Shown here piece by piece: positions 1-64,000 of a DNA stretch of 64,000 nt. The notes below the pieces were generated by a model. It ran no database searches and was not told the origin of the DNA. It saw only the letters and a program-made list of their open reading frames with translations. A program made the translations under genes and the position numbers. Position 1 is the first letter of the stretch; every line of letters begins with the position of its first letter. Source of the DNA: Prevotellaceae bacterium (GTDB lineage: Bacteria > Bacteroidota > Bacteroidia > Bacteroidales > UBA932); the NCBI GenBank assembly GCA_031266015.1, contig JAISBU010000013.1, positions 1 through 64,000 on the forward strand. Reading direction: 5' to 3'.

Positions 1-479
1 AGGTCGGTCAGCATTGTTTTTTGGCCGAAACGGCCGTGCTCATAGGCGACGTTACCGTTGGCGACGATTGCAGCATTTGGTACGGCGCCGTTCTTCGTGG
101 CGATGTGAACTCCATCATAGTCGGCAGCCGCGTAAATATTCAGGATAACGCGGTGCTGCACACGCTTTACGAACGCTCAAAAACCATCATTGGCAACGAT
201 GTTTCCATTGGCCACCTGGCTAACATACACGGTGCAGTAATCGGTAGTAAGGTTTTAGTGGGCATGGGCGCTACGCTTATGGACAACGCCGTAATCCCCG
301 ATTGTACAGTAATAGCAGCAGGAGCGCTTGTGTTGAGCAATGCCCAGCTTGAACCCTATAGCGTATATGCAGGCGTTCCGGCAAAGAAGGTCAAATTATT
401 GACAGAGGAAGATGTGGATAAAGTGATTGTACGTAACGCCCAAGGCTACCTAAAATACAAAGAGTGGTATAAAGAGTAA
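1..479 (+). CDS. Gamma-carbonic-anhydrase-like hexapeptide-repeat protein, 5' end cut by window edge
   Basis: Left-handed beta-helix protein of the gamma-carbonic anhydrase/YrdA/PaaY group, cytoplasmic and probably trimeric. The visible part shows hexapeptide-type turns (VGDD, GSRV, GNDVSIG, GSKVLVGMG) and three histidines in the family spacing, one in LHT and two in GHLANIHG. In gamma-carbonic anhydrases these bind the active-site metal, so metal binding is likely. Real CO2 hydration is less sure, since many YrdA-like members are poorly active. The frame stays open upstream of the TTG at 21: codons from base 3 read VGQHCFLAETAV, the usual N-terminal region of the family. The gene therefore starts left of the window and the TTG is not its start. 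About 160 residues are present. Confidence 0.85.
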   Translation, partial: VGQHCFLAETAVLIGDVTVGDDCSIWYGAVLRGDVNSIIVGSRVNIQDNAVLHTLYERSKTIIGNDVSIGHLANIHGAVIGSKVLVGMGATLMDNAVIPDCTVIAAGALVLSNAQLEPYSVYAGVPAKKVKLLTEEDVDKVIVRNAQGYLKYKEWYKE

Positions 480-537
480 AAATGTAACCCCCGATATGCA
501 GCACAGCGTTTATCGCATATCATAAATATAATACAAC

Positions 538-1893
538 ATGAAAAAAACTTTACTGATTTTCATTTTTGCGCTCACGGCAACGCTTGCCTTTGCGCAAGCC
601 AAGTACTTTTTCTTTTTCATTGGCGATGGCATGGGTACGGGCGCTATTACCGTAACAGAGGATTATCTTGCCGCTGTAGAAAATAAGCTGGGAGCAAACA
701 GCCTCAGCTTCTCCGAATTTCCGGTTACAGGAATGGCCACGACCTACTCGGCCAGCAACCTGGTTACCTGCTCCGCCGCCGCCGGTACGGCGTTGGCCTG
801 CGGCAGCAAAACCAAAAACGGTCGTATCGGGATGAACGTTGACACTACGCAATCATTTACCAGCATTGCCTACCGCTTCAAAAAGCAAGGCTACAAGGTG
901 GGAATAACCACCAGCGTAAGCATTGACCATGCAACTCCCGCTGTCTTCTACGCCCACCAACCCGATCGTAACATGTACTACGAAATCTCTATGGAGTTGG
1001 GCAAGAGTGGGTTCGACTTCTTCGCAGGCTCAGGCTTTCGCAAGCCCCAAGTTGATGGTAAAGAAAATTTGTTTGACAACTTAAAAGCAAACGGATATGT
1101 GGTTAGCCGCTCTATTGACAGCTGCAAAAAATCTACTGCTGCAAAAAACGTACTGATACAGGCCGAGGGAAAAAACACCTTTTCATTTCCATACGCTATC
1201 GACAAGCAAAAGGATGACTACACGCTTGCGCAAATAGCCCAAACTGCCATACAGAAGCTGGACAACAAAAAAGGATTCTTCCTTATGGTAGAAGGTGGTA
1301 TGATTGACTGGGCGTCGCACAACAACGATGCTGCCGCTATGGTAGGGGAAACAGTTGAATTTTCAGATGCCATAAAAGTAGCGCTCGACTTCTACAAAAA
1401 ATATCCAAAGCAAACTCTTATAGTTGTTACCGCCGACCACGAAACCGGAGGTTTAGGTTTAGGCAGCAGCGAGTATTCGAGCGCTAACGTTATTAACCTC
1501 AGCTACCAGAAAATATCGGCTACCGCATTGCAAAAGGAGCTGGAGCAGCCAATATCTTATGATAAATTGTACGGATCACTGATTCATGACTTTGGTTTAA
1601 AGCTTGATTTTAAAGATGAAATAGCCCTGCGTGAGCTATTTGTCGAGCACGTGAAGAAAACCCCCAAAAGCGATGATGAGCTGTGTAACATTGAGAAAGC
1701 GGAAACCCTGGCTAAGGCTATTGCACGTTTAGCCAGTAAAAAGGGAGGAGCCACTTATAGCACCTATCAGCATACCGGTAATATGGTTCCTGTGTACGCT
1801 ATTGGCGCGGGTAGCCAGCTGTTCAATGGTAAAATGGACAACACCGACATACCAAAGCGTTTAGCAAAGGCTGCCGGTATTGCGTGGGAGTAA
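538..1893 (+). CDS. phoA: Secreted alkaline phosphatase
   Basis: Alkaline phosphatase superfamily phosphomonoesterase of 451 aa that frees phosphate from organic esters in the periplasm. It begins with a clear signal peptide (MKKTLLIFIFALTATLAFAQ). Metal and active-site landmarks follow in order: IGDGMG near residue 29, TCSAAAGTA with the nucleophilic Ser near residue 80, DHATPAVFYAH, GGMIDWASHNND, TADHETGG, and a late QHTGNMVP with a metal-binding His. These fit the PhoA-type two-zinc, one-magnesium site. The gene stands alone; its stop lies only 10 nt from the stop of the convergent DUF4293 gene. A 7-bp inverted repeat (493-499 and 515-521) lies just upstream and could be an operator. Function suggests phosphate-starvation control by the PhoB/PhoR pair at 29795-32223, but this is inferred. 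Confidence 0.9.
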   Translation: MKKTLLIFIFALTATLAFAQAKYFFFFIGDGMGTGAITVTEDYLAAVENKLGANSLSFSEFPVTGMATTYSASNLVTCSAAAGTALACGSKTKNGRIGMNVDTTQSFTSIAYRFKKQGYKVGITTSVSIDHATPAVFYAHQPDRNMYYEISMELGKSGFDFFAGSGFRKPQVDGKENLFDNLKANGYVVSRSIDSCKKSTAAKNVLIQAEGKNTFSFPYAIDKQKDDYTLAQIAQTAIQKLDNKKGFFLMVEGGMIDWASHNNDAAAMVGETVEFSDAIKVALDFYKKYPKQTLIVVTADHETGGLGLGSSEYSSANVINLSYQKISATALQKELEQPISYDKLYGSLIHDFGLKLDFKDEIALRELFVEHVKKTPKSDDELCNIEKAETLAKAIARLASKKGGATYSTYQHTGNMVPVYAIGAGSQLFNGKMDNTDIPKRLAKAAGIAWE

Positions 1894-1903
1894 CTGTGGT
1901 AAG

Positions 1904-2305
1904 CTAGCGAAGCCTGTCAAGAGAGCGAACTAGCGCCTCATCTTTGGTAATGGCCCTTAGCGCCAAGAAAATTAAAATGGCAGCTACTAATGGGAAAACC
2001 AACGTAATTTGGTAAGAGCAAACCTCGCGCATAGCCATATAAAGCGCTACGCCCTGGTACCCAAGCAAAGCCACAATGTTGAAAACACAGAAGCGTATTT
2101 GCAACATGCGGCGCTTATACATACAAAGTGTAATAACCAGTATAACAAATACAATTGTTTGAAGTATAACCAACGGGTAGCTTGATGCCTTTACCGAAGT
2201 TTCCTCGTTAAGTACATCGACACAAACAGAGAATGGAAAGAAAAACAGCAGGCCAACCAACGCTGTGGCAGCTACCAGGTAAACAGATTGAATTCGTTGT
2301 ATCAT
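1904..2305 (-). CDS. DUF4293 family membrane protein
   Basis: Small inner-membrane protein of 133 aa with four predicted helices (about residues 8-26, 43-62, 72-92 and 98-118). The N-terminus MIQRIQSVYL and the C-terminus ending in SLDRLR are the conserved ends of DUF4293, a family seen in Bacteroidota and without known function. A TAnnTTTG box (TAACTTTG) lies about 28 nt upstream of the ATG on the minus strand, so the gene has its own promoter. It converges on the alkaline phosphatase gene and is divergent from the nucleoside phosphorylase. No function can be assigned from context. Confidence 0.8.
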   Translation of the reverse strand: MIQRIQSVYLVAATALVGLLFFFPFSVCVDVLNEETSVKASSYPLVILQTIVFVILVITLCMYKRRMLQIRFCVFNIVALLGYQGVALYMAMREVCSYQITLVFPLVAAILIFLALRAITKDEALVRSLDRLR

Positions 2306-2332
2306 AATTTTTATTTTTCAATAACACTAGTG

Positions 2333-2340
2333 CAAAGTTA
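2333..2340 (-). promoter_or_regulatory. -7 promoter element of the DUF4293 gene
   Basis: TAACTTTG on the minus strand matches the Bacteroidota -7 consensus TAnnTTTG and sits about 28 nt upstream of the DUF4293 start codon. No clear -33 TTTG was found, so the call rests on the -7 box and position. Confidence 0.5.
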
Positions 2341-2399
2341 GTAAAATTCACCTTATTTGACTTCTACCAACCGAAGCGCTATAAAAACCGACATTATTT

Positions 2400-3269
2400 A
2401 TGAACCCAATTGCAAGTTCAGAGCTCATCATCAACAACGATGGCAGTATTTTTCACCTTCACCTGCAACCCTGCCAGCTGGCAGACAAGGTTATTTTAGT
2501 AGGTGACCCGGGACGCGTAGAGGCCGTAGCCGCACACTTTAGCAGTAGAGAATGTCACGTTGCCAGCCGGGAGTTTGTTACCGTTACCGGAAGCTACAAG
2601 GGTACTCGCATGACTGTACTCTCTACCGGTATTGGTACCGACAATATTGATATTGTGGTAAACGAGCTGGATACGCTGGCCAACATTGACCTGAAAACCC
2701 GAATGCCAAAAGAATCGCATCGGGAGCTGACGCTGGTACGCCTTGGCACATCCGGAGCCCTTCAACCGGAAATCAAATTAGGCAGCATGGTTAGCTCTCA
2801 CACCTGCATTGGGTTCGACGGCTTGCTTAACTTCTACGCCAATCGTAATAAGGTCTCCCGCCTTGACATTGAAGAGGCATTTGAGAAGCACACGCAGTGG
2901 AACCCGCAATGCACCAAGCCCTACTTTGTAGATAACTCAGAGGAGCTGGTGAAGCTATTTGCTTCCGATACCGTAGCCGGAATGACCATTTCTGCACCGG
3001 GTTTCTACGGTCCGCAAGGCCGTGTGCTACGTTTGCCACTGGCAGATCCGCTGTTGAACGAAAAAATTGAAAGTTTCGAATTCAAGGGGCAAAAGATTAC
3101 CAACTTCGAAATGGAAGGCTCTGCCATTGCAGGATTGGGTAAACTTCTGGGACACAAAACTTTAACTGTTTGTACAATCATAGCTAACCGCGCCATTTTG
3201 GATATGAATGTTGACTACAAAAAAGCGGTAGGCAACATGATAGAAATAGCGCTTGATAAGCTTAAGTAG
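2400..3269 (+). CDS. Nucleoside phosphorylase, probably uridine phosphorylase
   Basis: Cytoplasmic phosphorylase of 289 aa that splits a nucleoside with phosphate to a free base and ribose-1-phosphate, for pyrimidine salvage. NP-I family signatures are visible: VGDPGR (phosphate-binding loop) near residue 34, STGIGTDN near residue 78, VRLGTSGALQ near residue 121, and NFEMEGSAIAGL near residue 237, the ribose-binding E-M-E segment. The VGDPGR form and Bacteroidota neighbours favour the uridine phosphorylase branch, but base specificity cannot be read with certainty. The protein is about 35 residues longer than E. coli Udp. Its stop is 3 nt before the ATG of the SirB1-like gene, so the two are probably translated together. 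Confidence 0.82.
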   Translation: MNPIASSELIINNDGSIFHLHLQPCQLADKVILVGDPGRVEAVAAHFSSRECHVASREFVTVTGSYKGTRMTVLSTGIGTDNIDIVVNELDTLANIDLKTRMPKESHRELTLVRLGTSGALQPEIKLGSMVSSHTCIGFDGLLNFYANRNKVSRLDIEEAFEKHTQWNPQCTKPYFVDNSEELVKLFASDTVAGMTISAPGFYGPQGRVLRLPLADPLLNEKIESFEFKGQKITNFEMEGSAIAGLGKLLGHKTLTVCTIIANRAILDMNVDYKKAVGNMIEIALDKLK

Positions 3270-3272
3270 CGC

Positions 3273-4151
3273 ATGACGCACAACGAAGTAGCATCACTCA
3301 TTAGCCTCTTAGACGATCCGGATGTTGATGTAGTGCAGCCTGTAGCTCAACGCCTCCTCTCGCAGGGCGAGGATATTCTCCCCGACTTGGAGGAGGCGTG
3401 GGAGAGTTGCACGCAGCCCACAAAAGCGCAACATCTCAGCCATATTATTGACGCTATTAGAGAAGATGCTGTGGCTAACGCGCTTGCCAGCTGGGTTAGG
3501 AGTGGCATGCATGATCTTTTGCTGGGCGCATTCCTGGTAGCTAAGCTCAACTATCCCAACCTGCTGTTTGATCAAGTTTCGAAAACGGTAAATGTCCTGT
3601 GCAACGAAATTTGGCTGGAGTTGTCATTTCGGCAAACTCCGCTGGAGCAGGTAAGAATAGTCAACTACTTTTTGTTTGAAAAGTACAAGTTCGGCGCACA
3701 AAAGGTAGCGGTTAACGATATCCCCTACTTTTTCATAAATCGTGTGCTGGATGAGAAAGCCGGTAATCCTGTTTCGCTTGCCGTACTGTACCTGTGCATT
3801 GCGCAGCGTTTAGATTTACCCGTAGTTGGCATCAATCTGCCTCGTAACTTCATAGTTGCGTACAGCGATGTTGACTACCAACAAAACAACAACGATAGCC
3901 AGGTGCTATTCTACATCAACCCGTACAACAACGGAAGTATATTCGGCCAGCGGCAGCTGCAACAATTTATAGAGAGCATACACCTATCCAGCAACCCGAC
4001 ATTCTTCCGGCCATGCAGCAATATTGCTGCACTACGCTACCTGACAGAGGTATTGCAAATAAGCTATGAGATGGATAGCAAGCTGCACATGGCGCAGAAA
4101 TATCAAAGACTACTGGATATTCTGTCTACAGACAACAAGCAGCCGTCATAA
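3273..4151 (+). CDS. SirB1/transglutaminase-like protein
   Basis: Protein of 292 aa in the SirB1 (transglutaminase-like, TPR-associated) family. The core segment GNPVSLAVLYLCIAQRLDLP around residues 167-186, followed by NLPRNFIV, is the family hallmark. In true transglutaminases this region holds Cys-His-Asp, but here the typical catalytic Cys is not obvious, so activity is doubtful. The N-terminal ~100 residues look helical with HEAT-like character (LLDDPDVDVVQPVAQRLL). It starts 3 nt after the nucleoside phosphorylase stop. The biochemical role of the family is unsettled; no link to nucleoside salvage is evident beyond the shared transcript. Confidence 0.7.
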   Translation: MTHNEVASLISLLDDPDVDVVQPVAQRLLSQGEDILPDLEEAWESCTQPTKAQHLSHIIDAIREDAVANALASWVRSGMHDLLLGAFLVAKLNYPNLLFDQVSKTVNVLCNEIWLELSFRQTPLEQVRIVNYFLFEKYKFGAQKVAVNDIPYFFINRVLDEKAGNPVSLAVLYLCIAQRLDLPVVGINLPRNFIVAYSDVDYQQNNNDSQVLFYINPYNNGSIFGQRQLQQFIESIHLSSNPTFFRPCSNIAALRYLTEVLQISYEMDSKLHMAQKYQRLLDILSTDNKQPS

Positions 4152-4287
4152 AATAAAACACGGGATTACCCACTTTGGCGCCAACTTGAGACGCTTCGCT
4201 TCGCTCAGCAGGTAAGGCACACGCACTGGTAAATGGTTCTGCTGTTATTCCCATTTAAATCTGAACTTTAGCAATGTCCAAATTGCA

Positions 4288-4368
4288 TTACAGCCCGTCA
4301 ATCCACTTGATTTTCTTTCCGTCCTCAATGGAGCGCGGGTAGTAATCCAACAACGATGCCGTCATTCC
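4288..4368 (-). pseudogene. C-terminal remnant of an unrecognised gene
   Basis: On the minus strand codons from 4368 to 4288 read MTASLLDYYPRSIEDG and then KKIKWIDGL, stop. The amino-acid composition and ordinary codons look like a genuine protein tail. Its upstream part is replaced at about 4361 by dispersed repeat text, whose GGAATGAC supplies the only ATG. The parent family was not recognised. It could also be a chance reading frame; 26 codons is short. Confidence 0.35.
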
Positions 4369-4470
4369 GACCAAGCGCACGAGAGGAGCGAGTGCGCGCG
4401 GAGGAACCTGTGTTCCTGTCTGCACTGCGCACCGTGGGCTGTCATGCTGAGCAAAGCGAAGCATCTCAAC
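4360..4470. repeat. Dispersed intergenic repeat, copy 1
   Basis: Bases 4360-4381 are identical over 22 nt to 63876-63897 at the other end of the window. They are followed by a GCGCGCGGAGGAAC stretch and a GTCATGCTGAGCAAAGCGAAGCATCTC stretch, versions of which recur at 52123-52146 and 63641-63670. Such text occurs only between genes in this window. Confidence 0.75.
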
Positions 4471-4571
4471 AACCCCACGTCATTGCGTGCAAAACCAGAA
4501 AATTTGCCTATGGATCTTTTTTATTTTCCAGTTAACGGCTAAAACCCTGCAATTTATCGCAGCTACTTTAG

Positions 4572-4605
4572 TTTGCCGTTTTTTATTGAAAAATCCTTAC
4601 CTTTG
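4572..4605 (+). promoter_or_regulatory. Promoter of prfB
   Basis: TTTG (4572-4575) is followed after 22 nt by TACCTTTG (4598-4605), a good match to the Bacteroidota -33/-7 pair. Transcription would start near 4611, about 23 nt before the ATG at 4634. Confidence 0.65.
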
Positions 4606-4633
4606 CAACCCTTATTATAAAATTATTCACTAC

Positions 4634-5720
4634 ATGATAACCACCGAGCAAATAAAAGAGCTGGGTAAGCGCGAGGATGCGCTTAGGAGGCATCTTTGAC
4701 ATTGACGCGAAGCGTATAGCGCTGGAGGAAGAAGAGGCCAAAACGCACGATCCTGCCTTTTGGGACGATGTTAAGAAGGCCAGAGAGCAGCTTCGTAAGG
4801 TTTCGAGCATTAAGGCTTGGATTACGGAGTACGATGCTGTACACAGTGGGCTGGAGGATCTGACTTTGCTGGTGGATTTCGTAAAAAGCGGAGATGCCAA
4901 TGAGTCTGAGGTAAACGAACAGTACTCCAAAACGATTGATGCCATTGATAAGTTGGAAATGCGTAATATGCTGCACAATGAGGAGGATAAGCTGGGCGCT
5001 ATTCTGAAGATTAACTCCGGTGCCGGTGGTACAGAGAGCTTAGATTGGGCACAAATGCTCATGCGCATGTATATACGCTGGGGAGAAATCAACAGCTTTC
5101 AGGTGAAAATTTCGGATATTCAGGATGGGGAGGAGGCCGGAATAAAATCTGCCACCATTGAGCTCATTGGTGAGTATGCCTATGGATACCTGAAGAGCGA
5201 GAATGGCGTACACCGTTTGGTGCGCATATCGCCATTCAATGCGCAGGGCAAACGCCAAACGACCTTTGCCTCGGTATTTGTGGCTCCGGCAGCTGATGAC
5301 TCTATAGAAATAACTATAAATCAGGGAGATATAAAATGGGATACCTACCGCTCCAGCGGCGCCGGCGGCCAGAACGTGAATAAGGTGGAGACGGGTGTTC
5401 GCTTGTACCACATTCCCACAGGCATTGTAATTGAGAATACCGAAACTCGCTCGCAGCTGCAAAATAAGGATAATGCCATGCGTATTCTGAAATCACACCT
5501 GTACGAGTTGGAGCTGCGCAAAAGGCGTGAAACGCAGGCCGAAATAGAGGGGCAAAAGAAGAAAATAGAGTGGGGTTCGCAAATTCGCAGCTACGTTTTG
5601 CACCCCTACAAAATGGTGAAAGACCACCGTACAGAGCACGAAACTTCCAATGCACAAGCCGTGCTTGATGGTGATATCCAACCATTTATAAAAGCATATC
5701 TGATGCAATTCGGCGGGTAG
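4634..5720 (+). CDS. prfB: Peptide chain release factor 2, made by programmed +1 frameshift
   Basis: RF2 recognises UGA and UAA stop codons and triggers peptide release. The gene is split over two frames. ATG 4634 opens 21 codons ending ...RRHL, then an in-frame TGA at 4697-4699. The signal is complete: AGGAGG (4685-4690), CAT, CTT TGA C, with the Shine-Dalgarno-like block the usual 3 nt before the slippery CTT. Slipping +1 at CTT reads GAC next and continues to 5720, giving about 361 aa, normal for RF2. In the downstream part SPF (in [11 protein letters not shown], the stop-codon selectivity motif) and GGQ (in [10 protein letters not shown], the hydrolysis motif) are both intact. Frameshifting lets RF2 level control its own synthesis. 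The gene has its own promoter; grpE follows after 130 nt. Confidence 0.95.
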
Positions 5721-5850
5721 GTTACACATCCTGCCAAATTGTCGTAGAAAAACGTTTGGCAAGGTAGTTGCTATTAATGTTGTAGTACATTGTACCGAAT
5801 GGGCACATGCGCATAAGTATTTAATAGCAAGATAATTATATATTACAGGT

Positions 5851-6414
5851 ATGGAAAACGAAGAAATAAAGGAGGGGTGCGCAAATGAAGCGTGCAACCA
5901 GGACGGTAAAAACGGACAAGATGGCTGTCAGCGTAGCGAGGAGGCAGCTCCAAAAACCGATGCTGCAGAAGCTACAGCTGAGCAGAAGCTGGCAGAAGTG
6001 CAGGATAAGTACATTCGTCTGGTAGCAGAATTTGACAACTATCGTAAACGTACGGTTCGTGAGCGTTTGGAGCTGCTAGCCACAGCGGCGGAAGATACCA
6101 TTAAAGGAATTCTGCCTGTGCTTGACGACATTGAGCGTGCAAAAAAGACAATGGAAAATGTTACGGATGTTGCCGCCGTGAAGGAAGGTGTGGATCTTAT
6201 CTACCAAAAATTGCAGGACTACCTGTCGTCCAAAGGGTTACAGGCAGTAGAGTCGGCACAGGGCACAGCATTTGATACGGATGTGCACGATGCGGTGTCA
6301 AAATTCCCGGTATCGGAGGAAGCGCAAAGGAATAAGATTTTCGATACGCTACAAAAAGGCTACAAGCTAAACGATAAGATTATCCGCTACGCAAAAGTAG
6401 TAGTGGGAGAGTAA
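5851..6414 (+). CDS. grpE: Nucleotide exchange factor GrpE
   Basis: Co-chaperone of 187 aa that releases ADP from DnaK. The first ~45 residues are acidic, Asn/Gln/Cys-containing and likely disordered. A long helix follows (about residues 45-95, EQKLAEVQDKYIRLVAEFDNYRKRT), giving the GrpE dimer coiled coil, then the beta domain with the conserved GLQAVESAQGTAFD. The C-terminal GYKLNDKIIRYAKVVVGE is the family signature. dnaJ follows 99 nt downstream, the usual pairing; dnaK is not in the window. No CIRCE element was seen upstream. Confidence 0.95.
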   Translation: MENEEIKEGCANEACNQDGKNGQDGCQRSEEAAPKTDAAEATAEQKLAEVQDKYIRLVAEFDNYRKRTVRERLELLATAAEDTIKGILPVLDDIERAKKTMENVTDVAAVKEGVDLIYQKLQDYLSSKGLQAVESAQGTAFDTDVHDAVSKFPVSEEAQRNKIFDTLQKGYKLNDKIIRYAKVVVGE

Positions 6415-6434
6415 AGAAATTTACAGTTTACTCA

Positions 6435-6495
6435 TTGACAATTTAATGTAGCAAAAAGATTGTTGTGCTGGTGAATTGAAATGGTAAATTGTCAA
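6435..6495. repeat. 11-bp perfect inverted repeat between grpE and dnaJ
   Basis: TTGACAATTTA (6435-6445) and TAAATTGTCAA (6485-6495) are perfect reverse complements separated by 39 nt. There is no T-run after it, so it is not a standard terminator, and it does not match CIRCE. It may set the grpE/dnaJ expression ratio or be intergenic AT-rich filler. Confidence 0.45.
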
Positions 6496-6513
6496 ATGGT
6501 AAATAAATAATTC

Positions 6514-7674
6514 ATGTCAACCAAGCGCGATTATTACGAAATATTGGGCGTAAGTAAAAACGCCACTCCGGAGGAGCTAAAAAAAGCCTACCGTAAAAAA
6601 GCTATTGAATATCACCCGGACAAGAATCCCGGTAATAAAGCGGCCGAAGAGAAGTTTAAGGAGGCTGCGGAGGCATATGATGTGCTGAGCACTCCCGAAA
6701 AGCGTCAACGTTATGACCAGTTTGGACATGCGGGGATGAGCGGCGCTGCCGGTGGAGGGTACTCTCAAGGCTTTAGCATGGACGATATTTTCTCCAACTT
6801 TGGCGATATTTTCGAAAGCGCTTTTGGCGGCGGAGGCTTTAGCGGATTCAGCGGTTTTAGTAGTGGTGCGCGCAGGCAAACCAGCTATGGTTCCGACATT
6901 CGTATTCGTGTAAAGCTGAATCTGTACGACATTGCTCATGGTGTTGAGAAGAAGGTAAAGCTAAGTAAAACTGTAGCATGTAAGACCTGTGGAGGTAGCG
7001 GTGCAAAGAATAAAGATTCGGTTACCACCTGCTCCACTTGTCGCGGTAGCGGACAGGTTACACAGGTGGTGAACACCATGTTGGGGCGCATGCAAACTTC
7101 AACCGTTTGCCCCAGGTGTCACGGCGAAGGTAAGGTTATTGCTACACCCTGCGCCACTTGTCATGGCGATGGTACAGTGAAAGGCGAGGAGGAGATTTCA
7201 TTCCATATTCCTGCGGGCGTATCCGAGGGGATGCAGCTCAACATCAGCGGAAAAGGTAACGCTGCCCGTCATGGCGGACAGAATGGCGACTTGCAGGTTA
7301 TAATAGAGGAAGACCCAAATGAGGAGCTGGTGCGTGACGGGAGTAATTTAATTTACCAGCTGTTTGTGGCTGTTCCCGATGCTTCTCTTGGTAAAAGCGT
7401 TGAGGTGCCAACGGTAGATGGTAAAGCAAAGATTGCGATTAAAGCCGGTACCCAACCCGGTACTATTTTGAGGTTGAAGGGCAAAGGATTGCCGGATGTA
7501 AACCGTTATGGCACAGGCGATTTGCTTGTATACGTAAACGTGTGGATTCCCAAGAAGCTGGATAAGGAAGAGCAAAAAATTCTTGAGAAGTTGGGAGCAT
7601 CTGAAAATTTTAAACCAAAGCCTGATGCCGGCGAGCGCAACCTGATGGACAGGTTGAGGAAAATGTTCCACTAG
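6514..7674 (+). CDS. dnaJ: Chaperone protein DnaJ
   Basis: Hsp40 co-chaperone of 386 aa that delivers substrates to DnaK and stimulates its ATPase. Domains run in the type I order: J domain (residues ~5-70) with the HPD tripeptide in YHPDKNPG; Gly/Phe-rich linker (~75-125, several GFSGFSG units); four zinc-binding CxxCxGxG repeats ([32 protein letters not shown]); then the substrate-binding and dimerisation region. All motifs are intact and the length is typical. It lies 99 nt after grpE and ends at a strong hairpin terminator. Confidence 0.97.
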
Positions 7675-7712
7675 TATTTTAAGCCTGTTGTTGTCATCTA
7701 AAAAATAAAAAG

Positions 7713-7743
7713 TCCTCGCAGAGAAATCTGCAAGGATTTTTTT
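7713..7743. terminator. Terminator between dnaJ and the LamG-like gene
   Basis: A 10-bp stem with one mismatch, TCCTCGCAGA / TCTGCAAGGA, closes a GAAA tetraloop and is followed by seven T on the plus strand. An A-rich tract precedes it (7700-7711), so it can also stop transcription coming from the minus-strand gene ending at 7760. Confidence 0.8.
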
Positions 7744-7759
7744 ATGATTGCCGGTGAGG

Positions 7760-8506
7760 TTAATTCTTTACGTTGTTGATGATTTGCGCGGGTTGCAACA
7801 CCTCATTGTAGACCTTTATATTGCTGAGGTAACCGTTGAACTTTGATCCGAATGTCAATCGGGATTTGTTTGTGTTGATAACAAAACTTCCTTTTACGTT
7901 ACCTTTCAGCTCTTTGCCGTCAAAGTATACTTTCACATTCTCCGGATTCTTATCCGGACAAACAATAGTGTAGTGATGCCACGAGTTGTCGTTAATGGAA
8001 AAGGTCGGCGCTTTAAAGCTTACGTAGCTACGTAGGACGGTTGCGGACTTCGAAGGATGCCTCTTACTATTCTTTTTGGACACTTTTACAGCTTGAGGCT
8101 TCTCGAAGTTGACAACAATCTCGTTGCGGCGACGAATGAAGATTTGAAAGTAATCGTCGGCGTGCCCATCGTTGGTCATTAGCTCGTAAAATGGTTCGGC
8201 AGGGTTGTAGCTGCAGTATGCCCAAAAACAAATTGTTTTTGGATTTTCACCTTTAATGTTAACCGCCTGTGTGCTGCGAATTTTACTCTTTGGGTCTTTA
8301 AAACAAAACACTCCGTGGCGTCCGCCAATAGAGTGTCCGTAAATACAATTTTTGCCGCTTAGCGCTTCTCCTGTGTTACCGTTTCCGGATTGGTCAACAA
8401 TATATTTATCTTGCTCCGTTAGCTTGTAGTGCAACACCAAATTTTGCGCATGTGTGGCGGCGCAAATACCAATGAGTGCTATGAGTAACAGAATGTTGCG
8501 TTTCAT
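7760..8506 (-). CDS. Secreted LamG-like jellyroll (concanavalin A-like) protein
   Basis: Exported protein of 248 aa. A signal peptide (MKRNILLLIALIGICAATHAQ) is followed by a single laminin-G-like/concanavalin-type fold. The evidence is the opening NLVLHYKLTE...VDQSGNGNTG, the central NDNSWHHYTIVCPD, VYFDGKELKG, and the closing FNGYLSNIKVYNEVLQPAQI, a pattern typical of Laminin_G_3 domains. These usually bind carbohydrate or act as adhesion modules; no catalytic domain is attached. It lies 67 nt after secA on the same strand and may be co-transcribed. The target is unknown. Confidence 0.72.
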   Translation of the reverse strand: MKRNILLLIALIGICAATHAQNLVLHYKLTEQDKYIVDQSGNGNTGEALSGKNCIYGHSIGGRHGVFCFKDPKSKIRSTQAVNIKGENPKTICFWAYCSYNPAEPFYELMTNDGHADDYFQIFIRRRNEIVVNFEKPQAVKVSKKNSKRHPSKSATVLRSYVSFKAPTFSINDNSWHHYTIVCPDKNPENVKVYFDGKELKGNVKGSFVINTNKSRLTFGSKFNGYLSNIKVYNEVLQPAQIINNVKN

Positions 8507-8573
8507 GGTGCATTCAAAATTTCAGCTTCAGCGCGCTGAGCTATAAACCCGAGCGCTGAATTGGCGTCTTGAG

Positions 8574-11858
<3,285 letters not shown>

Positions 11859-11920
11859 TTTCTATTGCTAAAATATTGTTAGAATACTTGGGTGTTCTTA
11901 ACGAAGAGATGCAAATCTAA

Positions 11921-11928
11921 CAAAGATA
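11921..11928 (-). promoter_or_regulatory. -7 promoter element of secA
   Basis: TATCTTTG on the minus strand matches TAnnTTTG exactly, 63 nt upstream of the secA start codon. The leader contains no recognised arrest peptide or riboswitch. Confidence 0.6.
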
Positions 11929-11999
11929 GCAAAAAAAAGTACGGGGCTTGTTTTAGAGCTGAAAAATAAAGTGGTAAGCCGCATAGCTCCGGAAATAAA

Positions 12000-12026
12000 A
12001 AAGCCAAAGCAGTAGCGCTTTGGCTG
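12000..12026 (-). terminator. Terminator downstream of the XRE regulator gene
   Basis: AGCCAAAGC (12002-12010) and GCTTTGGCT (12017-12025) form a 9-bp perfect stem. On the minus strand the stem is followed by TTTTTTATTT. It lies 32 nt past the stop of the XRE gene. Confidence 0.75.
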
Positions 12027-12057
12027 AATAAAAATTGGTACATTTTTTAGCTGCGCA

Positions 12058-12399
12058 TCAACTTCGGGCAACCAGAGATTTTAGCAGGTGGTTTAGCTCG
12101 CTCGTTATTAAATCGATGCTTTTTGTTTGATTTTTCGCCATTTTGCTGCGAAGCTGCAGCTGAGAAGGCAAAGCAGGTCTTTCCTTTTTATGGTCATACT
12201 GTCCTTCCGTATTTTCCTCAAACCAGTAGGATATGGGAACGCCCAAGACGTCAGACATTTTTTCCAGGATTTCTATTTTAATTGATTGATTATCAAGCAT
12301 TTTTGAAAAACCTTGCTCGCTGATGCCCACTTTTTGGCAAAAATTCTTTACAGTCATCTTCTGCTTTTCTATCTCTAATCGTATCTTGCTGTAATTCAT
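12058..12399 (-). CDS. XRE-family transcriptional regulator
   Basis: DNA-binding protein of 113 aa. The N-terminal ~65 residues form a Cro/C1-type helix-turn-helix: KMTVKNFCQKVGISEQGFSKML supplies the two HTH helices and IEILEKMSDVLGVPISYWFE the closing helices. The C-terminal ~45 residues (LQLRSKMAKNQTKSIDLITSELNHLLKSL) look like a helical dimerisation segment. It is transcribed divergently from the LPP20/CsgG operon. The shared 223-nt gap contains a 10-bp inverted repeat overlapping the -33 box of that operon, so this protein is the natural candidate repressor or activator. It might instead be an unrelated housekeeping regulator. Confidence 0.85.
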   Translation of the reverse strand: MNYSKIRLEIEKQKMTVKNFCQKVGISEQGFSKMLDNQSIKIEILEKMSDVLGVPISYWFEENTEGQYDHKKERPALPSQLQLRSKMAKNQTKSIDLITSELNHLLKSLVARS

Positions 12400-12411
12400 T
12401 GTGTTATATTG

Positions 12412-12449
12412 ATTATTAAACTTTAGCTGTTAAAATTTTGTTTAATAAT
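12412..12449. promoter_or_regulatory. Candidate operator (10-bp inverted repeat) between XRE gene and LPP20/CsgG operon
   Basis: ATTATTAAAC (12412-12421) and GTTTAATAAT (12440-12449) are perfect reverse complements with an 18-nt spacer. The right arm shares base 12440 with the -33 TTTG and covers the start of the spacer of the divergent promoter. A third half site, GATTATTAAA (12555-12564), repeats 12411-12420 exactly within the leader. Binding by the XRE protein is inferred from position. Confidence 0.55.
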
Positions 12450-12469
12450 AAAATTTATGTTTAACTTTG
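12437..12469 (+). promoter_or_regulatory. Promoter of the LPP20/CsgG operon
   Basis: TTTG (12437-12440), 21-nt spacer, TAACTTTG (12462-12469): a near-ideal Bacteroidota promoter. Transcription would begin near 12476, leaving a leader of about 150 nt before the first ATG at 12623. Confidence 0.7.
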
Positions 12470-12622
12470 CTTCCTAAATTTACTACAATAAGCGCATTTT
12501 TATATGCCTCGGACAGCTATTTAGTACTATGCACCTGTTATTGTATAAAGTTTTGATTATTAAATGTTTATGTTTTGAAGAGAGTATATTTACCTATAAT
12601 TGTTAACCAAAAGTTGAATAGT

Positions 12623-13198
12623 ATGAAAAAAAGTTACATTGTAGCAATGGTTTTAGCCCTAGGGGCAAGTGCTGTGCTTTCGTCATGCGGAGGTGCGAAA
12701 CCAATAGCGGTAACACAGGCGGCAAATGAAAGGGAGGTTTCTGTTCCCTGCGATGATCAGCGTACCGATAAGGAATTCTTTAGAGGACAGGGCGTTGCGC
12801 AAAGTAGAGACTTGAATACCGCTCGTGAAAAAGCGCGTATGGCTGCTAATACGGCGCTGGCGGGAGGTATTTCCACGCTGATTAAGCAGGTAGCCGAAAG
12901 GTATGTGAACGACGCCGGACAAAAGCCTTCGGACTACTCCGAAACTTTTGAATCGCTGAGTAAACAGGTTGTTTCACAGCAAATTAGCAACGTTTCAGTG
13001 GCATGTAATAAAACGTTTCAAACCCAAGATGGCATGTACAAGGTGTACATGGCCGTAGAGGCTAATAAAAATGAGGTTTTTCAGGCTTTAGAGCGTGGAG
13101 CGGAAGCAAACAAAAAGTTGGAAACCATTTTTAACCGCGAAAAATTCCGCAAGAATTTTGACGATGAAATGGCCGCCTTTGCACAAAGCTACAAGTAG
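12623..13198 (+). CDS. LPP20-family lipoprotein
   Basis: Outer-membrane or periplasmic lipoprotein of 191 aa. The ATG at 12623 is chosen over the in-frame one at 12575 because it opens directly on a lipoprotein signal peptide (MKKSYIVAMVLALGASAVLSSC) with lipobox LSSC. The mature part shows the LPP20 pattern: a GQGVAQSRDLNTAREKARMAANTAL segment at about residues 60-85, then a beta strand near VYMAVEANK. LPP20 proteins are helix-sheet domains found in Helicobacter surface lipoprotein LPP20 and in flagellar/envelope accessory proteins such as FlgP. It is the first gene of a same-strand run ending with a second LPP20-like protein, with a CsgG-like protein between them. Confidence 0.75.
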   Translation: MKKSYIVAMVLALGASAVLSSCGGAKPIAVTQAANEREVSVPCDDQRTDKEFFRGQGVAQSRDLNTAREKARMAANTALAGGISTLIKQVAERYVNDAGQKPSDYSETFESLSKQVVSQQISNVSVACNKTFQTQDGMYKVYMAVEANKNEVFQALERGAEANKKLETIFNREKFRKNFDDEMAAFAQSYK

Positions 13199-13263
13199 GC
13201 GTAAGTAAAACGTGGAAGCCGAAAAACGTAAGAGTAGGCACAATAATAGCAAACATTTTTACA

Positions 13264-13632
13264 ATGAAGAAAAGAATTTTTTTGACGGCTTTGATGAGCC
13301 TGTTTGCAGCGCTGGTAATTACCTCTTGCAGCAAAGATGATGACAACGACAAAGGTGGCGCTTCCGATAGCCTTGTAGGAACGCAGTGGGTGTACGAAGA
13401 CAATAATGGATACACGGACACTTACGCGTTTACAACAGCTACCACAGGAGTTTATACGTATATCGAACCAGGCAAAGAAAGCGGCTCTGACTCCTTTACC
13501 TACACCTATAAGAAGCCAAACATAACCATTGTTGCGCCGTGGGGCACAGAGGTAGGTACAGTTAACGGAGATAAGATGACTCTTGCAGAGGAAGGATATC
13601 CGGACCACACATGGGTGTACATTAAAAAGTAA
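13264..13632 (+). CDS. Small lipoprotein with lipocalin-like character
   Basis: Lipoprotein of 122 aa. The signal peptide MKKRIFLTALMSLFAALVITSC ends at lipobox ITSC, followed by an acidic linker (SKDDDNDKGG). The remainder is a short all-beta domain (GTQWVYEDNNGYTDTYAF...VGTVNGDKMTL) resembling the small lipocalin-like domains common in Bacteroidota lipoproteins. No enzymatic residues are evident. It lies 65 nt after the LPP20 lipoprotein and 30 nt before the barrel gene, within the same operon. Confidence 0.65.
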   Translation: MKKRIFLTALMSLFAALVITSCSKDDDNDKGGASDSLVGTQWVYEDNNGYTDTYAFTTATTGVYTYIEPGKESGSDSFTYTYKKPNITIVAPWGTEVGTVNGDKMTLAEEGYPDHTWVYIKK

Positions 13633-13662
13633 AAAAAGACTTAATTATCAACTCAAAATTTT

Positions 13663-14220
13663 ATGAAAAAAATATTTTTGGCCGTGGTTGTCTTTTTGGC
13701 AATAGGCGTAGGTAGCGCAAGCGCGCAGGCAGTTTGGGGTATAAGGGCAGGATTGTCCAAGCCAACTGTTTCAGGAGGTGGTGAAAGTATTGACGGTAAC
13801 TTCGGCTTGGAAGTAGGACCTGTTTTATACTACGCTGTGAAAGACAATTTTTACATCAACTCCGGGGCCATGTTCAGCGTAAAGTCTTTCGATTTCGACA
13901 ACGGGGGCGGCGGGAGCAGCGAGAGCTTAAGCATGTACTATCTCGACGTTCCTCTCAACTTTGGGTATAGCTTCCCGATTGGAGATCTCTCTTTTTACGG
14001 ACAGGCAGGCCCTTTTATCGGAATTAAGCTGAGCGAAAGTGAGGAAAGCGGACTCGGCTCTTTCAATGCCGGCTTGGGCGCCATGTTTGGCATTAACCTC
14101 AACAAGTTTAAGATAGAGTGTGGGTACCAGCTGGGGCTTGTTAACGTTCTTAAAGAAGCTGACGATAACGAAAAGCTGACCCTCAGCTCCCTGTTCCTGG
14201 GCGTTAGCTACGTGTTTTAA
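13663..14220 (+). CDS. Small outer-membrane beta-barrel protein
   Basis: Exported protein of 185 aa with a signal peptide (MKKIFLAVVVFLAIGVGSASAQ). Alternating hydrophobic/polar strands suggest an eight-stranded PorT/OmpX-like barrel: VWGIRAGLS, NFGLEVGPVLYYAV, FYINSGAMFS, MYYLDVPLNFGY, LSFYGQAGPFIGIKL, FNAGLGAMFGI, FKIECGYQLGL, LSSLFLGVSYVF. It ends in phenylalanine, the usual terminal residue for BAM-assembled barrels. It sits in the LPP20/CsgG operon, where it could be a partner in the outer membrane. Substrate unknown. Confidence 0.75.
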   Translation: MKKIFLAVVVFLAIGVGSASAQAVWGIRAGLSKPTVSGGGESIDGNFGLEVGPVLYYAVKDNFYINSGAMFSVKSFDFDNGGGGSSESLSMYYLDVPLNFGYSFPIGDLSFYGQAGPFIGIKLSESEESGLGSFNAGLGAMFGINLNKFKIECGYQLGLVNVLKEADDNEKLTLSSLFLGVSYVF

Positions 14221-14293
14221 ACCGATGTTTAACCAAACCTCTGCGGTAGCCATACGTTATGGTGGTTGCCGTAGAGTTGTTGTGTATGCTGCA

Positions 14294-15229
14294 ATGAAAC
14301 GAGCGCTATTTATATGTCTGCTACTCCTCATGATGCCGCTATGCTTAGTAGCGCAAAATCAGAAAATGCGTGCTGCCATTTTTGACCCTGACGTTAAAGG
14401 AAACATTGACGAGGGAACTTTAGTCATGGTGCGCGAAATGATTAGCGAGGCAATGGTAAACTCCGGCAAGTTTAGCATTGTAGAAAGATCGCTGATTGAT
14501 AAAGTGCTGAAGGAGCAAAAATTTTCCAACTCAGGCGCCGTGGATGCAAGTCAGGCGAGCGAGTTGGGCAGGCTGGCAGGCGCAAATAAGGTGGTGCTCT
14601 CGGTGCTCATGTCCACCGCCGACAGGCACATGGTAACCATAAAGATGATAGATGTGCAAAGCGCCAGCGTGGAAAGCCAAAAAAATAAGATGGTGAAAAA
14701 GCAGAGCGAAATACTGGATGCCATAACGGTGCTCACGTATGAAGTTTTGGGCGAGTCTGCTCCTACAAGCTCGCAGCAGGATAAGGATGATTCATTTTTG
14801 GGGGTATTCTCAGGGAGAGGAGAAAAGCAGCGCAGCAAAGAAAATGTGCCGCAGGGTAAGCCGACAGGTGAGCAAAGCCCAAAAGAGGTATTTAGAGCAC
14901 GTACCGAAAAAGATGACTGGGATTTTGAATCCAGGCGGACAGACGTAAAGGCAGGCGGCGAGGTTACGCTTGAATTCTCCGGGTTTAAGTACAGCAAAAA
15001 CCCTACCGTAGAGCTGTACGTGGACGGGGTGCATGTTGGCGGCGGTTCGCTAAACGGTGGATTTTCTGTATCCTTCCCTGATAGCCGGCCGGGAAAGCAG
15101 ACGGTTAAGCTGGAGTGGTCGGGTACAGTACCCACAAAAACTTACGAGATTGACACCAAAAGACAAAGGCGCTTCGTTTTTGAGTACGCCAGAACGGGCT
15201 TTGGCTACGTCATGCAGCTAAAAAATTAA
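14294..15229 (+). CDS. CsgG-like envelope protein with C-terminal beta domain
   Basis: Exported protein of 311 aa from ATG 14294, preferred to 14225 because it opens on a signal peptide (MKRALFICLLLLMMPLCLVAQ). Residues ~25-160 match the CsgG/LpoB-like fold: MRAAIFDPDVKG, SEAMVNSGKFSIVERSLIDKVLKEQKF, and GRLAGANKVVLSVL, the usual 'determine whether the family member is present' core. CsgG itself forms the outer-membrane pore for curli; FlgO and LpoB are relatives without a pore. A charged linker (~175-215) leads to a beta-sandwich-like C-terminal domain (GGEVTLEFSGF...VELYVDGVHVGG...KQTVKLEWSG). No lipobox is seen. It lies 3 nt before the next gene, so the two are tightly coupled. Confidence 0.72.
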   Translation: MKRALFICLLLLMMPLCLVAQNQKMRAAIFDPDVKGNIDEGTLVMVREMISEAMVNSGKFSIVERSLIDKVLKEQKFSNSGAVDASQASELGRLAGANKVVLSVLMSTADRHMVTIKMIDVQSASVESQKNKMVKKQSEILDAITVLTYEVLGESAPTSSQQDKDDSFLGVFSGRGEKQRSKENVPQGKPTGEQSPKEVFRARTEKDDWDFESRRTDVKAGGEVTLEFSGFKYSKNPTVELYVDGVHVGGGSLNGGFSVSFPDSRPGKQTVKLEWSGTVPTKTYEIDTKRQRRFVFEYARTGFGYVMQLKN

Positions 15230-15232
15230 GCT

Positions 15233-16252
15233 ATGAGAAATACTTTACTGGCATTTTTTCTGCTTCTTTCCACCCTTATTTTTTCTCAAAAACCGGTATG
15301 GCTGCTGGATGAGGACAGGAATTTCGACTATCCTCGTGAGCAGTACCTGACCGGATTTTCGAGCAACGTAGGGAGCAACTCGCAACACTTTGTCAGCGAC
15401 CTTAAGGCAAGCGCCAAGTCGGAGCTGATACAGGGTATTCGTGTTTCGGTAAAAAGCGCTCAGCTGCTTAGCAAGTCAGAGGTAAACGGCGTGATAAGCG
15501 AAGAGTTCTCTGCCAGCACGGCTACCTTTGCCGACGCTGAAATCAACGGTCTAAAAATAGACTACTACTATGACAACTCCACACGAACGGGCTACGCCTT
15601 TGCCTACGCCAGCAAAAGCGAGGTAAAGGGCTACTACAGGGCTAACGTATCGTTTGCCATTCAAAAAATTGAAATGGCAATGAGCAGCGCCAGGCAGGCA
15701 GAAGGCAACGGCGATAAGGGGCGTGCCAGGCGTATGTACGAAGAGGTTAAGCCTATGTTCAGGGAGTTGGACTTTTCGCAATCGCTGCTTATCGCCATAG
15801 AAGGCGGCGAAACCGAAAGCCAACAGCTGCCAAAAAGTTTGGCGCTGCAGTCGGAAGTGTTGCAGGCTACTTCCCGCTTGCAAAGCGCAGTGGTGGTTTT
15901 TATAAAATCCACCGAAAAGAATTTTGAGCAACCCGTTCGCCTGCTTGAACCAAAGCTGAAATCGGAGCTGGCCAATCATGGTTGCAGCTTTACATTGCAA
16001 CGTGAAAAAGCCGACTGGGTGCTTGATATCCAGGCTATTACGCGCAAGGGTACAGGCGTGAACGGAATTTACTTCTCATACCTTGATGCTGCAATATCGC
16101 TTATAGAAAGAAAATCGGGTAAAGAGATCTATGGCAACAACTTTACAGACCTCAAAGGCGGTGGGCTTGACTACGAGGCAGCAGGAAGAAAGGCGTACGA
16201 TGCGGGAGTACAAAAAATTGTTGCGGAAATAGTAAAGAGTATTGAAAAATAG
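15233..16252 (+). CDS. Exported LPP20-like protein
   Basis: Secreted protein of 339 aa with a signal peptide (MRNTLLAFFLLLSTLIFS) and no lipobox Cys. Residues ~20-130 resemble the LPP20 fold: PVWLLDEDRNFDYPREQYLTG, SDLKASAKSELIQGIRVSV, and GYAFAYASKSEVKGYYR. A helical middle (~130-185) follows, then a C-terminal region with a CsgG/LPP20-like alpha-beta pattern (LEPKLKSELANHGCSFTLQREKADWVLDIQAI). It starts 3 nt after the CsgG-like gene and is the last gene of the operon, followed by a strong terminator. Its pairing with a CsgG-like and a second LPP20 protein suggests one envelope complex; the function is unknown. Confidence 0.65.
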   Translation: MRNTLLAFFLLLSTLIFSQKPVWLLDEDRNFDYPREQYLTGFSSNVGSNSQHFVSDLKASAKSELIQGIRVSVKSAQLLSKSEVNGVISEEFSASTATFADAEINGLKIDYYYDNSTRTGYAFAYASKSEVKGYYRANVSFAIQKIEMAMSSARQAEGNGDKGRARRMYEEVKPMFRELDFSQSLLIAIEGGETESQQLPKSLALQSEVLQATSRLQSAVVVFIKSTEKNFEQPVRLLEPKLKSELANHGCSFTLQREKADWVLDIQAITRKGTGVNGIYFSYLDAAISLIERKSGKEIYGNNFTDLKGGGLDYEAAGRKAYDAGVQKIVAEIVKSIEK

Positions 16253-16299
16253 CTAGCTGTACAACTGCCATTTCGTTCTCCTTTTGCAGCTGTATTTGC

Positions 16300-16338
16300 C
16301 CTCAAAAGTTTTATTTTGATTTCTTTTGAGGTTTTTTT
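16300..16338 (+). terminator. Rho-independent terminator of the LPP20/CsgG operon
   Basis: CCTCAAAAG (16300-16308) pairs perfectly with CTTTTGAGG (16323-16331) and is followed by seven T. It lies about 50 nt after the last stop codon of the operon. Confidence 0.85.
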
Positions 16339-16450
16339 GCAGCTAAAATTTAAGCGCTGAACGCTCCTCTTGCCGTGTGATGTTTCATAAAGAACGGCCA
16401 CCCTTTTTAAGCGCAGCTGCCCTTAAGTTTCGTAGCAAACAAAAAATTAC

Positions 16451-16458
16451 TACCTTTG
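16451..16458 (+). promoter_or_regulatory. -7 promoter element of the SRP RNA gene
   Basis: TACCTTTG matches TAnnTTTG and places the start of transcription at about 16464, the first G of the SRP RNA. Confidence 0.65.
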
Positions 16459-16462
16459 TGAT

Positions 16463-16562
16463 CGGGGTAAGTCTTATACGACCAGCTCCCGCTCAACTCC
16501 CCCAGGGTCGGAAGGCAGCAAGGGTAGGCGGTTGTAGCGGTGCGATATAAGGGGCTTGCCCC
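16463..16562 (+). ncRNA. ffs: Signal recognition particle RNA (bacterial small, 4.5S type)
   Basis: About 100 nt. The apical domain with the conserved core GGTCGGAAGGCAGCAAGGGTA is present: the GGAA tetraloop and the asymmetric AGCA side bind Ffh. The ends pair: GGGTAAG and CTTAT near 16465-16476 pair with ATAAG and CTTGCCC near 16546-16561. A T-run (16563-16569) follows directly. Together with Ffh this RNA targets nascent membrane proteins to the translocon. The ends are estimated from pairing and may be off by a few bases. Confidence 0.9.
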
Positions 16563-16666
16563 TTTTTTTAGTTATGATTTTATGCATGTGATTTGTAATG
16601 CTGCCGCTGATAGGCAGGCCTTTCTCTTCACCGGTAAATCGTAAATAGCTAAATCAACAACCACAA

Positions 16667-17275
16667 ATGTTGCTTAAAATTCATCCCGATAATCCTAATT
16701 CACGTGAAGTAGACATGGTGGTGCAACTCCTGAAAAAGGATGGCGTGGCCATTTGTCCTACCGATACGGTGTATGCATACATTTGTGCGCTTACCAGCAA
16801 AAAGGCTTACGATCGCTTGCTGCAAATAAAAAGGGTGAGGGAGAAGGATGCCAACTTTTCGCTGCTATTACCGGATTTGAGCGCCGCCGCCGAATATGTT
16901 AAGGTAGATAATCAGGCGTACCGAACGCTGAAAAATAACCTTCCGGGACCTTTCACCTTTATCCTGAATCCATCGGGCAAAGTTCCCGATAAGCTGCTCA
17001 ACCGTCGTAAGAGCATTGGCATACGTATTCCGGATAACAATATTATCATGGCTCTTCAGGAGCGTTTAGGCTGCCCATTGCTTGCTACCTCCATAAAAAG
17101 TGGCGATGATGTTGTAGAGTACGAAACCGACCCTGAGATACTTCACGAAAAATACGCAAAGCTGGTGGATGTGGTTATTGACGGCGGCTTTGGCGGGAAT
17201 GAGCCATCAACCATTGTGAATTGTACCGAAAAGCCCTACGAGCTGGTTCGACAGGGTAAAGGCGAACTGCTGTAA
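16667..17275 (+). CDS. Sua5/YciO/YrdC-family protein, YciO type
   Basis: YrdC-fold protein of 202 aa. PTDTVYAYICAL near residue 32 forms the nucleotide pocket, KRVREKD near residue 58 is the KxR region, and PGPFTFIL and KSIGIRIPDN follow near residues 96 and 121. YrdC/Sua5 enzymes make threonylcarbamoyl-AMP for the t6A modification of tRNA. The order and spacing here fit YciO, a relative whose activity in that step is weak or unsettled. There is no C-terminal Sua5 domain. It stands alone just after the SRP RNA; a remnant gene follows. Confidence 0.75.
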   Translation: MLLKIHPDNPNSREVDMVVQLLKKDGVAICPTDTVYAYICALTSKKAYDRLLQIKRVREKDANFSLLLPDLSAAAEYVKVDNQAYRTLKNNLPGPFTFILNPSGKVPDKLLNRRKSIGIRIPDNNIIMALQERLGCPLLATSIKSGDDVVEYETDPEILHEKYAKLVDVVIDGGFGGNEPSTIVNCTEKPYELVRQGKGELL

Positions 17276-17619
17276 TAGCTCCATCCTGAGCAAACGCCCA
17301 TTCGCCTCAAGGGCAAATACATCAGTCGGTGGTCTTTACCTGTAATACCCTGTAGAACATGACGCTGCGCGCCGCGGAGTCACTTTGTATCATCCGCCTG
17401 ATTTCGGCAGCGGAATTGAATTTGGCCGGCGGTTTGGTTTGCGAAACGGTTGGTGTTGTTCCTGTAAACAAGAAGCAGCTGCTGGAGGAGTGCCTGAAGA
17501 AGTTGTAGCGCAGCAACAACTTAAAACTACTTCGCAAAACCAAGGTCAGCCCCATAAATGCTCGAAACCTTGCGGATTCATACCTCGTAATAATTATTAA
17601 ATATCTATAAATCAAGATA
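17276..17619. other. Intergenic region with a decayed gene tail
   Basis: Apart from the 49-codon remnant at 17359-17508 no gene, clear terminator or repeat was found. The strand opposite the remnant carries a long open frame (17322-17648) that is a shadow of it and lacks protein-like composition. Confidence 0.5.
17359..17508 (+). pseudogene. C-terminal remnant of a PfkB-type (RfaE1/HldE-like) sugar kinase
   Basis: A 49-codon frame from ATG 17359 reads ...ISAAELNLAGGLVCETVG and then VVPVNKKQLLEECLKKL. The A-G-G-L-V-C-E-x-V-G-V-V-P-V stretch looks like the last part of the ADP-heptose kinase RfaE1/HldE, a PfkB carbohydrate kinase, where this region precedes the stop. The rest of the kinase (about 280 residues) is absent, and stops close the frame just upstream. 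It is therefore read as a decayed gene, from memory of the family pattern only. The alternative is an independent small protein. Confidence 0.4.
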
Positions 17620-18408
17620 TTACGTTGCGGCAATATAGAATAAATCAAAAAATACTCTGTTGCAATCTTTTTCTAAGTGCTCTACGCTATAGTCATTCGG
17701 CGAAATGGCGCTCACCAGTGGTGCATTTTGCCGTAACAAGCGCTTGCGTGATAATCTATTCGCTAAATCGTAAGGAATTTGCAGCAAAAAACGTGGCAGC
17801 CACCATTGAAAACGAAGTATATCAAACCGTGCTATTTTTTGCACCTGCCTCTTGTTATTTTCGTAGTACTGCATTACCTTATCATTACCGAAAACGCCAT
17901 ATTCCGCCACATTTTTGAAGCCGCAGTCCAGCAGCAAATTTCGCAGCTGATTGAACGTGTACTCCCTTACGTGGAAAGGGTTCCGGGTGAGAGATGCCTC
18001 CTTATTCGGTGTGGTAACGATAAATTTTCCACCCGCTTTTAGAGCCCGCTTTACCTCCTGTAAAAAAAACTTATCATTTTTAATATGCTCTACCACCTGA
18101 AAGCTCACCACAAAATCATACGAGCCGCTCGCCAAGCCAGCAAGGGGAGGAAATTTCATTTTTTTTACCACAACGGTGTCAGGCACGGCAGCTTTAGCTA
18201 CCGCTAAAGTTTTATCTACGCTTGTAAGTGATTTTGAGGCAGCGGCAAGCAGCTGTAACCCATAGCCCGTACCTGTTCCCAGCTCAAGCACCTCTCCGCT
18301 TATCAGCCCGGCTGCCTTTTGGTATGCCAGCACAGACCTGGCAAACACATAATTGTCCGATATGTCCGTTGACACTCGCTCTGCTGTTTTCATGCTTTTG
18401 ACGTTCAT
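17620..18408 (-). CDS. Class I SAM-dependent methyltransferase
   Basis: Rossmann-type methyltransferase of 262 aa (Methyltransf_11-like). Motif I is LELGTGTGYGLQLL near residue 42; the acidic residue after strand 2 is in LTSVDKT; motif IV is in YDFVVSFQVVEHI near residue 100; and GGKFIVTTPN is the post-IV strand. The C-terminal half (NPFHVREYTFNQLRNLLLDCGF) is typical of methyltransferases of surface glycans or quinones, but no substrate can be named. A second ATG five codons in could be the true start. It is alone between two intergenic regions. Confidence 0.78.
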   Translation of the reverse strand: MNVKSMKTAERVSTDISDNYVFARSVLAYQKAAGLISGEVLELGTGTGYGLQLLAAASKSLTSVDKTLAVAKAAVPDTVVVKKMKFPPLAGLASGSYDFVVSFQVVEHIKNDKFFLQEVKRALKAGGKFIVTTPNKEASLTRNPFHVREYTFNQLRNLLLDCGFKNVAEYGVFGNDKVMQYYENNKRQVQKIARFDILRFQWWLPRFLLQIPYDLANRLSRKRLLRQNAPLVSAISPNDYSVEHLEKDCNRVFFDLFYIAAT

Positions 18409-18443
18409 TGTTTAAGAACTTTCAAAAGCGTGAACTACTCACT

Positions 18444-18588
18444 AGCTGCTCATTTTAACTAACAGGCTCTGGTAAACCTTTTCCTCCAAATAAGCACGAA
18501 TAGTCCACGCACATTTGCGTGAACTTTCGCTACTTATTCTCGGAGGAAATTTACCAGATTTCGTTAGCTAGAAAATAAGAGCGTAAGC
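18444..18588. repeat. Long imperfect palindrome (about 145 bp)
   Basis: Arms of roughly 67 nt run inward to a perfect apex CACGCA-catt-TGCGTG (18506-18521). Matching landmarks are AGCTGCTCATTTT with AAAATAAGAGCGTAAGCT, CTGGTAAA with TTTACCAG, TTCCTCC with GGAGGAA, and AATAAGCACGAATAGT with ACTTTCGCTACTTATT. A further 12-bp piece, AAGAGCGTAAGC (18577-18588), recurs inverted at 18705-18716 over the 3' end of the lipid-kinase gene. Either strand would fold into one long hairpin. It may be a MITE-like element, a structured RNA or a processing signal. Confidence 0.7.
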
Positions 18589-18706
18589 TCTGTTAATATT
18601 TTATTTACTTCATTTTATATCAATACTTTCACAATACATTCGGTAGCTTTAGCGGCGCATATCAAGGCAAAACAACTTCAAAATTATTTTCCGCTCTCAA
18701 CTATGC

Positions 18707-19666
18707 TTACGCTCTTACAAATTTTTCGCCCACTACAACTTTGATGTTGTAAGGTAAAATGCCGATGTCAAAACGGGAGTAGCCGCAGGCCTCGCCGTCA
18801 ATCTCAATAGGGCTTTGCGGAGCTGATTCAATGGTAATTTTTCGACCCTGAGTGGCCAATACTTTGTAAAAGTTGTAAATGGTGCCGTTGTACAATCGAT
18901 GAAAATTTGCAAGAAACCGGTACAGGGTCATTTTACGTATCAAGGTAATATCCATCAAACCGTCGTCCATAACAGCCGCGGGCATCTGTAGCATGCCGCC
19001 TCCGTTAAATTTTCCAACCCCAATAGCTCCGCTGAAAAGCCGGCCATTGAAAAACAGCTTATCGTCTACATAAACTTTGAATGAAATTGCCCTGTACCTA
19101 AGCAAGGTGGTAAATGTGCTGGTCAAGTACAGCCACTTGCTGGTGCGCCCGTTATCTTTGAGCCGGTTGAAACGACGATTGACCATAGCATCAAACCCAA
19201 TACCGGCAACGTTTGCCATGTAGCGGGTTTGCCTAACTAACGATTCTTCAAAAGATACGGTACCCACGTCCTGCATAATGGTGCGCCCGGCACAAATGCT
19301 TTTTACCGCATCATCGTAGGTGCGGGGAATTCCCAGCATTCGAACCCAGTCGTTACCGGTACCTACAGGAATTACCGCCAGGGTTATATTTTTAGGATCT
19401 TCTTTCTTTTGAATAAATAATCCATTAACAACCTCATTTACAGTGCCATCACCTCCAACTACGATTATTTTTCGAAATCCGTCATTAATGGCCTTTACGG
19501 TGAGCTCTACAGCATGAAATTTCTTTTCGGTAAACACGCAAGTAAAGTCAACGTTGCTAAAGTTTAGCTTATTGGAAATGGAAGGCCAGTCCCTTAAACC
19601 ATAGCCCTTACCGGCTTTGGGATTAACGATTACCATCCAACGTGAAGGTGATGTAGTAAAAGACAT
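18707..19666 (-). CDS. Diacylglycerol kinase-family lipid kinase (YegS/LCB5 type)
   Basis: Lipid kinase of 319 aa that would phosphorylate diacylglycerol or a sphingoid lipid at the inner membrane. Signature motifs: VNPKAGKG near residue 14; GGDGTVNEVVNGL near residue 70; and PVGTGNDWVRMLGIPR near residue 100. A late IEIDGEACGYS completes the C-terminal domain. The ATG at 19666 is preferred to 19762 because a TACCTTTA (near-consensus -7, 19693-19700) lies between them and the upstream codons are not conserved-looking. It is divergent from parA across 223 nt. Confidence 0.85.
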   Translation of the reverse strand: MSFTTSPSRWMVIVNPKAGKGYGLRDWPSISNKLNFSNVDFTCVFTEKKFHAVELTVKAINDGFRKIIVVGGDGTVNEVVNGLFIQKKEDPKNITLAVIPVGTGNDWVRMLGIPRTYDDAVKSICAGRTIMQDVGTVSFEESLVRQTRYMANVAGIGFDAMVNRRFNRLKDNGRTSKWLYLTSTFTTLLRYRAISFKVYVDDKLFFNGRLFSGAIGVGKFNGGGMLQMPAAVMDDGLMDITLIRKMTLYRFLANFHRLYNGTIYNFYKVLATQGRKITIESAPQSPIEIDGEACGYSRFDIGILPYNIKVVVGEKFVRA

Positions 19667-19845
19667 TACGCTAAATGTTTTGATGCGCCACGTAAAGGTA
19701 CACATTTTTGAGTGCAAACAGCTCCCGCCAACCCGATCTGCCGCTGCATTTGTGGTAATCATTTGATTTTCAGTTATTTCACACTACTTAATAAAGAAAA
19801 TGCTGTTAAATCGGAGTTTTATTGCTATACTTGCATGATATTCCA

Positions 19846-19864
19846 GCGCCATGTGATTTGGCGC
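19846..19864 (+). promoter_or_regulatory. Inverted repeat upstream of parA
   Basis: GCGCCA (19846-19851) and TGGCGC (19859-19864) form a perfect 6-bp inverted repeat with a 7-nt spacer, 25 nt before the parA ATG. A weak -7 box TATACTTG lies at 19826-19833, so the repeat would fall early in the leader and could be an operator for parAB autoregulation. Confidence 0.4.
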
Positions 19865-19889
19865 GTAGCAACGATTTTAGAAAGTTTTT

Positions 19890-20687
19890 ATGGCAAAAGT
19901 TATTGCAATTGCAAACCAAAAAGGCGGAGTAGGTAAAACAACCACCGCCATCAACCTTTCGGCCAGCTTGGCGGCATTGGACAAGCGTATACTGCTTATT
20001 GACGCCGACCCTCAAGCTAACGCCACCAGCGGATGCGGTTTTACAGAAAGAGATATCAAAGCCACTATTTACGAGTGTTTGATAGAAGAGGTTGATCCTC
20101 GTGAGGCAATTCTACAAACAGAGCTGAAGAACCTGCACCTGCTACCCTCTCGCGTTGACCTTGTGGGAGCAGAGTTGGAGCTGGTTGATGCGCAGGAGCG
20201 TGAAAGTGTAATGCGCAAAACCATTGCAAAAGTGCAGGAGGATTACGACTACATTTTCATTGACTGTCTTCCTTCACTTGGACTTATTGCGCTGAACGCA
20301 CTTACCGCAGCGGATGCTGTCATCATTCCAATCCAATGTGAGTTTTTTGCGCTCGATGGGTTGAGCAAATTGCTCAATACTATTCGCATGGTACAAAGTC
20401 GCCTTAATCCGAACCTGGGCATCGAGGGTTTCCTGCTTACCATGTATGACGCACGCGGTAAGCTGGCCAACCAGGTGGTGGAGGATGTGCGTACTCACTT
20501 TGACACCATGGCTTTCAGCACCATCATTCAGCGTAACGTAAAGCTGGCGGAGGCTCCATCATTCGGCAAGCCCGTTTTATTGTATGACGCGCAATCTGCC
20601 GGAGCTGTAGCGTACATGAATTTGGCAAAAGAATTTTTGCAGCGCAACGATAACACTCAAATCAAAAACTCGGATAAACAGGCATAA
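19890..20687 (+). CDS. parA: Chromosome-partitioning ATPase ParA (Soj)
   Basis: Deviant-Walker ATPase of 265 aa that binds DNA nonspecifically in the ATP form and moves ParB-parS complexes during origin segregation. [13 protein letters not shown] near residue 11 is the deviant Walker A with both lysines, [14 protein letters not shown] is the A' motif, and [18 protein letters not shown] is Walker B. Length is typical for chromosomal ParA without an N-terminal HTH. It starts the run parA-parB-DUF5683-mltD, an arrangement recurrent in Bacteroidales, with 9 nt to parB. Confidence 0.95.
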
Positions 20688-20696
20688 CATTTTACC

Positions 20697-21635
20697 ATGG
20701 CAAAAGAAACCAAAAGATTGGGACGCGGGCTTGACGCCCTGCTGGGCGTACAACCCGAAACCGTAGCAAAAGGAGCATCGGTCTATGTTCAGTCGGCTAT
20801 GCCCGGAGATGAACCCGCTACCACCACTGTAAAGTCGGAGCTGATTAAGGAAATTCCACTTGCACAAATTGAGCCCAACCCCTCACAGCCGCGTACTAAG
20901 TTTGACGATGAGGCTTTGGCTGAATTGGCCGAGTCTATTAAGCGCCTGGGTATTATTCAGCCGCTTACCGTACGCGCTATTGGTCCCAACCGCTACCAGA
21001 TTATCAGCGGTGAGCGTCGCTACAGGGCATCCCATTTAGCTGAGTTAGAGGAAATTCCGGCGTATATTCGCACGGCCGATGACCAAGGCGTGCTGGAAAT
21101 GGCATTGGTAGAAAATATTCAACGTGAGGATTTAGACGCTCTCGAAATAGCGCTCAGCTACCAGCTACTGGTTTCAGAATACGGATTAACACAGGAGAGC
21201 ATAAGCAACCGTGTTGGCAAGAAGCGTTCTACGGTAGCCAACTACTTACGCTTGCTAAAGCTGCCTGAAGAAATTCAGCTGGCTATTCGTGAAGATTTGA
21301 TTTCTATGGGTCACGCGCGCGCTATTATCAACGTGAGCGACCCCAAAATGCAGCTGAGCATCGCTAAAAAGATAGTTCAGCAAGGTCTATCGGTACGTGC
21401 CACTGAAGAATTGGTAAAAAAGTTGTCGCAACCCAAAGAGGAGAAGCCTCATGCCGCTGAGCCATCAGAGGAGCTATCGGAGTCTTTTGTAAAATTGACC
21501 GAAGGTTTTGAGAAGGTATTTAGCGGCTCGGTAAGCATTAAGCGTGGACTTAACGGTGGCGCAAAGCTTACCATTGACCTTAAAACCGATGAGGATATTG
21601 ATAAGGCCATTGCAAAACTTACGCAACTGGCATAA
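20697..21635 (+). CDS. parB: Chromosome-partitioning protein ParB (Spo0J)
   Basis: CTPase and parS-binding protein of 312 aa. The N-terminal ParB/Srx domain shows IEPNPSQPRTKFD near residue 61, SIKRLGIIQPLTVR, and the CTP-binding GERRYRASHLAEL near residue 105. The HTH domain follows (GLTQESISNRVGKKRSTVANYLRLL, ~165-189). The last ~40 residues form the dimer domain. All elements are intact. No canonical parS palindrome (GTTNCACGTGNAAC) was found in the window, so the loading sites lie elsewhere. It is translated closely after parA. Confidence 0.95.
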   Translation: MAKETKRLGRGLDALLGVQPETVAKGASVYVQSAMPGDEPATTTVKSELIKEIPLAQIEPNPSQPRTKFDDEALAELAESIKRLGIIQPLTVRAIGPNRYQIISGERRYRASHLAELEEIPAYIRTADDQGVLEMALVENIQREDLDALEIALSYQLLVSEYGLTQESISNRVGKKRSTVANYLRLLKLPEEIQLAIREDLISMGHARAIINVSDPKMQLSIAKKIVQQGLSVRATEELVKKLSQPKEEKPHAAEPSEELSESFVKLTEGFEKVFSGSVSIKRGLNGGAKLTIDLKTDEDIDKAIAKLTQLA

Positions 21636-21679
21636 CAATCTGATTTGCAAAAAGTTACAAGACGAAGAACGATCCTTGC

Positions 21680-22564
21680 ATGGTAAAAAAGTTGGCTGTC
21701 ATACTACTGCTGTTCTTATGCTTGGCTCACACACTACAAGCACAGACCAAGAGCACTGCAGAGGTTCAGCATGACTCACTATCCGTAGCCAAGATGTGGG
21801 CTATCTCACTGGTGGCTCCCAGCTTTTCGCAAGCATACAACCACCAATACTGGAAAATGCCGATTGTGCTGGGCGGTATAGGTGGAATGCTCTACGGTGG
21901 AATCAAAAGCAACTCTCTATACCATGATGCCAAAAACGATTTCAACAACGGCATTGGCTCACAAAGCACCTACGAACGTTATCAGCGCAACCGTAATCTT
22001 TTTTTTGCAGGAGCAAGCGCTTTTTACATGTACAGCATGCTCGACGGAGTAGCTAGCTACAGATTTGACAACGGACAGCACTCTCCTTCCAAAGCAGCAA
22101 TATACTCTACCCTCATTCCCGGTTTGGGGCAAATCTACAACGAAAAATACTGGAAGCTACCGCTGGTGTACGGCGGGTTCATGGTACTGGGTTATTTGAT
22201 ACAAAGCAATAATTTTAGATACAAGCTGTATCGCGATGCTTACAACGATCAGGTTGCAATATCCAGCATACCCGATAAGCTAAGTCCGGAGTATTTGGAG
22301 CTGGCGGATAACTTGGGTATTATCCTAAACACTCCTGCAGATAGGTTAAGAACATACAGGGACAGGTATCGTCGTGATCGAGATTTTTACATCATCCTCA
22401 CGATTCTTTTTTACGGATTGAATATTATCGACGCCACGGTAGACGCGCATTTTTACACCTACGATGTTAGCAACGATTTGTCTTTCAATATCACTCCCGT
22501 GGTACATCAGTACGCCAACAGCAACAGCGTATACACAGGTTTTAATTTGAGTTTTACGTTTTAA
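21680..22564 (+). CDS. DUF5683 family protein with internal duplication
   Basis: Exported or membrane protein of 294 aa, preceded by a signal peptide (VKKLAVILLLFLCLAHTLQA). It matches DUF5683, a Bacteroidota family usually encoded between parB and mltD, function unknown. Residues 42-67 (ISLVAPSFSQAYNHQYWKMP..) and 142-167 (YSTLIPGLGQIYNEKYWKLP..) align without gaps at 12 of 26 identities, exactly 100 residues apart, so the protein arose by duplication of a P-x3-Q-x-YN-x2-YWK-x-P unit. The units sit beside predicted membrane helices. The conserved position between ParB and a murein enzyme suggests an envelope role. Confidence 0.8.
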   Translation: MVKKLAVILLLFLCLAHTLQAQTKSTAEVQHDSLSVAKMWAISLVAPSFSQAYNHQYWKMPIVLGGIGGMLYGGIKSNSLYHDAKNDFNNGIGSQSTYERYQRNRNLFFAGASAFYMYSMLDGVASYRFDNGQHSPSKAAIYSTLIPGLGQIYNEKYWKLPLVYGGFMVLGYLIQSNNFRYKLYRDAYNDQVAISSIPDKLSPEYLELADNLGIILNTPADRLRTYRDRYRRDRDFYIILTILFYGLNIIDATVDAHFYTYDVSNDLSFNITPVVHQYANSNSVYTGFNLSFTF

Positions 22565-22572
22565 TACATAGC

Positions 22573-24105
22573 ATGAAGCCTATTTACACCACTGCCCTGC
22601 TCGTTTTCGCAATGTTTTCGGTTAGCTCTGCGTTCGCAGGAAAAACAAAATCAAATGAAAACGATAAGGTTTATAAGGCCCTCACAGGCTCCGATGATGG
22701 TATACCTGAAATGCCGGAAGATAGCCGCAACGACGAAGTTATTGCCGAAGAATCCAGCGCGTTTGAGGTGATTGAATCCGGAGATGAACCGCTGCCCGCT
22801 ACTCTTAGCGACTCTCTTTACATGGCACGCTTAAAAAAGATGCCGTCGGTTATAAACCTGCCCTACAACGACAGGGTACGCAGCTACATCATACTTTACA
22901 CCGATAAAATCAGAGACAAATCACAAAACATTCTCGGACTTTCAGAGTACTATTTCCCAATTCTCGAATCTATACTGGATCAATACGGATTGCCGCTGGA
23001 GTTTAAGTATCTGCCGGTAATTGAATCTGCGCTTAATCCACGTGCCGTATCGCGCGTAGGCGCTACCGGATTATGGCAATTTATGTATGGCACCGCAAAA
23101 ATTTATGGTGTTACTATTACCTCTACCGTAGACGACAGGCGTGATCCAATTGCCTCATCGCACGCTGCAGCGAAACACCTTAAAGATTTGTATAACATTT
23201 TTGACGACTGGACGCTTGTAATTGCCGCCTACAACTGTGGAGCAGGTAATGTGAACAAGGCTATACGTCGTTCAGGCCGCAAAGATTTCTGGGGTATATA
23301 CAACTACCTGCCGCGTGAAACTCGTGGTTACGTACCCGCTTTCATTGGCGTCAGCTACATGATGCACTACAGCAAAAATCACGGACTTACTCCTGCAAAA
23401 TATAGCTTCAAGCTGCTAGCGGATTTTGATACTGTACAGGTAAATGAGTGGATGCACTTTGACCAAATAGCAGAGCTTGTTGGCGTTCCCATTAACACAC
23501 TACGTGAGCTAAACCCACAGTATCGTCGTGATATTATTCCGGGCAACGAAAAAAGCTACACGCTTAAGCTACCTGCAAAGTACCTCGCTGCATATCTTGA
23601 TAACGAAAGTAAGATAGCGCAATATAAGGCCAGCGTGTACAACCCGAAAACCATGGCTGCCCCGACGGCATTTACTCCTTACACGCCATCCGGCAAAACC
23701 CGCATTACTCACCATGTGCGTAGCGGTGAGAATATTGGTGGTATTGCTAACCGCTATGGTGTGAGCGCAGGCAGTGTACGTAGCTGGAACGGCCTACGTA
23801 GCAACAAGATATATGCCGGTCAAAAACTTAGCATTTTCTTGTCGCCTAACAAGGCTCAAGTATACGCTAAAGCGCAAGCAAGTACCGCTACGGCTTCTAC
23901 AACAGCCGCTTCTCCACAAGGTCAACTATTTGCAAAAGACGGCTTTATGTACTATACCGTTAAGCCCGGCGACACGCTCTGGAGCATATCTCAACAGTAC
24001 AAGTATCTTGGCATTTCCGATGCAGATATAAAGGAGCTGAATAGCATTAACAACACTCGCAGGTTAATGCCCGGTCAACAAATCAGGATAAAAAAAGTTG
24101 GCTAG
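22573..24105 (+). CDS. mltD: Membrane-bound lytic murein transglycosylase D-like protein with two LysM domains
   Basis: Periplasmic enzyme of 510 aa cleaving the MurNAc-GlcNAc bond to 1,6-anhydro ends. Signal peptide to about residue 23; acidic linker; SLT catalytic domain ~130-290 with the catalytic Glu in PVIESALNPRAVSRVGATG, plus GLWQFMYGTAKIYG and AYNCGAGNVNKAI. Two LysM modules follow: HHVRSGENIGGIANRYGVS near residue 379 and YYTVKPGDTLWSISQQYKY near residue 460. LysM repeats anchor the enzyme to peptidoglycan. The gene follows DUF5683 by 8 nt. An O-acylation pair follows, which matters because O-acetylated MurNAc blocks lytic transglycosylases. Confidence 0.92.
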   Translation: MKPIYTTALLVFAMFSVSSAFAGKTKSNENDKVYKALTGSDDGIPEMPEDSRNDEVIAEESSAFEVIESGDEPLPATLSDSLYMARLKKMPSVINLPYNDRVRSYIILYTDKIRDKSQNILGLSEYYFPILESILDQYGLPLEFKYLPVIESALNPRAVSRVGATGLWQFMYGTAKIYGVTITSTVDDRRDPIASSHAAAKHLKDLYNIFDDWTLVIAAYNCGAGNVNKAIRRSGRKDFWGIYNYLPRETRGYVPAFIGVSYMMHYSKNHGLTPAKYSFKLLADFDTVQVNEWMHFDQIAELVGVPINTLRELNPQYRRDIIPGNEKSYTLKLPAKYLAAYLDNESKIAQYKASVYNPKTMAAPTAFTPYTPSGKTRITHHVRSGENIGGIANRYGVSAGSVRSWNGLRSNKIYAGQKLSIFLSPNKAQVYAKAQASTATASTTAASPQGQLFAKDGFMYYTVKPGDTLWSISQQYKYLGISDADIKELNSINNTRRLMPGQQIRIKKVG

Positions 24106-24132
24106 TAGAACTTTTCACCAGTAGTAAATGCT

Positions 24133-25632
24133 ATGCTACACCAGCCTCAAGTAATAGAAAAACAAGCGACTCCGCAATACATGCTGCTCACACTCTCCAT
24201 TGTGTTTGCGCTGCTGGCTGCTATCGCCTTGTTTTTTCCAAAAGAAGGCGTACGCCTTACCTCCAATGCTACCATTACCTTTCCCGGCATAAAGGATGCA
24301 TTGGGAATAGCTGCCGACGTTTCCGAGTTGAATATGGATTGCAGCGAGGAAGGCTTTTATTCTCAACCATCGGGATTGGTAAAAAACGCGCACGCTGCAC
24401 TGCCTTTGCGATGTACTCCTGATGATGTTCGAGCATTGCCCTTGCAGCCAATACAATACCCCAAAGGCTATGAGCATATTCTAGAGGATACGTGGATGGA
24501 ATTTGCAACAGCGAAGAATTCTCCAAAGCCGGTACGCGTGCTTCACTACGGCGATTCGCAGCTGGAGGCCGATCGTATGACGCTGTATCTTCGCAATCAG
24601 CTACAGTCGCAATTTGGAGGTGGTGGCGTTGGCTTTGTAGCGTTGGATCCTCAAATACCTATCAACCCTACCGTAAAAATTTCAATGTCCGAAAATTGGC
24701 AGCACTCTACGCCTGCTGTGAAAAGTAAAGCACAGGAAGGAATGCGCATTGGCCACCTGCTATCTAACGTAAAGCTGCCATCTAACAGTCAACCAAAATC
24801 TGCATGGATAAGGATTGACCGCAGACCGTTGAGGACCTATCCAACCCTTCGTTATTCACGTATCAGATTGTTCTTGGGCAACAGCCGTGCGCCCGTTACC
24901 ATTGAGGCAAAAACTCCAACCAAGCGGCTATACTCACGAAGCATAAACCCAAGTGAGGATGTTCAGCAAATTGAATTGATTATTCCTAACAATCGGGAGA
25001 ACGTTACGCTGACTTTCAGCGGTAGAGGATGTCCGGAGATTTACGGCTTGGCGTTGGATTACAGATCCGGTCTTGCGGTGGATAATATTCCGTTGCGTAG
25101 CAGCAATGGCGTAGATTTCACTAAGGCTGATATAAATTTGCTCAAGCGCAGCTACGATAAGCTGAACGCAAAGTTTATTATTCTACAGTTCGGTGCAAAT
25201 GTTGTTCCGAAAATGATGAGCAGCTACAGCTACTACGAGCAGCAAATGTATGAGCAGCTACAATTGCTAAAACAAGTCTGTCCGCAATCGGGTATTGTAG
25301 TAGTGGGGGTTTCGGATATGGCGAAGAGGGGCGCTAACGGAAATATGATTTCTTACCCGAATATTGAGAAGGTGCGCAACGCTCAAAAGCAGGCGGCATT
25401 CCGTGCAGGCTGTGCATTTTGGGATACATACGAGGCTATGGGTGGTCGCAACTCTATTGTGTCATGGGCATATGCAACCCCGGTTTTGGCATCAAAAGAT
25501 TTTTGTCACTTCAGCGCTGACGGCGCTGCGCTAATTGCCGAGCTGTTTTGTCGTGCGTTAGCGCAAGAGTATGGTCCATATGCGACACAACCCCACAGAC
25601 AGAGTAAAGCCGTTGTATCATCAGCCAACTAG
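24133..25632 (+). CDS. Membrane-anchored SGNH/GDSL hydrolase-like protein
   Basis: Protein of 499 aa with one N-terminal helix (~residues 18-36) and a periplasmic SGNH domain. Block I is LHYGDSQLEADR near residue 137 with the Ser nucleophile; the block with Gly/Asn is LQFGANVVP near residue 350; the last block is SKDFCHFSADGAALI, providing the D-x-x-H pair. Such proteins act as O-acetyltransferases or esterases on glycans (compare PatB/OafB/AlgX-like roles). The gene lies 9 nt upstream of an MBOAT acyltransferase, so transfer of acetyl from MBOAT to a periplasmic glycan is the likely chemistry. It follows mltD by 27 nt. Confidence 0.78.
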   Translation: MLHQPQVIEKQATPQYMLLTLSIVFALLAAIALFFPKEGVRLTSNATITFPGIKDALGIAADVSELNMDCSEEGFYSQPSGLVKNAHAALPLRCTPDDVRALPLQPIQYPKGYEHILEDTWMEFATAKNSPKPVRVLHYGDSQLEADRMTLYLRNQLQSQFGGGGVGFVALDPQIPINPTVKISMSENWQHSTPAVKSKAQEGMRIGHLLSNVKLPSNSQPKSAWIRIDRRPLRTYPTLRYSRIRLFLGNSRAPVTIEAKTPTKRLYSRSINPSEDVQQIELIIPNNRENVTLTFSGRGCPEIYGLALDYRSGLAVDNIPLRSSNGVDFTKADINLLKRSYDKLNAKFIILQFGANVVPKMMSSYSYYEQQMYEQLQLLKQVCPQSGIVVVGVSDMAKRGANGNMISYPNIEKVRNAQKQAAFRAGCAFWDTYEAMGGRNSIVSWAYATPVLASKDFCHFSADGAALIAELFCRALAQEYGPYATQPHRQSKAVVSSAN

Positions 25633-25641
25633 GATTTGCCT

Positions 25642-27171
25642 ATGGAGTTACGTAACCTGATAGAGCGAGTTTTTACCTACAGCGAGGACAGCGCAATTAT
25701 TTTTACGCAGCTGTCCTTTTGGATTTTTTTTGCCGTACTCTTAATCGGTTACTCTTTCATCTATAAAAAGTCCAGCGTAGCAAAAAGCATTTACCTGGTT
25801 TTATTCAGCTTTTTCTTCTACTACAAATCAAGCGGAACCTACTTCTTCCTGCTGGTATTTGCCACTTTTATGGATTACCATATCGCACGCGGCATTTTCT
25901 GCTCTGTAAAAGAGGTAAAACGTAAATGGCTGGTGGCGCTTAGCGTTACCGTGAACTTGGGTATACTCTGCTACTTTAAATACGCCTACTTTTTTACCGA
26001 TGTTGTAAACCAACTATTCAACACTAGCTACGAGGTTGTAAATATATTCTCCAGCGCCATGAATATGCTGGCAGGTACCGAAAAGTTTGAGGCAAATAAT
26101 CTTATACTGCCCGTAGGCATTTCATTTTACACCTTCCAGATTATTAGCTATACCGTAGACGTGTACCGCAGGAGGGTGGAACCTGTGAGAAATATTTTGG
26201 ATTTCGGATTTTATGTTTCGTTTTTTCCACAGCTTGTTGCCGGTCCTATTGTTCGGGCAGCTGAGTTTATTCCTCAAATCTACGAGAAGTATAGCGTAAC
26301 TCGTCGTGAGATGTGGATGTCCGTTTTCCTTATTTTAAACGGGCTTGTTAAAAAAATAGTCATCTCGGACTATATTTCTCTGAATTATGTAGACCGCATG
26401 TTCGATGACCCATTACTATACTCTGGTTTTGAGCTACTTATGGGAACATACGGCTATGCCCTGCAAATATATTGCGATTTCTCCGGTTATACCGATATTG
26501 CCATTGGAGTGGCGCTGCTGCTGGGATTCAGGCTACCAATCAACTTCAATTCACCCTATAAAGCGTATAACGTACAGGATTTCTGGCGCCGTTGGCACAT
26601 ATCTCTTTCGACCTGGCTCCGTGACTACTTATACATTCCGCTGGGCGGAAACAGAAATGGCAGAGTTCGCACTTATATCAATCTGATTATCACAATGTTA
26701 CTCGGTGGGCTTTGGCATGGAGCCAGCTATAAGTTTATAGCTTGGGGGGCAATGCACGGTATAGCTTTGGCGGTAAACAGGTTTACAAAAGAACATTTTT
26801 CGGTTTTTAGTCGTAAATTTGCACTGCCAAAAGCGCTAAAGGTGCTGATTACCTTTCACTTTGTGTGCTTGGCATGGATATTTTTCAGGGCAAGCAGCAT
26901 GGCTGCCGCGCTGGAAATTATCGGGCGGATTTGCAGCGAATTTTACGTGCGATTTATACCGGAAATTTTACTGGGATATAAAACCGTTTTTCTGCTAATG
27001 GCTGCGGCCTTTACCATTCACTTTTTACCCTTGAGGTTCAAAAGCTGGTACAGGCACAAGTTTGTGGAGTTGCCGGTTGTTCTGAAGCTACTGATAATCG
27101 TTTTTGCGGTAATTATCATGTATCAGGCCTCGTCGGCCGAGCTGCAACCTTTTATTTACTTTCAATTCTAG
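25642..27171 (+). CDS. MBOAT-family O-acyltransferase (AlgI-like)
   Basis: Polytopic inner-membrane protein of 509 aa with about ten helices. MBOAT hallmarks are FWRRWHISLSTWLRDYLYIPLGGNR near residue 313 and GGLWHGASYKFIAWGAMHG near residue 353 with the catalytic His. It is closest in layout to AlgI/PatA/DltB, which pass an acyl group across the membrane. The ATG at 25642 is preferred to the TTG at 25636 since an AGGA lies 7 nt before it. Immediate downstream genes are an NlpC/P60 peptidase (3 nt) and PlsC. Peptidoglycan or capsule O-acetylation are both possible; the mltD and NlpC/P60 neighbours favour peptidoglycan. Confidence 0.85.
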   Translation: MELRNLIERVFTYSEDSAIIFTQLSFWIFFAVLLIGYSFIYKKSSVAKSIYLVLFSFFFYYKSSGTYFFLLVFATFMDYHIARGIFCSVKEVKRKWLVALSVTVNLGILCYFKYAYFFTDVVNQLFNTSYEVVNIFSSAMNMLAGTEKFEANNLILPVGISFYTFQIISYTVDVYRRRVEPVRNILDFGFYVSFFPQLVAGPIVRAAEFIPQIYEKYSVTRREMWMSVFLILNGLVKKIVISDYISLNYVDRMFDDPLLYSGFELLMGTYGYALQIYCDFSGYTDIAIGVALLLGFRLPINFNSPYKAYNVQDFWRRWHISLSTWLRDYLYIPLGGNRNGRVRTYINLIITMLLGGLWHGASYKFIAWGAMHGIALAVNRFTKEHFSVFSRKFALPKALKVLITFHFVCLAWIFFRASSMAAALEIIGRICSEFYVRFIPEILLGYKTVFLLMAAAFTIHFLPLRFKSWYRHKFVELPVVLKLLIIVFAVIIMYQASSAELQPFIYFQF

Positions 27172-27174
27172 CCA

Positions 27175-27927
27175 ATGAGGATAGCAAAAATAGTAAAAAA
27201 ATACCCACACACCATACTGTTCATAGTATGCTGCGCTTGTGCCAGCCCTCGCAGAGCAGCTACTTCAGGCGATCCGCAATTCTATCGTGAGCATTCAAAG
27301 AAACTTGGCGTTCAGTTGCAAGGCTCTGAAAATAAGTATATTATACATATCAGCACGCTATGGTTAGGGACACCCTACAAGTATGGGGGCAGCACCCGGC
27401 ATGGTATTGACTGTTCTACATTTGTAGGAACGGTGTACAAGGATGCGTTGGGCATAACGCTTCCTCGTAATTCTTCGGCCATTGCCAAGAGCTTGATAAG
27501 CGTAAAGCGCAGCAGCTTAGCGTGTGGCGATATTATCTTTTTTACCAATAAGGAAAAACGTGTGTCGCACGTGGGTATTTACATTTCGGACGATAAGTTT
27601 GTACACTCTTCTCCATCCGGCGGCGTTGCGGTAGCAAGCCTCAACAGCGCCTATTGGAATGCCTACTATGCAGGCGCGGGACGTGTAAAGGAAGCTGCAG
27701 CTCCTCCACAGCTGGCCGAAAATAACCCAAAGAAGAGTACAAGCTGGGCCGAAATCAGAGCGTCTAACCGTAAAGCCACAGCTCACACAACCAACAACGC
27801 TTCTGCTCAGAGTAGTACTTCTAAGGCAGAGAGTAAATCAACAGCAAAGGCTAAACCAAACGCAACAGAGGTCACAGAAAAGACTGCTGCTGACGGTTTA
27901 GCTATTGTATTCGACGATGAATTTTAA
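27175..27927 (+). CDS. NlpC/P60 peptidoglycan endopeptidase, likely lipoprotein
   Basis: Protein of 250 aa. The N-terminus has a hydrophobic signal (PHTILFIVCCACAS) with lipobox-like Cys residues, suggesting a lipoprotein. The NlpC/P60 domain (~55-165) has the catalytic Cys in HGIDCSTFVGTV, the His in RVSHVGIYI, and the third polar residue in KFVHSS. These enzymes cleave D-Glu-DAP type bonds in peptide stems. The last ~75 residues are Ala/Ser/Thr/Lys rich, low complexity and probably a flexible wall-spanning tail. It is in a tight run with the MBOAT gene upstream and plsC 12 nt downstream. Confidence 0.85.
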   Translation: MRIAKIVKKYPHTILFIVCCACASPRRAATSGDPQFYREHSKKLGVQLQGSENKYIIHISTLWLGTPYKYGGSTRHGIDCSTFVGTVYKDALGITLPRNSSAIAKSLISVKRSSLACGDIIFFTNKEKRVSHVGIYISDDKFVHSSPSGGVAVASLNSAYWNAYYAGAGRVKEAAAPPQLAENNPKKSTSWAEIRASNRKATAHTTNNASAQSSTSKAESKSTAKAKPNATEVTEKTAADGLAIVFDDEF

Positions 27928-27939
27928 ATCTTACCTGTT

Positions 27940-28716
27940 ATGTTGAACGTTATTTTTACCATTTTTTTTGTAGCTTACTTTTTAATCTCAGCACCCATAC
28001 TGGTGGCAATATCCGCCCTACTTTTCGTGCTGTGCTACCCATTCGACCCGCAACGCAAGGTGCAGCATCACTTCTCAACCTTCATATCCATGCAGTACTT
28101 TGTGCTGTCGCCTTTTGCAAAAGTTATAGTAAAAGGTACGGAGAATGTGAAAAATAATACGCCTTACGTAATATGCTCCAACCACCAGTCTATGCTGGAT
28201 ATTGTGCTGCTGTACAATGTAAAAACCTACTTCAGGTGGGTCTCTAAAAAGGAAATATACCGTACTCCCCTTGTGGGACAGCTGCTACTGCTGCATGGTG
28301 ATGTTACCATTAAGCGTGGCAACACAAAGAGTACAAAAAAAATGATTCAAGATTGCTCCGGTTATCTTCAAAAAGGTATTTCGATAATGATGTTTCCCGA
28401 GGGAACTCGCTCGAAAAACGGACAGGTTGGAAGATTTAAAGAGGGAGCGTTTATACTTGCTAAATTAAACAAGGTTTCCATTTTGCCGGTAGCCATTGAC
28501 GGCACCCGCCAATTTTCCAATGGTAACGGTGGATGGCTCAACGCCCGTCAGCTGTTTCAAATCACCATCATGCCTGCCATCCCGGCAGAAGAGGTGGCCT
28601 CAACCGATGTGAGGGTTATGCAAGAAAAGGTGCATGACATAATCTTGGAAAAGCATAAGAAAACGACTCCAAGCGCATATCGGCAACACAGCAATACCGA
28701 TCGGAATAAAAATTAA
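27940..28716 (+). CDS. plsC: 1-acyl-sn-glycerol-3-phosphate acyltransferase
   Basis: Inner-membrane acyltransferase of 258 aa that acylates lysophosphatidic acid to phosphatidic acid. N-terminal hydrophobic segment residues ~1-30; acyltransferase motif I NHQSMLD near residue 87 (the H-x4-D catalytic pair); motif III MFPEGTRSKNG near residue 150; and GSILPVAIDGTR near residue 180 region. Length and order are typical of PlsC. The run-on with wall genes suggests one transcript from mltD through plsC. Membrane lipid synthesis is the ordinary role. A related O-acyl or ornithine-lipid acyltransferase cannot be excluded. Confidence 0.88.
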   Translation: MLNVIFTIFFVAYFLISAPILVAISALLFVLCYPFDPQRKVQHHFSTFISMQYFVLSPFAKVIVKGTENVKNNTPYVICSNHQSMLDIVLLYNVKTYFRWVSKKEIYRTPLVGQLLLLHGDVTIKRGNTKSTKKMIQDCSGYLQKGISIMMFPEGTRSKNGQVGRFKEGAFILAKLNKVSILPVAIDGTRQFSNGNGGWLNARQLFQITIMPAIPAEEVASTDVRVMQEKVHDIILEKHKKTTPSAYRQHSNTDRNKN

Positions 28717-28758
28717 GGTTACAGCTGAAATTTATTGAGAATTAACAATAAAGGGAAT

Positions 28759-29550
28759 ATGGCTAAAAATCAATACTATCCGACACCGGAAAAACCAAAG
28801 TTGGAAACGGAAAATGAGTTAAAAACTCGCTGGAGATGGATTTTCAATTTTGACTGGAAGCTCGGGCTATTTCTAATCCTGATTATTTGTATCCCAAGAT
28901 TCTTTTTGGTTTTGCAAGCCAATGCTCTGGGCAGCTACGGTTATATTGGCTTGATAATGGTTATTTCGGCGCTTTTGCCCTTTATTTTCTTGACAAAGAC
29001 AGGGCAAAAAAGCATCGGGATAACAAAGCCTAAAAAATATAGCGCTCTACTTCTCGCACTTTTATCCGGATTAGGTTTCAGCATTTTACTGCACTATTTG
29101 GGACAATTTCTTTACGGAAGTACTTTTGAAAACTGGTACGCTTATATTGGGCAGTCGTACAACATTCCGGCAGCAATCAGCGCACACGACAAGGCCGTTT
29201 TATTCTCAATCACTGCCTTAACGGGAATGCTGTTTAGCCCAATTGGTGAAGAGCTATTTTTCAGGGGAATTGTTTACTCTAGTTTTGCAAAATCCGTTGG
29301 CGGCAGAGGGGCCTCAACTATCGAAAGTGTTGCGTTTGCCGCTACACATATTGCGCACTTTGGGTTGATATTTACCGGCGGAAAATGGACTTTTCTGCTA
29401 ATGCCTACGCTAATTTGGGTAATCGGGATGTTTCTCGCGAGTATTATGTTTTTGTACTTCAAAAATCGTTCCGGCTCAATTCTAGGTGCGGTGATTTGTC
29501 ACGCCGCCTTCAACTTCGGAATGATTTTCTGCATATTTTACATGATTTAA
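28759..29550 (+). CDS. CPBP-family intramembrane metalloprotease-like protein
   Basis: Membrane protein of 263 aa in the CPBP (CAAX protease/bacteriocin-processing) family, with about seven helices. The family residues EELFFRG near residue 167 (EExxxR), AATHIAHFG (H) and CHAAFNFG (H-x3-N) near residue 250 are all present, so it could be an active glutamic-type intramembrane protease. The ATG at 28759 is preferred to the TTG at 28735 because AAAGGG lies just upstream. It follows plsC by 42 nt. Substrates of bacterial members are mostly unknown. Confidence 0.8.
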   Translation: MAKNQYYPTPEKPKLETENELKTRWRWIFNFDWKLGLFLILIICIPRFFLVLQANALGSYGYIGLIMVISALLPFIFLTKTGQKSIGITKPKKYSALLLALLSGLGFSILLHYLGQFLYGSTFENWYAYIGQSYNIPAAISAHDKAVLFSITALTGMLFSPIGEELFFRGIVYSSFAKSVGGRGASTIESVAFAATHIAHFGLIFTGGKWTFLLMPTLIWVIGMFLASIMFLYFKNRSGSILGAVICHAAFNFGMIFCIFYMI

Positions 29551-29620
29551 TCTCAGCTTTAGCTCTCCGAAAAATGCGATTTCCAGCTAAAAAAACAGCT
29601 GCTTAATTTCGCATGGCTAA

Positions 29621-29800
29621 CTATGCTTATGCGGCATTTCGTCTGCTGCATTCCTGGCAAACCGCCTTGTTACGCTTGTTCCGGATTGGCCGGCAATTAT
29701 ACTGATTGTTTTTATCTTGTACAGCGCAGTCGTTCTTTTCAGACAGCTATTTAAGTTGAAGAGAATTGTGGTAAGCCTGATGGGAAGGTCTGAGCTATGA
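29621..29800 (+). pseudogene. Possible remnant of a membrane-protein C-terminus
   Basis: From a stop at 29618-29620 the frame stays open for 59 codons to TGA 29798-29800. It reads ...GISSAAFLANRLVTLVPDWP, then AIILIVFILYSAVVLFRQLF, then KLKRIVVSLMGRSEL. One hydrophobic helix followed by basic residues looks like a true membrane-protein tail, but there is no start codon at its left end. It overlaps the stop of the convergent phoR by 6 nt. Family not recognised; it may be chance. Confidence 0.25.
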
Positions 29801-31537
29801 GCTGGATTCTGCTTTTACCTTCGGCAACTTAAACAGAAACTCAAGTCCTCCGCTCGGTGCATTCTTTGCTACAATAGCTCCCTTGTGGAATAGAACCGCA
29901 TTTTTTACAATCGATAATCCCAATCCCGAACCTCCGCTGCCACGGGTACGTCCCTCGTTTACTCTATAAAAACGCTCGAATAGGCGGTTCAAATGACGTT
30001 CGTCGGGAATGCCAACGCCATTGTCAGAAAATGAGAAGTAGCAAAAGTCCTTATCTTCGTTATATTCTGATATACAGATAGTTATACCGTTGCCTGCATG
30101 ACGAATGGCGTTGTCGGTAAGATTACGGAAAATAGAGTATATCAAGTTACGGTTGCCATTTACCACAGCATTGTCAGAAATGTTCCACTTCATTTCTACT
30201 TCTTTCTCCTGAAGCGGAACCTCCAAGTCGGCCTTCAAATCTTTGAGCAGCTGATTTATATCCACAGGCTCCAAATGAAACGATTGCGGCAATTCTTCAA
30301 TTTTTGTAATCAAGCCCATGTCCTGAATTAGCTCAGACAGCGACAGCGCCTGGTTGTACGCCTTACTCAAAAAATAGCGCTGCTTTTCGGGATCTAATCG
30401 CTGGCTCAACATAGTCTCCAGATAGCCTCGAATACCAGCTACCGGAGTACGCAGCTCATGGGCAATATTTCCGGTCATTTCCTGCTTCATGAGCCTCGTT
30501 TTCTCCTGCTTTGTGATATCATTTATCACCACCTCGAAACTTTTATCCTCGAAAATATTTACCCGTACTGTAAAATGTTTTCCTTGTCTGAAAATCTGAG
30601 CTTCAAAGTAATTTTCATAACCGCTGTGACCGGATAGAAAAGCGGCTATCTTATCAAAGGCATGATCGGAAAAAATTGCCAAAGGATCGCAGCCTGCTTC
30701 GTCAACAATGGTATTGAGGTACTGAATGAATAGCCCGTTGTAAAATTCTACCGTTCTGTTAGCCGAAAAGAAGCACAAGCCCTCTTCGGAGCTATGCACA
30801 TGTTGGAGCAGCCTCTCTCGCTCTGCTGCCACCTCTTTTTTACTTCGATTCAGCTGCTCATAGTTCTCTGCTATTTTTGCGCCTATTTCACCCAGCTCAT
30901 CTTGCGGAAAATCTACATCAAACGTAACCGGATCTCCGCTCTCAATAGCCCATGTAAAATCGCGCAGCTGCTTGATAGATTTACTGAAGCGACCTGCCAC
31001 AAAATTCATTAAAAGCAGCATGGCCGCGAAGAGCGCAATGGTATAGTAGAAGAAAATATTGTAGGATTCAACAACTTTTTTTGTCTGAATATCGTAAGGT
31101 AAAGCAACCCGGATATAGTAGCTACCATACCGTTTGGCATAGTAAAGGTACTCCACATGGTTGGTAGCTGAAGCCCGAATATTAGACCCCTCTCCCTTCT
31201 CACGAACCATAACAATTTCAGGTCGGGCAGCATGATTTTCCAGCGCTCCGACCTTTCCAACAATATTATCGTATATCACGTTGCCTAACGCATCCAGCAG
31301 TGTAAGACGAATGTTTTTAGGAAAAAGTACCGTCAGACTATCCAGGATTTGCGCAGTACTGCCCCGGTGCATCAACGCCATGTTAGCCACACCGGCATAG
31401 CTAGCCAGCCTGTCCTTCAAAGCCTCTGTTTTATGCTTTCGCCCCTCTGATTGCTCAATGATAATAACGCCTGTGGAGAAAGCAGCAAATATGACAAAGA
31501 AGCATAAAAATAACCTCTGCTTGTAGCTTAACTTCAT
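29795..31537 (-). CDS. phoR: Phosphate-regulon sensor histidine kinase
   Basis: Membrane histidine kinase of 580 aa. One N-terminal helix (~9-27), a sensory stretch, a second helix (~155-178), and a HAMP-like segment (RFSKSIKQLRDFTWAIESGD) come first. A PAS-like region (~250-340) follows, then HisKA with the phosphorylated His in NIAHELRTPVAGIRGYLETML near residue 367. The HATPase domain has FRNLTDNAIRHAG (N box), FSDNGVGIP (G1) and RGSGGSGLGLSIV (G2). Kinase and response regulator overlap by 4 nt (ATGA) and lie downstream of phoU and pst genes, so it is assigned as PhoR. Sensing is thought to pass through the PstSCAB-PhoU complex. Confidence 0.9.
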   Translation of the reverse strand: MKLSYKQRLFLCFFVIFAAFSTGVIIIEQSEGRKHKTEALKDRLASYAGVANMALMHRGSTAQILDSLTVLFPKNIRLTLLDALGNVIYDNIVGKVGALENHAARPEIVMVREKGEGSNIRASATNHVEYLYYAKRYGSYYIRVALPYDIQTKKVVESYNIFFYYTIALFAAMLLLMNFVAGRFSKSIKQLRDFTWAIESGDPVTFDVDFPQDELGEIGAKIAENYEQLNRSKKEVAAERERLLQHVHSSEEGLCFFSANRTVEFYNGLFIQYLNTIVDEAGCDPLAIFSDHAFDKIAAFLSGHSGYENYFEAQIFRQGKHFTVRVNIFEDKSFEVVINDITKQEKTRLMKQEMTGNIAHELRTPVAGIRGYLETMLSQRLDPEKQRYFLSKAYNQALSLSELIQDMGLITKIEELPQSFHLEPVDINQLLKDLKADLEVPLQEKEVEMKWNISDNAVVNGNRNLIYSIFRNLTDNAIRHAGNGITICISEYNEDKDFCYFSFSDNGVGIPDERHLNRLFERFYRVNEGRTRGSGGSGLGLSIVKNAVLFHKGAIVAKNAPSGGLEFLFKLPKVKAESSS

Positions 31538-32223
31538 AGGCTGGACGCGTTGAATAAATATCCGTAACCCGAACGGTTGGAGATAAGCCCAGGAAGGCTT
31601 CCCAACTTTTTGCGCAAACGCGCAATGTGTACATCTACCGTGCGCTCTGTGATATAGGGACTATCTTTCCAAGCTTGCCCGATAATATTTTCTCGAGAAA
31701 ATACGCGCTCCGGTTTCTCTGCCAAAAGCACCAGAATTTCAAACTCTGTTTTTGTCAGCGTAATTTTTTCGGCGTTAATGCTGACTTCCTTACTACTCTT
31801 GTCTATTGTCAAGTTTCCAAAAACAAGCTTGCCTGAGCCGGCATCGGCGCTATCAACTTTCTTATGTCGCTTGAGTACGGCTTTCACTCGTGCCAAAACT
31901 TCTTTTATGGAAAATGGTTTGGCAATATAATCATCGCCGCCCACCGAAAATCCGGTCAGCATATCATTCTCAGCATCTTTTGCCGTAAGAAAAACTATGG
32001 GAATCTGATTGCCATCTCGCCGCAAAGCCTCGGCCAGCTTATAGCCGGACATTCCGCCCATCATCACATCCAACAGCATAAGCGAGCAGCTAGGCGTCAA
32101 CTTTTCCAAGGCTTCCTCCGCCGAATAAGCACAGGTAACCTCATAACCCTCGTTGGCAAGATTGAACTCGAGAATTTCACAAATATCCCGCTCATCATCG
32201 ACTATGAGAATTTTTTGCGACAT
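31534..32223 (-). CDS. phoB: Phosphate-regulon response regulator, OmpR/PhoB type
   Basis: Response regulator of 229 aa. The receiver domain has the acidic pair in IVDDE, the phosphoacceptor Asp in LMLLDVMMGGMSG near residue 54, the Thr in FLTAKDAE and the Lys in DDYIAKPF. The C-terminal winged-helix (~130-229) ends with the recognition-helix region VDVHIARLRKKLG and a hairpin RSGYGYLF. The ATG at 32223 is preferred to TTG 32241 because the codons between contain AGGAAA in ribosome-binding position. It lies between phoU and phoR and overlaps phoR by 4 nt. It likely controls this operon and the alkaline phosphatase. Confidence 0.9.
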   Translation of the reverse strand: MSQKILIVDDERDICEILEFNLANEGYEVTCAYSAEEALEKLTPSCSLMLLDVMMGGMSGYKLAEALRRDGNQIPIVFLTAKDAENDMLTGFSVGGDDYIAKPFSIKEVLARVKAVLKRHKKVDSADAGSGKLVFGNLTIDKSSKEVSINAEKITLTKTEFEILVLLAEKPERVFSRENIIGQAWKDSPYITERTVDVHIARLRKKLGSLPGLISNRSGYGYLFNASSL

Positions 32224-32251
32224 GTTTTTCTGTTTCCTCAAAGATACAAGC

Positions 32252-32926
32252 TTATTCTTTATTCTGTTTCGCTCCGTGTTTCAAAACCTTAGCGTCAACA
32301 TAGAAAACAATTTCTTCTACAATATTGCCGCAATGGTCGCCAATCCGCTCCAGCTTACGAATGAGCAGCAGGGTTTTCAGCCCGCAATGGATAAATGACG
32401 GATTTTCAGATAAAAACCTGTCAATCAAAGCAATAGAATTACAGTACATGGCATCTATCTCCTTATCTTTTGCTAAAATTCTTCCAGCCAGCTTGGTATT
32501 TTCCGATTCCAGCGCTACAAAGCTGTCGGAAAGCATTCCAGTGAGCATGTCGAACATTCTATCCAGCTGCAAGTCTTCCAGCATTTGCGGAGGCATCCTG
32601 TTGCAGTCTTCCTCAATAACGTGGCGCGCAATTCCTTCGGAAAAATCACCTATGCGCTCCAGCGTGCTGCTTATTTTCATAAGCGACAGCACCAAGCGTA
32701 AATCTACCGCCACGGGGCTAAACAGCGCAATATAGTTTTCGCAATCGCTATCTATCTTTAGCTCAAAAGCATCCACACGTTTTTCGCGGCTGGCAATTTC
32801 CCTGGCCAGCTCAATATCGCCGCTAAAGTAGGATTGCTTCGCTTTTTCAAGCTGCGACAGCACCAGCTTCCACATTTGGCTCACCTCCTCTTTGAGGGAT
32901 TGTAGCTCTCTTTCTGTATGTTTCAT
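32252..32926 (-). CDS. phoU: Phosphate transport system regulator PhoU
   Basis: Protein of 224 aa with the two three-helix-bundle repeats of PhoU. Metal-binding motifs of type E/D-x3-D appear in both halves: STLERIGDFSEGIA near residue 82 and RKLERIGDHCGNIVEEIV near residue 195. PhoU links the Pst transporter to PhoR and signals phosphate sufficiency. The ATG at 32926 (MKHTEREL) is preferred to 32968, as the extra residues are not PhoU-like. The gap to pstB (about 88 nt) contains AT-rich repeat-like text. All neighbours are Pho genes on the same strand. Confidence 0.9.
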   Translation of the reverse strand: MKHTERELQSLKEEVSQMWKLVLSQLEKAKQSYFSGDIELAREIASREKRVDAFELKIDSDCENYIALFSPVAVDLRLVLSLMKISSTLERIGDFSEGIARHVIEEDCNRMPPQMLEDLQLDRMFDMLTGMLSDSFVALESENTKLAGRILAKDKEIDAMYCNSIALIDRFLSENPSFIHCGLKTLLLIRKLERIGDHCGNIVEEIVFYVDAKVLKHGAKQNKE

Positions 32927-33014
32927 TTCTTTTAATTGAAAATGAATAATTGAAATTCGACAATTCAAACTACGAGTAATTATGAGTTGTCAGCTATCAA
33001 TTGTGAATTATAAA

Positions 33015-33761
33015 TTATCCGAACTTTCCGGTAATATAGTTTTGTGTTTGTGCTTTATCGGGGTTCAAAAACATTTTTTTCGTATCGCAGTACTCCACCA
33101 ATTCTCCCAGCATAAAAAATCCGGTTTTGTCGCTCACGCGCGCGGCCTGCTGCATGTTGTGCGTTACAATCACAATGGTGTACTTCTGCTTTAGCGCATA
33201 CATCAGCTCCTCAATTTTTGAAGTAGAAATGGGGTCAAGCGCAGATGCGGGTTCATCCATAAGCAGGATTGACGGGGAAATGGCAAGCGCACGTGCGATA
33301 CACAGGCGCTGCTGCTGCCCACCCGAAAGCTCAAAGGCAGATTTTTTCAGCTTATCTTTTACCTCCTCCCATAGTGCAGCTCCCCGCAACGACTCTTCTA
33401 CGCGTCCGGCAATAAATGACTTATCGCCCATGCTATTCACACGCAAACCATAAGCTACATTCTCAAAAATTGACTTTGGAAATGGATTTGGTTTTTGGAA
33501 AACCATGCCCACCTTCTTACGGAGTTCGTCTACCTGTACCGATTTATCGTATATATTCTGTCCATCAATCAGGCACTCTCCGGCCAAGTGCGTATCATCA
33601 ATCAGGTCGTTCATGCGATTGAGAATTCTCAAAAACGTTGACTTACCGCATCCTGAAGGGCCAATGAAAGCAGTAACGGTATTGGCCTCCATTTGCATGC
33701 TAATGTTTTTGAGCGCATGAAAATTACCGTAGTAGAAATTTACATTCTTTGCCTCTATCAT
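33015..33761 (-). CDS. pstB: Phosphate ABC transporter ATP-binding protein
   Basis: ABC ATPase of 248 aa that drives high-affinity phosphate import. Walker [12 protein letters not shown] near residue 33; Q-loop [14 protein letters not shown], the PstB-specific NPFP context; signature [15 protein letters not shown] near residue 145; Walker [14 protein letters not shown]; and H-loop [10 protein letters not shown]. Length is normal. It follows pstA by 60 nt in the porin-pstS-pstC-pstA-pstB-phoU-phoB-phoR order. Confidence 0.96.
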
Positions 33762-33821
33762 AGTATTGTTGAGCTGTTGATTCGTTGAACTGTTTAATCG
33801 TTTTTAACCCCTGGCGACTTT

Positions 33822-34676
33822 TTAATTCGTTTTTACTTTCTTTCCAAAATATCGTCGCAACATACCTGCTAACGTATTCATAAACAATACAATAGCAATA
33901 AGTACCAGCGCTGTACCATAAGCAATGGGACGTGACGCTTCAATATCGGTTCCGCTGGTGGCAATAACGTACAGGTGGTACGGCAAGGCCATTACCTGAT
34001 CGAAAATGCTGTGCGGCAACTTTGGTAAAAAGTAAGCCGCCACGGTAAAAAGAATAGGCGCCGTTTCGCCGGATATACGACCCACGGAAAGAATAAGCCC
34101 CGTAATAATATTCGGAAATGCCATGGGTAACACTACTCTTCGTATGGTTTGCAGCTTAGTGGCTCCAAGCGCTAAGCTACCTGTACGAAATGAGCTGGGA
34201 ATAGCCTTAAGCGCCTCTTCCGTAGTACGGATAATTAGCGGCAAAACAAGTAAACCCAGGGTAAGCGAGCCCGCGATAATAGAATCTCCGAAGCCAAGAG
34301 TATTCACGAAAAGCGCCATACCGAACAGACCGAAAACTACCGAAGGAATACTTCCCAAGTTGTTCGTCATTACTCTAATGAGCTTAACGACCCAACCATT
34401 CTTGGCATATTCCACCATGTAAATGCCGGACATTACACCGAGCGGGAAGGCAAAAATAACGCTACCAACAACTAAGCACAGCGTTCCCACAATGGCCGGA
34501 AGTATACCACCGGCAGTCATACCTTCTTTAGGCGCCGTTGTCAAAAATTCCCAGCTGATAATACCTATGCCGTTGTATACTATAAAGCCCAATATCCAAA
34601 ATAGAATACCCACTACCAACAGCCCTAACAGTCGGAAGGTGAGGAAAGCTACTTTTTGGCTAGTCTTTTTATTCAT
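33822..34676 (-). CDS. pstA: Phosphate ABC transporter permease PstA
   Basis: Inner-membrane permease of 284 aa with six helices. It contains the cytoplasmic EAA loop EALKAIPSSFRTGSLALGATKLQTIRRVVLP near residue 155, which docks with PstB, and the family segments NNLGSIPSVVFGLFG and GETAPILFT. The start codon is one base after the pstC stop codon, so the two are translationally coupled. No insertion or truncation was seen, unlike its partner PstC. Confidence 0.95.
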   Translation of the reverse strand: MNKKTSQKVAFLTFRLLGLLVVGILFWILGFIVYNGIGIISWEFLTTAPKEGMTAGGILPAIVGTLCLVVGSVIFAFPLGVMSGIYMVEYAKNGWVVKLIRVMTNNLGSIPSVVFGLFGMALFVNTLGFGDSIIAGSLTLGLLVLPLIIRTTEEALKAIPSSFRTGSLALGATKLQTIRRVVLPMAFPNIITGLILSVGRISGETAPILFTVAAYFLPKLPHSIFDQVMALPYHLYVIATSGTDIEASRPIAYGTALVLIAIVLFMNTLAGMLRRYFGKKVKTN

Positions 34677-34677
34677 A

Positions 34678-35886
34678 CTAAACTCCTTTACTGTACTGCC
34701 GTTTTGAAATCACCTCCGCCGATATGCTCACCATCATAGTAATGACAAACAGAATACAACCCAGCAAAAAAAGTGATTGGTAGTGCGCTCCTCCGGCGGG
34801 CGCTTCGCCCAGCTCGGCAGCAATGGTAGCCGGAATAGTTCTTACCGATTCAAATAATGAACGAGGCATAGCTGCCGCATTACCCGTAACCATAAGTACA
34901 GCCATTGTTTCTCCTATGGCACGACCAACGCCCAACACCACTGCCGCTGAAATACCCGAAGAGGCATAGGGAACAACAACTTTATAAATAGTTTGCCAGT
35001 GTGTAGCTCCCAGCGCAAGGCTAGCTTCGCGCATAGCGCGCGGCGTGTTGCGCATGGCATCTTCGGCTACGGTGATGATGGTAGGCAAAGCCATAATGGC
35101 AAGTATAAGGCTACCTGTAAACGCCGTTTCGCCAACCGGAAGATTAAGCGACCTTTGAACAAGCGGAACCAGCACCACTAAACCAAAGAAGCCATAAACC
35201 ACCGATGGGATTCCGGCAAGTAGCTCAATGGCAGGTTTCAAGAATTTTCCGGCATGCTCTGTAGCCAGCTCCGATAAATAAATGGCGACACCTAAACCCA
35301 GCGGTAACGCAATGAGTATAGCAAAAATACTTACCCAAAGCGTTCCCAACAGCAGGGGCAGCAACCCATATAATGGTGAAGGCGTAGCCGTAGGCAACCA
35401 CTCTTTTCCTCCAAAAAAATCGGCAAAGCTAATATTTTTTGTTGGTAAAACCTTTACGCTCGCCTCGTCTTTTGGCGTATACTTCTGTGGCAGAAAGGCA
35501 ATAATATTCGGATGCTTAGCGATTACTTCACTTAATCTTTGAGGTAGTAAAGCATAATCTTCTCCCAGCTCTTCATCCGAATACTGAGAGAAAATTTCAT
35601 CAAAACGAAATGGCATTATTTCCTCGTCAGCGCCGCCAACCTCCTGCCAATTACTTACCTCATAGTCAAATATATTCTTGATTTGCAGAGGGTTAAGCCT
35701 CACAATTTCGTTTGAGGAGTTGACACAGAGCGAATATCCTTTCTCCACATTCGGGCTATTGAAGAGCCCTAAGCCTTCCTTAAAAAGGAAGATAATAATA
35801 AGCAAAATGGCAAGGCTTGTCACTCCCCCGCTGAGGGTTAACAAGCCTTCAACCATACGCTCTGCAATTCTCTTTAGCCGTCTCAT
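34678..35886 (-). CDS. pstC: Phosphate ABC transporter permease PstC with PstS-like insertion
   Basis: Inner-membrane permease of 402 aa, about 90 residues longer than typical PstC. After helix 1 (~20-37) comes a periplasmic insertion (residues ~45-165) before the usual permease region (helices from ~172; EAA loop MREASLALGATHWQTIYKVVVP). Residues 62-95 of the insertion (VRLNPLQIKNIFDYEVSNWQ and so on) match residues 112-145 of the neighbouring PstS (INLTREQLEGIFTGKIKSWK) at 12 of 32 positions without gaps. The insertion thus looks like a degenerate PBP-like lobe. pstC and pstS overlap by 4 nt. The insertion may dock PstS or stabilise phosphate hand-over. Confidence 0.92.
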   Translation of the reverse strand: MRRLKRIAERMVEGLLTLSGGVTSLAILLIIIFLFKEGLGLFNSPNVEKGYSLCVNSSNEIVRLNPLQIKNIFDYEVSNWQEVGGADEEIMPFRFDEIFSQYSDEELGEDYALLPQRLSEVIAKHPNIIAFLPQKYTPKDEASVKVLPTKNISFADFFGGKEWLPTATPSPLYGLLPLLLGTLWVSIFAILIALPLGLGVAIYLSELATEHAGKFLKPAIELLAGIPSVVYGFFGLVVLVPLVQRSLNLPVGETAFTGSLILAIMALPTIITVAEDAMRNTPRAMREASLALGATHWQTIYKVVVPYASSGISAAVVLGVGRAIGETMAVLMVTGNAAAMPRSLFESVRTIPATIAAELGEAPAGGAHYQSLFLLGCILFVITMMVSISAEVISKRQYSKGV

Positions 35887-36698
35887 TTTAGAGTAATGAA
35901 TCCAACTTCTGAAACAATTTTCTGTCCGGCATCAGAAAGCACATAATCCATAAAAGGTTTTACCAGCTTTTCCGACTTTACCTCATAGTAGTAGTACAGC
36001 GGGCGCACAATCGGGTATACCTGACTCTTAGCGTTGGCCACCGAAGGTTCGGCAAATGTTTTTCCCCTGTCATACGATACATGAATTGCTTTAACGTCCT
36101 TGTTCAAATAGGCCAAACCCACATATCCAACGGCTCCCTTTGTTTGACTGATAGACTGAATAATAGCGCCTGTAGCCGGCATGCTCATTATACCATTCAT
36201 GTAGTTCTTATTTTTTAAAACGCTTTCCTTAAAAAACTCGTAAGTACCGGATGACGTTTCACGCGAGTAAGGCACAATCTTCAAATCATCTCCGCCAACC
36301 TCTTTCCAACTCTTAATTTTACCGGTAAAAATCCCTTCCAGCTGCTCGCGGGTAAGGTTGATTACCTTATTAGATGGATGAACAACCACCGCCAAAGCGT
36401 CGTAGGCAGCAACTATTTCTTTTACTGATTTACCTGCTTCTTGCAGCTTCTGCTTCTCATCAAACTTGATTTTACGAGAGGCTTGCGCAATATCTGTTGT
36501 GCCCTCAAGCAAGGCTGAAATACCAACTCCACTGCCGCCACCGGTTACGGTTATCGTTGTTGACGGATTGGCCTTCATGTAGCTCTCCGACTCTTTTTGC
36601 GATAGAGGCAACATGGTGTCTGAGCCCTTAACTTTTTGAGCTTGAGCGCCAAGCAGCGTACAAGCTGCTATGGATACGGATAAAATAATCTTTTTCAT
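35883..36698 (-). CDS. pstS: Periplasmic phosphate-binding protein PstS
   Basis: Phosphate-binding protein of 271 aa, with signal peptide MKKIILSVSIAACTLLGAQA. PBP-like family landmarks are KGSDTMLPL near residue 24, the phosphate-loop VTGGGSGVGI near residue 51, DIAQASRKI near residue 69, and SRETSSGTYEFF near residue 145. The protein is short for PstS, close to the compact Bacteroidota form, and shows no lipobox. It delivers phosphate to PstCA. It overlaps pstC by 4 nt and has its own -7 promoter box 22-29 nt upstream. Confidence 0.94.
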   Translation of the reverse strand: MKKIILSVSIAACTLLGAQAQKVKGSDTMLPLSQKESESYMKANPSTTITVTGGGSGVGISALLEGTTDIAQASRKIKFDEKQKLQEAGKSVKEIVAAYDALAVVVHPSNKVINLTREQLEGIFTGKIKSWKEVGGDDLKIVPYSRETSSGTYEFFKESVLKNKNYMNGIMSMPATGAIIQSISQTKGAVGYVGLAYLNKDVKAIHVSYDRGKTFAEPSVANAKSQVYPIVRPLYYYYEVKSEKLVKPFMDYVLSDAGQKIVSEVGFITLK

Positions 36699-36719
36699 AA
36701 TTCTTACTTTTACCTGTTA

Positions 36720-36727
36720 CAAAAATA
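36720..36727 (-). promoter_or_regulatory. -7 promoter element of pstS with repeated GTTACAAAA text
   Basis: TATTTTTG on the minus strand matches TAnnTTTG, 22-29 nt before the pstS start. The 80-nt gap holds GTTACAAAA twice (about 36717 and 36760), and TTACAAAA recurs upstream of the porin gene. These are candidate PhoB sites by position; no Bacteroidota Pho-box consensus was applied. Confidence 0.45.
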
Positions 36728-36778
36728 AATTGTTGTTATTACAGAATGGGAATAAAATTGTTACAAAATGGTTAAGAC

Positions 36779-38131
36779 TTAAAATCTATACTGCAACCTC
36801 AACGTAAACACATTTCTATTTAAATCGTTTATTAACACTGCTTTAGCTTCATTACTATAGCTATATTGATAGCTCAAATCGCTTTTTTCGTAGCGGTTGA
36901 TTTCGTAATATGCCGTAAGGCGAATGTTCTTATTTGCCCTCCAGAATGCTCCGAATCCAAAAGTATTTTGCGCCAAATCAGCAAAACCCGTCCCGTTTTT
37001 GCCTACCTCATTACCCGATACTTTGGTGTTGGGATCGTACCAGTCATACTTAAGCACGACCGTAAAAGGCAGATTACCTATATCCTGTGTAAGCATCACA
37101 TATCCACCGCCGAAGTTTCGAATGTAAGTATCGTTAGCAGAAAGGTTTGGATTCATTTTTTTTATACCGTCCGGAATAATTCCGGCATTGGGACTTTTGC
37201 TCGAAGCCTTTGTTCCGGGCTGCTGGCCAAACAAATATTCAACATGCAGCTTGGTCATTCCGGCAGCAGTAATGATGCTGAATTGCCCGTCAACTCCAAA
37301 GTACTCACGCTTTGCGTACTTCCTGAAGTTGGCAGCCGAATCACTGCTCAGCACAAAAGCATTGTCCACCATTTTATATACGTTCTTATTTTCTTGCAGC
37401 ACACCGCCATTGTAGTAAGACACGCCGATTCCGTATTTAGCATTGGAGCCGATATTTTTGGTAGCATAGAGGTGTCCAATGAAATCCAAGCGGCTGTCCA
37501 TTTCAGGCTTAATTCCGTTACCCGAAAAAAGTCCGGCATCGAGGCGTATGAAGCTAAGTGGAGAAGTCTTGGCCGCTTGCAAGTAAAGCGCAGCGCCCAA
37601 ATCACGCTCCTCGGGAAATAGCGTTTGAAAAATAGCCGAACGCTCCGGCGACTCTCGACGAGATGACGAGTAGCTGATTTCATAACCAAAAGGACGGTCG
37701 AAAATACCGGTACGCAAGGCGTTGGTTTGCCACCACGGATCCTTAATATTAAGGTAAACATCTTTAAAGGCTATACCTTTTTCCGTAGCGTCCAGCTGAA
37801 TTACACCGGAGGCAATACCCTCTTCATACGCAAGTTTTATACGACCACGACGTACTCCAAGGCGACTATAGCTTTCGTCATCATAAAGATTTTCATTGAA
37901 GCTATCCCCAACTTTCATGTTAGTACCTAAGGCGGCATTGGGCTGCGCATATTGCCATTGCGCCTGAATGTAGCCTGAAATTTTAAACTTTTCCAGCACC
38001 TTCAATCGATTGTCCAAATCTTCGTTTTTTTGCTCCAGCAGCTCTATGGGCGCCAGCTCTACGTCCTGCGCCTGTGTCATTTTTACCGCCAACAGCGTGA
38101 GACAACAAATTACAGCGAATACTTTTTTCAT
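36779..38131 (-). CDS. Porin O/P-type (OprO/OprP-like) outer-membrane channel
   Basis: Outer-membrane porin of 450 aa. A signal peptide (MKKVFAVICCLTLLAVKMTQAQ) is followed by a short coiled-coil-like stretch (ELLEQKNEDLDNRLKVLEK) and then a 16-strand-type barrel ending in LRLQYRF. Segments RRGRIKLAYEEG, DVYLNIKDPWWQTNALRTGIFDRPFGYE and ESPERSAIFQTLFPEERDLGAALY are characteristic of the phosphate-selective porin O/P family. As first gene of the pst-pho operon it should bring inorganic phosphate or polyphosphate into the periplasm. A -7 box lies 26-33 nt upstream. Confidence 0.88.
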   Translation of the reverse strand: MKKVFAVICCLTLLAVKMTQAQDVELAPIELLEQKNEDLDNRLKVLEKFKISGYIQAQWQYAQPNAALGTNMKVGDSFNENLYDDESYSRLGVRRGRIKLAYEEGIASGVIQLDATEKGIAFKDVYLNIKDPWWQTNALRTGIFDRPFGYEISYSSSRRESPERSAIFQTLFPEERDLGAALYLQAAKTSPLSFIRLDAGLFSGNGIKPEMDSRLDFIGHLYATKNIGSNAKYGIGVSYYNGGVLQENKNVYKMVDNAFVLSSDSAANFRKYAKREYFGVDGQFSIITAAGMTKLHVEYLFGQQPGTKASSKSPNAGIIPDGIKKMNPNLSANDTYIRNFGGGYVMLTQDIGNLPFTVVLKYDWYDPNTKVSGNEVGKNGTGFADLAQNTFGFGAFWRANKNIRLTAYYEINRYEKSDLSYQYSYSNEAKAVLINDLNRNVFTLRLQYRF

Positions 38132-38156
38132 ACCTTTTGCATTATTTGATTTGCCG

Positions 38157-38164
38157 CAAAGCTA
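38157..38164 (-). promoter_or_regulatory. -7 promoter element of the porin-pst-pho operon
   Basis: TAGCTTTG on the minus strand matches TAnnTTTG, 26-33 nt upstream of the porin start. GTTACA and TTACAAAA words further upstream (38173-38215) resemble those before pstS and are candidate regulator sites. Confidence 0.5.
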
Positions 38165-38217
38165 TGGTAAGGTTGTTACACGCTGTTTGCGGAATTGATA
38201 ATAAAATATTACAAAAC

Positions 38218-38242
38218 AAAAAAGCCGGGATGCTATCCCGAC
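38218..38242 (-). terminator. Terminator of the lspA/epimerase transcript
   Basis: CGGGAT (38225-38230) and ATCCCG (38234-38239) form a 6-bp stem. On the minus strand it is followed by GGCTTTTTTGTTTTG, a good T-tract. It lies about 90 nt past the stop of the epimerase-like gene and separates it from the Pho operon. Confidence 0.75.
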
Positions 38243-38329
38243 CTGTCAACCATCTGCTATTAGATAAACATATGATACACAGAGGCTTATCTAATAACCG
38301 CGGCTGCTTTAAATGTCGTAGTATAAGAT

Positions 38330-39328
38330 TTACTTAACGTACAATTTACTTACTGAGCTCCATTCTGCATTGGGCTTCAGGCTTTGGAATCCGGTAATTT
38401 CCGCCGGCAAGTTCAAGTTTGGCGTATTGATTGCCCAAGTTTGCGGTTCAGGACAAATGTATCCTGCATTACCGCCATTGTTCCACAACGTCCAGTGTTT
38501 TACTTGACTGTCAACTTCATAAAATACCTTTGTTCCGCTAGCCTCATGCACAAGAATTGCACCATTGTACTCTTTGCCGTCAACCTTCAAAGGTTCGTTG
38601 GTAAGCGCCAACTCCATGGCTGCACCTACAGGATTCAGTCCGCTTGTGCGCAGCAAATTTTCATCGGCTACTAAGTCCAGCAGCTTCTCTGTTGGCAAAG
38701 TTCTCTCGCTAAGCTCCCAACGTTTGCCTACCGAAAGCATTATCTTGTAACCATTTTTATCTGTACCTTTTACAAATGGAACGTTGATTGGTGTATGGTA
38801 GCCCACTCCCAACGGCATGTTGGCGCCGCTATGATTTATGAACGTAACCTTATGCTCCAGGCCGTTTGCCGATAGCTTGAAGCTCATGCGGCATTCGAAC
38901 TCATGCGGAAAATCCACAAAAATTTCATTGTTCACCGCATTAGAAAAGAATGCAGCTTCAACCTCCACGCAATCTTTGCCTACAGCTGTTTTGCCGACTA
39001 CAAATTTTTGTGTCTTTATAATTCCGTGGTGATAGTTGTTCTGAGCGGGAATAGTAATAGGATACTGGTATTTTCTACCCTCAAAGATGTATGTACCGTC
39101 TGCAATTCTATTAGGTGGAAATAGCAGCGGCAATCCGAATAGCTGAGGACGAGCTAAAAATGTTTCCATATCCGCATCGGTCGGAGTATGCAGCACAGCT
39201 ACATTTTTTGCCGTATTGACAAGGCTAACCAAGTTAGCGCCCACGCCGGGAACCAAAATAGCCTCATAATCTCCCGCGCTGAGCTGCACGGCCTCCATAT
39301 TCTTCCAAGTAATTTTCTTTATTTCCAT
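38330..39328 (-). CDS. Aldose 1-epimerase-family protein (GalM-like)
   Basis: Protein of 332 aa with the galactose mutarotase fold. Matching pieces are LFPPNRIADGTYIFEGRKYQYP near residue 72, YHHGIIK near residue 100 where the family has an active-site His, and NHSGANMPLGVGYHTPIN near residue 170 with a second His. The expected catalytic Glu may be in QVKHWTLWNNGGN...CPEPQTWAINTP near the end. Substrate is not evident: mutarotation of a hexose or a hexose-6-phosphate epimerase are both possible. The ATG at 39328 is preferred to the TTG at 39370. If the TTG were used, MILLLAPFANKTNA could be a weak signal peptide. It follows lspA by 57 nt. Confidence 0.72.
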   Translation of the reverse strand: MEIKKITWKNMEAVQLSAGDYEAILVPGVGANLVSLVNTAKNVAVLHTPTDADMETFLARPQLFGLPLLFPPNRIADGTYIFEGRKYQYPITIPAQNNYHHGIIKTQKFVVGKTAVGKDCVEVEAAFFSNAVNNEIFVDFPHEFECRMSFKLSANGLEHKVTFINHSGANMPLGVGYHTPINVPFVKGTDKNGYKIMLSVGKRWELSERTLPTEKLLDLVADENLLRTSGLNPVGAAMELALTNEPLKVDGKEYNGAILVHEASGTKVFYEVDSQVKHWTLWNNGGNAGYICPEPQTWAINTPNLNLPAEITGFQSLKPNAEWSSVSKLYVK

Positions 39329-39385
39329 AGCATTGGTTTTATTCGCAAACGGAGCAAGCAGTAGAATCAATACAATTCTACACCT

Positions 39386-39997
39386 CTACTTTTTAAGTGA
39401 TTCAGACAAGGCATGACGCTGAAAAAAAATCATGTAGAACACGCTACAGGTGATTGCCGTGTCTGCCACATTGAAAATGGGGCGGAAGAAGATAAATCTA
39501 TCTCCACCCTCACGTGCAACGTTGATTATGGGAAGGTAGAGCATATCCACCACCTTACCAAAACCAAGCGGAGCATACCCGCCACCCTGCGGAAACATTT
39601 GCGCCACAAGAGTAGGCGTAGATGCATCAAAAATTAACCCGTAAAATAAACAGTCTATCAGATTTCCTGCCGCACCGGCGCACATCAACGCTAAGCCAAT
39701 CACCACACCTTTGGAGGCTCCCGCCTTATACTCCTTCACCGTAAACCACAAAAGGGCTCCTATAAAAACTATTCGGAACAGGGTTAGCATCAGCTTGCCC
39801 ACCTCACCAAACAGCTCTACCCCAAATGCAAATCCGTTATTCTCGGTAAAGTAAAGACCTACGTGTCCGCCGTCGCGATTGCCCAAGAAAACAATTTCTT
39901 GCCACAAGCTCATGTGCGTTTTTATCCAAATCTTGAGTAGCTGATCGGCAACTATCATAAGGGCCGCAAGCAGAATGGCTTTTTTTCCTAGTGTCAT
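39386..39997 (-). CDS. lspA: Lipoprotein signal peptidase (signal peptidase II)
   Basis: Inner-membrane aspartyl protease of 203 aa that cleaves prolipoproteins just before the lipidated Cys, needed for the many lipoproteins of this organism. Four helices. The family segments are DQLLKIWIK near residue 18, FTENNGFAFGV near residue 50, GAAGNLIDCLFYGLIFD with the first catalytic Asp, and FNVADTAI with the second. A loop between the two (about 40 residues, PTLVAQMFPQGGGYAPLGFGK) is longer than in E. coli, as is common in Bacteroidota. The ATG at 39997 is preferred to 40045. The order ileS-dksA-lspA is conserved widely. Confidence 0.93.
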   Translation of the reverse strand: MTLGKKAILLAALMIVADQLLKIWIKTHMSLWQEIVFLGNRDGGHVGLYFTENNGFAFGVELFGEVGKLMLTLFRIVFIGALLWFTVKEYKAGASKGVVIGLALMCAGAAGNLIDCLFYGLIFDASTPTLVAQMFPQGGGYAPLGFGKVVDMLYLPIINVAREGGDRFIFFRPIFNVADTAITCSVFYMIFFQRHALSESLKK

Positions 39998-40068
39998 TGT
40001 ATGCTTAAAAAAATGTGCTGACACAGCAGTATCGGCACATAACAAATTCTTACTGTGCTAATCTAAAA

Positions 40069-40458
40069 CTATACACGTCCGACCTTCGCCTCAACGCTCA
40101 GCGTAGCGTGTGGTACGGCGCGCAACCTGTCTGCCGGGATAAGCTTTCCGGTTATACGACAGATTCCGTAAGTCTTGTTTTCAATACGCACAAGAGCCGC
40201 TTCCAAATGCTGCATAAATTTTTGCTGACGCTCGGCCAATTTTCCCGACTCCTCTTTAGACAAGGTAGATGCTCCCTCCTCCAGCACTTTGAATGTAGGA
40301 GAGGTATCTGCGATATCGTTGCTTTCGCTTTGAGTAATGGCTTCACGCAAAGTTCCAAAGTCTTTTTTAGCCTTCTCCAGCTTTTCTAAAATAATTTCCT
40401 TAAACTCGGCCAACTCCGCATCGGAATACCTTGTTTTTCTAACAGGTTTTGTTTTCAT
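40069..40458 (-). CDS. TraR/DksA-family protein without zinc ligands
   Basis: Protein of 129 aa with the DksA layout: an N-terminal coiled coil (~12-90) and a C-terminal former zinc finger. In DksA the finger is CxxC...CxxC, but here only Cys100 (in YGICRITGKLIPADRL) remains and the other three ligands are replaced by non-ligands. The R-L-x-A-x-P-H-A-T segment is otherwise well conserved, so the fold persists without zinc. DksA binds RNA polymerase in its secondary channel and works with ppGpp. Conserved neighbours are ileS upstream and lspA downstream. Thr52 replaces the Asp-x-x-Asp/Ala tip region only partly (DIADTSP keeps acidic residues). Confidence 0.85.
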   Translation of the reverse strand: MKTKPVRKTRYSDAELAEFKEIILEKLEKAKKDFGTLREAITQSESNDIADTSPTFKVLEEGASTLSKEESGKLAERQQKFMQHLEAALVRIENKTYGICRITGKLIPADRLRAVPHATLSVEAKVGRV

Positions 40459-40578
40459 AAATCAACGTTTAATCCTGCTAAATTAGCACTTTATTGCACG
40501 AATTCCAAATATTCTCTGAACCATGTTACAATCTGCAAACTGACTGCATGTTCCTGTTAGTATTTTGAAGCTCTATAC

Positions 40579-43500
40579 CTAGATTTTCGACACCTTTACC
40601 TCAACGGTATAGTCCTCAATTTCTATCGTAATACCTTCATTTACAGAGTCTTGTATTTTTAAAGATGCTCCCAACACCTGACCTTTAATGTAATCGGCAA
40701 ATGTTGTCACGGCGTCATTAATTTCAGCCCGCTTCTGTATGTAAATATTTATGCGATCTGTTACCTCAAAACCGCTATCCTTACGCAAATTCTGAATACG
40801 GTTTACCAGCTCACGGGCAATACCTTCCTGACGCAGCGCTTCGGTTACCGTAATATCTAAGGCAAGCGTCAGCTTACCCTCAGTAGCGCATTCGTAGCCC
40901 GGAATGCTCTCCGTAATTACCTCCACATCATCAGGTGTAAGCAGCACTCTTTCACCCGAAGCCAACGCTACTTCAGCTTCACCACGACTTTCGAGGCTCA
41001 GGACATCCGTATTTTGCCACGTTAGAATTTGCGCGGCAACTTCTTTCATATTTTTACCGCACTTAGCGCCTAAGGTTTTAAAATTGGCCTTAGCACGCTT
41101 AGCCACCACCTCCATCTCTACCTGCAAATCTTTCACGTTGGTTTCTGCTTTTACAATATCCTTTATTTGGGGTGTAAGCAGCTTCACCACCTCCGGATCT
41201 GCAACTGCAAGCACTGCTCTCTGCAAGGGTTGGCGCACCCTAATATTCACCTTACGGCGCAAGGCTAAAATCATAGAGGTAGCTTGCTGTGCCAGCTGCA
41301 TTTTATTTTCTAACTCTTTGTTAATTAGATAGTTATCAAACTCAGGAAAATCAGCCAAATGTACAGAGCTAACCTTAGATTCGCCGCTTACAGCGTTGAT
41401 GTCGCAGAAAATTCTATCGGTAATAAACGGTGCAATAGGCGCTGCGAGCAACACCACCTTCATCAAGCACTCATGAAGCGTTTGGTAGGCCGCCAGCTTA
41501 TTTTGCGTCATGTTGCCGCCCCAAAAACGCTTACGGTTCAAACGCACATACCAGTTACTCAGGTTATCTCCTACAAAATCCTGAATCAACCTTCCGGCAC
41601 GTGTAGGTTCGTAAGCTTCGTAGGCCTCCTCAACTTCCTTCACGAGTGTATTCAGCAGGGAAATTATCCACCTGTCAATTTCGGGACGCTCGCTTACGGT
41701 CACCAACTTTTCGGCTCCCGTAAATCTGTCAATATTTGCGTAAAGCGCAAAGAATGAATAGGTGTTGTAAAGTGTGCCGAAGAATTTACGGCGCACCTCA
41801 TCCACTCCGTCAATATCAAACTTAAGGTTATCCCAAGGTTGCGAGTTGGTTACCATGTACCAGCGCAAGGCGTCGCTACCATAATCCTCCATTACCTTAA
41901 ACGGCTCTACAGCATTGCCAAGACGCTTGCTCATCTTGTTGCCGTTCTTATCCAAAACCAAGCCGTTTGATATTACGTTTTTGAACGAAACCTCATTCGC
42001 AATCATGGTTGAAATGGCGTGAAGCGTAAAGAACCAACCCCGCGTCTGGTCAACGCCTTCGGCAATGAAATCTGCCACCTTGCGACCTGTACCACCCTCC
42101 AGCGGATAGTGATCCTGAGCGAATGGCATAGCGCCGGAATCAAACCACACATCAATCAAATCCAGCTCACGCTTCATTGGCTGCCCGTTGTCCGACACCA
42201 AAATTATTCCGTCAACATACGGGCGGTGCAAGTCTATCTTTTCGTAATTTGCCGCCTCATACTTATTAGGTATAAATCCTTTATCCTTGTATGGATTGGA
42301 TTTCATTACACCTGACGCAGTTGCCTTCTCTATTTCGCCGTACAGCTCCTCCACCGAACCAACACACTTCTCTTCACTACCATCCTCGGTACGCCAGATA
42401 GGCAACGGAGTTCCCCAGTAGCGGCTACGCGAAAGGTTCCAATCTTTCAAGTCTTCCAGCCACTTTCCAAAACGCCCCGTACCTGTACTTTCAGGCTTCC
42501 AGCCAATAGTTTTGTTGAGCTCCACCATGCGATCTTTGCATGCTGTAGTTTTTATAAACCAGCTGTCAAGCGGGTAGTATAGCACAGGTTTATCTGTACG
42601 CCAGCAGTGCGGATAGCTGTGTACGTACTTTTCTATTTTAAATGCCAAACCTTGCTGCTTAAGCATTACGCAAAGGTCAACATCAAGCGTGGCATCATCT
42701 TCTGTCAACTTCGGGTCATAAGCATTCTTTACAAAACGTCCGGCGTATTCCGTGTATAGGTCAAGGTTCATACTTTCCTTTACAAAGGCGCCATCAAGAT
42801 CTTCCACCTTGAAAAACTTTCCGGTCTTATCAACCATAGGTTGACGAATGCCGTTCTTATCAACCAACATCAATGGCGGAACACCATGCTGCTTGGCCAC
42901 ACGGTCGTCGTCAGCGCCAAAGGTTGGCGCTATGTGAACAATCCCTGTACCATCTTCAGTGGTAACAAAGTCACCTGTAATTACACGGAACGCTCCGTTA
43001 CCGGGATTAACCCACGGCATAAGCTGGCGGTACTGTATACCCTCTAAATCTTTACCCTTGCATTCTCCTACAATCTTGTACGGAACTAGCTTATTACCCG
43101 GTTTATAATCTTCAAATTTCAGCCCGGCAGCCTTAGGATTAAAGTGTTTTGCCACCAAATCCTTTGCCAGAATAACCGTAGTTTTTTCACCGCTATATGA
43201 GTTGTGCGTTTGCACTGCCACGTAATCAATGTTCGGACCAACGCAAAGCGCCGTATTGCTCGGCAGAGTCCATGGCGTGGTTGTCCAAGCCAAAAAGAAT
43301 GCTCCACCCCAGCCGCCGGGAACATGCATAGCATTGGAGCCAAATGCACGATTAAGCAAATCTGCATTTTCACTTTCAACGGGCACAGTAAACATTGCCA
43401 CGCAAGTTGTGTCTTTTACATCACGGTAGCAGCCCGGCTGATTAAGCTCATGCGTGCTAAGCCCCGTGCCAGCCGCCGGCGAGTATGGCTGTATGGTGTA

Positions 43501-44031
43501 GCCTTTGTACAACAAATTCTTTTTGTACAACTCCTTGAGCAAATGCCACAATGTTTCAATATAGCGATTATCGTAGGTGATGTACGGATTGCTCATATCT
43601 ACCCAATAGCCCATTTGCTCGGTAAGGTTCTCCCACTCACGGGTGTACTTCATTACCTCCTTACGGCATGCAGCATTGTATTCGTCTACAGAAATCTTTT
43701 TACCTATATCTTCCTTGGTAATACCAAGCATTTTCTCCACGCTTAACTCCACAGGCAGTCCATGCGTATCCCAGCCTGCCTTACGATTTACCAAAAATCC
43801 TTTTTGTGTTTTGTAACGACAAAAAATATCTTTTATAGCACGCGCCATCACGTGGTGAATACCGGGCATGCCATTTGCCGAAGGCGGACCTTCATAAAAA
43901 ACAAATGGCGTACAACCTTTGCGCAAATCCAATGACTGCGCAAAAGTATGCTCGGCCTTCCACTTGGCCAGCACATCCTTATTTATTTGCGACAAGTTTA
44001 ATTCCTTGTACTCTGTAAATTTCTTGCTCAT
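40579..44031 (-). CDS. ileS: Isoleucyl-tRNA synthetase
   Basis: Class I synthetase of 1150 aa that charges tRNA-Ile with isoleucine. The HIGH-type signature appears in PPSANGMPGIHH near residue 50, the KMSKR loop in NKMSKRLGN near residue 697, and the CP1 editing region spans ~200-450 (GWGGAFFLAWTTTPWTLPSNTALCVG). The long C-terminal tail (from ~880) carries an anticodon-binding domain plus an extension (LEGEITVEVEDYTVEV-like end). Length puts it in the long, eukaryote-like group typical of Bacteroidota and others, which is often less mupirocin-sensitive. The gene is followed by the DksA-like gene. Confidence 0.96.
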   Translation of the reverse strand: MSKKFTEYKELNLSQINKDVLAKWKAEHTFAQSLDLRKGCTPFVFYEGPPSANGMPGIHHVMARAIKDIFCRYKTQKGFLVNRKAGWDTHGLPVELSVEKMLGITKEDIGKKISVDEYNAACRKEVMKYTREWENLTEQMGYWVDMSNPYITYDNRYIETLWHLLKELYKKNLLYKGYTIQPYSPAAGTGLSTHELNQPGCYRDVKDTTCVAMFTVPVESENADLLNRAFGSNAMHVPGGWGGAFFLAWTTTPWTLPSNTALCVGPNIDYVAVQTHNSYSGEKTTVILAKDLVAKHFNPKAAGLKFEDYKPGNKLVPYKIVGECKGKDLEGIQYRQLMPWVNPGNGAFRVITGDFVTTEDGTGIVHIAPTFGADDDRVAKQHGVPPLMLVDKNGIRQPMVDKTGKFFKVEDLDGAFVKESMNLDLYTEYAGRFVKNAYDPKLTEDDATLDVDLCVMLKQQGLAFKIEKYVHSYPHCWRTDKPVLYYPLDSWFIKTTACKDRMVELNKTIGWKPESTGTGRFGKWLEDLKDWNLSRSRYWGTPLPIWRTEDGSEEKCVGSVEELYGEIEKATASGVMKSNPYKDKGFIPNKYEAANYEKIDLHRPYVDGIILVSDNGQPMKRELDLIDVWFDSGAMPFAQDHYPLEGGTGRKVADFIAEGVDQTRGWFFTLHAISTMIANEVSFKNVISNGLVLDKNGNKMSKRLGNAVEPFKVMEDYGSDALRWYMVTNSQPWDNLKFDIDGVDEVRRKFFGTLYNTYSFFALYANIDRFTGAEKLVTVSERPEIDRWIISLLNTLVKEVEEAYEAYEPTRAGRLIQDFVGDNLSNWYVRLNRKRFWGGNMTQNKLAAYQTLHECLMKVVLLAAPIAPFITDRIFCDINAVSGESKVSSVHLADFPEFDNYLINKELENKMQLAQQATSMILALRRKVNIRVRQPLQRAVLAVADPEVVKLLTPQIKDIVKAETNVKDLQVEMEVVAKRAKANFKTLGAKCGKNMKEVAAQILTWQNTDVLSLESRGEAEVALASGERVLLTPDDVEVITESIPGYECATEGKLTLALDITVTEALRQEGIARELVNRIQNLRKDSGFEVTDRINIYIQKRAEINDAVTTFADYIKGQVLGASLKIQDSVNEGITIEIEDYTVEVKVSKI

Positions 44032-44061
44032 CGTATTATTTTCTCCTTTTAACCGTTTTAC

Positions 44062-44556
44062 TTACCCCATGTGCGAACCATCACAAAATGGCCTGCTTTT
44101 GCTCTTACCGCAGCGACAAATAGAGCATGAATATGCACGCTGCTCCCTGTTGCCGCGCTCATCCTCCAGCTCATAATTTCCAGTAATAACAATTGGCCCA
44201 TTAGGTTGCAATTTTACCTTTACCGTTGCTACATCTTTATCAGCAAGCGTTGCTGCTGCAGGCTTATCATTTCTTACCGATAAAGGAATTTGTGTTTCAT
44301 CCTTCAGCAGCTTATGGCTAGCTTCCTTTTCGTTACGTGCCTCGTCGCACCAACGAAACATCAAAGCACCAGTCGGGCATTCATTCACAACCTCAATAAT
44401 ACGTCCGGTATCGGCCTGCGAAAGGTCTACCCATGGCTTACGGCGAGAATTAAACACCCGTGGCAATTCAGATAAACAAATGGCAGCATGTACGCACAAA
44501 TCCGGCTGCCAATACACGTTTATTTCCCCGTTGGTGTATTTTCTGTTGTAAGTCAT
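44062..44556 (-). CDS. Two-domain Fe-S protein: YjdI-like 4Fe-4S mono-cluster plus CDGSH domain
   Basis: Cytoplasmic protein of 164 aa. The N-terminal half (GEINVYWQPDLCVHAAICLSEL ... ECPTGALMFRW) has the Cys spacing of the divergent Fer4_19/YjdI mono-cluster domain. The C-terminal CSICRCGKSKSRPFCDGSH is an intact CDGSH (mitoNEET-like) 2Fe-2S site. A hydrophilic linker joins them. CDGSH proteins act in redox sensing or cluster transfer, and this fused form is common in Bacteroidota. The ATG at 44556 is chosen; the earlier ATG adds non-conserved residues. It lies between an ABC exporter and ileS. Confidence 0.85.
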   Translation of the reverse strand: MTYNRKYTNGEINVYWQPDLCVHAAICLSELPRVFNSRRKPWVDLSQADTGRIIEVVNECPTGALMFRWCDEARNEKEASHKLLKDETQIPLSVRNDKPAAATLADKDVATVKVKLQPNGPIVITGNYELEDERGNREQRAYSCSICRCGKSKSRPFCDGSHMG

Positions 44557-44617
44557 AGCTAAGTTAATTAAAAATTGAGCGTTGAGAAATGACGAATTTT
44601 CAGCCCTCAATCTTCAA

Positions 44618-46447
44618 CTATTTAAATGTCTGTAAATCAAATAGATATCTATATTTTCCGTTCGGCTTAGCGTATAATTCGTCATGCGTTCCCCGCTCTA
44701 CTATTTCACCTTGATTTATCACCACAATGCAATCAGCATGACGAATGGTAGATAGACGGTGGGCAATAACAATGGATGTACGATTTTTCATCAAGTTAGT
44801 CAATGCATCCTGCACCAGCTTTTCGCTCTCGGTATCGAGGGCTGAAGTTGCCTCGTCCAACACCAAAATAGACGGGTTACGCAACACGGCACGGGCAATA
44901 GACAAGCGTTGACGCTGCCCACCCGAAAGGCGTCCGCCCCGGTCGCCAATGTTGGTACTATAACCCTCCTCCATTTCCATAATGAAGTTGTGGGCGTTGG
45001 CTATCCTGGCAGCATTCACCACCTCCTCATCCGACACATTTTCCAGGCCGAAAGCAATGTTATTTCTCACCGTATCATTGAACAAAATAGCCTCCTGCGT
45101 TACAATACCCATGAGGTTCATAAGCTGCTTGGGCTGGTAGTCGCGAATATCCACTCCATCAATAAAAATTCCGCCGGAGCTCACATCGTAAAAGCGAGGG
45201 ATAAGGTCTGCTAGGGTAGATTTTCCTGCACCTGACGGGCCTACCAAAGCGTACATTTTTCCCTTTGGTATCATTAGGTTTACATTACGCAACACCGGCT
45301 CGTTGGCGTACGCAAAAGATACATTCCTGAACTCAATACAGCTTTCGAAATCCTTTACATCTATGGCATGAGGGGCCTTCGTAATTTCCATATCCGCATC
45401 CAGCACCGCAAAAATACGATCTGCCGAAGCCATACCTTTCTGAATGTTGGCGTACGCCTTGCTTACATCTTTTACGGGAACCAAAATCTGGTAGTAAAAT
45501 GCAAGGTATGCGATAAACTCAGGAATGCTAAGCTCAGAAGCGCCATTGATAATCATTATTCCGCCAAAAAACAGGATAATCATGGCAATGGTAATACCCA
45601 AAAACTCAGACATAGGTGAGGCCATTTCATTCCTACGCGCTACGCTTTTCGACGATTTACGATGCGCTTCATTGATACGTGCGAAACTTTTGCGCACGTA
45701 CTCCTGCGCATTAAACGCTTTGATGATACGAATTCCCGAAATGGTCTCCTCAAGCGTACTCATCAAATCGCCCTGCAAACGTTGAGTTTCAACAGCTATC
45801 TTGCGCAAGCGTCTTGTAATCAAGCTTACGGCATAGCCCGACAAAGGCAACGCTATAAGTGTAATTATTGTCAGCTGGTACGACATGTACAACAGCACTA
45901 TCAGGTTTCCCAGTATAAGAATCGGTTCACGGAAAACAATCTGAAACGATGCCACCGTAGAGTTTTGCACCTCGGTCACATCATTGGACATTACCGACAA
46001 AAGATTCCCCTTACGCTGATTGTTGAAGTAACCTACGTGTAAACGTGCAATTTGCCGGTACAAAGCGGTGCGAATATTTGCCATAACCCGCACGCGCATG
46101 GACACCAGTACCATGTACGCAAAATATTTGAAGGCGTTGGCAAAGAGCGAGGCAACAATAACAGAAACGCAAATAAACGAAAGCGCCCACATCACACCGC
46201 TATGCATTTTAATAGCGTAGAGGTAGTAGCCAAAAGCATTTTTCGCAAAGTCTACCGTAAGCGAGAACTCCGGAAAAGTAGTAATAGCCGCAACATTATT
46301 GCTATCGAATATGATATCGAGCAGCGGAATAATCAGCATGAAGTTAGCAATGCTAAAAATCATGCCCAGTAGCGTCAGGGGCAAATATAGAGACCAATAC
46401 TTGGTGTAAGGCTTGGCGAAATTCAACAACCGCAAAAACTTCTTCAT
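44618..46447 (-). CDS. MsbA-like lipid/multidrug ABC exporter
   Basis: Half-size ABC exporter of 609 aa with fused membrane and ATPase domains. Six helices occupy ~18-330. The nucleotide domain has Walker A GPSGAGKSTLADLI, Q-loop MGIVTQEAILF, signature LSGGQRQRLSIARAVL, Walker B ILVLDEATSALD and the His-loop IAHRLST. MsbA flips lipid A core across the inner membrane; Bacteroidota commonly carry several paralogues, so whether this one handles lipid A or another lipid/drug is unknown. It has its own -7 promoter box 26-33 nt upstream. Confidence 0.85.
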   Translation of the reverse strand: MKKFLRLLNFAKPYTKYWSLYLPLTLLGMIFSIANFMLIIPLLDIIFDSNNVAAITTFPEFSLTVDFAKNAFGYYLYAIKMHSGVMWALSFICVSVIVASLFANAFKYFAYMVLVSMRVRVMANIRTALYRQIARLHVGYFNNQRKGNLLSVMSNDVTEVQNSTVASFQIVFREPILILGNLIVLLYMSYQLTIITLIALPLSGYAVSLITRRLRKIAVETQRLQGDLMSTLEETISGIRIIKAFNAQEYVRKSFARINEAHRKSSKSVARRNEMASPMSEFLGITIAMIILFFGGIMIINGASELSIPEFIAYLAFYYQILVPVKDVSKAYANIQKGMASADRIFAVLDADMEITKAPHAIDVKDFESCIEFRNVSFAYANEPVLRNVNLMIPKGKMYALVGPSGAGKSTLADLIPRFYDVSSGGIFIDGVDIRDYQPKQLMNLMGIVTQEAILFNDTVRNNIAFGLENVSDEEVVNAARIANAHNFIMEMEEGYSTNIGDRGGRLSGGQRQRLSIARAVLRNPSILVLDEATSALDTESEKLVQDALTNLMKNRTSIVIAHRLSTIRHADCIVVINQGEIVERGTHDELYAKPNGKYRYLFDLQTFK

Positions 46448-46472
46448 CTCATATGGTATAAGTATAGGGGAA

Positions 46473-46480
46473 CAAAATTA
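46473..46480 (-). promoter_or_regulatory. -7 promoter element of the MsbA-like gene
   Basis: TAATTTTG on the minus strand matches TAnnTTTG, 26-33 nt upstream of the start codon. A CAAA (TTTG, -33 candidate) at 46507-46510 gives a spacer of 26 nt, longer than ideal. Confidence 0.5.
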
Positions 46481-46556
46481 GTAAAAATTACGCTTATTTT
46501 AGAGATCAAATATAACTATCTGAAAAACAACGTATTGCAAATTGATCTTTGCAAAG

Positions 46557-46592
46557 AAACAGGCTGCATCAACCTTTTGATGCAGCCTGTTT
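46557..46592. terminator. Strong bidirectional terminator after the DsbD-like gene
   Basis: AAACAGGCTGCATCAA and TTGATGCAGCCTGTTT are perfect 16-bp complements around a 4-nt loop. On the minus strand, downstream of the DsbD-like gene, TTTCTTTG follows; on the plus strand a longer T-run follows. It isolates this gene from the exporter. Confidence 0.85.
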
Positions 46593-46613
46593 TTTATGAT
46601 AAAAAGTTAGCGG

Positions 46614-48533
46614 CTAGTTTGCACTCTGCTCCAAAAACTTTAAGAACTGATCCGGATTCGAAACGTAACCAACCGGCTTACCCTGCAGCTCACCCTCGCT
46701 ATTCAGCACCGCAAAGTAAGGCATAGCGTTCACCTTATAGCTGGTTATGAGGTAGTCCATATTTTGCTGACCAAGCGTCTTTTTTACCTTACCATCAAAA
46801 GAAGAGGTATACCATTCACTTTCGGGAAGCGGGGTTTTATCATCTGTATACAGCGCAACAACAACAAACCTATCCTGTAGCGCCTGCTTAACTTGCGAAT
46901 GAGCAAACACTTCGCCCTCCATCTTCTTGCAGTTCGTACAGCTATATCCCTTAAAATCCAAAAGCAGCTGCTTGCTCTGCTTCTTTGCACAAGCTATCGC
47001 CTCCTCCAAATCAAAGTAAGCAGGCACTCCCGCCGGGCCACGCATTTTTGTACCGGAATACTTTGGAACTTCACATAGCGCACCGGTAGCGTACGCAATC
47101 GCGTTATCTACTGCTTTTGGCCCACCACCCTTCTGAGTATGATTGGCTGTCAACTCAGGTGCTGGCAAGAATCCGGAAATAGCGCTAAGATTATTTCCCA
47201 GTAGTCCCGTTACTAAATACAACGCAAAGGCAAATGCCGCAACAGCTAGAGAAAAACGCATAAATCCGACCCTCTCTACCTTATCGTCATGTGCAAAGTG
47301 AATTTTCCCCAAGAAGTAAAAACCCAACATGGTGAAAAGCACAATCCAAATGCACAAAAATACCTCACGGGAAATAATGTAAAAACCTAATGCTTGGTCG
47401 GCAGTGGCCAAAAATTTCATGCTGAAAATGGCCAGCACAAACGCACAAAACACCTTTATCACGTTCAGCCATCCGCCAGACTTCGGCAACTTTTTCAGAA
47501 CAGAAGGGAATAGCGCCAATACGCCAAATGGCAAAGCAAAAGCCAAACCAAAGCCAAACATTCCGATAACAGGCTTTAAAACTGCACCACTTGCGGCAGC
47601 CACCAATAGTCCGCCAACAAATAAACCTGTACATGAGAATGAAACTACGCATAAAGCCAGCGCCACAAAAAATATAGCAAAGTAGCCTCCCTTATCTGCC
47701 TGGCGATCAATTCTATTTACCAAAGAAGTCGGCAGGGTAATTTCAAACGCACCAAAAGAAGAAGCGGCGAACAGGATAAATAGCAGGAAAAAAATAATAT
47801 TCGGCAGCCAGTGGGCGCTAAGCGCGGTGGTGAATGCCACTGATTTTGTCAGCGTTGCCATCACGCCAATCAAGGTATAAATTACTACCATAGAGGCAAC
47901 AAAGATAAATGCCTGCGACAGGCCTTTTTTACGACTTTGATTACGCATGAAAAATGAAATAGTCATAGGCAACATGGGAAATACACAAGGCGTCAGCACG
48001 CCCAGAAAACCCATAGACATTGCAATAAAAAAGAACAACAGCAGCGACTCCCCACCCTCCACCTTCTCAACTACAGAGGCAGAAGTAATATCCGTTGGCA
48101 CAGACAATTTAAAATCGTGATTCAATGGAATACACTCGGTTTCGCTGCACGCCTGAAACTCTAGCGTTCCCTTAACCTCCTTTGTATCAGGCAATATTTT
48201 TATACGCTGCATTAAGTGCGCCTTGCCGGCAAAGTAAGGAACATCCATATCAAACATTTCATCATGCTTAATCTTAGCGGCCTCAACCTCAACCAGTGCA
48301 CCGTCGGTAGCGCCTTCCTCCATGCTCAGCGAAATCGGCAAAGGTCCATCTTCCGGCACGTCCGTACCGTATACCACCCAACCCCAACCAATCTTTGCCT
48401 CAAAGCTCAACTCGACTTCAGTGGTCGAAACTCTCTTGGCAGAAACATTCCACTCCACAGGATTTTTTATTTCCTGTGAGAAAGCTGCAAGCGAAATCAG
48501 TAAAGTGAAAAATGCACTAAAAAATCTTTTCAT
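46614..48533 (-). CDS. DsbD-like thiol:disulfide interchange protein
   Basis: Inner-membrane electron carrier of 639 aa that moves reducing power from the cytoplasm to periplasmic thiols. Signal peptide (MKRFFSAFFTLLISLAAFS), DsbC-like N-domain (~20-150) with a Cys pair in EFQACSETECIPL, then about eight helices containing the redox Cys in LTPCVFPMLPMT and VSFSCTGLFVGG. A C-terminal thioredoxin-like domain carries CxxC in YSCTNCKKME near residue 541. The full three-domain architecture is present. The ATG at 48533 is preferred to 48557. The YjbR gene lies 40 nt upstream on the same strand. Confidence 0.92.
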   Translation of the reverse strand: MKRFFSAFFTLLISLAAFSQEIKNPVEWNVSAKRVSTTEVELSFEAKIGWGWVVYGTDVPEDGPLPISLSMEEGATDGALVEVEAAKIKHDEMFDMDVPYFAGKAHLMQRIKILPDTKEVKGTLEFQACSETECIPLNHDFKLSVPTDITSASVVEKVEGGESLLLFFFIAMSMGFLGVLTPCVFPMLPMTISFFMRNQSRKKGLSQAFIFVASMVVIYTLIGVMATLTKSVAFTTALSAHWLPNIIFFLLFILFAASSFGAFEITLPTSLVNRIDRQADKGGYFAIFFVALALCVVSFSCTGLFVGGLLVAAASGAVLKPVIGMFGFGLAFALPFGVLALFPSVLKKLPKSGGWLNVIKVFCAFVLAIFSMKFLATADQALGFYIISREVFLCIWIVLFTMLGFYFLGKIHFAHDDKVERVGFMRFSLAVAAFAFALYLVTGLLGNNLSAISGFLPAPELTANHTQKGGGPKAVDNAIAYATGALCEVPKYSGTKMRGPAGVPAYFDLEEAIACAKKQSKQLLLDFKGYSCTNCKKMEGEVFAHSQVKQALQDRFVVVALYTDDKTPLPESEWYTSSFDGKVKKTLGQQNMDYLITSYKVNAMPYFAVLNSEGELQGKPVGYVSNPDQFLKFLEQSAN

Positions 48534-48573
48534 ACTATCTATCTGTATATAAAGCATTTATAATAAAATATCC

Positions 48574-48924
48574 CTATAAGTTGGGCAGCGCTTCACGCAG
48601 CTTCTTCGTTAGCTTTTGTACAACCAAATCATACGAATCATCCACCCACTCACAAATTGTTTTCGAAAGAACAGAATCATCCAGCACAACCGTATTCCAC
48701 TGCTTTTTGTTCATATGATAGCCCGGCATCACCGCAGGATATTGCTCTCGCAGCTCAATGGCCTTTTCAGGATCGCACTTAAGATTCATCCACCCATCAT
48801 CGAGGGCAATCATGGCGAATATTTTACCACACACCTTAAAGACTAAGGCGGTATCGTCAAAAGGGAAAGATTCTGTCACCCCCTTCTTACTTAAACAGTA
48901 CTCCCGCAGCTGCTCTACATCCAT
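48574..48924 (-). CDS. MmcQ/YjbR family protein
   Basis: Small protein of 116 aa. The opening MDVEQLREYCLSKKGVTESFPFDDTALVFKVCGKIFAM and the closing YDLVVQKLTKKLREALP match the YjbR/MmcQ family, which has a double-wing DNA-binding-like fold. No function is established for most members. The central PGYHMNKKQWNTVVLD is the conserved core motif. It shares a strand with, and lies 40 nt before, the DsbD-like gene. Confidence 0.85.
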   Translation of the reverse strand: MDVEQLREYCLSKKGVTESFPFDDTALVFKVCGKIFAMIALDDGWMNLKCDPEKAIELREQYPAVMPGYHMNKKQWNTVVLDDSVLSKTICEWVDDSYDLVVQKLTKKLREALPNL

Positions 48925-49004
48925 AACGCAGTACCATACATTTTTATGCTATCAAGCAATATTAAAATAGCCAAAAACACCATGCCGAAACCTCAAAATT
49001 ATTG

Positions 49005-49012
49005 TATCTTTG
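49005..49012 (+). promoter_or_regulatory. -7 promoter element of manC
   Basis: TATCTTTG matches TAnnTTTG. It gives a leader of about 100 nt before the ATG at 49115; no structured element was recognised in that leader. Confidence 0.55.
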
Positions 49013-49114
49013 TAAAGAGTATTTTTGACCGGTGAAATTCTCGGCCTGTTTGTTAACTAGCAAAGATAATCTCTTTTATGCTTTTATCAACCATCAACTA
49101 AGTAAACGTAAGCT

Positions 49115-50197
49115 ATGCAGCATAATATTTATGGGGTAATTATGGCGGGAGGAGTAGGGAGCCGCTTTTGGCCTCTTAGCCGGAGCGCCAAGCCCAAGCA
49201 ATTTTTAGACATTTTAGGAGTTGGACGCACTTTTATTCAACAAACGTTTGACAGGCTTACCAAATTCATTCCCGCTGAAAACATAGTGGTGGTTACCAGC
49301 GCACAGTACAAGCAAATGGTGCAAGAGCAGCTACCCGAAGTTCAAGAAGAAAACATTTTACTCGAACCGCTCCGTCGCAACACAGCGCCATGTATAGCCT
49401 ACGCGGCATACAAGCTGCAAATCAAAAGCCCAGATGCTACTATGGTGGTTGCCCCGTCTGACCACCTCATCCTCAAGGAAAATGAGTTTGTTGCCACCAT
49501 GAAAAACGCCATAGAGTTTGCACGAACCGGCAGTAATCTTGTAACGGTGGGCATTGAGCCATCACGTCCGGAAACCGGATACGGCTACATTCAAACCTGT
49601 AAAGGAAAGGACGATAACAACATTTGCAAGGTAAAAACATTTACCGAAAAGCCTGATATTGAGACTGCTAAAGCATTTCTAAGCAGCGGAGAATTTGTGT
49701 GGAACTCCGGCATGTTTATTTGGACGCTCAGCAGCATATGTACCGCTTTCGAAGCGCATTTGCCGGAAGTAGCAAAAGCTTTCAGCGCAGGAAAGAGCAA
49801 ATACTACGCTCCTGATGAAGATCAATTCATAGAAGAAACCTATACCGACTGCAAATCCATATCCATTGACTACGGCATAATGGAAAAAGCCGACAACGTG
49901 CACGTAATTTGTGCCGACTTCGGCTGGTCTGATGTGGGAACATGGAACTCGCTATACCTTCACTCCGAAAAAGATGAGCACAACAACGCCATGCTCGAAC
50001 GAAGCGTTTCGCAAAGTAAGGTTAGCAACTCCATTGTAAAAACAATGCCCAATAAGCTAACCGTGCTGCATGATCTGGATAGCTACCTTGTTGTAGATAC
50101 TGACGATGTACTCATGATTTGCAAACGTGGCGATGAGAATGAGCTCAAGCAAATTGTCACAAATGCAATTATGGAAAGTGGTATGAAAATGGCGTAG
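49115..50197 (+). CDS. manC: Mannose-1-phosphate guanylyltransferase
   Basis: Nucleotidyltransferase of 360 aa that makes GDP-mannose from GTP and mannose-1-phosphate for surface glycans. The nucleotide-binding signature GGVGSRFWPLSRSAKPKQF begins at residue 12; EPLRRNTAPCIAYAA follows near residue 83; and VAPSDHLI near residue 108 gives the metal-binding Asp. FTEKPDIETA and GMFIWTLSSI complete the fold. The length is that of a single-domain ManC, without the phosphomannose isomerase domain seen in bifunctional enzymes. It stands alone with its own promoter. Confidence 0.92.
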   Translation: MQHNIYGVIMAGGVGSRFWPLSRSAKPKQFLDILGVGRTFIQQTFDRLTKFIPAENIVVVTSAQYKQMVQEQLPEVQEENILLEPLRRNTAPCIAYAAYKLQIKSPDATMVVAPSDHLILKENEFVATMKNAIEFARTGSNLVTVGIEPSRPETGYGYIQTCKGKDDNNICKVKTFTEKPDIETAKAFLSSGEFVWNSGMFIWTLSSICTAFEAHLPEVAKAFSAGKSKYYAPDEDQFIEETYTDCKSISIDYGIMEKADNVHVICADFGWSDVGTWNSLYLHSEKDEHNNAMLERSVSQSKVSNSIVKTMPNKLTVLHDLDSYLVVDTDDVLMICKRGDENELKQIVTNAIMESGMKMA

Positions 50198-50273
50198 GCA
50201 GGTATCAGCGACCAGCTATCAGGCATCAAAAATACTCGTATAAATACCTCATTATTAAGCATTTATCGACTGC

Positions 50274-51662
50274 CTAAATGTGTACGGATTTTCCATGAAT
50301 AGCCTCTGCAGCTTCCATTATAGCCTCACTCATTGTCGGATGCGCATGAATACCGCTTCCAATTTGGTGCGCCGTTAGTCCTAAATTCATGGCCAAAGTT
50401 GGTTCTGCCAGCATTTCGGTAACGTTAGCGCCAACAAGATGCGCCCCTAATATTTTATCGGTTTTAGCATCGCAAATCAATTTAACAAAGCCGTCACGTG
50501 CACCACTAGCGACAGCCTTGCCCGAGGCCGTATATGGAAGCTTCGCAACCTTAAAGTCCAAACCTTTATCTTGTGCTTGCTGTTCCGTCACTCCTACCGA
50601 AGCAACCTCCGGTGAGGTATATATACACGAGGGAATTGCCGCATAATTTATCGGGTTAACATCCAAACCCGCAAGCTTTTCAACGCAGGCTATCGCCTCA
50701 GCAGAAGCCACATGTGCCAATGCAGGTGTAGCAATAATATCTCCAATGGCGTACACGTGAGCTGCGTTGGTTTCGTAGAATTCGTCAACTTTTATTTTCC
50801 CATTTTCAACCGCAATGCCAAGCCGCTCCAGGCCAATATGCTCAATATTAGCCTGCACTCCAACAGCCGACAAAATAACCTCAACCTCCAGCTGCTCTAC
50901 GCCTTTCTTTGATTGCGCCTCTACCCTGCATAGCTCTCCTGAGGTATCTACCTCCAAAAGTTGAGCCAAGACCATTGTATGTATACCATATTTACGCAAC
51001 GACCTATCCAGCTGGCGAGAAACATCCGCATCGCAATTTGGAGCAATTTGTGGCAGGCTTTCCAGTATAGTAACCTTTGTTCCCATCATAGCATAAAAGT
51101 AGGCCAACTCGCTGCCAATAGCTCCGGAGCCCACAACCAGCATACTTTTTGGCAGCCTATCAAAGGTGAGCGCATGGCGGTAGCCAAGTATTTTTTTACC
51201 GTCAACAGGCAGCATAGGAAGCTCTCGTGCACGTGCTCCCGTAGCCACAATAATATGCTTAGCCTCAACGATGCTCACTCTATGCGCCACGTCCGACACC
51301 TCAACCTTTCCCGCTTCCAGCAAACGTCCGGCGCCTTGTATAAGTTCTACCTTATTCTTGTTGAGCAAAAACTCTACTCCCTTACGCATATTCTCCGCTA
51401 CCCCACGGCTACGTGCAATCACGTTCGCAAAATTCGGAACAGCCGGGGTTGGCAATTCAACTCCATACTCCGCAGCAGTATGGGCATAGTGTAACACCTG
51501 CGCGCTTTTCAGCAAAGCCTTTGTAGGAATACACCCATAGTTAAGGCATACGCCGCCTATATTCTCCTTCTCCACCAATGCAACCTTCATACCCAGCTGT
51601 GCCGCACGAATGGCAGCAACATAACCTCCCGGACCGGAGCCTATAGCTACTAAATCAAACAT
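50274..51662 (-). CDS. lpdA: Dihydrolipoyl dehydrogenase
   Basis: FAD-dependent disulfide oxidoreductase of 462 aa, E3 of 2-oxoacid dehydrogenase or glycine-cleavage complexes. FAD loop AIGSGPGGYVAA at residue 6; redox disulfide in GGVCLNYGCIPTKALLKSA near residue 36; NAD loop VVGSGAIGSELAYFYAMMG near residue 173; and the C-terminal HAHPTMSEAIMEAAEAIHG with the catalytic His-Glu pair near residue 440. All catalytic residues are present. No lipoyl or other complex subunits lie nearby, so the complex served is unknown. A -7 box lies 16-24 nt before the start. Confidence 0.94.
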   Translation of the reverse strand: MFDLVAIGSGPGGYVAAIRAAQLGMKVALVEKENIGGVCLNYGCIPTKALLKSAQVLHYAHTAAEYGVELPTPAVPNFANVIARSRGVAENMRKGVEFLLNKNKVELIQGAGRLLEAGKVEVSDVAHRVSIVEAKHIIVATGARARELPMLPVDGKKILGYRHALTFDRLPKSMLVVGSGAIGSELAYFYAMMGTKVTILESLPQIAPNCDADVSRQLDRSLRKYGIHTMVLAQLLEVDTSGELCRVEAQSKKGVEQLEVEVILSAVGVQANIEHIGLERLGIAVENGKIKVDEFYETNAAHVYAIGDIIATPALAHVASAEAIACVEKLAGLDVNPINYAAIPSCIYTSPEVASVGVTEQQAQDKGLDFKVAKLPYTASGKAVASGARDGFVKLICDAKTDKILGAHLVGANVTEMLAEPTLAMNLGLTAHQIGSGIHAHPTMSEAIMEAAEAIHGKSVHI

Positions 51663-51678
51663 AGCTGTACTTTTTTTC

Positions 51679-51686
51679 CAAAGATA
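51679..51686 (-). promoter_or_regulatory. -7 promoter element of lpdA
   Basis: TATCTTTG on the minus strand matches TAnnTTTG, 16-24 nt before the start codon, implying a short leader. Confidence 0.55.
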
Positions 51687-52239
51687 AAAAACAATTCCTA
51701 ATTCTCAACTCCTAATGCATAAGCGAATAATTGTCGGGCAAGGCCATGCATCAAAATCAACTATCAACTACTAACGACCATACCATTGCGGACAATGATG
51801 GATAGTGAGAAGCAAAAACAAAAAAGTGCAGCGCCTCCCATCCGCACCGTAGGCTCTGCAAAGCCTATGCGAACAAGGCGTGTGAGCGCTACGCTTTTTA
51901 GTGTTTAATGAAATTTACGGATGTCGATCCGGTATCTTTCGCTTCGCTCATGATAACAGTGCACTCACACGGCATCACTAATTATGGATTGTGCACTATG
52001 CATTATTCGTTACTTTGTCTTGACATAAAGTAACCAAAAGTTAAGACAAAAATATCCTCGAACCGGATTTTTGTCAGGCTTGCGCACCCTAACGCACGGG
52101 GTGCATCTTAGCAAGTTCAGCTGTCATGTTGAGTAAAGCGAAGCAATTTTATGCCTAAATTGGGAGATCGCTTTGCTTTGTTTGCATCAGCAATTTGCAG
52201 GTACTTGCATTTTATGAATTATGCTGAACGAGCTATAAG
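51687..52239. other. Intergenic region with repeat-like text
   Basis: No gene was found in these ~550 nt. It contains an inverted repeat GTTACTTT / AAAGTAAC (52009-52016, 52027-52034), a GCACCC/GGGTGC hairpin near 52084-52103, and GCTTCGCTCATGAT text near 51940 related to the GCGAAGC repeats elsewhere. A GTCATGTTGAGTAAAGCGAAGCAA copy lies at 52123-52146. Confidence 0.6.
52009..52146. repeat. Dispersed intergenic repeat, copy 2
   Basis: Holds the 8-bp inverted repeat GTTACTTT / AAAGTAAC and the GTCATGTTGAGTAAAGCGAAGCAA piece (52123-52146), which differs from 4441-4464 at a few positions. It ends 94 nt before the stop of the downstream minus-strand gene. Confidence 0.6.
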
Positions 52240-53928
52240 CTAAAACAAACATGTGTACCCTATCATCATGTTAAAGCCATAGGTAGGATAGCCGTTGAAT
52301 ATTTGGTATCGTGATGCAAACAAATTATTCATTTGCACAAATGCTGATGAGCGATCAAAAAAGCGATATTCTCCTCCAAGGCTAAGATCTGCACCGGCCT
52401 TACGAACCACCTCTGTACCAGAAGAATACGAAGTGGGAGCATTCCGTGCGGCGTACTTACCATTAACTCTTAAGTTGGCATAGCAAGCTACCTTATTCCA
52501 AAGGTTGTATCTTCCCTGCAATATCAAATTGTGTGCCGGACGATTGTACGCTTTTGAGACTTTATCCATGTCATAGCCATTGTAGGTATACTTCAAATTT
52601 ACATCCAACGCCTTCAAAGGCTTCAATGCAACATAGGTATTGTAGGAAAATATTTTTGTATCATCATGCTCAACCTCAAAGTAGCTTCCTAAGCCGTCTT
52701 TTGAATTTACAAAGAGGTATAAATCATCAACAAATGAATAGGAAATCCACATGTTACAGCTCACCACTGATGAGTAGCGCGCTTTAAAACCTAACGAAAA
52801 TGCTGCTAAGTATTCCGTATTACTGAAATCCTGATTAGCATAAGGGTGAAGATACGGATTCTCTGTCGCCAGCTTTTCATAGGTGTTTACCTCACGGCCT
52901 CCTGTTATTTCAGCGTATGGCATGAATGACTTGTCTGCCAGCAGCAGCGTAAAATTCAACGTTGGATGTGGATGAAATTTTACTCTGCCCGAGCTATTGT
53001 CTATTTCTAAATTCAGCCTTGCCGTTGCCTCCCACATATCGCGTATTTCCTTAGCAGAAGGAGTCAAGGATGTACAAAAATCATTGCTGCCCAGCGCTGA
53101 ACTCCTAGCGTATATGTCAAGATCAAAATCTAACCCAAAGATGGTAGTTGGCCTAAACTGCTTAGTCGCATATAAGTTCAGCCCCACTCGATCTTCGCTA
53201 TGATTGTGCTTAGAACGAAAATCATGAAAGTTAAAATTGGCGCCGTACGCCCATGAGCTATCCGGCAAACCGCTACCCTTGTAGCTAACTCCAACCGCTG
53301 TTCTATTGTACAGCTGCCTTAAGCTATCTGTGCTCATATCCTTATAGTTGCCGGAAGTAAACTCATCGGTAGCGTATCCATAGTAGCGTATCCAATGCTG
53401 TCCAAAATCCAGGTTTGCAGCCAGCTCTCCATGCTCAAAATTCTTTTGCCCGGAAATGCCAATGTTATCCCGTACATCTCGTGTCGCAACTTTGGTTCCG
53501 TCTTCCTTTTTCACCTTACCATAGCTGCCATAGTAGCTGGCTTTTGCCTGCCACGAATAGTCCTTTCCTTCGCTACCTGCATATGCATCCAACAAAGCTG
53601 TAACCTTAAATCCCAATCCCAAACGCAAGTATGCGTGAACTTTTTCATCCGGTTCATAGCGCTCTTTTTGTATGCGAGCCGGAGGAATTGGAGTTAATAA
53701 ATAATTATCAGTCAACGACTTAGTTGAGCGAAGAGTGTACGTAAAATTATGTAGCAGCTTGGCTGTATCGTCAACACGAGGCATTTGATTTATCTTGTAT
53801 GCATCGGATAGAGTTGGATCATATGCACGCAAAACCTCCACTGTTTTGGACACCTGATCTTCCTGCGCCTGAGCAAAAGCAGGCATTAGCAGGGGGTACA
53901 TCAGCAGGGGTAATAAAATCCTTTTCAT
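52240..53928 (-). CDS. Outer-membrane beta-barrel protein, TonB-receptor-like barrel without plug
   Basis: Exported protein of 562 aa (signal peptide MKRILLPLLMYPLLMPAFAQA). The mature part begins with a short linker (KTVEVLRAYDPTLSDAYKINQMP) and then shows many amphipathic strands ending in MMIGYTCLF, as in barrels. There is no plug domain or TonB box, so it is a barrel-only relative of TonB-dependent receptors. The gene follows a large TPR protein by 95 nt on the same strand. Barrel plus TPR is a recurring Bacteroidota pair suggesting an envelope assembly. Substrate unknown. Confidence 0.68.
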   Translation of the reverse strand: MKRILLPLLMYPLLMPAFAQAQEDQVSKTVEVLRAYDPTLSDAYKINQMPRVDDTAKLLHNFTYTLRSTKSLTDNYLLTPIPPARIQKERYEPDEKVHAYLRLGLGFKVTALLDAYAGSEGKDYSWQAKASYYGSYGKVKKEDGTKVATRDVRDNIGISGQKNFEHGELAANLDFGQHWIRYYGYATDEFTSGNYKDMSTDSLRQLYNRTAVGVSYKGSGLPDSSWAYGANFNFHDFRSKHNHSEDRVGLNLYATKQFRPTTIFGLDFDLDIYARSSALGSNDFCTSLTPSAKEIRDMWEATARLNLEIDNSSGRVKFHPHPTLNFTLLLADKSFMPYAEITGGREVNTYEKLATENPYLHPYANQDFSNTEYLAAFSLGFKARYSSVVSCNMWISYSFVDDLYLFVNSKDGLGSYFEVEHDDTKIFSYNTYVALKPLKALDVNLKYTYNGYDMDKVSKAYNRPAHNLILQGRYNLWNKVACYANLRVNGKYAARNAPTSYSSGTEVVRKAGADLSLGGEYRFFDRSSAFVQMNNLFASRYQIFNGYPTYGFNMMIGYTCLF

Positions 53929-54023
53929 ATATTGACGGTGTATTGAATCGTTTATTTATCGAAATAGTCTACGAAGTTTTATTTTTTGAAGTTTAAGAAG
54001 ATTATAAACTTCTTGCTTCTCCT

Positions 54024-57000
54024 TTACAATGCCACATCGTACGGGCTTTGTGAGGCCGCATTCTCTTTCTCTTTTTCACGCTGAATCAGCTGCTGCATGC
54101 GCTGGTTTACCTCATCAATAATACCATCGTCCGGAACTTTGTAGCCATCAATAATACTTTCGTAAGTTGCCTTAGCCTGGAACGCATCATTGCGCTGAAC
54201 GTACACATCACCAAGCACTATGAAGCACTTGGCCATCCAGTATTGGTGCGGCGTAGTTTGTTTTGAGAAGTCAAGTACGGCCTGTTCCGTATTTGCTAAA
54301 TCTCCCCGCTTAAACAAATCTGCAACCACTTTGTATCGGGCCTCGGCGCCTTCTTTTGTTTTTACGGCCGATGAAATCTCCTTATAATCCAACACCGCCT
54401 TGTCACTAAGTGCCTGATTATCATATGATTTTGCTCGCTTGTAGTAGGCTTCACGCACAATTTCCGCCGGTAGATTTTCTACAGCAAGCAATGATGTAGC
54501 ATCTACCACTGTAGCAACGTAATCTTGCAACAGGTAGTCCGAGCGCATTTTACCCAACTTGGCCTCTACCGTATTAACTTTACTGCTGGCCACCGACTCC
54601 AAGCGCTCATAGTAAGATGATGCTTTTTTATACTCGCCCAAGTCAAACGATACTCTTGATGCCCCAAGTAGCGCTGGCTCTGTATAATCGTTTTTAGGAA
54701 CGCTCAACACGTACACAAAGTGGGGCAGTGATTCCTCCAGCTTACCTGTACGATAGTAGCAATCCGCAATGTAGAAGTTCGCATCAAGGACAAAGGCTCC
54801 ATTCGGGAATGCATCCAAGTATCTGTTAAGCGCGTCTATAGCACGATCTGTATTTCCGGAGTTGTATGCCAGCTCTGCTGAAGAAAATGTAATGGAGTCT
54901 TTTTCCGAAGCGTTGATGGCAGCAAAATTCTTTACTGTTCCGGCATACTTAAAGTATGTATCAACATCTCCCAACTCCACATAAATATTCTTTATACCCA
55001 GCATGGCATTACGCGCCTCCGAGGTTCCGGGGAACTCTGTAACTGTACGTTTATAGTACTCCAGCGCATGAGTGTTATTTCCTTGATTCACAGAAATAAG
55101 TCCGAGCTCAACCAGGCTTTTAGCGTAAAAAGCGCTTTGCTTTTTGCCCAACAGCTGCGTGTAAACCACAATAGCCTTGGCGTAGTTCAGCTGTTGCGTG
55201 TAGGTACGTCCCTTTTCAAACATGGCGTGATCCGCATGGGGTGATGTCGGACGGAAATTGATAACCGCATCCATCAGCTCAATTTTCTTATCCATCTGCT
55301 GTACCAAACCATAGCACAATCCGCACTGGAATGCTGCATAATCAACATCTATCAGCTTCATTTGCATTACACGGCTGTAGTCATCAATGGCCGCCGCATA
55401 GTTATGCTGCATAAAGCTACAGTCGCCCATGCGATTATAGGTATCGCATAGCATTGAGCTTTTGTCTAGAGCCAACGAGGCATACTTACGGAACCATTGC
55501 ATAGCCACGCTATACTCTCGCTGCTTAAATGTGGCATAACCCAAATTGTAGTGAGCAGCTATGTACTCTTCTGTATTCACAACTCCCGGTGACAGCACAA
55601 ATTCGTTGAATAAATGTCCGGCTGTCTCATAGTTGCCCAGGCGATACTCCGCATCGGCTTTCCAGTAGGTTGCCAAAGCGGCGAAACGTGGGCTGTACGA
55701 GGCGTACTTTAAGGACAGGTTGAAGTTATCAATAGCCTCTTTGTAGCTCTGATTTTGGAATAGCTCTATAGCATGATAGTAGGCTACCTTTTGCATGGCT
55801 GCCAGCGCATCGGCATCCGGCGACTTTATGGCGCTCAACGATTCAAGCGCCGCTTTATAGTTACGTGAAACCACGTAGGCCTGCATTAAGAATTTATTAA
55901 CCTCATCTGTACGGCGAGAGTTAGGAAACTGCTTCAAATAGAGGTTAAGCGCCTCAATGGCATCGTTGAATGGGCCGCTATTCAAATCAAACATCAGCTT
56001 GGCGTAATTGAACAGAGCGTCTTCTTTAATATCCGGAAAGAAATCCATTTTACTCGCCTGCAAAAACACACGGCCAGCGCTGTACTTATCGCCCATTTGA
56101 AGCCAAGAGTCTGCCAAATAGTAGTAGGCAGATTGCGCCAATGAATCTTGACCAACCACAATCTGCTCAAATATCTTCGAGGCTTTCTGGTAGTCTTTGT
56201 TTTGGTAGTATATGTAGCCTACCAGGTAGCGATCCTGACGGGTAAGCGTAGTGGCTGTTGCTGCATATTTTTCAATAAAAGGCAAGGCTTTGTCGTACTG
56301 CTTTTTGTAGTAGTAGGCCTCTCCTACAATGCGAGCAATCTCAGGCAAGCGCTTACCTGTAACACTTTCTACAAACTCACTGCCTTCAGAAATTACCTTA
56401 TCGTAATTTTGCTGTGAGTGGTAAATATGTAAAATGTAGTATGGCACTAACTTTGAGAACACCTCATCGTTACGAAGACTTTCGAAGCCGCGCAAGGCAA
56501 CGGCATAGCGTCGCTGATCGTAAGCAATATGCGAATAGTAGTAGGTAGCAGCAGAAGCATACTTGCTATTGCCGTCTTTTATTCTGGAAAAAATCGGCGA
56601 TGCTGTCTCATAGCGTAATTGTGCAAATAAGCTGTACGCACGCTTAAAGTCATACTCTGCCATTTCATCTTCGGAAAGCGAGCTGCTGTTGAATTGACCG
56701 AAAGCAGTAATTGCATTAGCATAATCCGCATTACGGAAGTAATACTTTCCCAACAAGTAGTAGGTATCATTACACTTCTCACTCTCGGGGTAAGCGGCAA
56801 TGTACTCGTTGGCCAGCTCCTCAGTATTTGACGCCCATAGCTCATACGCACAAACCAGCTTGTAGTACTCAACCTGAGCAACCAGCTGCGACCCATCGGC
56901 AGCAATGCCCTTCGCAACAGCGCGTTCAAATTCATGCTGAGCCAACCCGTAAAGTTTTTTCTCATACAGCTCCAGAGCATGACGATAAGCTTCCTGCGCA

Positions 57001-57104
57001 TCTCCCATATCACGCGTAGCTTGCGCAACTACACCTGTTGTTCCAACTAACGAGAGCAGAAAAGTAGCAAACGCTATTCGTTGTACTGATTTTAGCATAG
57101 ACAA
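54024..57104 (-). CDS. Large periplasmic tetratricopeptide-repeat protein
   Basis: Exported protein of 1026 aa built almost entirely of TPR units. The signal peptide is MSMLKSVQRIAFATFLLSLVGTTGVVAQ. Repeats of the pattern A-x2-Y-x(5)-Y-x2-A-I-x2-F-x(2)-F begin near residue 37 and run to near residue 980 (examples NADYANAITAFGQF, RRYAVALRGFESL, NYAAAIDDYSRVM). No catalytic domain is attached. The protein probably serves as a scaffold for outer-membrane or cell-wall complexes and is followed by a barrel gene. The C-terminal tail ends in a charged coiled-coil-like stretch (QQLIQREKEKENAA). Confidence 0.8.
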   Translation of the reverse strand: MSMLKSVQRIAFATFLLSLVGTTGVVAQATRDMGDAQEAYRHALELYEKKLYGLAQHEFERAVAKGIAADGSQLVAQVEYYKLVCAYELWASNTEELANEYIAAYPESEKCNDTYYLLGKYYFRNADYANAITAFGQFNSSSLSEDEMAEYDFKRAYSLFAQLRYETASPIFSRIKDGNSKYASAATYYYSHIAYDQRRYAVALRGFESLRNDEVFSKLVPYYILHIYHSQQNYDKVISEGSEFVESVTGKRLPEIARIVGEAYYYKKQYDKALPFIEKYAATATTLTRQDRYLVGYIYYQNKDYQKASKIFEQIVVGQDSLAQSAYYYLADSWLQMGDKYSAGRVFLQASKMDFFPDIKEDALFNYAKLMFDLNSGPFNDAIEALNLYLKQFPNSRRTDEVNKFLMQAYVVSRNYKAALESLSAIKSPDADALAAMQKVAYYHAIELFQNQSYKEAIDNFNLSLKYASYSPRFAALATYWKADAEYRLGNYETAGHLFNEFVLSPGVVNTEEYIAAHYNLGYATFKQREYSVAMQWFRKYASLALDKSSMLCDTYNRMGDCSFMQHNYAAAIDDYSRVMQMKLIDVDYAAFQCGLCYGLVQQMDKKIELMDAVINFRPTSPHADHAMFEKGRTYTQQLNYAKAIVVYTQLLGKKQSAFYAKSLVELGLISVNQGNNTHALEYYKRTVTEFPGTSEARNAMLGIKNIYVELGDVDTYFKYAGTVKNFAAINASEKDSITFSSAELAYNSGNTDRAIDALNRYLDAFPNGAFVLDANFYIADCYYRTGKLEESLPHFVYVLSVPKNDYTEPALLGASRVSFDLGEYKKASSYYERLESVASSKVNTVEAKLGKMRSDYLLQDYVATVVDATSLLAVENLPAEIVREAYYKRAKSYDNQALSDKAVLDYKEISSAVKTKEGAEARYKVVADLFKRGDLANTEQAVLDFSKQTTPHQYWMAKCFIVLGDVYVQRNDAFQAKATYESIIDGYKVPDDGIIDEVNQRMQQLIQREKEKENAASQSPYDVAL

Positions 57105-57428
57105 AGTTTTATCTAACCTACGATTTTAAATGTATAAAGATATTACATACTTATGTGTAGCACAAATCCCCCTGGGTTAAAAATTCACAAATGAACAGAT
57201 ACTATTGATAACTTATAAATCGCTATAAATAAGCATATTACAACCATATCGTTTTTGAGATAAAATCAGAGGCTATACTTTAGGCTTACATCATTGAAAA
57301 AAATTCCACTTATCACGTGCAAAATCAAACGCAGAGCGCAGCTATCAACCTCAAACGAAATCAAACCGGCTATAGCATTTCTGCAAAGAGTTTTGTATCT
57401 TTGCGAATCACAAACAACCAGCACAATA
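57105..57428. other. Divergent intergenic region between the TPR gene and ftsE
   Basis: About 320 AT-rich nt. The only supported element is the ftsE promoter near 57396. A 5' extension of the ftsE frame (57294-57428) lies upstream of that promoter and is judged noncoding. Confidence 0.55.
57396..57403 (+). promoter_or_regulatory. -7 promoter element of ftsE
   Basis: TATCTTTG matches TAnnTTTG exactly. Transcription would begin near 57410, which excludes the upstream start codon and supports the ATG at 57429. Confidence 0.6.
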
Positions 57429-58142
57429 ATGTCGTTCGTAGACACCGTTATAGAGGTAAAAAAAGCCAGCATCCTTCAGGGGCGTAATCTCATTTTATCC
57501 GAGGTTTCATTTGACGTAGAGCGAGGTGAATTTATTTACCTCGTAGGAAAGGTAGGCAGCGGAAAATCCAGCTTAATAAAAACGTTGAACGCTGAGCTGC
57601 ATCTGCGTCGTGGCGAAGCATGGATTGCAGGATATAAGCTTCACAGCATCAAAGAAGCGCATATTCCCTACTTGCGCCGCAAAATCGGCGTCGTATTTCA
57701 GGACTTTCAGCTGTTGACTGACCGTAACGTACACGACAATCTGAACTTTGTGCTGCGTGCTACAGGTTGGACGGATAAGGCTGAAATTAAAAAACGTATT
57801 CAGAGCGTGCTTGAAAAAGTTGATTTGGTGCACAAAAGCCTGAAAATGCCGCATCAGCTTTCGGGTGGAGAGCAGCAGCGTGTAGTAATTGCCCGCGCTT
57901 TGCTAAATGACCCCGAAGTAATTTTGGCGGATGAGCCAACCGGAAACCTGGACCCGGAAACATCCGAGGACATTATGGGGGTGCTGCACGAGATCAGCCG
58001 TAATGGTCGTTCTGTAATGATGGCAACGCACAACTATGGGCTTCTCAAGCGCTTTCCAAAGCGCACGCTCAAATGTGAGCATGGCAGGTTGATTGAAATT
58101 GCCAACCCATCCAACGAGATTGATCTTTCAATGTTGGAGTAA
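57429..58142 (+). CDS. ftsE: Cell-division ATP-binding protein FtsE
   Basis: ABC ATPase of 237 aa that with FtsX regulates peptidoglycan hydrolases at the division site. Walker A is in GKVGSGKSSL near residue 39, Q-loop IGVVFQDFQLLTDRNVHDN, signature LSGGEQQRVVIARALL near residue 142, Walker B VILADEPTGNLDP and H-loop MATHNYGLL. The Walker A has Lys-Val where Pro-Ser or Ser is usual, but the GxxGxGKS core is intact. The ATG at 57429 lies just downstream of a promoter, so the longer frame from 57294 is discounted. ftsX is not adjacent. Confidence 0.88.
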   Translation: MSFVDTVIEVKKASILQGRNLILSEVSFDVERGEFIYLVGKVGSGKSSLIKTLNAELHLRRGEAWIAGYKLHSIKEAHIPYLRRKIGVVFQDFQLLTDRNVHDNLNFVLRATGWTDKAEIKKRIQSVLEKVDLVHKSLKMPHQLSGGEQQRVVIARALLNDPEVILADEPTGNLDPETSEDIMGVLHEISRNGRSVMMATHNYGLLKRFPKRTLKCEHGRLIEIANPSNEIDLSMLE

Positions 58143-58390
58143 AAAATGTTCCGCACTTTTCATAACCTCAGCGCCCACTCCAACAGCATTCTTCACTTTA
58201 CCTAAAGTAATAGTTAACGACAAGTTACTACTTTAATTCCTCAACTACTATCAACGTATAAAATAACATGCTAATACATAGTAATATACATACATTATAT
58301 AAATAATAAATTTAATATGTAGGGTAAATTATCGGATAATTTACCCTATTGATAGGTAAAAATATCGGATAATTTATCCCATATACTATT
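58143..58390. other. Intergenic region between ftsE and the ATPase gene, with first palindrome pair
   Basis: The last ~80 nt hold two palindromes described separately. The rest is AT-rich and shows no gene. Confidence 0.5.
58320..58380. repeat. Palindrome pair 1 downstream of the AAA/DUF4143 ATPase gene
   Basis: TAGGGTAAATTATC-G-GATAATTTACCCTA (58320-58348) is a perfect 14-bp-arm palindrome. A second, imperfect copy (58355-58379, centre 58367) follows after 6 nt. Both centre on TTATCSGATAA. The pair ends about 11 nt after the stop codon at 58391 as read on the minus strand. Confidence 0.85.
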
Positions 58391-59611
58391 TTATATTGAT
58401 GAAAAACTCCTAAAAAAATTCTCACGAAATGGTTCCATGCAGGCAAAATATAGCTGCATATCCGGATACATATCTTCAAACTTTTTGTACTTGCCACGTT
58501 GTGCCTTGTCCGCATTATACTTAACTTCTATAGCGCAAGGAGGCTCCGAATTCGGCAGCACGAAATCCACCTCATTTCGGTCTGCCGTACGCCAAAAAAA
58601 CACTTCATCACTTGGGTATATGTCGGCTAATAACCGATAGCATGCATTCTCCCACAGCTCTCCTTTGTCTAGGCGCAATGGCACCGGCTGAAAGTTGCTG
58701 ATCAGGCTATTGCGTACGCCCGCATCCATAAGGTATGCCTTTGGCATTTTTACCAGCTCTTTATTCACGTTACGAAAAAAGGGCTTTACGAGCGCCACGT
58801 GAAAGCATTTCTGTAGCACAAAAAGGTAATGCTGTACTGTTTCGTCCTTTATACGCAGTACCTTTGACAGCTCCGAAACGTTGATTAAGCTACCGGGATG
58901 CGCCGCCATCATTCTAAACAGGTTATAAAATGCGATTTCATTCTGCACACCAGCCTCAAGGACATCTCTTTTTACATACGAGTCCCGAATTTCACGCAAT
59001 CGATTTACCTTTTCAGCCACATTGCGCTCCTTTACCACAGCAGGGTACCCACCGTAAAGCATGTAGCCGTACCACTCATTTCGCAACTCCTCTATGCTAG
59101 CGCTCCTCGCCTTTACGTTCTGCTGTAGCTTGCGTACTTCATACAATAAATCCTCTCTACCGCTCAAACGCAAATGCTCATCGAACGAACAGGTATGCAG
59201 CTTAAATAGGCGCTTGCGTCCGGCCAGCGAGTCATTAAAGCTCTTATCTATATAAAATGCGCTGCTGCCTGTTGCTACTATTTTTATACGCTCAGCATAC
59301 TCATCGTAAATCAACTTTAAAAAGTTGGAGGGATCCTTTAAGTACTGCACCTCATCAATAAACACTACAGTGCGAGAGTCTGTGCCGGGCAGGAAGTTAA
59401 TCAGGTTAAGCGGGTGCTCATCCAGCTGAGCCAAAACAGCCTTATTTTCTAAGTTAAGAAAAGTACAAGGTATATTTTCCACCTTGCAAAATATTTCCAG
59501 CTGCCGCAGCAGGGTTGACTTTCCTATTTGTCTGGCGCCCACAAGTATGCTATACTCTTTGTAAGGCAAGTGTTGCTTAAGTTGCTCAAAAATGTTGCGC
59601 TGAATGTTCAT
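58391..59611 (-). CDS. AAA ATPase with DUF4143 (PD-(D/E)xK-like) C-terminal domain
   Basis: Protein of 406 aa. An N-terminal P-loop ATPase has Walker A VGARQIGKSTLL near residue 25, Walker B TVVFIDEVQYL near residue 85 and a sensor-1-like IVATGSSAFY near residue 120. A middle region with helices follows. The DUF4143 C-terminal part shows ENACYRLL...EVDFVLPN...AIEVKYN near residues 320-380, the E-(x)n-VDFVL-(x)n-EVK layout of a PD-(D/E)xK-like nuclease fold. The Lys and acidic residues are retained, so nuclease activity is possible but unproven. The family is abundant in bacteria and poorly understood. It stands alone, flanked by AAATTATCNGATAATTT palindromes and preceded by its own promoter. 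Confidence 0.85.
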   Translation of the reverse strand: MNIQRNIFEQLKQHLPYKEYSILVGARQIGKSTLLRQLEIFCKVENIPCTFLNLENKAVLAQLDEHPLNLINFLPGTDSRTVVFIDEVQYLKDPSNFLKLIYDEYAERIKIVATGSSAFYIDKSFNDSLAGRKRLFKLHTCSFDEHLRLSGREDLLYEVRKLQQNVKARSASIEELRNEWYGYMLYGGYPAVVKERNVAEKVNRLREIRDSYVKRDVLEAGVQNEIAFYNLFRMMAAHPGSLINVSELSKVLRIKDETVQHYLFVLQKCFHVALVKPFFRNVNKELVKMPKAYLMDAGVRNSLISNFQPVPLRLDKGELWENACYRLLADIYPSDEVFFWRTADRNEVDFVLPNSEPPCAIEVKYNADKAQRGKYKKFEDMYPDMQLYFACMEPFRENFFRSFSSI

Positions 59612-59630
59612 AATATCCTGTATATAAAAA

Positions 59631-59638
59631 CAAATATA
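59631..59638 (-). promoter_or_regulatory. -7 promoter element of the AAA/DUF4143 ATPase gene
   Basis: TATATTTG on the minus strand matches TAnnTTTG, 20-27 nt upstream of the start codon. The second palindrome pair lies 28-90 nt further upstream. Confidence 0.6.
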
Positions 59639-59665
59639 GCACATTTATCGGTTATACTACAACTG

Positions 59666-59725
59666 TATAGGATAAATTATCCGATAATTTTACCTATATA
59701 AAGGATATATTATCCGATAATTTAT
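59666..59725. repeat. Palindrome pair 2 upstream of the AAA/DUF4143 ATPase gene
   Basis: TATAGGATAAATTATC-C-GATAATTTTACCTATA (59666-59698, centre 59682) is a palindrome with two mismatched pairs. A second copy (59707-59723, centre 59715) reads ATATTATC-C-GATAATTT. Both share the core of the pair on the other side of the gene. Confidence 0.8.
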
Positions 59726-59824
59726 AGAAATCACATAGCAGCATCACGTAAATCAAAGTACATCAAACGTAATATCGACCTTATAGTGGTGTTAGCTATC
59801 CTCATTCAATTTTTCAATTAATAA

Positions 59825-59900
59825 CCAAAAGTAGCTAGTGACTGCCATCCATTTTTCTACTGCTACCTATTTTCTTCGTAAAAACCCCCAAAAGTAGCTA
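59825..59900 (+). promoter_or_regulatory. 13-bp direct repeats upstream of the TonB receptor gene
   Basis: CCAAAAGTAGCTA occurs at 59825-59837 and 59888-59900, starting 63 bp apart (about six helical turns). The second copy ends 23 nt before the -7 box, in the -33 region, so it fits an activator or repressor site. A TTAGCTAT at 59789-59796 is a partial third copy. Confidence 0.6.
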
Positions 59901-59923
59901 TTGCTTTTATAGCGATATCACGC

Positions 59924-59931
59924 TAATTTTG
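59924..59931 (+). promoter_or_regulatory. -7 promoter element of the TonB receptor-hemH operon
   Basis: TAATTTTG matches TAnnTTTG, 24-31 nt before the ATG at 59955. No good -33 TTTG is visible, consistent with a promoter needing an activator. Confidence 0.6.
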
Positions 59932-59954
59932 CATCGTAAAAATTTTATTAGCAA

Positions 59955-62273
59955 ATGTTCGGCAGGCTTTCAACTATCTCAGCTTTTATCCTTCTTTTCG
60001 CAAACATATCTCAAGCGCAAGTGGCTGACAGCGCTCAACAAATCTCAGATGTAGTTATCATTGGTAATAAGGAGCAATCCTCCGTCGGCAGGATTCCGGC
60101 AGCGGTTTCGTCATTATCGGCAACCGGCGTGTACAGCAACCGGGTGGAATCTCCCAATGAGCTAACCGCCATTGTTCCCAACTTTTACATGCCCGATTAT
60201 GGTAGCAAGCTATCTTCCGCCATCTACATTCGAGGTATTGGCTCGCGCATGAACGAATCAGCCGTGGGTTTATACGTAGATAATGCGCCTTACCTGGATA
60301 AAAGCGCCTACGATTTCGACTTCTTCGATATTGCGAAAATCGACGTACTGCGTGGCCCGCAAGGAACGTTATACGGACGCAACACCATTGGCGGTATTAT
60401 CAACATTTACACACCATCGCCGCTGGCTTACCAAGGTACAAAAGCGCGAGCTACCTACGGAAATGCGAATACGCTTGACTTGCAAGCGCTGCACTACCAC
60501 AAATTCGGTAGCAACCTCGGAGTATCCGCAGGCATCAGCTATCGTCAAGCTGACGGATTTTTCACTAACTCATACAACGGAAAGCCTGCCGACGAAATGC
60601 AGTCAATCGGCGAAAGGGTTCGTTTGGATTGGAATATTACAAGTAAGCTGCAGCTGAGCTACTCGCTAAGCGGCGAGCATAGCGCACAAAACGGTTATCC
60701 GTACGGATTAGTTGGCAGTACGGGAGAAGTAAAAGACATCAGCCAAAATGATCCGTCGAACTACAGGCGTGATTTGGTAAACAACAGCCTGCGCTTACAA
60801 TACAACGGCTACGGCTATACGCTTAGCAGCACCACCAACTACCAGCATATGAATGACCACATGAAAATGGATCAGGATTTTTCATCCGAGCCTGTTTTCA
60901 CGTTGGAGCAAATGCAAAAGCAAAATGCGATAAGCGAGGAAATATTGATAAAATCTAAAAGCGAAAAAAACTACCAGTGGCTGTTCGGCGCCTTTGCTTT
61001 TTACAAAAAAATGAACACGGAGGCGCCTGTTGATCTCAAATCCGGCTTCATAACGCAGCTATCGCAGATGTTTCCCCCTCCTACATCGCCGGTTCAAATA
61101 AGCATCGTAACCGACTCCGGTAGTACAGCTCAAGCCGACAACATTTATATTCCATCAGGCTTTGAATCTCCAACATACGGTTTCGCAGCCTACCACCAAT
61201 CTACATATAATAATCTCATTATCAAAGGATTATCAGCAACCGTAGGATTGCGTTTAGACTATGAGAAGGTTTCTCTAAAGTACGGCTCCACATCCGGCAT
61301 CACTGCAAGGGTTGTAGCTCCACCCACGATGGGTGGAATAAATTGGTACTCATCCGCTCCACAACCTTTGTATGACGGCAGCTGCAAGAACTACTTTTTT
61401 GAACTTCTGCCAAAGGTTGCCTTGCAATACGAATTCGACAGCAAAAGACACAGGCTTTACGCCACCGTTGCAAAAGGCTATACATCAGGAGGATACAACA
61501 CCAACCTGTTCGCCGATTTGGTAAGAGATAAGCTGGAGCCGATGCGCTCCGGAGCCACCATTACCTTCAAACGACCGGAGGATAATGCAGCTGTAGCTAA
61601 AGCCATATACTACAAGCCCGAGTACAGCTGGAACTATGAAGCTGGCGGCAGCGCAAATCTTTTTACCAACCGCCTGCAAGCCTCGGCCTCTCTTTTTTAC
61701 ATCCATACGCAAGATTTGCAAATAGCGCAATTCGTTCCCAGCGGCTATGGCCGGGTAATGAAAAATGCAGGTAAAAGCGAAAGCTACGGAGCCGAAGTTT
61801 CGCTACAGGGTAGAGTAGGCAACCTTTCGCTGAGCGCAGATTACGGATACACCCACGCAGCGTTTACCAAATATCAAGACACTTCTATTGTAACAACCGA
61901 CGGCGTAAAAGATACCGTTCCGTTAAATTACAGCGGCAGCTACGTACCCTTTGCACCGCAAAATACGCTGGCGCTTACGGCCGACTACACGCTAAATTTG
62001 TACAAGAAGCCCATTGACAGAATCACATTTGGAGTACAATACGTGGGAGTTGGCAAAATTTATTTTACCGCCGACAACAACCGCTCACAGAATTTTTACG
62101 GACTGCTCAACGGCAACATCAGGTTAGAAAAAAGCATTTTCAGCATCAACATTTGGAGTAAAAATATACTTGATAAAAAGTATAAAGTTTTTCTATTCGA
62201 AAGCGGAAAAAATACCTATGCGCAACCGGGTCGTCCACTGCAATTTGGAATAGATCTGATTGTAAAATTCTAA
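59955..62273 (+). CDS. TonB-dependent outer-membrane receptor
   Basis: Outer-membrane receptor of 772 aa. A signal peptide (~1-21, ending SQA) is followed by a TonB-box-like QISDVVIIGNK near residue 29, the plug domain (PNELTAIVPNFYM, AIYIRGIGSRMNESAVGLYVDNAPY, KIDVLRGPQGTLYGRNTIGGIINIYTP, about 60-160), then the 22-strand barrel ending in LQFGIDLIVKF. There is no carboxypeptidase-like N-terminal domain and no SusD gene, so it is not a SusC-type glycan importer. Its downstream partner is a ferrochelatase, so a porphyrin or haem (or an iron complex) is the most likely ligand. Confidence 0.88.
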   Translation: MFGRLSTISAFILLFANISQAQVADSAQQISDVVIIGNKEQSSVGRIPAAVSSLSATGVYSNRVESPNELTAIVPNFYMPDYGSKLSSAIYIRGIGSRMNESAVGLYVDNAPYLDKSAYDFDFFDIAKIDVLRGPQGTLYGRNTIGGIINIYTPSPLAYQGTKARATYGNANTLDLQALHYHKFGSNLGVSAGISYRQADGFFTNSYNGKPADEMQSIGERVRLDWNITSKLQLSYSLSGEHSAQNGYPYGLVGSTGEVKDISQNDPSNYRRDLVNNSLRLQYNGYGYTLSSTTNYQHMNDHMKMDQDFSSEPVFTLEQMQKQNAISEEILIKSKSEKNYQWLFGAFAFYKKMNTEAPVDLKSGFITQLSQMFPPPTSPVQISIVTDSGSTAQADNIYIPSGFESPTYGFAAYHQSTYNNLIIKGLSATVGLRLDYEKVSLKYGSTSGITARVVAPPTMGGINWYSSAPQPLYDGSCKNYFFELLPKVALQYEFDSKRHRLYATVAKGYTSGGYNTNLFADLVRDKLEPMRSGATITFKRPEDNAAVAKAIYYKPEYSWNYEAGGSANLFTNRLQASASLFYIHTQDLQIAQFVPSGYGRVMKNAGKSESYGAEVSLQGRVGNLSLSADYGYTHAAFTKYQDTSIVTTDGVKDTVPLNYSGSYVPFAPQNTLALTADYTLNLYKKPIDRITFGVQYVGVGKIYFTADNNRSQNFYGLLNGNIRLEKSIFSINIWSKNILDKKYKVFLFESGKNTYAQPGRPLQFGIDLIVKF

Positions 62274-62309
62274 TAATCAGCAATAAACAACATTGATAAG
62301 AGCATCCGC

Positions 62310-63602
62310 ATGAACTATTTTGAACGCTTTAAGCTACGCTGGAACATTCAATCCAACAAACAGCTGGTGATTGTATTTACAGCTTTCGGAGTCGCCGGAT
62401 TCAGCACATTGGGGGTAAAAAAAATACTGCTACCTTTGCTTGGCGTTACGCCCGAAACTCCTTTGTACCTGAAAATAGCGGCCGAAGTATTAATTATTCT
62501 ACCGGCCTATCAGGTACTGCTAATTATAGTCGGCTCAATTTTCGGGCAGTACAGATTTTTCAAAAGATTTCTACGCAAAATGTTTTTTCTTGACCGAAAA
62601 AAGAAGGGTGCGATTGAGAAAATAAGTACTCTAACCTCTGACATAAAAACGGCCATACTTATTGTAAATACAGGAACTCCGAGAAGCTCATCATGGTCTC
62701 ACGTGGCCCAATTTCTTTTTCGTTTTTTAAATGACAAGCGCGTTATCGACTTGCCGTTTATATCACGCACGCTCCTTGTAACCGGCTTCATAATTCCTTT
62801 CCGCCTGCTCAAGTCAACCCGACGCTACAGGCTGTTGATGAAGAATAGCACGCCGCCGCTACTCCGGCATACGCAAGATGTTGCAGCGCGATTAAATGAG
62901 CGCCTGCCCGAAAACATGCATGCCTTTTATGCCATGCGCTACAGCCGGCCCTCGTTGAAAGAGGCGCTTTCGGAAATTGAAAAAGCAGGCTACGAGAAAA
63001 TCATACTCATTCCGCAATTTCCGCAATATGCCGAGGCTACAACCGGTTCAATCCTGGCAGAGGTGAGGCGATTGAGCAGAAAAATGACCACCCCGATTCC
63101 AGCTAAAGTTGCGGATCAATTCTACCGGCATTCCTCGTACATCAACGCGCTATCCAACAGCGTAAGGCCTTACCTTAAGCAAAATTTTGACCACATTATT
63201 TTCTCCTTTCACTCGCTACCGCTACGCCAGGCAAATAAAACAATAAATACAAACGCCTGCTATAGAAGCACTTGCTGTAAGACAGCCAGCTTAACAGCAC
63301 AGGAGTTGGGGCTAAAAAACAGCGATTACAGCGTGTGCTACCAGTCAAAGCTATCACATGGCTGGTTAGGGCCATTCATCGAAAATGCCCTTATCAGCTT
63401 GGCAAAACGAGGAAAAGAACGAGTACTTATTGTAGCGCCATCTTTTGTGGCAGATTGTCTGGAAACCAACATTGAGCTGGCGCTAGAGATCCAAGACCTG
63501 TTTATTCGTCATGGAGGTCAGCAGCTGGAAGTTGTGCCTTGCCTCAACAGCAGCCCGCTATGGATACAGGCGCTTTTGCAGCTTATTCAGGAGCAGAGGT
63601 AG
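62310..63602 (+). CDS. hemH: Ferrochelatase fused to an N-terminal DUF6787-like membrane domain
   Basis: Protein of 430 aa. Residues 1-95 match DUF6787: FERFKLRWNIQSNKQLVIVF, a first helix ~18-44, a second ~56-77 (AAEVLIILPAYQVLLIIVG), then FGQYRFFKRFLRKMFF. In most Bacteroidota, this domain occurs alone. From about residue 112 the ferrochelatase fold follows: ILIVNTGTPRSSS; LIPQFPQYAEATTGS near residue 237; SFHSLPLRQ with the active-site His301; CYRSTCCKTA, the Cys-rich stretch of some ferrochelatases; QSKLSHGWLGP; and APSFVADCLETNIE with Glu385. The enzyme inserts Fe2+ into protoporphyrin IX, and the helices would anchor it to the inner membrane. No other haem genes are in the window. It starts 36 nt after the receptor stop. 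Confidence 0.85.
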   Translation: MNYFERFKLRWNIQSNKQLVIVFTAFGVAGFSTLGVKKILLPLLGVTPETPLYLKIAAEVLIILPAYQVLLIIVGSIFGQYRFFKRFLRKMFFLDRKKKGAIEKISTLTSDIKTAILIVNTGTPRSSSWSHVAQFLFRFLNDKRVIDLPFISRTLLVTGFIIPFRLLKSTRRYRLLMKNSTPPLLRHTQDVAARLNERLPENMHAFYAMRYSRPSLKEALSEIEKAGYEKIILIPQFPQYAEATTGSILAEVRRLSRKMTTPIPAKVADQFYRHSSYINALSNSVRPYLKQNFDHIIFSFHSLPLRQANKTINTNACYRSTCCKTASLTAQELGLKNSDYSVCYQSKLSHGWLGPFIENALISLAKRGKERVLIVAPSFVADCLETNIELALEIQDLFIRHGGQQLEVVPCLNSSPLWIQALLQLIQEQR

Positions 63603-64000
63603 CAATTGGTAATTGGTAATTTTTAATTCAAAAATTATCCCATCATTGCAAGCGAAGCGAAGCAACCTCAATGCCAATAACCCTGCGCTCATGGTAGAAG
63701 ATTCCTCCGCTACGCAGAGCCTGCCTCGAGCAAAGTCGAGGGGGTCGGAATGACGAGGCAGAGATTCCTCCACTCCGCTTCGCTCCGATCGGAATGACGA
63801 GGCGGCGGTAAACGAAAAAGAGGTGTTGGGCGGCGGCGTAGCCGCCGCCCAACACCTCCTCCTCAACAACAACCTCGTCATTCCGACCAAGCGCACGGGG
63901 AACGAGGGCGTGCGTGGAAAAATCTCTTTCCCGTCCCATCCCCACCGCCGCGCCCTTCGACAGGCTCAGGACGACAGCACACATGCACAACGGCAGCATG
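63603..64000. repeat. Repeat island with nested palindromes (dispersed repeat, copy 3)
   Basis: No gene was found. A GAAGCGAAGCAACC piece lies near 63652. Two copies of GTCGGAATGACGAGG lie at 63743-63757 and near 63788-63802. The inverse CCTCGTCATTCCGA at 63873-63886 pairs with the second (63789-63802). Inside that pair sits a perfect 18-bp stem, GAGGTGTTGGGCGGCGGC / GCCGCCGCCCAACACCTC, around a GTA loop (63820-63858). A CCTTCGACAGGCTCAGG piece lies near 63953. The right end matches 4360-4381 exactly over 22 nt. It continues past the window edge. Confidence 0.8.

Follow-up and report, generated by a model that had tools for sequence, protein, structure and literature searches.

The window, the 64,000-nucleotide stretch analysed here (positions 1 to 64,000 of contig JAISBU010000013.1, from the Prevotellaceae bacterium assembly GCA_031266015.1, a gut-type member of Bacteroidales), shows a gene that encodes an N-terminal DUF6787 domain joined to a complete ferrochelatase (HemH), as well as a TonB-dependent receptor gene which ends 36 bases upstream of it (Table 1).

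Table 1. Features of the receptor and fusion genes, in coordinates of the window.
Feature	Position	Strand	Basis
Bacteroidota-type -7 box TAATTTTG, ATTG 20 bases upstream	59924..59931	+	By eye, consensus match only
TonB-dependent receptor, 772 aa	59955..62273	+	Pfam Plug, TonB_dep_Rec
DUF6787-ferrochelatase fusion gene	62310..63602	+	ATG start, 430 aa
DUF6787 domain, aa 21-92	62370..62585	+	Pfam PF20584, E 6.9e-19; hydropathy, charge; AlphaFold2
Linker, aa 93-112, former intergenic region	62586..62645	+	DNA comparison and protein alignment
Ferrochelatase domain, aa 113-429	62646..63596	+	Pfam PF00762, phmmer, Foldseek
Catalytic His301 (SFHSLP)	63210..63212	+	phmmer alignment to human enzyme
Catalytic Glu385 (CLET)	63462..63464	+	phmmer alignment to human enzyme
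[2Fe-2S] insertion remnant CYRSTCC (Cys317, Cys322, Cys323)	63258..63278	+	HemH protein alignment; motif definition PMC8529089

The fusion had been proposed from the letters alone, with its DUF6787 part recognised by eye, and domain searches bear it out in every detail. Both Pfam domains are far above their cut-offs in the whole protein: DUF6787 scores 68.4 bits (cut-off 27.5) over profile positions 1-72 of 79, and Ferrochelatase scores 294.6 bits against a cut-off of 27 (E 1e-87), covering positions 1-316 of 317. Residues 1-110 searched alone also match DUF6787 (E 6.5e-20), and the fusion protein reaches 212.6 bits with the TIGR00109 hemH model, whose cut-off is 124.6. A chance match is excluded by these E-values and by sister genomes, which have homologues of the two halves arranged in the same order. 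The two catalytic residues which the sequence-only reading took as marks of an intact enzyme are found where it placed them, His301 in the alignment column of human His263 and Glu385 in that of human Glu343. Among solved structures, phmmer found human protoporphyrin IX (PPIX) ferrochelatase as the closest (E 3e-27), with coproporphyrin ferrochelatases (CpfC) at E 4e-6, and Foldseek with the first AlphaFold2 model returned human ferrochelatase (E 9e-9) and also Bacillus ferrochelatases; by sequence, the enzyme half appears closer to the PPIX type. A C-terminal CAB/LHC helix is absent, since the HemH domain reaches residue 429 of 430, and the hydrophobic domain is the N-terminal DUF6787. An internal [2Fe-2S] insertion is present in 96% of surveyed Bacteroidetes ferrochelatases (PMC8529089). 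The fusion HemH does not show the four-cysteine form of it (CxC ... CxxxxC type) found in Bacteroidota [2Fe-2S] ferrochelatases: in the HemH alignment this enzyme lacks the upstream CxC pair together with about 20 insertion residues, and only the CYRSTCC motif is left. This shortened motif, with loss of CxC, is common to HemH of the window's genus and of its sister genus. A different insertion, charged, repeat-like and about 30 residues long, was observed in the middle of the HemH enzyme of another genome (L087:1462-2652, G647).

Hydropathy of the DUF6787 part shows two hydrophobic segments, at about residues 18-46 and 51-81, and AlphaFold2 predicted helices at 3-10, 16-43, 52-77 and 81-91, the last one amphipathic, basic and located behind the second transmembrane helix; the two transmembrane helices are placed at about residues 18-43 and 52-78. 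Lysine and arginine outnumber aspartate and glutamate by 10 to 3 after helix 2 and by 4 to 1 before helix 1, with one of each kind in the loop; by the positive-inside rule, both ends of DUF6787 would therefore be in the cytoplasm. With two predicted helices and a strongly positive C-terminal flank, the N-terminus looks like the two-helix membrane anchor previously guessed for it. In the first AlphaFold2 model of the fusion, the DUF6787 hairpin was clear and the HemH part weak, owing to the small number of relatives in the input alignment, and a second AlphaFold model with the correct HemH alignment recovered the first enzyme strand at 114-120, with confidence still modest. On these predictions, the fusion protein would be inserted in the membrane with this topology and may benefit from tethering.

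Bacteroidota promoters have the consensus TTTG-N19-21-TAnnTTTG, and the -7 box TAATTTTG lies about 24 bases before the ATG of the TonB receptor gene. This box is likely the promoter of a two-gene unit formed by the receptor and the fusion, and the promoter match together with the 36-base gap makes it probable that both genes are in one transcript. Orthologues of the receptor precede DUF6787 in three genomes (G403, Gx481 and Gx485). Its best solved relative is the pesticin receptor FyuA, of siderophore type (E 3e-21), and it obtained 42.7 bits with the TIGR01785 TonB-hemin model, below the cut-off of 316.85; its identity as a haem receptor was dropped as unproven. The receptor had been read as a sign of porphyrin import, but being siderophore-like it is not by itself proof of this, and it may import iron rather than porphyrin. 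No porphyrin importer was identified. The intergenic region at 63643-63999 contains three copies of CGTCATTCCGAC, and one more is found at 4360, where 0.1 copies would be expected in the window; it is an interspersed repeat that produces spurious ORFs.

In the sister genus g180, formed by Prevotellaceae bacterium MAGs that probably come from termite gut, as judged from their isolate codes, DUF6787 is encoded by a gene of its own, about 100 codons long. Three of these genomes show it beside hemH. In G403, TonB receptor, DUF6787 and hemH follow one another at distances of 11 and 62 bases; in G438 (Im510_bin108, L092), an M23 peptidase is followed by DUF6787 and, after 9 bases, hemH; and in G486 (Cd354_bin66, L096), DUF6787 and hemH are 25 bases apart. 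Other g180 genomes show the TonB receptor and DUF6787 without hemH, or hemH after the same M23 peptidase without DUF6787; loss or reshuffling of the modules is therefore possible, and DUF6787 and hemH need not be paired. In another genus of the family, hemH is located directly after a sirtuin-like gene, usually with a 4-base overlap, as a conserved pair (L082:1480-3122, L083, L084, L085 and L086).

Phylogenetic trees place the window HemH, which sits on a long branch, as sister to the g180 HemH proteins, and group the window DUF6787 with the g180 DUF6787 proteins, with support of 100/98 in each case. At the junction, the sister genomes show a stop codon and then an ATG, whereas the frame of the window is open through 60 bases. 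DNA comparison and protein alignment show that codon 112 is ATA (62643-62645) at the point where the sister hemH genes start with ATG, and no in-frame ATG, GTG or TTG is found between Met91 and Val132. Met91, encoded by an in-frame ATG, belongs to the conserved DUF6787 tail and could be the start of a nearly soluble HemH. Because of the change from ATG to ATA, translation of intact HemH can no longer begin at the old site, and the protein needs an N-terminal extension. The fusion was found in a single MAG among the 300 genomes sampled from the family, and the matches included no further genome of the window's own genus. Sequence comparison indicates that it is a genuine gene fusion, formed from a DUF6787-hemH pair, and the adjacency of both as separate genes in close relatives suggests a functional association of this anchor family with haem enzymes in Bacteroidales.

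Searches for haem-pathway families in the genome, which is 95% complete, covered only hemB, hemC, hemG, hemH and cydA. Neither hemB (PF00490) nor hemC (PF01379) was found, and hemG (protoporphyrinogen oxidase) gave only short N-terminal matches below the cut-off, as expected of other flavoproteins. The ferrochelatase family PF00762 is present in a single copy, and cytochrome bd subunit I (cydA) is found at G000:C26. A complete haem biosynthesis pathway would have counted against the sequence-only reading; with hemB and hemC absent from the steps that precede HemH, this is not what the genome shows. The cell therefore needs haem, is unable to make porphyrin and retains the last enzyme. Since the upstream pathway is absent and cytochrome bd is present, the most likely role of the orphan HemH is to load imported protoporphyrin with iron, in the haem-forming direction. 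A literature search yielded no useful information on haem in termite-gut Bacteroidales, and in the library searched no paper names DUF6787.

Across the phylum, DUF6787 is present in 99 of 395 genomes, some of them without any hemH. In the 49 sampled genomes in which both genes could be placed from tables, they are never adjacent; 13 of these show both genes on the same contig, the closest pair 73 kb apart. Haem neighbourhoods are found in Bacteroidales. DUF6787 and hemH are neighbours in two genomes outside the window's family (G822 and G904), and G925 shows a complete run hemA-hemC-hemD-hemB-hemL-hemE-DUF6787-hemF (L146:1178-9164), in which hemA, hemB, hemE and hemF were identified by Pfam, and hemC, hemD and hemL from sequence similarity and visual inspection. 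In G820, a haem O synthase-like gene, ctaB, overlaps DUF6787 by 4 bases, with a score of 180 bits that is under the equivalog cut-off of 210. The DUF6787 copies of these four genomes are in one clade of six (support 98/90), apart from the clade of the window, so the association with haem genes appears to have had two or more origins, with the caveat that the deep branches of such a short domain are weak. An immediate haem-synthesis neighbour is found in 5 of the 17 Bacteroidales genera with DUF6787, against about 1% or less expected per locus, which gives a rough binomial p of about 1e-6 or lower, calculated post hoc and with genera treated as independent. Sampled Flavobacteriaceae and other groups show no haem gene beside DUF6787; its neighbours there include DUF6146, aquaporin, aspartate kinase and MiaA, and a NCBIfam scan of DUF6787 neighbours returned chiefly aspartate kinase models.

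DUF6787 is also fused to enzymes of other pathways. Five genomes of family f5 (L044-L048), another family of the same class, show it joined to PurN, a phosphoribosylglycinamide formyltransferase-like protein (Formyl_trans_N), and one Bacteroidales genome, G954, to MsrA (PMSR, E 1e-64; L126:1447-2337). The PurN fusions are divergent from a gene pair of multihaem cytochrome and molybdopterin type that resembles alternative complex III, and the MsrA fusion has a hydrophobic stretch between its two domains. A strict link of DUF6787 to haem was ruled out by the PurN and MsrA fusions and by the distance from hemH in the 49 genomes. Thus, of the earlier suggestion that DUF6787 is a partner for porphyrin or metal handling, the connection with haem genes holds elsewhere in Bacteroidales and the specificity does not; the survey of neighbourhoods found DUF6787 and hemH adjacent in g180, G822 and G904, and apart in the 49 phylum genomes. 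The PurN and MsrA fusions make a general tether the simplest common denominator for DUF6787.

Taken together, we consider it probable that this is a real fusion and that it provides a haem auxotroph with a protoporphyrin ferrochelatase tethered to the inner membrane, DUF6787 being recruited as a general tether. A DUF6787-hemH gene pair would have lost the intervening stop codon and the hemH start codon. DUF6787 would form a helical hairpin with both termini in the cytoplasm, whose basic tail, together with the short linker, would keep the complete ferrochelatase at the cytoplasmic face of the inner membrane. There, the enzyme would insert ferrous iron into protoporphyrin scavenged from the surroundings, and catalysis beside the membrane would suit a hydrophobic substrate that arrives there and haem that is needed there, for example by cytochrome bd. 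DUF6787 is best seen as a general two-helix membrane tether that has been repeatedly recruited by haem enzymes in Bacteroidales, and its fusion to unrelated soluble enzymes such as PurN and MsrA fits this role.

A closer tie to haem is possible but tentative: DUF6787 may be a membrane scaffold for the last haem-synthesis steps in Bacteroidales, which brings HemH, and elsewhere HemE/HemF or haem O synthase, to the membrane and helps to pass porphyrin or haem on, the window showing the fused single-chain form of it in a protoporphyrin scavenger. It is doubtful that DUF6787 is a dedicated haem-pathway protein, acting in the hand-over of porphyrin or haem at the membrane, and the fusion a Rosetta-stone link to that function. 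The recurrent Bacteroidales neighbours (hemH in three families, the hemE/hemF operon and ctaB), the 5 of 17 genera and the haem neighbours of four of the six members of the 98/90 clade speak for such a role; however, PurN (five genomes) and MsrA are further fusion partners of the domain, which lacks haem neighbours in the sampled Flavobacteriaceae and other groups and occurs in genomes without hemH, and the p value is post hoc and presumes independent genera. A near-neutral read-through, in which the stop was lost with no functional gain while DUF6787 may keep its own job and HemH may also be made from Met91, seems unlikely. It agrees with a fusion seen in one genome only, with a short linker that is former intergenic region and with the in-frame ATG at codon 91, but both halves are still conserved, and HemH has lost its own ATG and yet, on a long branch, retained the entire domain with its catalytic residues; the fused form must therefore be capable of working.

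The standard HemH reaction proceeds towards haem, and no sequence feature hints at reversal; both points weigh against the proposal that the fusion removes iron from imported haem, or exchanges metals, to supply the cell with iron. This alternative had already been raised from the sequence, and apart from the organism being a haem auxotroph and the gene lying beside an iron-type TonB receptor, no positive evidence for it was found at the window. In addition, the protein credited with anaerobic iron removal from haem in Bacteroidota is HmuS, which is CobN-like and unrelated (PMC12583661), and Lactococcus is a known case of a haem auxotroph that keeps hemH and uses protoporphyrin and iron (PMC4696147). 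Iron removal from haem is thus the less likely activity, and we regard it as quite improbable. An assembly or sequencing artefact joining two genes is extremely unlikely and was rejected: the evidence comes from a single MAG contig, but the junction is a clean, open 60-base stretch well inside a 118 kb contig, and the gene order is the same as in the split relatives. The lost hemH start codon speaks strongly for dependence on the fused protein and against a misassembly.

For DUF6787, a domain without known function, the fusion and the Bacteroidales haem neighbourhoods provide a first testable hypothesis, the membrane tethering of haem enzymes, while the PurN and MsrA fusions caution against calling it a porphyrin protein. 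The case also shows that a haem auxotroph can retain and relocate solely the last enzyme of the pathway.

An orphan ferrochelatase in a haem auxotroph that uses protoporphyrin is found in Haemophilus, with no fusion to a membrane domain. The orphan hemH of Lactococcus likewise lacks the upstream pathway and charges imported PPIX, and unlike the fusion it has no membrane domain (PMC4696147). The DUF6787-PurN and DUF6787-MsrA proteins show the same N-terminal hairpin before a soluble enzyme, although their enzymes are unrelated to haem. Cutibacterium acnes HemH-ChdC is also a natural ferrochelatase fusion, in which the partner is a second haem-synthesis enzyme, coproheme decarboxylase, and not a membrane domain (PMC8529089). 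Type II ferrochelatases of plastids and cyanobacteria, such as the cyanobacterial enzyme with its C-terminal CAB helix, resemble the fusion in having a linker that joins a hydrophobic membrane segment, and in their PPIX substrate (PMC3563542); however, they carry one C-terminal helix homologous to chlorophyll-binding proteins and belong to phototrophs, whereas the fusion has two N-terminal DUF6787 helices and is found in a haem-auxotrophic member of Bacteroidales. PufQ, which binds ferrochelatase in Rhodobacter, resembles DUF6787 as a small membrane protein of helical structure that forms a pair with ferrochelatase, and it has been proposed to place the enzyme in the membrane (PMC5725709), but it is a separate protein with one helix that acts at the branch between haem and bacteriochlorophyll, and the likeness is one of principle, with no homology claimed. 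Membrane-tethered ferrochelatases are already known as a kind; what differs here is the anchor family, DUF6787.
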